Made by a program: the position numbers and the translations under genes. 21,694 bases of DNA from NCBI GenBank assembly GCA_001797815.1, contig MGQK01000081.1, forward strand, positions 159,474 to 181,167, written 5' to 3'. The notes under the pieces are model-generated. The model was not told where the DNA came from. It did no database searches and worked only from the letters and a program-made list of their open reading frames with translations. Positions 1-21,694 of the stretch are shown one piece after another; the stretch's first letter is position 1; the number at the start of each line of letters is the position of its first letter. Source of the stretch: Deltaproteobacteria bacterium RBG_13_61_14 (GTDB lineage Bacteria > RBG-13-61-14).

Positions 1-37
1 CGCCATGAGTGAGCCCGAACCTCGCGAGTTGCCGAGG

Positions 38-90
38 CTAAGTCCTTCGATTCATAAGTTCGATGACGAACTTATTTACTCAGGACTTAG
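38..90. repeat. Palindromic repeat, unit 1 of dispersed hairpin family
   Basis: The outer arms CTAAGTCC (38-45) and GGACTTAG (83-90) are perfect inverted repeats. A second nested pair, ATAAGTTCG (54-62) and CGAACTTAT (67-75), closes over the 4-nt loop ATGA. The arm ends resemble the reverse complement of the neighbouring unit at 86-160: both share TTCGATTC next to one arm and TTACTCAG next to the other. The two units are therefore the same family in opposite orientation, sharing CTTAG at 86-90. No coding capacity is seen. A non-autonomous MITE- or REP-like element is inferred. Confidence 0.6.
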
Positions 91-160
91 TGCTGAGTAA
101 GCAAATAAGCCTTTGCGAGAAAATAAATATGTCATTGTATTTGCGAATCGAAGCACTAAG
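86..160. repeat. Palindromic repeat, unit 2 of dispersed hairpin family
   Basis: The arms CTTAGTGCT (86-94) and AGCACTAAG (152-160) are perfect inverted repeats. An inner pair, GCAAATA (101-107) and TATTTGC (138-144), extends the hairpin. A second copy in the same orientation lies at 4902-4977. The terminal 20 nt and the last 33 nt or so are nearly identical between the copies, while the central 20 nt or so differ. Open frames that run through it are incidental. Confidence 0.7.
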
Positions 161-173
161 CGCGGCCGCGCTC

Positions 174-557
174 TCAGTGCGAGGTGTAATCCACCGGCCC
201 GGCGCCCTTGACCGCCACCGCGAAGCAGAAGCAGTGGATCCCGGCGTGCTCGCTGATCGGCTTGAGGCTGTGCACGGCGTTGGGCGGGATGTGCACGAGG
301 TCGCCCGGCACGATCAGGCGCTCTTCGTCCTCGATGACCATGATCCCGCGGCCGCTGGTCACGTAATAGAACTCGTGGGTCGGGTGATGGTGGGGGTTGA
401 CCGCGCTCCCGCCCTGCACCTCGAACTCGCTGACCAGTTCCAGGAAACCGCCCTCGGTGACGGCCTTCATCTCCCGCGGCTCCACCAGCCACCACACCGC
501 CACCGTGCCCTCGTGCTCCAGGGCCGGGGCCTTGTCCTGAATCGAACGGACGTCCAT
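174..557 (-). CDS. Small single-domain cupin protein
   Basis: This is a 127-residue single-domain cupin, probably a soluble metal-binding beta-barrel of the RmlC-like fold. Cupin motif 1 is complete: G50, H56, H58, E62 and G69 fit G-x5-H-x-H-x3-E-x6-G. Motif 2 is P84-G-D-x2-H89-I-P-P-N93. These supply the usual three-His/one-Glu metal site. The ATG at 557 is chosen because AGGAGG lies six bases upstream; an in-frame TTG at 563 touches that site and is unlikely to be used. It is the last gene of the leftward cluster, separated from the sugar-binding lipoprotein gene by 244 bp of repeat-rich DNA, so cotranscription is uncertain. Cupins of this size act as isomerases, dioxygenases or small-molecule sensors. 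The substrate cannot be read from the sequence. Confidence 0.85.
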   Translation of the reverse strand: MDVRSIQDKAPALEHEGTVAVWWLVEPREMKAVTEGGFLELVSEFEVQGGSAVNPHHHPTHEFYYVTSGRGIMVIEDEERLIVPGDLVHIPPNAVHSLKPISEHAGIHCFCFAVAVKGAGPVDYTSH

Positions 558-576
558 CTCCAACCTCCTCGGAAAA

Positions 577-790
577 TTTTTTCACCGCGGATTAACGCGG
601 ATAAACACAGATAAGAAAAGAAAAAAATCTCGGGTTAAGAAAAAAGAATTTTATCTTTTCTTCTCCAAACGACACCGGCCGGCAAGCGCCCCTCGATTTT
701 ATCAAAACGTCTTGAACGCCGGATCAGCCGGGATGAAGGCAGATCACTTTTCTCTTCATCCGCGTTTATTCCCGTTCATCCGCGGTAAAA
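577..790. repeat. Inverted pair of CCGCGGAT-type repeats filling the cupin/lipoprotein intergenic gap
   Basis: The left arm at about 582-612 contains ACCGCGGAT, AACG and ATAAAC blocks. The reverse complement of about 755-787 carries the same blocks in the same order with about six mismatches. Between them lies an AT-rich stretch with a further inverted pair, AAGAAAAGA (613-621) and TCTTTTCTT (654-662). No gene is recognisable in 558-801. The layout resembles a small TIR-bounded element, or two oppositely oriented copies of a short dispersed repeat. Confidence 0.55.
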
Positions 791-801
791 ACTCTTCCTC
801 T

Positions 802-1836
802 TCATCGGACGTAAACCCGATTGGCGAGATCCAGGTATTGCACCACGTTTTCCTGGGTCACTAACTCGAAGGGGATCAGCATCTCCTTGGGCAAGGCATC
901 GCCCTTGAGGTGCCGGTAGCAGGCCTGCACCCCGCCGGCGCCTTGCGCTTCCGGGTTCTGGAAAACCGTGGCCGCGATCTTGCCGGCCAGGATCGAGTTC
1001 AAGGTCTCCGGCAACCCGTCCACCCCCACGAGCTGGATCTGGCCGGACAGCCCGAACTGTTCCGCCGCCTGCAGCGCGCCCAGGATCATGTCGTCGTTGT
1101 TGGCCAGGATGAAGGAGAAATTCTTGTCCCGGCTCAAAATGCTCTCGGTCACGCTCTGGCCCTTGCCCCGGTCATAGTCCGCGTATTGCTCAGTAAGCTC
1201 GATCTTGTCCTGCAGGCCCTCTTTCTGAAGCTCTCTCTTGAAGCCGTCGTTGCGGGCGATGTCCGTGACCTGGCCGGGCATTCCCCGCAAGTAGATCCCG
1301 CGCAGCCGTTCCTGGCCGGAGCGGCGGTAGAAATCGGCCAGCCACTTGCCCAGGAGCTCGCCCGACTCGCGCTGGTTGGAGCCGACAAAGGTCACGTAGT
1401 CGCCGCCGTTGGCCCGGCCGTTGAACTGGACCACCGGCACCCCGGTCCGGTTGGCGGCCTCGATCGAGGCCACCGAGGCGTCGAGGCTCGCGGCCTCAAA
1501 AGCCAGGCAATCAATCTTCTGGCTGAGCAGGCGCTGGACGTTATCCAGCTCTTTGCCGGTGTCGTTCATGGCGTCGGTCTCGATCAACCTGACCACCCCC
1601 AGCCGGCGCGCTTCGTTCTGGGCCGCGCGCTGCAAGGCCGCCACGTAAGGGAAGGCCAGGTTCTGATAGGATACCCCGATCACATAGACGCTCTTCTCCA
1701 CCGGGGTTGGCGCCGGGGCCGGGGCGGGTGCCGGGGCTGGCGCCGGCGCTTGCTCCGGGCCCTTTTCCGGCTTGCACCCTGCCAAGGCCGCCAACCCGAT
1801 CAAGAACATTCCCATAACCATTGCTTTGCTTCTCAT
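802..1836 (-). CDS. Sugar ABC transporter substrate-binding lipoprotein (RbsB-like, Peripla_BP_4)
   Basis: This 344-residue protein is a periplasmic binding protein of the ribose/galactose type (type 1 fold). Residues 1-20 are a lipoprotein signal with lipobox LAGC, making Cys21 the probable lipidated residue. An Ala-Pro repeat linker follows at about 29-43 and would hold the binding domain away from the membrane. The body begins VYVIGVSYQNLAFPYV and contains the family blocks FILANNDDMILGA and VGVDGLPETLNSI. The start at 1836 is set by AAGGAGG seven bases upstream and by the signal peptide; an upstream in-frame start would bury the signal behind 34 unrelated residues. It should deliver a sugar or sugar-like ligand to the permease encoded at 2277-3236. 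The two genes are separated by the S23 cassette, and no ATPase gene is present. Confidence 0.9.
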   Translation of the reverse strand: MRSKAMVMGMFLIGLAALAGCKPEKGPEQAPAPAPAPAPAPAPTPVEKSVYVIGVSYQNLAFPYVAALQRAAQNEARRLGVVRLIETDAMNDTGKELDNVQRLLSQKIDCLAFEAASLDASVASIEAANRTGVPVVQFNGRANGGDYVTFVGSNQRESGELLGKWLADFYRRSGQERLRGIYLRGMPGQVTDIARNDGFKRELQKEGLQDKIELTEQYADYDRGKGQSVTESILSRDKNFSFILANNDDMILGALQAAEQFGLSGQIQLVGVDGLPETLNSILAGKIAATVFQNPEAQGAGGVQACYRHLKGDALPKEMLIPFELVTQENVVQYLDLANRVYVR

Positions 1837-1853
1837 GAAAAAACCTCCTTGCT

Positions 1854-1881
1854 GAAGGGTGAAGGGTGAAAGGTGAAGGGT
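1854..1881. repeat. Four tandem 7-bp repeats (GAAGGGT), left flank of S23 gene
   Basis: The units are GAAGGGT, GAAGGGT, GAAAGGT and GAAGGGT. They end 4 bp from the stop codon of the four-helix-bundle gene. A matching inverted array flanks the other side of that gene at 2253-2280. Confidence 0.75.
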
Positions 1882-1885
1882 GAAA

Positions 1886-2266
1886 TCATGGTTTGGCACG
1901 CCTCTTGGTGTTGAGGATAATCCGGGTAATGATGGCAATCAGTTCATTGGTTTCTTGGATTAAAGGCGACAGCCGGGTCTTGGAAACCAAAGCCGATTCA
2001 GAGAGGAGTTTCAGCCAATACAGGCTCTCCCTCGCCTCTTTCTGGGCCAAGCCGTATTTATGAATGAAATCCGCCCGACTTTCGGCGGCCTGAGCTTCTT
2101 CCACGTTCGCTCCCACGGAGGTGGCCGAGCGCAAATACTGACGGGCGATTACTTTTCCCGCGCCATCCCCCTTCTCGATTACATATTGATACAAGCGAAT
2201 GGCTCGAAGAGCATACCTGAAGGTCCGTTCCGTGATATCCCGACCCTTCTTTCCTTCACCCTTCAT
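1886..2266 (-). CDS. Four-helix-bundle protein (S23 / 23S rRNA intervening-sequence protein family)
   Basis: This 126-residue protein fits the S23/IVP family, which forms homopentamers of four-helix bundles and is related to the Avd accessory proteins of diversity-generating retroelements. Its cellular role is unknown. Visible family features are an N-terminal amphipathic helix with AIRLYQYVIEKG, the conserved block YLRSATSVGANVEEA near residues 44-58, SRADFIHKYGLAQKEARES at about 63-81, then YWLKLL and a C-terminal ELIAII helix. The first codons (MKGEGK) lie inside a 7-bp repeat array, and GGTGAAGG serves as the ribosome site. It sits between an ABC permease and its binding protein, a place where it has no obvious partner. 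The gene is visibly more AT-rich than its neighbours and is bracketed by inverted repeats, which suggests insertion. Confidence 0.88.
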   Translation of the reverse strand: MKGEGKKGRDITERTFRYALRAIRLYQYVIEKGDGAGKVIARQYLRSATSVGANVEEAQAAESRADFIHKYGLAQKEARESLYWLKLLSESALVSKTRLSPLIQETNELIAIITRIILNTKRRAKP

Positions 2267-2280
2267 CCTTCACCTTTCAT
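2253..2280. repeat. Four 7-bp repeats (CCTTCAY type), right flank of S23 gene, inverted relative to 1854-1881
   Basis: The units are CCTTCAC, CCTTCAT, CCTTCAC and CTTTCAT, the reverse complement of the GTGAAGG-type array on the other side. The array contains the start codon of the S23 gene and the stop codon of the upstream permease gene. Confidence 0.7.
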
Positions 2281-3236
2281 CCTTTTTTCCTGAGGACACC
2301 ATCCACCCATACCGCCAGGATAATGATCCCGCCGATGACCATTTGTTGAACCGGGGAGGAGACATTGAGCATCACCAGCCCGTTGAAGAGCACTCCGATG
2401 ATCAAGGCGCCGACCAGGGTCTTGCTCACGGTGCCCCGGCCGCCGAAAAGGCTGGCCCCGCCCACCACCACCGCGGCAATGGCCTGCAACTCGAAGCCCT
2501 GCCCGGAGATAGCCTGGGCCGCGCCCAGCCGGGAGGTGAAGACCAACCCGCCGAGCCCGGCGCAGAACCCGCTGATTAAATAGACCGAAAGCTTGATCCG
2601 GCGGACATTGACGCCGGAGAGCTGGGCCGCTTTTTCGTTGCTGCCGGTGGCATAGACAAAGCGGCCGAAGCGGGTGTAGTGGAGGACGATCGAGGCTAGG
2701 GCCGCGGTCAAGAGCAGCACCAGGACCGGGACCGGGATGGCGGCCAGGCTCTCTTGCCCGAGCAGGCGATAGCCCGGCGCCAGGTTGTAGATCGGGTTCA
2801 CCCGGAACCACACCGCGAAGCCCCGAAAGGCGGTGAGGGTGCCGAGCGTGACGATCAGGGGGTTGACCCCTGCCCCGGCGATCACCGCCCCGTTGAGCGC
2901 CCCGCCCAGGAGCCCGACCAGGAGCGGCAGCAAGAAGGCGAGGGGGAGGTTGTAGCTTTGGGACCCGGATTGGGCAAAGAGCGCCGAGAAGATTCCGGCC
3001 ACGGCCAAGAGCGAGCCGACGGACAGGTCAATCCCGGCGGTGAGGATGGTGAAGAGGACCCCGATGGCGAGGATGCCGGTGACCGAGACCTGGAGCAGGA
3101 TCAGGAAGAAGTTTTCCCGGGTGCGGAACTCCGGGCTGATACTGGCGAAGACGAGCACCACCCCGAGGAGGGCCAGATAGATCCCGTACTCCCGGGCCGC
3201 CAGGAGCCACCGGCGCGAGACCGACGCGGCGCTCAT
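2277..3236 (-). CDS. Ribose-type sugar ABC transporter permease (RbsC-like, BPD_transp_2)
   Basis: This 319-residue inner-membrane protein is strongly hydrophobic throughout, with about eight to ten predicted membrane helices. The family signature AGIDLSVGSLLAVAG is at about residues 65-80, followed by GVNPLIVTLGTLTAFRGF and then GLGGLVFTSRLGAAQ. The C-terminal GGASLFGGRGTVSKTLVGAL block is typical of RbsC/XylH. It would form the channel through which the ligand of the lipoprotein (802-1836) crosses the membrane. The stop codon lies inside the 7-bp repeat array that flanks the S23 gene, so the last residues may have been changed by that insertion. RbsC-type permeases need an RbsA-type ATPase, and none is encoded here. 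The gene starts 73 bp after the DUF6282 gene and probably shares its promoter. Confidence 0.92.
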   Translation of the reverse strand: MSAASVSRRWLLAAREYGIYLALLGVVLVFASISPEFRTRENFFLILLQVSVTGILAIGVLFTILTAGIDLSVGSLLAVAGIFSALFAQSGSQSYNLPLAFLLPLLVGLLGGALNGAVIAGAGVNPLIVTLGTLTAFRGFAVWFRVNPIYNLAPGYRLLGQESLAAIPVPVLVLLLTAALASIVLHYTRFGRFVYATGSNEKAAQLSGVNVRRIKLSVYLISGFCAGLGGLVFTSRLGAAQAISGQGFELQAIAAVVVGGASLFGGRGTVSKTLVGALIIGVLFNGLVMLNVSSPVQQMVIGGIIILAVWVDGVLRKKG

Positions 3237-3309
3237 GCCCGATCCTTCATCCCGAATTACCCATGCGCACCCTGCCCCCTCTGGTTCCCAGGCCCGGCGG
3301 GGGAAGCGG

Positions 3310-4290
3310 CTAGGCCAGGCCCAGGAGATAGGAGGGGTTTTTCTTGACCATCTTTTCGATGTTCTTCCTGCTCACGCCCAGCGCCAGCAGGAGCCGGATG
3401 AAGAGCATCATCCCTTCCACCGGGTGCACGTTGAGCATGGTGCCCAGGTCGGTGCTCATCACCACCCGGTCGGGCCCCACCTGCTTGATGATCTCCAGCA
3501 TCTCCAAGGGGTCGCCGTTGGGGTTGTTGAAGTGCGGCACCGAGGAATACATGAATAGGCCGACAAAGGCCCCCCGCCGGCCCATCTCTTTTTGCTGCGC
3601 GATGGTGGCGCGGTTCACGTTCCAGTTGGGGTGGGTGAGCAGGATCTTTTTGATCCCCATCCGGCGGGCGGCGTCAATCACCACGAAGCGCTCCTTGACC
3701 GAGGCGTGGCAGGGGTCCAGGATCAAGTCATATTTCTTGACGATCTCCAGGATCTCCATCAGCTCCTTGCGGGGCTTGCCCTTGCTATCGAGCAGCTCGA
3801 TCCCGCCTTTCTCGCCCATGACCCGGTGGTGGTGGGCCGCGTCGTGGCTGGGCAGCCACACCTTCTTGCCCCCGGCCCGGGCGCAGACCTCCACCGACTC
3901 CGGGAATAAGCCCCCCACGTAGTAGTTGCACACGATCCCGCCGAACACCCGGACCGGCTTGAGTGATTTCTCTTTTGCATAGAGGTCCACCAGCTCCTGC
4001 ACGTAGGGCGCGGTAAAGGCGGTGGGCATGGTCATGGACTTGAACAGCACCGCCTTCATGCCGGCGTCGGTGGCCCGGCGGGCGATGTGGCTCTGGCTCC
4101 AGCCGGTGTCAATCAGCGGGTCGGGCCAGCAGTGGATGTGGAGGTCGCAGGCCCCCTGCATCAGCTCCATCACCTCGTCCTCGGTGATGGTGCCCAGCCG
4201 CGCCCCCATGCTCTCCACCGTGTGGTAGGCCCGCTTGGCGTCGTTGCGGTATTTCGGCTCGAAACTGGGTTCGTAATTTTCCTTGACCAT
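3310..4290 (-). CDS. DUF6282-type metal-dependent hydrolase (amidohydrolase-like)
   Basis: This is a 326-residue protein. GACDLHIHCWPD supplies His51 and His53, the metal-binding HxH of amidohydrolase/PHP-like barrels. Further plausible ligands follow at the ends of beta strands: Lys84 in VLFKS, His149/153-155 in LPSHDAAHHH, His195 in LDPCHAS, His220 in LLTHPNW and Asp281 in STDLG. The N-terminal layout (HIH...PD, then ARRATDAGMKAVLFKS) is that of the DUF6282 family; a hydrolase acting on a small organic substrate is inferred. The start at 4290 is chosen for AGGAGG just upstream; an in-frame extension of 16 residues has no such site. It is the first gene of the leftward cluster, which suggests it processes the compound imported by the transporter. 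Confidence 0.82.
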   Translation of the reverse strand: MVKENYEPSFEPKYRNDAKRAYHTVESMGARLGTITEDEVMELMQGACDLHIHCWPDPLIDTGWSQSHIARRATDAGMKAVLFKSMTMPTAFTAPYVQELVDLYAKEKSLKPVRVFGGIVCNYYVGGLFPESVEVCARAGGKKVWLPSHDAAHHHRVMGEKGGIELLDSKGKPRKELMEILEIVKKYDLILDPCHASVKERFVVIDAARRMGIKKILLTHPNWNVNRATIAQQKEMGRRGAFVGLFMYSSVPHFNNPNGDPLEMLEIIKQVGPDRVVMSTDLGTMLNVHPVEGMMLFIRLLLALGVSRKNIEKMVKKNPSYLLGLA

Positions 4291-4353
4291 CTTCCCCTCC
4301 TTTTGCCGTCCGACAAACGGAACGGCCCTCCCGGCCAACTGGCTCTGCCCGGT

Positions 4354-4387
4354 CCGGAAAATTTCTTCCGGCCCGGCTCTCCGGGCC
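4354..4387 (-). other. Hairpins in the 5' leader of the DUF6282/ABC transcript
   Basis: On the leftward transcript GGCCCGG and CCGGGCC (70-76 and 81-87 of the 4300s) form a 7-bp stem. CCGGAA (4354-4359) and TTCCGG (4366-4371) form an alternative hairpin that shares bases with it. They lie between the predicted start site near 4398 and the start codon at 4290. Leader regulation is possible, but no known riboswitch class is recognised. Confidence 0.3.
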
Positions 4388-4404
4388 TCGGGGGTCGGCC
4401 TATC

Positions 4405-4432
4405 ACTATACTTGATCCCCTGCCAGTTTCAA
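4405..4432 (-). promoter_or_regulatory. Sigma-70-type promoter for the DUF6282/ABC cluster
   Basis: On the minus strand TTGAAA (4432-4427), a 16-bp spacer and TATAGT (4410-4405) each match five of six consensus bases. A start near 4398 would give a leader of about 108 nt ahead of the DUF6282 start codon. Confidence 0.55.
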
Positions 4433-4470
4433 CTCTTTTTCCTTCTCACTCCTTTTTCGGGTCCGGGAAG

Positions 4471-4500
4471 TTTACGAGCCTCATCGCAGTATGCTAGAAT
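4471..4500 (+). promoter_or_regulatory. Candidate promoter for tRNA-Arg
   Basis: TTTACG (4471-4476), an 18-bp spacer and TAGAAT (4495-4500) lie about 90 bp upstream of the tRNA. Together with the leftward promoter at 4405-4432 this makes a divergent promoter region. Confidence 0.4.
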
Positions 4501-4590
4501 ACTAACTAAAAGGCGGAAGGCTTAACGGATCGGGATCGCGACGAGGCGCCCGAGAAGCCGGTCGCAAACCGGGCCTTTCTCGCCGGGGGA

Positions 4591-4667
4591 GCGCTCGTAG
4601 CTCAGTTGGATAGAGCAGCGGACTTCTAATCCGCAGGTCGCAGGTTCGAGTCCTGCCGGGCGCGCCA
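4591..4667 (+). tRNA. tRNA-Arg (anticodon TCT)
   Basis: The cloverleaf is complete at 77 nt. The acceptor stem GCGCTCG pairs with CGGGCGC (4657-4663) through one T-G wobble, the discriminator is G, and CCA is encoded at 4665-4667. The anticodon stem GCGGA/TCCGC encloses CTTCTAA, giving anticodon TCT for AGA codons. The T-arm is GCAGG/CCTGC around TTCGAGT. It is the only plus-strand gene in the first 12.6 kb. Confidence 0.96.
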
Positions 4668-4705
4668 GAAGATAAGCAAGTTACGCGATCCTCGTTTCCG
4701 GGTAG

Positions 4706-4726
4706 CCGCGACCGCCCCGGTCGCGG
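4706..4726 (+). terminator. Hairpin downstream of tRNA-Arg, possible terminator
   Basis: CCGCGACCG (4706-4714) and CGGTCGCGG (4718-4726) form a perfect 9-bp stem with a CCC loop, 38 bp after the tRNA. Only a broken T-rich tract follows, so termination is plausible but not certain. Confidence 0.4.
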
Positions 4727-4776
4727 ATTCCTGGTTTCGTTCACGTTCACGGAAGGTGGATCCATCACTTAGAAAT

Positions 4777-4897
4777 TATCTCAAAACCGAACGACCTAGC
4801 GCGCGAATCCAATCGCGCGCTACGAAATGGGTGGATTTTTCGTAGGGCGGGTTTGGATACCCGCCCGAAAATCCAAAACCAAATGACTTTTGAGATA
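4777..4897. repeat. Composite palindromic element with 10-bp terminal inverted repeats
   Basis: TATCTCAAAA (4777-4786) and TTTTGAGATA (4888-4897) are perfect inverted ends. Inside are two hairpins: TAGCGCGCGA/TCGCGCGCTA (4797-4822, loop ATCCAA) and GGGCGGGT/ACCCGCCC (4845-4866, loop TTGGAT). The second is lengthened by GGATTTTT upstream and GAAAATCC downstream. There is no open frame of interest. The structure is MITE-like. Confidence 0.6.
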
Positions 4898-4901
4898 GTC
4901 T

Positions 4902-4977
4902 CTTAGTGCTGAGTGAGCAAACTCATCGAGCAAGCAGAAATGATTATGTCATCGTATTTGCGAATCGAAGCGCTAAG
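4902..4977. repeat. Palindromic repeat, unit 3 of dispersed hairpin family
   Basis: The arms are CTTAGTGCT (4902-4910) and AGCGCTAAG (4969-4977). It is a same-orientation copy of the unit at 86-160: the first 20 nt differ at one position and the last 33 nt or so at two, while the centre has diverged. It directly abuts the composite element at 4777-4897. Confidence 0.7.
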
Positions 4978-5023
4978 CCATGTCTGAATTCACCCACAAA
5001 TTCTTGGGAGGATCCCGGTTTTT

Positions 5024-6145
5024 TTATCCCCATTCTTGCGCGGCCTCGGCCAGGGCCTTCACGTTCTCGGCCTTGGCATTGGCCGGGATCGAACAGCCTG
5101 AAGAAAGGATAAATCCCCCGTCCTTGCCCACCTCCTGGATTAGTCGCCGGCAATAAGCCATCACCTCGTCCTTGCTCCCGAAGGCAGTCAGATAGGCGGG
5201 GACGTCCCCCATGATGCACATGCGGTCTCCCAGGATTTCCTTGGCCTGGAAAATATCCGAGAACCCGTCCAGCTCCAGGATAATCTTCTTGGCCGGGAAG
5301 CGGCGGAAGAGGGGGAAGTTTTTCGTCCAATTCATATCACAATGAAACAAGGGAGTCAGGCCGGCGTCAATCAGGTGGTGGACCATATGCTCCAATTCCG
5401 GAAGCACGAACTCCTCGAAATGTCTGGGCGAGATCAGCGCGGGCGAAGAACGCGACAGCCCGATGAACACCCGCGGCACCTTCACCAGCCCGGCGAACCG
5501 GATCGCCAGCGCGGTCATTTCCTTGGCCCAGCGTTTGCCCGCAGCTTTGACCTGGTCGGGGCGGTCGTAAAGGTCCAGACTCATCGGCCCCAGGCTGCGG
5601 CCCAGGGAAAAGTATTCATAGAGCGGGCCGGGAAGCATAAACCCCACGGCCGGCTCCGCGCCCGCGGCACGCACCATCCGGGCATGCCGGCGGATCTCCC
5701 AGGCGAAACCCAGCCCCAGCTTCAGCCCCTGCAGCATCCCCATTTCCGGATAGAGGCGCCGGGCCACGTCCTTCATCAACGCGATCAAGCCCCGCTCTTG
5801 CAGCAGGTCGTAATCGTCCGGCGTGAGCAGCTCGAACTCCTCGAACTGGTGGATCTCATCCGCGGGCAGGTCCACCCCGGGCCACCGCACCCGCGCCGGA
5901 GCGCCTTTCAACAGAGCGGGGATCGCGGTCTCGGCCAAAAAGGTGAGGTCCCAGGGGCCGAGGTCTTTCATGGTCTTGAGGATGGCGCCGATGCGGCTTT
6001 TCCGGTTTTGCATAAACTCCTGCTTGGTGATCCCGGTATAAGTGGCCGCATAGTGGTCGAGCAGCGGCCCCACCGGCACCCGGTCCGGTTTCTCCAGGGC
6101 CACCGCCGCCGCGATGCGCTCGGCCGAGGTCATGTCTCTTGCCAT
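5024..6145 (-). CDS. Uroporphyrinogen decarboxylase (URO-D) / MtaA-family protein
   Basis: This 373-residue protein has a URO-D-family TIM barrel. It opens with TSAERIAAAVALEKPDRVPV, the usual family start, and continues with a barrel rich in family motifs such as ELDGFSDIFQAKEILGDRMC and IMGDVPA. Many members in anaerobes are corrinoid:cofactor methyltransferases, with zinc held by H-x-C and a later Cys. Here the corresponding positions read FHCD (His268, Cys269, Asp270) and SSGCSIP (Cys351). The first motif is therefore altered, and neither true heme synthesis nor standard methyltransfer is assured. No corrinoid-binding protein gene is nearby. It is the last gene of the leftward redox cluster, 196 bp after the FAD oxidase gene with palindromic repeats between. 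ATG at 6145 is used; an ATG four codons downstream (6133) is equally possible. Confidence 0.85.
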   Translation of the reverse strand: MARDMTSAERIAAAVALEKPDRVPVGPLLDHYAATYTGITKQEFMQNRKSRIGAILKTMKDLGPWDLTFLAETAIPALLKGAPARVRWPGVDLPADEIHQFEEFELLTPDDYDLLQERGLIALMKDVARRLYPEMGMLQGLKLGLGFAWEIRRHARMVRAAGAEPAVGFMLPGPLYEYFSLGRSLGPMSLDLYDRPDQVKAAGKRWAKEMTALAIRFAGLVKVPRVFIGLSRSSPALISPRHFEEFVLPELEHMVHHLIDAGLTPLFHCDMNWTKNFPLFRRFPAKKIILELDGFSDIFQAKEILGDRMCIMGDVPAYLTAFGSKDEVMAYCRRLIQEVGKDGGFILSSGCSIPANAKAENVKALAEAAQEWG

Positions 6146-6211
6146 GTTTCAACGACCCAAGTCCGTTTGCCATCCTTCTTTTTTTGCCTGCACCACGTGT
6201 TTTCGGCCGGT

Positions 6212-6272
6212 GTAGGGGCGCAATTCATTGCGCCCCCATTTCTGTTGAGGGCGCGATAAATCGCGCCCCTAC
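6212..6272. repeat. Twin GGGCGC palindromes with inverted ends
   Basis: GTAGGGGCGC (6212-6221) and GCGCCCCTAC (6263-6272) are perfect terminal inverted repeats. Each end also forms its own hairpin: GGGGCGCAAT/ATTGCGCCCC (6215-6236) and GGGCGCGAT/ATCGCGCCC (6249-6268). A further palindrome, CCCCGCGC-G-GCGCGGGG, follows at 6272-6288. The element fills most of the gap between the URO-D and FAD oxidase genes. Confidence 0.65.
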
Positions 6273-6341
6273 CCCGCGCGGCGCGGGGTTCCCGAAAAAA
6301 TGAGGGGCGGCAAGCCCAAGTCCGCGCCGGGAGTGCCGATC

Positions 6342-8057
6342 TCAAGAAGACTCCTCCACTTCCGGCTCGGCATAAAAGAACGGGTCCGAGGCGAGGTTGG
6401 GATCCAAGGCCTTTTTGATTTTCGCCAACCAACGATGATAATCCCCGCAATGAGGTCCCAGCCGGGCGTTCATCTCCTTCCCGAAGCCGGCGATGGGGAT
6501 ACCCAGCGCTTCCTCGACACAGGCATCCACCGCTTCGTCAATTACTTTGCCGGCGGCCATGACCGAACGGGGATCCTGGGATGAATACAAGCCAATGCCT
6601 TCCAGGTAACCCATGTGCGCGTGCTCGAAGGTGCCCCCGCAGCCCAAGTCGCCGCCGTCGTCGAGCAGCAGACCCTGCTCGATATATTTCCTTTTCTTTT
6701 TCGAAATCACCTCCGCCTGCTTGAGGCCCAGGTCCCAGGTGTCGAACCCGCCGAGGCTGGTGAACATGGCTTGCGAGGGCCGGAAATTGCCCTGGGTGTT
6801 GGTGGCGTGGCGCAAGAGCACCCAGAACAGCTCGCTTTGCGGCCGCTGCCGCGCCGTTTTGCTTGCCGGCAGCTTGTGGAGCAGGTCTTGCAAGAACGGA
6901 AACTTGCGCAACAGGAACAGAGGGTCGTCAATGAACTTCAAGATCGGACCGAGCTTCTCCAGGAACCTTGGCGAAGGCATCTCGTTAAGCGGGAGCCTCA
7001 CCCCGCCGGTTTCCTTTAGGATCTCTTTGAGGGCTTTGAGCTTCCAGTCGTATTCCCTCTGCGAGCAGCCGATGACCGCGGCAATCAGGTGGTATTGAGC
7101 CACCTTCTGGAAAATCCCGGTTTCCCAGACCCGTTTCAGTTCCAGGTTTTCGTCGGTGGACCCGAGCGCGGTCATAAACGCCGGCAGCCGGAAATCGGCG
7201 TAGGTAATTTCCGCTTCCCCCAGTTTGTATCCCGCGTCGGCTAGAGCCTTGGCGCTCCGAAAGGAGAGGGCGAACAAACCCAGGTTTTTGGGCAACTCTT
7301 CAGCCAGCAGGTAGTGGGGAGAGCATCCCTCGGTCTTGATCTCCCGGGGTCCGTCCCACGGATACAGCTTGATCGCCGCCTTGGTGAATACGCCCAACCC
7401 GCCGAAGGCTCCCATGTAGCCGCGCAGAATCCCGCGCAGCGAAGGTCCGGGACCGTCGGCGCTGAACCACCCGGCGCCGGTGCCCTGGCCGGCGCTTCCC
7501 AGGGTGAGCACGTCCCCGGTGGGCAGCACCCACTCCACGCCCAGGAGGTTGCGGCCGCTGTAGCTCATGGAAGGGCCGTCCAGGCCGGTGCCCCAGGCCG
7601 AGGTGGCCGAGGCCAGGACCGAATGGTTGCCGCCGCAGGAGATGACATGGAGGTTGAGGCCCTCTTTCCAGAGGAGAGTTTGCAAGTGAATCGCCTTGAC
7701 ATAGGGTTCCACCACCGCGATCTGGTTCTTGACGTCAATTTCGATGATCTTATCCATGCGTTTGAGGTCCATCACGATCACCCGGTCGCGGGACGCCGCG
7801 GCGACGCAGTGAAACCCGGTGGAAAGGGGCTTGACCATCAGATCCACGCCGTTGCAGTAGCGCAAGACCGCGCTCACTTCCGCGGTGCGGGCGGGCATGA
7901 CCACCGCCGCCGGCCGGGGCAGCCAGAGACTGCCGTCCTTGTTGAGGATCTCCGGGTTCATGTAATAGGCATAAGTGTCCATCATCACCGGCTCGTCGCA
8001 CACCCACTCCGGGCCCACGATGTCGGCCAGGGCTTTTTTCTCATTTTGGGTCAGCAT
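6342..8057 (-). CDS. FAD-linked oxidase subunit (FAD_binding_4 / PCMH type), divergent
   Basis: This 571-residue flavoprotein is of the vanillyl-alcohol-oxidase/glycolate-oxidase superfamily. The FAD-binding (PCMH) domain spans about residues 45-220, with LPRPAAVVMPARTAEVSAVL, then VIVMDLKRMDKIIEID and VVEPYVKAIHLQTLL. The block LLGVEWVLPTGDVLTLGS and then GAFGGLGVFTKAAIKLYP match the family. The usual GGGT nucleotide loop is replaced by PLSTGFH (78-83) and the following G-rich loop by GGNHSVLASATSAWGTG (142-158), so cofactor binding may differ from that of classical GlcD. ATG at 8057 is preferred over a GTG nine bases upstream because GGAAGG is well spaced from the ATG and overlaps the GTG. 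It follows the second FAD subunit gene by 42 bp. A substrate dehydrogenase that passes electrons to the Fe-S subunit is inferred. Confidence 0.88.
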   Translation of the reverse strand: MLTQNEKKALADIVGPEWVCDEPVMMDTYAYYMNPEILNKDGSLWLPRPAAVVMPARTAEVSAVLRYCNGVDLMVKPLSTGFHCVAAASRDRVIVMDLKRMDKIIEIDVKNQIAVVEPYVKAIHLQTLLWKEGLNLHVISCGGNHSVLASATSAWGTGLDGPSMSYSGRNLLGVEWVLPTGDVLTLGSAGQGTGAGWFSADGPGPSLRGILRGYMGAFGGLGVFTKAAIKLYPWDGPREIKTEGCSPHYLLAEELPKNLGLFALSFRSAKALADAGYKLGEAEITYADFRLPAFMTALGSTDENLELKRVWETGIFQKVAQYHLIAAVIGCSQREYDWKLKALKEILKETGGVRLPLNEMPSPRFLEKLGPILKFIDDPLFLLRKFPFLQDLLHKLPASKTARQRPQSELFWVLLRHATNTQGNFRPSQAMFTSLGGFDTWDLGLKQAEVISKKKRKYIEQGLLLDDGGDLGCGGTFEHAHMGYLEGIGLYSSQDPRSVMAAGKVIDEAVDACVEEALGIPIAGFGKEMNARLGPHCGDYHRWLAKIKKALDPNLASDPFFYAEPEVEESS

Positions 8058-8099
8058 CGCCGCCACCTTCCCGTCTGCTTCCGCATCATTCCTCCGGCG

Positions 8100-9581
8100 T
8101 CAAAGCCCGAATTTACCGGGATTCAAGACTCCGTGAGGGTCGAAGATTTTCTTTACCTTCCGCAAAACTCTGAGGTTAAGCTGATTCCGGGTAAACGCCT
8201 CTTGCGCCGCAGCGCCATAGGGGCGGCTGAAAAATGCCCCCTGCTCGGCCAGCGCGGGCACCGCTTCCGCCTCGAATCCGCGCAGTTGATCCAGAGATTG
8301 TGCTCCATCGGATTCGAAGGGAAATAAGAACTCCACGTGACAGCAATGGTTCTGGACCAGGGGTTGCAGGTAGATCCCGTAATCAGTCCGGGAGAGTTGA
8401 TGCTTCCGGAGCAACTCCTCAAAGGTTTCGATAAAGCCGGGCGCGCGGTCGAGGGTGGTGAGAAAGAATAAGGAGAGGCAGTTTCCGGTCCGTCCCCGTC
8501 TCCAGTCGCGCTCTCCGCCAGGCGCGGTGGCCGCGGCGAGAAGGTCCCTGGCCCGCAACTGGCCCAGGGATTCGCAGAGCGAAAGACCGTTGTTCGCGGC
8601 CCTGGCTTCGAGGTCCTGCATCTGGTAGGCCACCCGTTCTTGGGGCCGCCGCTCGAACCCGGCGATATTCTGGAGGCAAACGAAGCGGGGCAAGGAACCG
8701 CGGATTCGGTCAAAGGCTCCCGGCCGGCCCTGGTCCATGAGCAGGGCCGCGGCGTTGCGGTCGAGGATGAAGGAGTGTTCGCCGAGCCAGGGGCGCTGGA
8801 CCTGGTAAACGAACGGAATGAGTTCTTCGATCGGTTCCGCGCCCACCAGCCGGGGCTCCTGCCGCGTCGGCATCACCTCGCAGCGAATAGTAATCCAATT
8901 TACGATACCAATTGAGCCCTGCGCTCCCTGGACGAGGCGGTGGAAGTCGGTCTGGGAAGGCCCCATCGGCGCCTTTTGCGCGCCCCCGGAAGAGCGTTGT
9001 TTCTCGATGGAGCCGGGACCTCCGGCGGCTCCGGTCCGGAACAGGTCGCCCGTGCCGAAAACCACCTCGGTGCTCCCCACCGGGTCGCAGGCGTCCCACT
9101 GCTTGTTGGGCCAGGTGGTCGGCTCGCGGTCCATCACCGCGGCCAGCACGCTCTTTTCCGAGCGAGGCGCCAAGGGCATGGAAACGGTCATCCCCTGGGG
9201 CTTAAGCGCTGCCAACAGCTCGCCGTAGGTCACGCCCGGCTCGATCCGGCACACCCGGTTGCGGCGGTCAATCAGGTCAATCTTTTTCCAATGGGAAAGG
9301 TCCACGATCGCGTGCTCTTGCGCGCAGAGCGTCCCCCCCTTGCCGTGCGGCGCTCCGGAGGAAACCGGAACCAGGCCGAGGCCTTTCTCGTTGGCAAACC
9401 CCACCAGCGCTTGCAACCTCGAAACCTCGCCCGGCTTCACCACGCATCCCGGCAAACGTCCGTTTTGAATAATCGGATTCGATACGCGATAAGAGGAGAT
9501 CACCCCGGGATCGAAGACGACTTCCCGGTCGGATAAGAGCTCCCGCAAGGAGCCGGTGATCTCACGAAAAACTTTTGACAT
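8100..9581 (-). CDS. FAD-linked oxidase subunit (GlcD/GlcE-like)
   Basis: This is a 493-residue flavoprotein of the FAD_binding_4/FAD-oxidase C superfamily. The FAD domain starts near residue 45 (PGCVVKPGEVSRLQALVGFAN) and includes VPVSSGAPHGKGGT (71-84), AIVDLSHWKKIDLID and CRIEPGVTYGELLAAL (111-126). The C-terminus FDPHGVLNPGKFGL is the diagnostic ending of glycolate/lactate oxidase flavoproteins. It differs clearly from the FAD protein at 6342-8057, so the pair is not a recent duplication. The start codon is 3 bp after the stop of the iron-sulfur gene, indicating translational coupling and joint assembly. By analogy with GlcDEF, one flavoprotein would oxidise an alpha-hydroxy or similar organic substrate and the other would support it; which does what is not visible. 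Confidence 0.9.
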   Translation of the reverse strand: MSKVFREITGSLRELLSDREVVFDPGVISSYRVSNPIIQNGRLPGCVVKPGEVSRLQALVGFANEKGLGLVPVSSGAPHGKGGTLCAQEHAIVDLSHWKKIDLIDRRNRVCRIEPGVTYGELLAALKPQGMTVSMPLAPRSEKSVLAAVMDREPTTWPNKQWDACDPVGSTEVVFGTGDLFRTGAAGGPGSIEKQRSSGGAQKAPMGPSQTDFHRLVQGAQGSIGIVNWITIRCEVMPTRQEPRLVGAEPIEELIPFVYQVQRPWLGEHSFILDRNAAALLMDQGRPGAFDRIRGSLPRFVCLQNIAGFERRPQERVAYQMQDLEARAANNGLSLCESLGQLRARDLLAAATAPGGERDWRRGRTGNCLSLFFLTTLDRAPGFIETFEELLRKHQLSRTDYGIYLQPLVQNHCCHVEFLFPFESDGAQSLDQLRGFEAEAVPALAEQGAFFSRPYGAAAQEAFTRNQLNLRVLRKVKKIFDPHGVLNPGKFGL

Positions 9582-9584
9582 GAA

Positions 9585-10883
9585 TTATTCCCGAAGCCCC
9601 GAGGCTTCAAACAGGAGGTCCAGGATATCCAGGATCGGCATCGGATGATCCGTCCCGGAACTTGGCTCGATCTCTCGCAAATGTTTTTCGCAGCGGGCGC
9701 AGGCGCTGACCAGGCGCTCGGCGCCGACCGCCCGGGCCTCTTCCAGCCGGTGCCGCGCCGCGGCCCGGGCCAATTCGGGATAGGCCTGCGGCACGCCCCC
9801 GCCCGCCCCGCAGCAAAACGAGTATTCCCGGATGCGAAACATCTCGATCAACTCGATGCCGGGTATGGCCCGAATCAGCCGGCGCGGAGCGTCGTAGACC
9901 CCGTCCACCCCGCGCTTGATCTGCTTGGGCGGGTCGTGGTAGGTCATCACCCCGAGGGTGGTTTTTTCCTCGCCCTCCCAGGGGGAAAAGGCTTCGCTCT
10001 GCCGGCCCAGGTAGCAGGGGTCGTGATACGTGACCTTGGCCTCGACCGAAAGCGGGAAAGACAGCCGCCCTTGCTCCAGCAGTCGGCACAGGAACTCGGC
10101 GGCGTGCAAGACCTCCACCTCCATGGCCGCGGCATACTCGGGATACTTGGAACGAAAGGCGCCCAGGCAGGAAGAGGCCGTCACGACCGTCCGCACGCCT
10201 AGACTCTTTATCAAAGAAGCATTTTTAAAGGCGAGGTCCGAAAAATCCTCTCGATGGCCGGTCCAATAGGCGGGCAGCCCGCAACAGGGCTCTTGATCGC
10301 CCAAGATACCCACGTCCACTCCCGCCCGCACCAGCAGGCGGGCCAGCTTTCGAACCGCCGCCGCCGCCTTATCGTCATTACGTTGCACGCAACCCGCGAA
10401 CAAGAGGACTTCGGCTTTCTGGTCAGGCAAAATTTTCAGGTCTAATCCCTGGGCCCACTCTCCGGGCGAGCGCCGGGGCGGGCCGTCGGCATGGCCGTGC
10501 CGCTTGAGGTTTTCCACCGCCTTCCGGTGCGACTCCGGGCCGAGGCCCTTGTCCGCCAGGAACTCCCGGAGAGCCATGTTCACCTGATGCCGTTCCGCGG
10601 CCATGATGAACTTGCAGGCCACGTCGCAATATCCGCAGGCGGTGCAGGCAAAAGCGATGTCCGCCAATGCCGAATCCGGCTCGATGCGGCCGTCCAGCAA
10701 CGAGAGAGCGGCGATTTGTTTGCCCGATCCCGAATAACCGTGGAAATGGTAGAAGCGGGAGGCCGGGCAAGCGTCGGTGAACCGGGGGTCGCGGACCACC
10801 GGCAGGGGCACCATTTTGCACAGGGAACAGCGGAAGCATTTGGTCATGTCCGGTCGGAGGGCTTGCAGGCGTTCGCGGCGCAT
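9585..10883 (-). CDS. CCG-domain iron-sulfur electron-transfer subunit (GlcF/HdrD-like)
   Basis: This is a 432-residue cytosolic or membrane-associated electron carrier. Two 4Fe-4S clusters are supported at the N-terminus: Cys16/19/22 with Cys39-Pro, and Cys80/83/86/90. Two CCG domains follow. The first has Cys165, CCG at 200-202 and only one Cys (239) where C-x-x-C is expected; the second is complete with Cys290, CCG at 357-359 and Cys395/398. The family includes glycolate oxidase GlcF, LutA/LldE and heterodisulfide reductase HdrD. No membrane segment is seen. The ATG at 10883 is 10 bp after the preceding stop. It lacks a clear ribosome site, so coupling to the upstream gene is likely; another ATG at 10847 is possible. 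It should accept electrons from the two flavoproteins encoded next. Confidence 0.9.
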   Translation of the reverse strand: MRRERLQALRPDMTKCFRCSLCKMVPLPVVRDPRFTDACPASRFYHFHGYSGSGKQIAALSLLDGRIEPDSALADIAFACTACGYCDVACKFIMAAERHQVNMALREFLADKGLGPESHRKAVENLKRHGHADGPPRRSPGEWAQGLDLKILPDQKAEVLLFAGCVQRNDDKAAAAVRKLARLLVRAGVDVGILGDQEPCCGLPAYWTGHREDFSDLAFKNASLIKSLGVRTVVTASSCLGAFRSKYPEYAAAMEVEVLHAAEFLCRLLEQGRLSFPLSVEAKVTYHDPCYLGRQSEAFSPWEGEEKTTLGVMTYHDPPKQIKRGVDGVYDAPRRLIRAIPGIELIEMFRIREYSFCCGAGGGVPQAYPELARAAARHRLEEARAVGAERLVSACARCEKHLREIEPSSGTDHPMPILDILDLLFEASGLRE

Positions 10884-10893
10884 TGGGGTGGGT

Positions 10894-12219
10894 TTAGGGA
10901 TTGATCGCGACTTGCAGCGGGTGATCGAAAACCCTGAGGGCCCGCGGCACATCGCCGTCGAAGTTGGGCACGACGTAGTTGATGATGTTAAACGGGTAGC
11001 GGCCCGTCCCCATCTTCAGCAGGTTCTCGAGCTGGTAGGCCAAGCCCATGACCCCCGGATCCTCTTCCGGAGGCTCGAGCCGGGAGAGGTCGTCCTCGTA
11101 GTAAAGCCGCGCTTGAAGCGGCGAGCTCTCCTCCCAGACGCCCTTGAACATAAAGGTCCCCGCCGGCCCCGTGCACAGGGCCCAATATAAAGTGTTGGGG
11201 TTGTTCGCCAGCTCCACTTCCTCGGGGTCCATTTTTCCGTCATAGGTCACCGGCCGGGGGTTGAGGTTGGTATAGAATTTCATGCCCAGCGCATTGCGGT
11301 TAAGGTCCCATCCCTGCCGGATCGAGGCGTCGCTGGCCACCAGGTCCATCCGGAAGGGCAAGCTGAGCATGCTCGGAAACTGGAACGAACACGGATAAAA
11401 ACTGCCGTTGACCACGGCCGACGGCGACTTGAGATTTAGTAAAATCACCAGCCGGGTATCGGTCTGGCGGATGACCCGAACCGGCCCGCGGGCCACTCCC
11501 AGCACCTTGGTAACAAAATTCTCTTCGGTTCGGCCCACTGACCAATAGCCGGCCAGGACTTTAACCCCCAGGCGCATCTTGATCCGGTCCATGAAATCCT
11601 GGCCATTGCCCCCGGCCGCTGGGTGGATCATAATGTCGCGAATAAAGACGTTGTTTTTGGGAAAACGCAGGGTGTAATAAGGGGTGACCAGTTCATCGTA
11701 TTCCGGCGTTTCCCGGTATTGCATGTAGCTTACCGGGGAGAGGGAAGGAGGGTCGGAGGCAAAAAAGGCCAGGTAGGCATAGGCCCGCTCCCCGGTCAGG
11801 GGGTCGGTCAACTCGATTTCGTCCCACCCCGCAGGGGGAAAGCCACCGGCTTTCGGGTCTCCTCGCTTCCCCGCATCCAGGGCCATAAAGACCAACTCGT
11901 CGTTGTCATCGAAAAGACCGTCGCCCCGGTCCCGGACGCCGGCCGGCCGGGTCATGACGTATTCTCCGGCTGGGGTTCGTTCGTCAATCTGGAAAGGGAC
12001 AGGGATTGCGTTTCCATCCCGGAATGCCAGGAGCCTTAAATGGGCGACCGGTCTTGTGCGGACGTTCGGGAACTTGACGCCGGCGATGACCACTGGGTCC
12101 ATAACCCGGTCCAGGGAGGCGGTTCGGCTTTGGTCCTGAGCTTGGGCCCGAAGCGTGATTGCCGATACCAACAGGGACAGGAGTAAGGCCAGCCGGCTAA
12201 GCCGTCTTTGCTTTTTCAT
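10894..12219 (-). CDS. Exported protein of unknown family
   Basis: This 441-residue protein is not assigned to a named family. Residues 1-28 form a Sec signal peptide: KKQRR, a hydrophobic core, then an AQA cleavage region. There is no lipobox. The mature part reads as a beta-rich soluble periplasmic or secreted protein. It includes PVPFQIDERTPAGEYV (about 75-90), an acidic RDRGDGLFDDNDELVFM loop that could bind calcium, and a C-terminal KMGTGRYPFNIINYVVP segment. No heme motif or catalytic signature was found. AAGGAGG just upstream of ATG 12219 supports the start. It is the first gene of the cluster that encodes the Fe-S and FAD subunits, with 10 bp to the next start. That suggests a periplasmic partner or substrate-handling role, which is inference only. 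Confidence 0.75.
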   Translation of the reverse strand: MKKQRRLSRLALLLSLLVSAITLRAQAQDQSRTASLDRVMDPVVIAGVKFPNVRTRPVAHLRLLAFRDGNAIPVPFQIDERTPAGEYVMTRPAGVRDRGDGLFDDNDELVFMALDAGKRGDPKAGGFPPAGWDEIELTDPLTGERAYAYLAFFASDPPSLSPVSYMQYRETPEYDELVTPYYTLRFPKNNVFIRDIMIHPAAGGNGQDFMDRIKMRLGVKVLAGYWSVGRTEENFVTKVLGVARGPVRVIRQTDTRLVILLNLKSPSAVVNGSFYPCSFQFPSMLSLPFRMDLVASDASIRQGWDLNRNALGMKFYTNLNPRPVTYDGKMDPEEVELANNPNTLYWALCTGPAGTFMFKGVWEESSPLQARLYYEDDLSRLEPPEEDPGVMGLAYQLENLLKMGTGRYPFNIINYVVPNFDGDVPRALRVFDHPLQVAINP

Positions 12220-12237
12220 GGCCTCCTTCAGCGCAAA

Positions 12238-12267
12238 ACTTTACCAGGCTTTCGGGATAAATGCCAA
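12238..12267 (-). promoter_or_regulatory. Candidate promoter for the leftward redox cluster
   Basis: On the minus strand TTGGCA (12267-12262), an 18-bp spacer and TAAAGT (12243-12238) sit just ahead of the ribosome site of the exported-protein gene. The leader would be very short. The match is only moderate. Confidence 0.3.
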
Positions 12268-12595
12268 TCCGTAAGATCCAGGGTTCACATGAGCCCCGAT
12301 TGCCCCAGAGATTCTCGAGGCGAGCCTAAAGTCCAAGGCCTGAGGCTTGACCAGATTCTTCCTTTCATCCCAGCGGATCCAATTCGAAAAAACAACCTTC
12401 GGAAGATTCTTAGCATCTCCTTTTGATCACGGATGACCACTGTGCGTGAGCCGGATTGAGGCGCAAGCGATTTCTCGCCCAAGAGCCGGCCGGCCTCTAC
12501 GATCAAGCCCAAACCCGGCGGTCCCCGGGCCATCAGCGATTTTTCTTGCTTTGTTCAACACTTAAGAGAATTGGGGGGGGCGGACCAAATTTTTA
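12268..12595. other. Intergenic stretch between divergent blocks with no recognised gene
   Basis: This separates the leftward redox cluster from the rightward tRNA/ribosomal block. Short open frames occur on both strands, but none has a ribosome site, a recognisable motif or a consistent coding pattern. No large inverted repeat was seen. It presumably holds upstream control elements or decayed sequence. Confidence 0.4.
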
Positions 12596-12624
12596 TTGAC
12601 AAAAAGCAAAGATTATAATAAAGT
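12596..12624 (+). promoter_or_regulatory. Promoter of the tRNA cluster
   Basis: TTGACA (12596-12601) is a perfect -35. TAAAGT (12619-12624) lies 17 bp downstream and ends 15 bp before the first tRNA. A perfect TATAAT (12614-12619) overlaps it but is only 12 bp from TTGACA, and would need a weaker -35 (TTTTAT at 12591). Either reading places a strong promoter here, probably driving the tRNAs and possibly the genes beyond. Confidence 0.6.
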
Positions 12625-12639
12625 GATAGGATTGTGTAG

Positions 12640-12712
12640 GCTGGCGTAGCTCAACCGGTAGAGCAGCGGATTTGTAATCCGCAGGTTAAGGGTTCGAGTC
12701 CCCTCGCCAGCT
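12640..12712 (+). tRNA. tRNA-Thr (anticodon TGT)
   Basis: The acceptor GCTGGCG pairs with CGCCAGC (12705-12711), and the discriminator is T. The anticodon arm is GCGGA-TTTGTAA-TCCGC. The T-arm AAGGG/CCCCT has one A-C mismatch at the second pair. CGG follows, so the CCA end is not encoded, unlike the other five tRNAs in the window. It occupies the place of E. coli thrU. Confidence 0.95.
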
Positions 12713-12761
12713 CGGTTTGGGAACACCCGGTCAGAGCCGAGCGCGACCCGGGCTTAACCCT

Positions 12762-12847
12762 GGAGGGGTTCCCGAGTGGCTAAAGGGGACAGACTGTAAA
12801 TCTGTTGTCTGCGGACTACGGAGGTTCAAATCCTCCCCCCTCCACCA
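12762..12847 (+). tRNA. tRNA-Tyr (anticodon GTA)
   Basis: This is an 86-nt class II tRNA with a long variable arm. The acceptor GGAGGGG pairs with CCCCTCC (12837-12843), the discriminator is A, and CCA is encoded at 12845-12847. The anticodon arm is ACAGA-CTGTAAA-TCTGT. It occupies the place of E. coli tyrU. Confidence 0.95.
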
Positions 12848-12886
12848 ACCAAGGAGGCCCGGCATTCGGACCGCGGCCGGCGCGGG

Positions 12887-12962
12887 GCGGGAATAGCTCA
12901 GTTGGCAGAGCGTCAGCCTTCCAAGCTGAGGGTCGCGGGTTCGAATCCCGTTTCCCGCTCCA
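12887..12962 (+). tRNA. tRNA-Gly (anticodon TCC)
   Basis: The 76-nt cloverleaf has acceptor GCGGGAA/TTCCCGC, anticodon arm TCAGC-CTTCCAA-GCTGA, T-arm GCGGG/CCCGT, discriminator T and encoded CCA (12960-12962). It occupies the place of E. coli glyT. Confidence 0.96.
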
Positions 12963-12972
12963 ACTATAGGGA

Positions 12973-12993
12973 GCACAGGTTTCAAACCTGTGC
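12973..12993. repeat. Palindrome between tRNA-Gly and tRNA-Thr
   Basis: GCACAGGTTT (12973-12982) and AAACCTGTGC (12984-12993) are perfect 10-bp arms around a single C. It lies in the 39-bp spacer of the tRNA cluster. It could be a short REP-type repeat or an RNA-processing hairpin. Confidence 0.6.
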
Positions 12994-13001
12994 CACGCCG
13001 G

Positions 13002-13077
13002 GCCCACGTAGCTCAGTTGGTAGAGCAATTCCTTGGTAAGGAATAGGTCACCGGTTCAAGTCCGGTCGTGGGCTCCA
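13002..13077 (+). tRNA. tRNA-Thr (anticodon GGT)
   Basis: The 76-nt cloverleaf has acceptor GCCCACG/CGTGGGC, anticodon arm ATTCC-TTGGTAA-GGAAT, T-arm ACCGG/CCGGT, discriminator T and encoded CCA (13075-13077). It occupies the place of E. coli thrT, which is normally followed by tuf; here rpmG follows after 49 bp. Confidence 0.96.
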
Positions 13078-13126
13078 GTTCGAGGCGGAAGCGGAAGGTG
13101 GCGCGAGAAGAAGATAGGTTAAGAGG

Positions 13127-13288
13127 ATGGCCAAGGACACACGAATCATTATCCAGTTGGCGTGCGGAGAGTGCAAACGGCGGAACTATTCCACCACCAA
13201 GAACAAGAAGACCAGCACCGAAAAACTGGTGCTGAAGAAATATTGCCGGCACTGCCGCAAGCATACGCCGCACAAGGAAGTGAAATAA
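13127..13288 (+). CDS. rpmG: 50S ribosomal protein L33 (zinc-ribbon form)
   Basis: This is a 53-residue large-subunit protein. The start [20 protein letters not shown] and the ending [16 protein letters not shown] are typical of L33. The four cysteines C13, C16, C40 and C43 form the zinc ribbon of the C+ paralogue, so no zinc-independent substitution has occurred. AGAGG lies directly before the ATG. The gene sits between tRNA-Thr(GGT) and tRNA-Trp, the conserved position for rpmG in many bacteria. It is probably read from the tRNA promoter or by read-through towards secE. Confidence 0.95.
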
Positions 13289-13320
13289 GCGCGTTGCGGC
13301 GTTACGGCCCGGCCGGGTGC

Positions 13321-13396
13321 AGGCCACTAGCTCAATTGGCAGAGCACCGGACTCCAAATCCGGGGGTTGGGGGTTCAACTCCCTCGTGGCCTGCCA
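13321..13396 (+). tRNA. tRNA-Trp (anticodon CCA)
   Basis: The 76-nt cloverleaf has acceptor AGGCCAC/GTGGCCT, anticodon arm CCGGA-CTCCAAA-TCCGG, T-arm GGGGG/CCCTC with one G-T pair, discriminator G and encoded CCA (13394-13396). It lies 25 bp before secE, a widely conserved neighbour. Confidence 0.96.
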
Positions 13397-13421
13397 GGAA
13401 TAAAGCAGCCAGGGTGCAGGG

Positions 13422-13802
13422 ATGACACTGGACAATCAACGGATCATGCAGGGCAGCCTGTATGTGATGGGCGTGATCGCGGGCTACGTGCTTTACAAGT
13501 TCGTGGCTTCGATCGTGGACCTGCTCGCGCCCAATCTCATGCTGGGAAGCGTTCCCCTCGACCGGCTGCTCGGGTTCGGGTTCGTGGCCGCCGGGCTCGG
13601 CGCCGCGGAATTTGCCCGCCGCCACCCGGTGGCGAACGTGTTCTTCCTGGAAGTGATCGGGGAGCTCAGGAAGGTCACCTGGCCCAATTGGAAAGAGGTG
13701 CGCGGGGCCACGGTGGTGGTGCTGGTGATGACCTTTGCGGTGGCGATCCTGCTTTTTATTCTGGACAAGATCTTTGACCTGGGACTGAGAGTGCTGCTCT
13801 AG
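13422..13802 (+). CDS. secE: Preprotein translocase subunit SecE
   Basis: This is a 126-residue inner-membrane subunit of SecYEG. The diagnostic amphipathic helix and hinge ELRKVTWPNWKEV is at 81-93, followed by the essential membrane helix at about 96-115. Two further hydrophobic segments (about 11-33 and 47-64) give the three-helix form known from E. coli, rather than the single-helix form of Gram-positives. GGGTGCAGGG precedes the ATG. nusG begins 14 bp after the stop, the classic secE-nusG pair. Confidence 0.96.
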   Translation: MTLDNQRIMQGSLYVMGVIAGYVLYKFVASIVDLLAPNLMLGSVPLDRLLGFGFVAAGLGAAEFARRHPVANVFFLEVIGELRKVTWPNWKEVRGATVVVLVMTFAVAILLFILDKIFDLGLRVLL

Positions 13803-13816
13803 GCCGGAGACGAGCC

Positions 13817-14350
13817 ATGACCGACGAACTGAAATGGTATGTGATCCACACTTATTCCGGCTTTGAGAACAAGGCCCGGGAAGCCCTGCTCGAGCGGATC
13901 CAGCGGATGGGGATGCAGGACAAGTTCGGGGACGTGCTGATCCCGGCCGAGGAAGTGGTGGAGCTGGTCAAGGGCAAGCGCAGGGTGAGCAAGCGCAAGT
14001 ACTTTCCCGGTTACATCCTGGTCAAGATGTTGCTGTCGGAAGAGACCTGGCACCTGGTCAAGAACACTCCCAAGATCACCGGTTTTGTCGGGAGCGCGAC
14101 CAACCCGCCTTCGATTTCGGAAGAGGAAGCGATCCGGCTCACCCAGATGATCGAGGCGGAGGTGGCGCCCAGGCCCAAGGAGAGCTTTGAGCGGGGCGAG
14201 GCGGTGCGGGTGGTGGACGGGCCCTTTATCGGCTTCAACGGGTTGGTGGATGAGGCCAAGCCGGAGAAGGGCAAGGTCAAGGTGCTGATCAGCATTTTCG
14301 GCCGGCAGACGCCGGTGGAGTTGGACTTCGTGCAAGTGGAGAAAAACTAG
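13817..14350 (+). CDS. nusG: Transcription termination/antitermination factor NusG
   Basis: This 177-residue factor binds RNA polymerase and links it to Rho or the ribosome. The NGN domain covers about 1-115, starting WYVIHTYSGFENKAREALLE and including PGYILVKM and GFVGSATNP. The C-terminal KOW domain starts near 125 with GEAVRVVDGPFIGFNG and ends VKVLISIFGRQTPVELDF. Length and domain order are normal for a minimal NusG, with no insert. It follows secE closely and precedes rplK by 76 bp of hairpin-containing leader. Confidence 0.97.
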   Translation: MTDELKWYVIHTYSGFENKAREALLERIQRMGMQDKFGDVLIPAEEVVELVKGKRRVSKRKYFPGYILVKMLLSEETWHLVKNTPKITGFVGSATNPPSISEEEAIRLTQMIEAEVAPRPKESFERGEAVRVVDGPFIGFNGLVDEAKPEKGKVKVLISIFGRQTPVELDFVQVEKN

Positions 14351-14411
14351 GCAGGCTCATCTGCCTGGTCGTGGGTTGGATTAAGGTTGGGGCAGGCCCG
14401 GGCGCCTGCCC
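14349..14411 (+). promoter_or_regulatory. Hairpin leader of rplK, possible L1 autoregulation site
   Basis: AGGCAG/CTGCCT (14349-14366) overlaps the nusG stop. GGGCAGGC (14390-14397) and GCCTGCCC (14404-14411) form an 8-bp stem ending directly before the GGGAGAGG ribosome site of rplK. In E. coli L1 represses rplKA by binding a leader at this location. The site is positional evidence only; the L1 contact motif was not verified. Confidence 0.4.
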
Positions 14412-14426
14412 GGGAGAGGCAATCGG

Positions 14427-14849
14427 ATGAAAAAGATTGCGGCCAAGATCAAGTTGCAGGTCCCGGCGGGTCAGGCCACGGCCGCGCCGCCGGTGGGACC
14501 GGCCTTGGGCCAGCACGGGGTGAACATCCCGGAGTTTATCAAGCAGTTCAACGCGGCCACCGGCAAGGAAGAGCCGGGGATTTTGATCCCGGTGATGATC
14601 ACGGTGTTCAGCGACCGGTCGTTTACCTTTGAGACCCATACCCCGCCGGCCTCGGTGCTTTTGAAGAAGGCGGCGCAGATCGCCAAGGGGAGCAAGGAGC
14701 CGCACAAGGAATACGTGGGCCAGGTGTCGGAGGCGCAGGTGAAGCAGATCGCGGAGTTGAAGATGCGAGACCTGAACGCCAAGGATCTGGAAGGGGCGAT
14801 CCGGATCATCAAGGGCACGGCGCGGAGCATGGGCATCCGGGTGGTATGA
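14427..14849 (+). CDS. rplK: 50S ribosomal protein L11
   Basis: This 140-residue protein forms the GTPase-associated stalk base on 23S rRNA. The N-terminal [20 protein letters not shown] and [16 protein letters not shown] blocks are the L11 signature, followed by [17 protein letters not shown]. The C-terminal RNA-binding domain includes the flexible [19 protein letters not shown] and ends [11 protein letters not shown]. Length matches the family. It is paired with rplA 12 bp downstream. Confidence 0.97.
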
Positions 14850-14861
14850 GGTAGGCAGGAG

Positions 14862-15569
14862 ATGAAGAAGCGGAGCAAGAGATACAACGAGCTGCGGAAC
14901 AAAGTCGGGCAGGGCAAGCTCTACACCCTGGAAGAGGCGATTAAGCTGCTTTGCGAGCTCAAGGCGGCCAAGTTCGACGAGACTATTGACTTGGCCATGC
15001 GCCTGGGGGTGGACCCGCGCAAGTCGGAGCAGATGGTGCGGGGCACCACGGTGCTGCCCCACGGCTTGGGCAAGGCGGTCCGGGTGCTGGTCTTTGCCAA
15101 GGGGGAGAAGGAGAAGGAGGCGCAGGAGGCGGGAGCGGAGTTCGTGGGTTCGGAGGACCTGATCAAGAAGATCCAGGAGGGCTGGCTGGATTTCGACCAG
15201 GCCGTGGCCACCCCCGATATGATGGGCCAGGTAAGCAAGCTGGGCAAGATCCTGGGGCCGCGGGGCTTGATGCCCAACCCCAAGACCGGCACCGTGACCT
15301 TTGACGTGGCCAAGGCGGTGCAGGAAGCCAAGGCCGGCAAGGTCGAGTTCCGCACCGAAAAGGCGGGCATCGTCCACTGTCCCATCGGCAAGCTCAGTTT
15401 CGGCTACGACAAGCTCAAGGAAAACCTGACTTCCCTGGCCGAGCAAGTGAACCGGGCCAAGCCCGATTCGGCCAAGGGCACCTACATCCGCTCGATGGTG
15501 ATTTCCTCAACGATGGGCCCGGGGATTAAAATTGATCCCTTAAGCCTCAAGGAACTGAAACCCCAATAA
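14862..15569 (+). CDS. rplA: 50S ribosomal protein L1
   Basis: This 235-residue L1-stalk protein acts in E-site tRNA release and as a translational repressor in many bacteria. The family marks are [21 protein letters not shown], then [19 protein letters not shown], and the highly conserved [20 protein letters not shown]. Length and domain order are normal. It ends 314 bp before rplJ, an unusually repeat-laden leader. Confidence 0.97.
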
Positions 15570-15613
15570 GGCGGGAGCACCCGCAAGGAGTTAGGAAGCT
15601 TCACGAAACATCC

Positions 15614-15636
15614 TGGGTCTCGCCGAGACCCGTTTT
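15614..15636 (+). terminator. Attenuator-like hairpin downstream of rplA
   Basis: GGGTCTC (15615-15621) and GAGACCC (15625-15631) form a perfect 7-bp stem with a GCC loop. GTTTTG follows. The T tract is short, so partial termination between rplKA and rplJL is the likely effect, if any. Confidence 0.4.
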
Positions 15637-15637
15637 G

Positions 15638-15740
15638 ACCTGTCAGAGACAGCAGGTTCCGAGAGGGGACAGCATTCAGATGCTGTCCCCTGATTAAGCC
15701 ATGCGCAACGCGTGGGCCTGCCGAGACGGGGAGTCCGAGT
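15638..15740 (+). promoter_or_regulatory. Ribosomal protein L10 leader (rplJL autoregulation)
   Basis: GCAGG (15652-15656) within GAGACAGCAGGTTCC pairs with CCTGC (15717-15721) within GGGCCTGCCGAGAC. The closed region holds two hairpins, a 12-bp stem at 15664-15691 and CCATGCG/CGCGTGG (15699-15715), separated by ATTAAG. The GACAGCAGG, TTAA and CCTGCCGAG elements and their position before rplJ fit the L10 leader, to which L10(L12)4 binds to repress rplJL translation. Boundaries are approximate. Confidence 0.6.
15664..15691. repeat. 12-bp perfect palindrome inside the L10 leader
   Basis: AGGGGACAGCAT (15664-15675) and ATGCTGTCCCCT (15680-15691) surround the loop TCAG. It forms the first arm of the proposed L10 leader and looks like a REP-type repeat placed there. 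Confidence 0.65.
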
Positions 15741-15802
15741 GGCGAGGAGGCCATTCCCCCCAACTTTGACAGGGGGCCCGTAGGGCCGAACCTGGTTGAA
15801 GA

Positions 15803-15857
15803 AGGTTCCCGGTTTCTGGTTTCGGGTTCTGAACCAGGAACCCGACACCAGGAACCT
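15803..15857. repeat. Long imperfect inverted repeat before rplJ
   Basis: Arms 15804-15829 and 15831-15856 are complementary at 21 of 26 positions; one outer A-T pair extends them. Each arm is built of GGTTCC, CTGGT and GGGTTC blocks, so short direct repeats coexist with the inverted one. The ribosome site and start codon of rplJ follow within 27 bp, so RNA folding here could affect initiation. Confidence 0.6.
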
Positions 15858-15883
15858 GAACAAGGAAGGGGGGTGGTGGAAAA

Positions 15884-16411
15884 ATGAAACGCGACGAAAA
15901 ACAGGCCTTTATCGCCGAGATGAAGGGCCGCCTCGAGAAGGCGCCGGGCGCGGTGGCCGCGGATTTCCGCGGGCTGGATATGGAAAGCATCACCGAGCTG
16001 CGGCGCAAGATGCGTGCCGAGTCGGTGGATTTCCGGGTGGTCAAGAACACGCTCACCCGCCGCGCCGCGGAGGGCACGCCCTTGGCGCCGCTGGTCTCGC
16101 TGCTGGAAGGGCCCACGGCCCTGGCCGTGCATCCGGAAGACCCGACCATACCGGCCCGGATCCTCTCGGAGTTCGCCCGCAGCCACGAGGCGCTCAAGAT
16201 CAAGGGCGGGGTTTTGGTCGGCCGGCTGCTCAATCCCCGGGAGGTGGAAGCGCTGGCCCGGTTGCCCCGGCGGCCCCAGATGCTGGCCCTGCTGGCCGGC
16301 GTCTTGATGGCCGGGCCGCAGAAAATGGCGGCGCTCCTGGCCGCGGGTCCGCGCCGGATGGCGGGATTGATTTTGGCGTTAAAAGAAAAGCAAGCCAGCG
16401 CGAGCGCTTAG
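15884..16411 (+). CDS. rplJ: 50S ribosomal protein L10
   Basis: This 175-residue protein anchors L7/L12 dimers on the ribosome. The start [21 protein letters not shown] and then [24 protein letters not shown] are typical of L10. The middle has [20 protein letters not shown]. The C-terminal helix that binds L7/L12 dimers lies after about residue 135 and ends [13 protein letters not shown] purine-rich GGAAGGGGGG upstream serves as ribosome site. It is followed by rplL after 38 bp. Confidence 0.97.
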
Positions 16412-16449
16412 ACTTCGCGCTCGCCGGCTGGTTAAGGGAGGATCGAACC

Positions 16450-16830
16450 ATGTCTGAAAAGTTGACTCACGAACAATTGTTGGACGCCTTCGCGGGCATG
16501 ACCCTGATCGAACTGAGCGAATTTCAGAAGGCGTTTGAGGAACGCTTTGGCGTCACCGCCGCGGTGGCGGCGGTGGCGGCCCCGGCCGGAGGCGCCGGCC
16601 CGGCGGCGGCGGAAGAGCAGACCGAGTTCACCGCGATCTTGTCCAACATTGGGGAGCAGCGGATCAACGTGATCAAGGAGATCCGGGCCATCACCGGGTT
16701 GGGCCTCAAGGAGGCCAAGGCCCTGGTCGAAGGCGCGCCCCAGCCGATCAAGGAGAACGTGTCCAAGGCCGAGGCCGAGGACATCAAGAAGAAGCTGCAG
16801 GCCGTGGGCGCGGCGGTGGAAATCAAGTAA
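16450..16830 (+). CDS. rplL: 50S ribosomal protein L7/L12
   Basis: This 126-residue stalk protein recruits translational GTPases. The N-terminal dimerisation domain ([20 protein letters not shown]) is followed by an Ala/Gly-rich hinge at about 38-58. The conserved C-terminal domain contains KINV-like [20 protein letters not shown] and [24 protein letters not shown] seven bases ahead fixes the start at 16450. The same frame stays open far upstream through rplJ, but that extension is out of frame with L10 and is not coding. Confidence 0.96.
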
Positions 16831-16835
16831 AAGTG

Positions 16836-16855
16836 CGCGGGTGAGGGCACCCGCG
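16836..16855 (+). other. Hairpin in the rplL-rpoB spacer
   Basis: CGCGGGTG (16836-16843) and CACCCGCG (16848-16855) form an 8-bp stem with loop AGGG. No T tract follows. In E. coli this spacer carries an attenuator and an RNase III site; a processing or attenuation role here is inferred from position. Confidence 0.4.
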
Positions 16856-16878
16856 GCCCGAAGCGAGGGGGAAAAGGG

Positions 16879-20988
<4,110 letters not shown>

Positions 20989-21006
20989 GGGTAGCGACCC
21001 CTACCC
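20989..21006 (+). other. Small hairpin in the rpoB-rpoC spacer
   Basis: GGGTAG (20989-20994) and CTACCC (21001-21006) form a 6-bp stem directly after the rpoB stop and just before AAGGAG of rpoC. It may limit or set rpoC translation; weak evidence. Confidence 0.3.
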
Positions 21007-21018
21007 AAGGAGAACGCC

Positions 21019-21694
21019 GTGAAAGATCTTGCTTTCGGAATGTTCGAGAAGCCGAAAAGCCCCTTGAGCTTCAGCGCGGTGCGGATCTCGCTCGCCTCGC
21101 CCGACAAGATCAAGGAATGGTCGTACGGGGAGGTGAGGAAGCCGGAGACCATCAACTACCGGACCTTCAAGCCCGAGCGGGAAGGACTGTTCTGCGCCAA
21201 GATCTTCGGTCCGGTCAAGGACTACGAGTGCAACTGCGGCAAGTATAAGCGGATGAAACACCGCGGCATCACCTGCGAGAAATGCGGGGTCGAGGTGATC
21301 AAGTCCAAGGTCCGGCGCGAGCGCCTGGGCCACATTGACCTGGCCACCCCCGTCGCCCACATCTGGTTCGTGAAAAGCCTGCCCTGCCGGATCGGGATGC
21401 TCCTCGAGCTGACCCTCCGGGAAGTGGAGAAGGTGCTCTATTACGAGTCCTTGATCGTGGTGGATCCCGGCAACACCGAGCTTTTAGCCGGCCAGCTCAT
21501 CAACGAGGACAACTACCGGAAGCTTCTTTCCGAGGGCGCCCGCTTCGAAGCGGGGATGGGCGCCGAGACCCTGCACCAGATGCTGACCAAGATTGACCTG
21601 GACGAACTCTCCGCCAGCCTGCGGGCGGAGATGAAGAAGACCAAGTCCGATGCCAAGCGGACCAAGCAGACCAAGCGGCTGCGGGTGGTCGAAG
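21019..21694 (+). CDS. rpoC: DNA-directed RNA polymerase subunit beta' (5' part)
   Basis: Only the first 225 codons are present, because the gene runs off the end of the window. A GTG start is used, with AAGGAG six bases upstream at 21007-21012. The N-terminus has [20 protein letters not shown] and [20 protein letters not shown], both standard. The first zinc site is complete: Cys71, Cys73, Cys86 and Cys89 in [39 protein letters not shown] follows as expected. The last residues are Lys/Thr-rich. The frame is intact throughout. Confidence 0.96.

Follow-up and report, generated by a model that had tools for sequence, protein, structure and literature searches.

An S23 gene between inverted heptamer arrays as a probable member of a widespread class of small mobile or mobilisable cassettes

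Stand-alone genes of the S23 family are common yet unexplained, and the origin of the intervening sequences (IVSs) of 23S rRNA has been a question for decades. The window analyzed here, a stretch of 21,694 nucleotides from Deltaproteobacteria bacterium RBG_13_61_14, carries one such gene between two genes of a sugar-type ABC transporter, and raises the question of what kind of unit the gene and the short repeats around it might form. A reading of the sequence alone had proposed a mobile or mobilisable unit with its ends preserved. We put the probability at about 70% that the S23 gene and its inverted tandem-repeat arms together make up a single copy of a small mobile or mobilisable cassette that is widespread.

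The S23 (23S_rRNA_IVP) gene, at 1886..2266 on the - strand, encodes a four-helix-bundle protein of 126 aa that matched PF05635 with 64.1 bits (cut-off 33.8) and TIGR02436 with 79.3 bits (cut-off 24), and its closest PDB structure was 2rld (E 1.3e-20). The fold of the family is a pentameric ring related to Avd, and we know of no catalytic motif or transposase signature in S23 proteins. The gene is the middle one of three on the - strand, lying not in a 23S rRNA gene but between the upstream permease gene (2277..3236; BPD_transp_2, PF02653, 145 bits) and the downstream gene for a periplasmic binding protein (802..1836; Peripla_BP_4, PF13407, 171 bits). The left array (1853..1884, + strand), 4.6 units of TGAAGGG with a TRF score of 57, forms the downstream arm relative to the S23 gene. 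Its inverted copy, the right array (2253..2284, - strand), consists of 4.6 units of CCTTCAC or CCTTCAT and forms the upstream arm. The two make an inverted pair of 30 nt at 87%; either array was matched by 0 of 2000 Markov shuffles, and the inverted match by 0 of 600. The right array contains the start codon of the S23 gene (2264-2266) as well as the stop codon of the permease gene (2277-2279), and the GC content of the S23 coding sequence was 52.2%, compared to 64.0% for the binding protein, 65.6% for the permease, and 61.8% for the window. The sequence-only reading was therefore correct in its description of the locus: the gene lies between permease and binding-protein genes, inverted 7-bp arrays flank it, the start and stop codons fall inside the right one, and the gene is more AT-rich than its surroundings.

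We surveyed 132 S23 (PF05635) loci, of which 52 came from the window's genome or relatives of it and 80 were named loci spread over many phyla, the survey taking in Chloroflexota, Nitrospirota, Omnitrophota, Planctomycetota, Acidobacteriota, Bacteroidota, Cyanobacteriota, candidate phyla, and an ANME archaeon. A locus passed as two-sided if same-period arrays lay on both sides or if the flanks gave a strong inverted match. This test was passed by 101 of the 132 loci, compared to 2 of 1447 control positions in other S23-bearing genomes, 14 of 1433 in the window's genome, and 7 of 1408 in S23-free genomes. The 31 failures are put down to decay, to contig ends, or to another kind of element, as in Acidobacteria. 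The arm units measure 6-10 bp, mostly with period 7 and less often 8, 9, or 10. Association with inverted arms is general for S23 genes across phyla, archaea included. The window's genome holds eight S23 genes, six of them with clear heptamer arms that are two-sided where the flank is unmasked, built from GGTTCCT, GTAGGTC, GGCTTTA, ACATACT (one side masked), TGAAGGG, and TTTTAGA; of the exceptions, L005 has weak arms better fitted by period 9, and L007 is masked on one side. Recurrence of the GTGAAGG-type unit at other S23 loci, which had been put forward as a check, was not seen: the unit is confined to the window copy, and the other loci have arms of the same style in other letters.

Several loci of the survey showed additional features. 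In Acidobacteria, the S23 genes of L135, L171, L175, L183, L184, and L193 lie beside a divergent gene of ~540 aa that gave no Pfam match. The right end ..AAGGGCGAAGCCCTTGCCTAGTTAG is shared, and L183 and L184 diverge directly after it, so these loci look like a larger mobile element that has taken up S23. The S23 genes of L033, from a bacterium, and L117, from an ANME archaeon, share 75% identity over 330 nt and have similar arms, a likeness that suggests transfer between domains. In genome G010 (e.g. L299-L303), divergent S23-like fragments occur in pairs at several sites, the two members separated by a few hundred bp.

Mean complementarity was 20.2 between the two flanks of the same copy, compared to 9.5 between flanks of different loci and 9.2 when the outer flanks of each locus were paired; in direct orientation the mean was 11.3. 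Within the window's genome, the arms of five copies scored 22-33 against their partner arm and no more than 12 against the arms of other copies; the exception was L004, whose partner is masked and whose upstream arm scored 21 with the downstream arm of L002. The letters of the arms vary from copy to copy, even inside one genome, while the two arms of each copy match. A fixed terminal sequence like that of an insertion sequence was ruled out, since the arms of copies in one genome differ. Across all loci, arm similarity was correlated with S23 identity (Mantel r 0.49, p 0.001), and similar arms were found in 0 of 82 pairs of S23 genes from the same genome. Loci L243 and L251, from distant hosts, have S23 genes 91% identical and arms both of period 10; in the sister hosts of L251 and L253 the S23 genes are only 76% identical, and the arm periods are 10 and 9. 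The type of arm goes with the S23 lineage, not with the host.

For the window copy itself, two other genomes of the window's class were available for comparison, one of which, G002, belongs to another family of the same order. Its permease is 77% identical to that of the window, and an S23 gene 64% identical lies at the same permease/binding-protein junction. The G002 arms are of the TAAATAG type and scored 19 when paired together and 9-10 when paired with those of the window, so that the letters have turned over completely while complementarity was kept. It would thus be pairing, not sequence, that is kept in the arms, and no other finding speaks as strongly as this turnover for regarding the arms as a conserved structure. 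Since S23 occupies this junction in a related family too, between different arms, the window insertion appears old and its arms rewritten together. On this comparison, the window copy is judged to be an old resident rather than a recent insertion; separate insertions into this junction in the two lineages could also explain it, though less simply. At the G002 locus (L379), the downstream arm lies within the binding-protein coding sequence and encodes the hydrophobic core of a lipoprotein signal peptide.

Empty and filled sites could be compared in Phocaeicola. In many species of this genus the stop codon of etfA overlaps the start of an acyl-CoA-dehydrogenase gene (acd) and the junction is arm-free, whereas in six species the same junction is filled by 494-525 bp of arm, S23, and arm. 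A filled site is nested within a clade with empty sites on the host tree, with at least 4 changes in S23 presence on well supported branches, and S23 type and arm type move jointly, against the host phylogeny. Homologous recombination in the flanks might mimic transposition in this pattern. Other Phocaeicola have an unrelated ORF of ~860 bp or a 48-49 bp insert there. At L229, L230, L232, L234, L237, L241, and L252, the junction holds an unrelated ORF of ~280 aa with an apparent signal peptide, and it looks like a hotspot for insertions. Arms and gene arrive and travel together, and cassette-free sites are arm-free.

Recent copies were found in genome G055, where four copies of one S23 element lie at different loci, are mostly 95-98.6% identical, and have the common ends GTTAAGCGC... 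and ...AATACAAGAC. One copy splits a ferritin gene, the N part covering profile positions 4-96 and the C part 99-141, and another is inserted after codon 2 of sat; neither site had a pre-existing array. About 30 S23-less derivatives of 201 bp in the same genome have the same ends, many of them in tandem. The precise shared ends at several loci, as in an insertion sequence or MITE, were measured in one element family of this one genome, and its recent copies lack the target-site duplication of such elements, none being detected beyond 1 ambiguous base. The G055 elements begin with GTTAAGC, and inspection by eye gave no matching inverse core of attC (RYYYAAC...GTTRRRY). At L370 in G055, a Y1 transposase domain lies in frame within an apparent restriction-modification gene. 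The arm-free empty sites, the near-identical multiple copies with precise ends, and the arms that track the S23 lineage uphold the proposal of a mobile or mobilisable unit for the S23 class, with the arms as part of the unit. The claim of preserved ends found no support for the window copy, given the wholly different arms beside the S23 gene at the same junction in G002.

Arrays also occur without S23. A hairpin between rplA and rplJ in the window (15804..15861) consists of four heptamers of the GGTTCCC/GGTTTCT type followed directly by inverted copies (AACCAGG type), and heptamers of this type also flank S23 copy L001 of the same genome. We counted 39 period-7 arrays in 393 kb of the window's genome, ~1 per 10 kb and most of them S23-less, compared to 0-7 arrays for each other period from 4 to 12 and 18 for period 14, a multiple of 7. 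In several cases two arrays form an inverted pair whose arms enclose 13-59 nt and no gene. No period-7 array was found in 260 kb of G055, G059, G031, G022, and G063, where the sampled S23 loci are armed, and S23-free genomes had 1 such array in 705 kb. Background arrays are common in only some S23-bearing genomes, and in 46 genomes array density showed no linear correlation with S23 copy number (Spearman 0.16, p 0.29). The S23-less arrays are best read as derivatives from which the gene was lost, or as further members of this class. Arrays elsewhere without S23 had been named as a finding that would count against a cassette, and in the window's genome this is partly the case; the cassette reading survives because other genomes have arms at S23 with no background arrays in the sampled stretches, and because S23-less derivatives with the same ends exist.

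Three further repeat structures were noted in the window's genome. Inverted arms of the CGCGGATTAACGCGGATAAA type at 584-613 and 752-786 of the window, separated by ~140 nt that hold no ORF, resemble S23 arms in style and differ in period. A dispersed repeat (CTTAGTGCTGAGT..GAATCGAAGCRCTAAG) has two copies in the window, at 63-177 and 4903-4977. At L040 (942-2495), a HicB/HicA-like ORF pair, as judged by sequence, lies inside nested inverted short-repeat arrays.

We weighed several other explanations of the arms. If S23 genes inserted into slippage-prone heptamer arrays already present in the host, the high density of S23-less arrays of the same unit types in the window's genome would be expected; the array-free orthologous empty sites, the array-free genomes with armed S23 loci, the linkage of arms to S23 lineage rather than host, and the ferritin and sat sites rule this out, and we regard it as very improbable. 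We give scarcely more than a token chance to the proposal that the cassettes are relatives or remnants of diversity-generating retroelements (DGRs), spread by reverse transcription with S23 acting as Avd. The Avd accessory protein of DGRs is a distantly related four-helix bundle, homology between PF05635 and Avd is described in the literature (PMC10053308), and related S23 proteins reached at best 29 bits against the Avd model NF033474, below the cut-off of 80. The window protein gave no match to that model, RVT_1 had no match in the window's genome (95% complete), and a template or variable repeat was not seen. Reverse transcriptase showed no association with S23 (5 of 24 S23-bearing genomes, 10 of 36 others), which, with its absence from the window's genome, rules out reverse transcription as the general mechanism.

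It is unlikely that the arms act in RNA, as a long stem around the S23 message serving RNase III processing or control of S23 translation. The window transcript is predicted to fold with its arms paired around the gene, yet its whole-transcript folding z was only -1.1. The arm upstream of the S23 gene is G-rich in 81 of 94 elements and could supply ribosome-binding sites, and S23 is co-oriented with both neighbours at 70 of 104 loci, an automatic count that mis-assigns some GC-rich genes and is indicative. The Coxiella 23S rRNA IVS, with its GACAGAT heptamers and RNase III excision, has the same anatomy (PMC4990558). Were a sense RNA stem selected, mismatches readable as G.U should exceed those of the A.C kind; between the arms of 90 elements we counted 118 G.T/T.G and 122 A.C/C.A mismatches, and thus no signal of RNA-level selection through G.U pairs. 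That absence also fits the arms being a neutral by-product, in which replication corrects a quasi-palindrome at the inverted ends and slips it into tandem units with no role in movement or S23 function. We consider this somewhat unlikely. It accommodates the complete replacement of letters at the orthologous G002 site, and also the inverted ends, a GGGGTCAG-like tag and then variable 7-mer repeats, of most RAYT-like Y1 genes of 312-327 aa in the window's genome. It leaves unexplained why S23 genes are armed in many phyla when controls and S23-free genomes almost never are, and a role for the arms once they exist would remain compatible with it.

Returning to the mobile or mobilisable cassette, maintenance of the arms at the DNA level is favoured because the G.U bias is absent, and hairpin-templated copying with slippage would be a simpler reading than an RNA stem. 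One arm would be copied from the other in a hairpin during replication, keeping the arms complementary, and slippage of the short units combined with such copying would rewrite the two ends in concert. The folded arms might then serve as a structural rather than sequence-specific mark of the ends in single-stranded DNA, with the cassette moved in trans by a Y1 (HUH, IS200/RAYT-type) transposase and the S23 protein possibly a nucleic-acid-binding helper of the movement. Y1 HUH transposases were present in 24 of 24 genomes with S23 and in 17 of the 36 without it (Fisher 7e-6; 60 genomes), and this co-occurrence makes the Y1 transposase a candidate mobiliser. The window's genome has 19 Y1 matches and G055 a single Y1 gene, and none lay inside the S23 cassettes examined. 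Y1 enzymes of the IS200/IS605 and RAYT types act on single-stranded DNA hairpins and leave no target duplication, which is consistent with such a role and is not proof of it. DDE_Tnp_1 showed no association with S23 (14 of 24 and 19 of 36 genomes), and carriage by phages gave no match in 50,697 phage records.

The nearest known systems share part of this anatomy. The Coxiella burnetii IVS has two to three GACAGAT heptamers and a degenerate one before the S23 ORF, with a 28-bp stem, and is excised by RNase III (PMC4990558). The IVSs and the cassettes have in common the S23 family, a size of ~430-500 bp, and inverted ends closing a stem, which in the window unit are predicted to be able to close around the ORF; they differ in that IVSs lie inside 23S rRNA and are cut by RNase III, whereas the cassettes lie between or inside protein genes and vary in arm letters. 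A text search with conserved 23S words placed none of the surveyed S23 loci inside rRNA, so this comparison rests on PMC4990558. REP/REPIN elements and their RAYTs are similar in that the elements are palindromic and transposase-free, Y1 genes co-occur with S23, and in the window's genome the RAYT genes, too, end in inverted 7-mers that vary. They differ in that the cassettes have no tag and no conserved REP sequence common to copies, as arms from separate copies within a genome fail to match; the cargo is S23 rather than a transposase, and dependence on Y1 is an inference. An S23 structure, Xcc0516, comes from the species whose GGGAATC heptamers have been described (Xcc). The heptameric repeats of Xanthomonas (GGGAATC) and Nostoc are tandem, mostly of four units, with slippage proposed, and the GGGAATC heptamers are often inverted pairs (70 cases in Xcc); they are discussed as G-quadruplex repeats, and no link to S23 was found in the text (PMC4692102). 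The TAACTGA repeats of Beggiatoaceae are intergenic tandem heptamers (PMC4679880) that differ in being one fixed sequence, direct rather than inverted, upstream of genes, and without an S23 link. In the excerpts of open-licence literature consulted, we found no description of heptamer arms linked to S23 genes generally; an earlier account elsewhere is possible.

As a tentative extension, possible rather than probable, the cassettes may belong to a domain-crossing class of mobile element with a purely structural end signal, whose complementary arms of short tandem units are rewritten in concert and whose folded single-stranded form is recognised and mobilised in trans by HUH transposases resident in the host; the 23S rRNA IVSs would then be cassettes that landed in rRNA and survive through removal by RNase III. 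An element whose ends are conserved as structure only would be missed by any repeat finder that looks for shared sequence. The arms connect three literatures, those on rRNA IVSs, on unexplained heptamer repeats, and on REP/RAYT elements. Through them, S23 genes acquire a defined unit along with empty sites and ends that can be tested, and the self-matching ends of the cassette suggest how stand-alone S23 genes spread.
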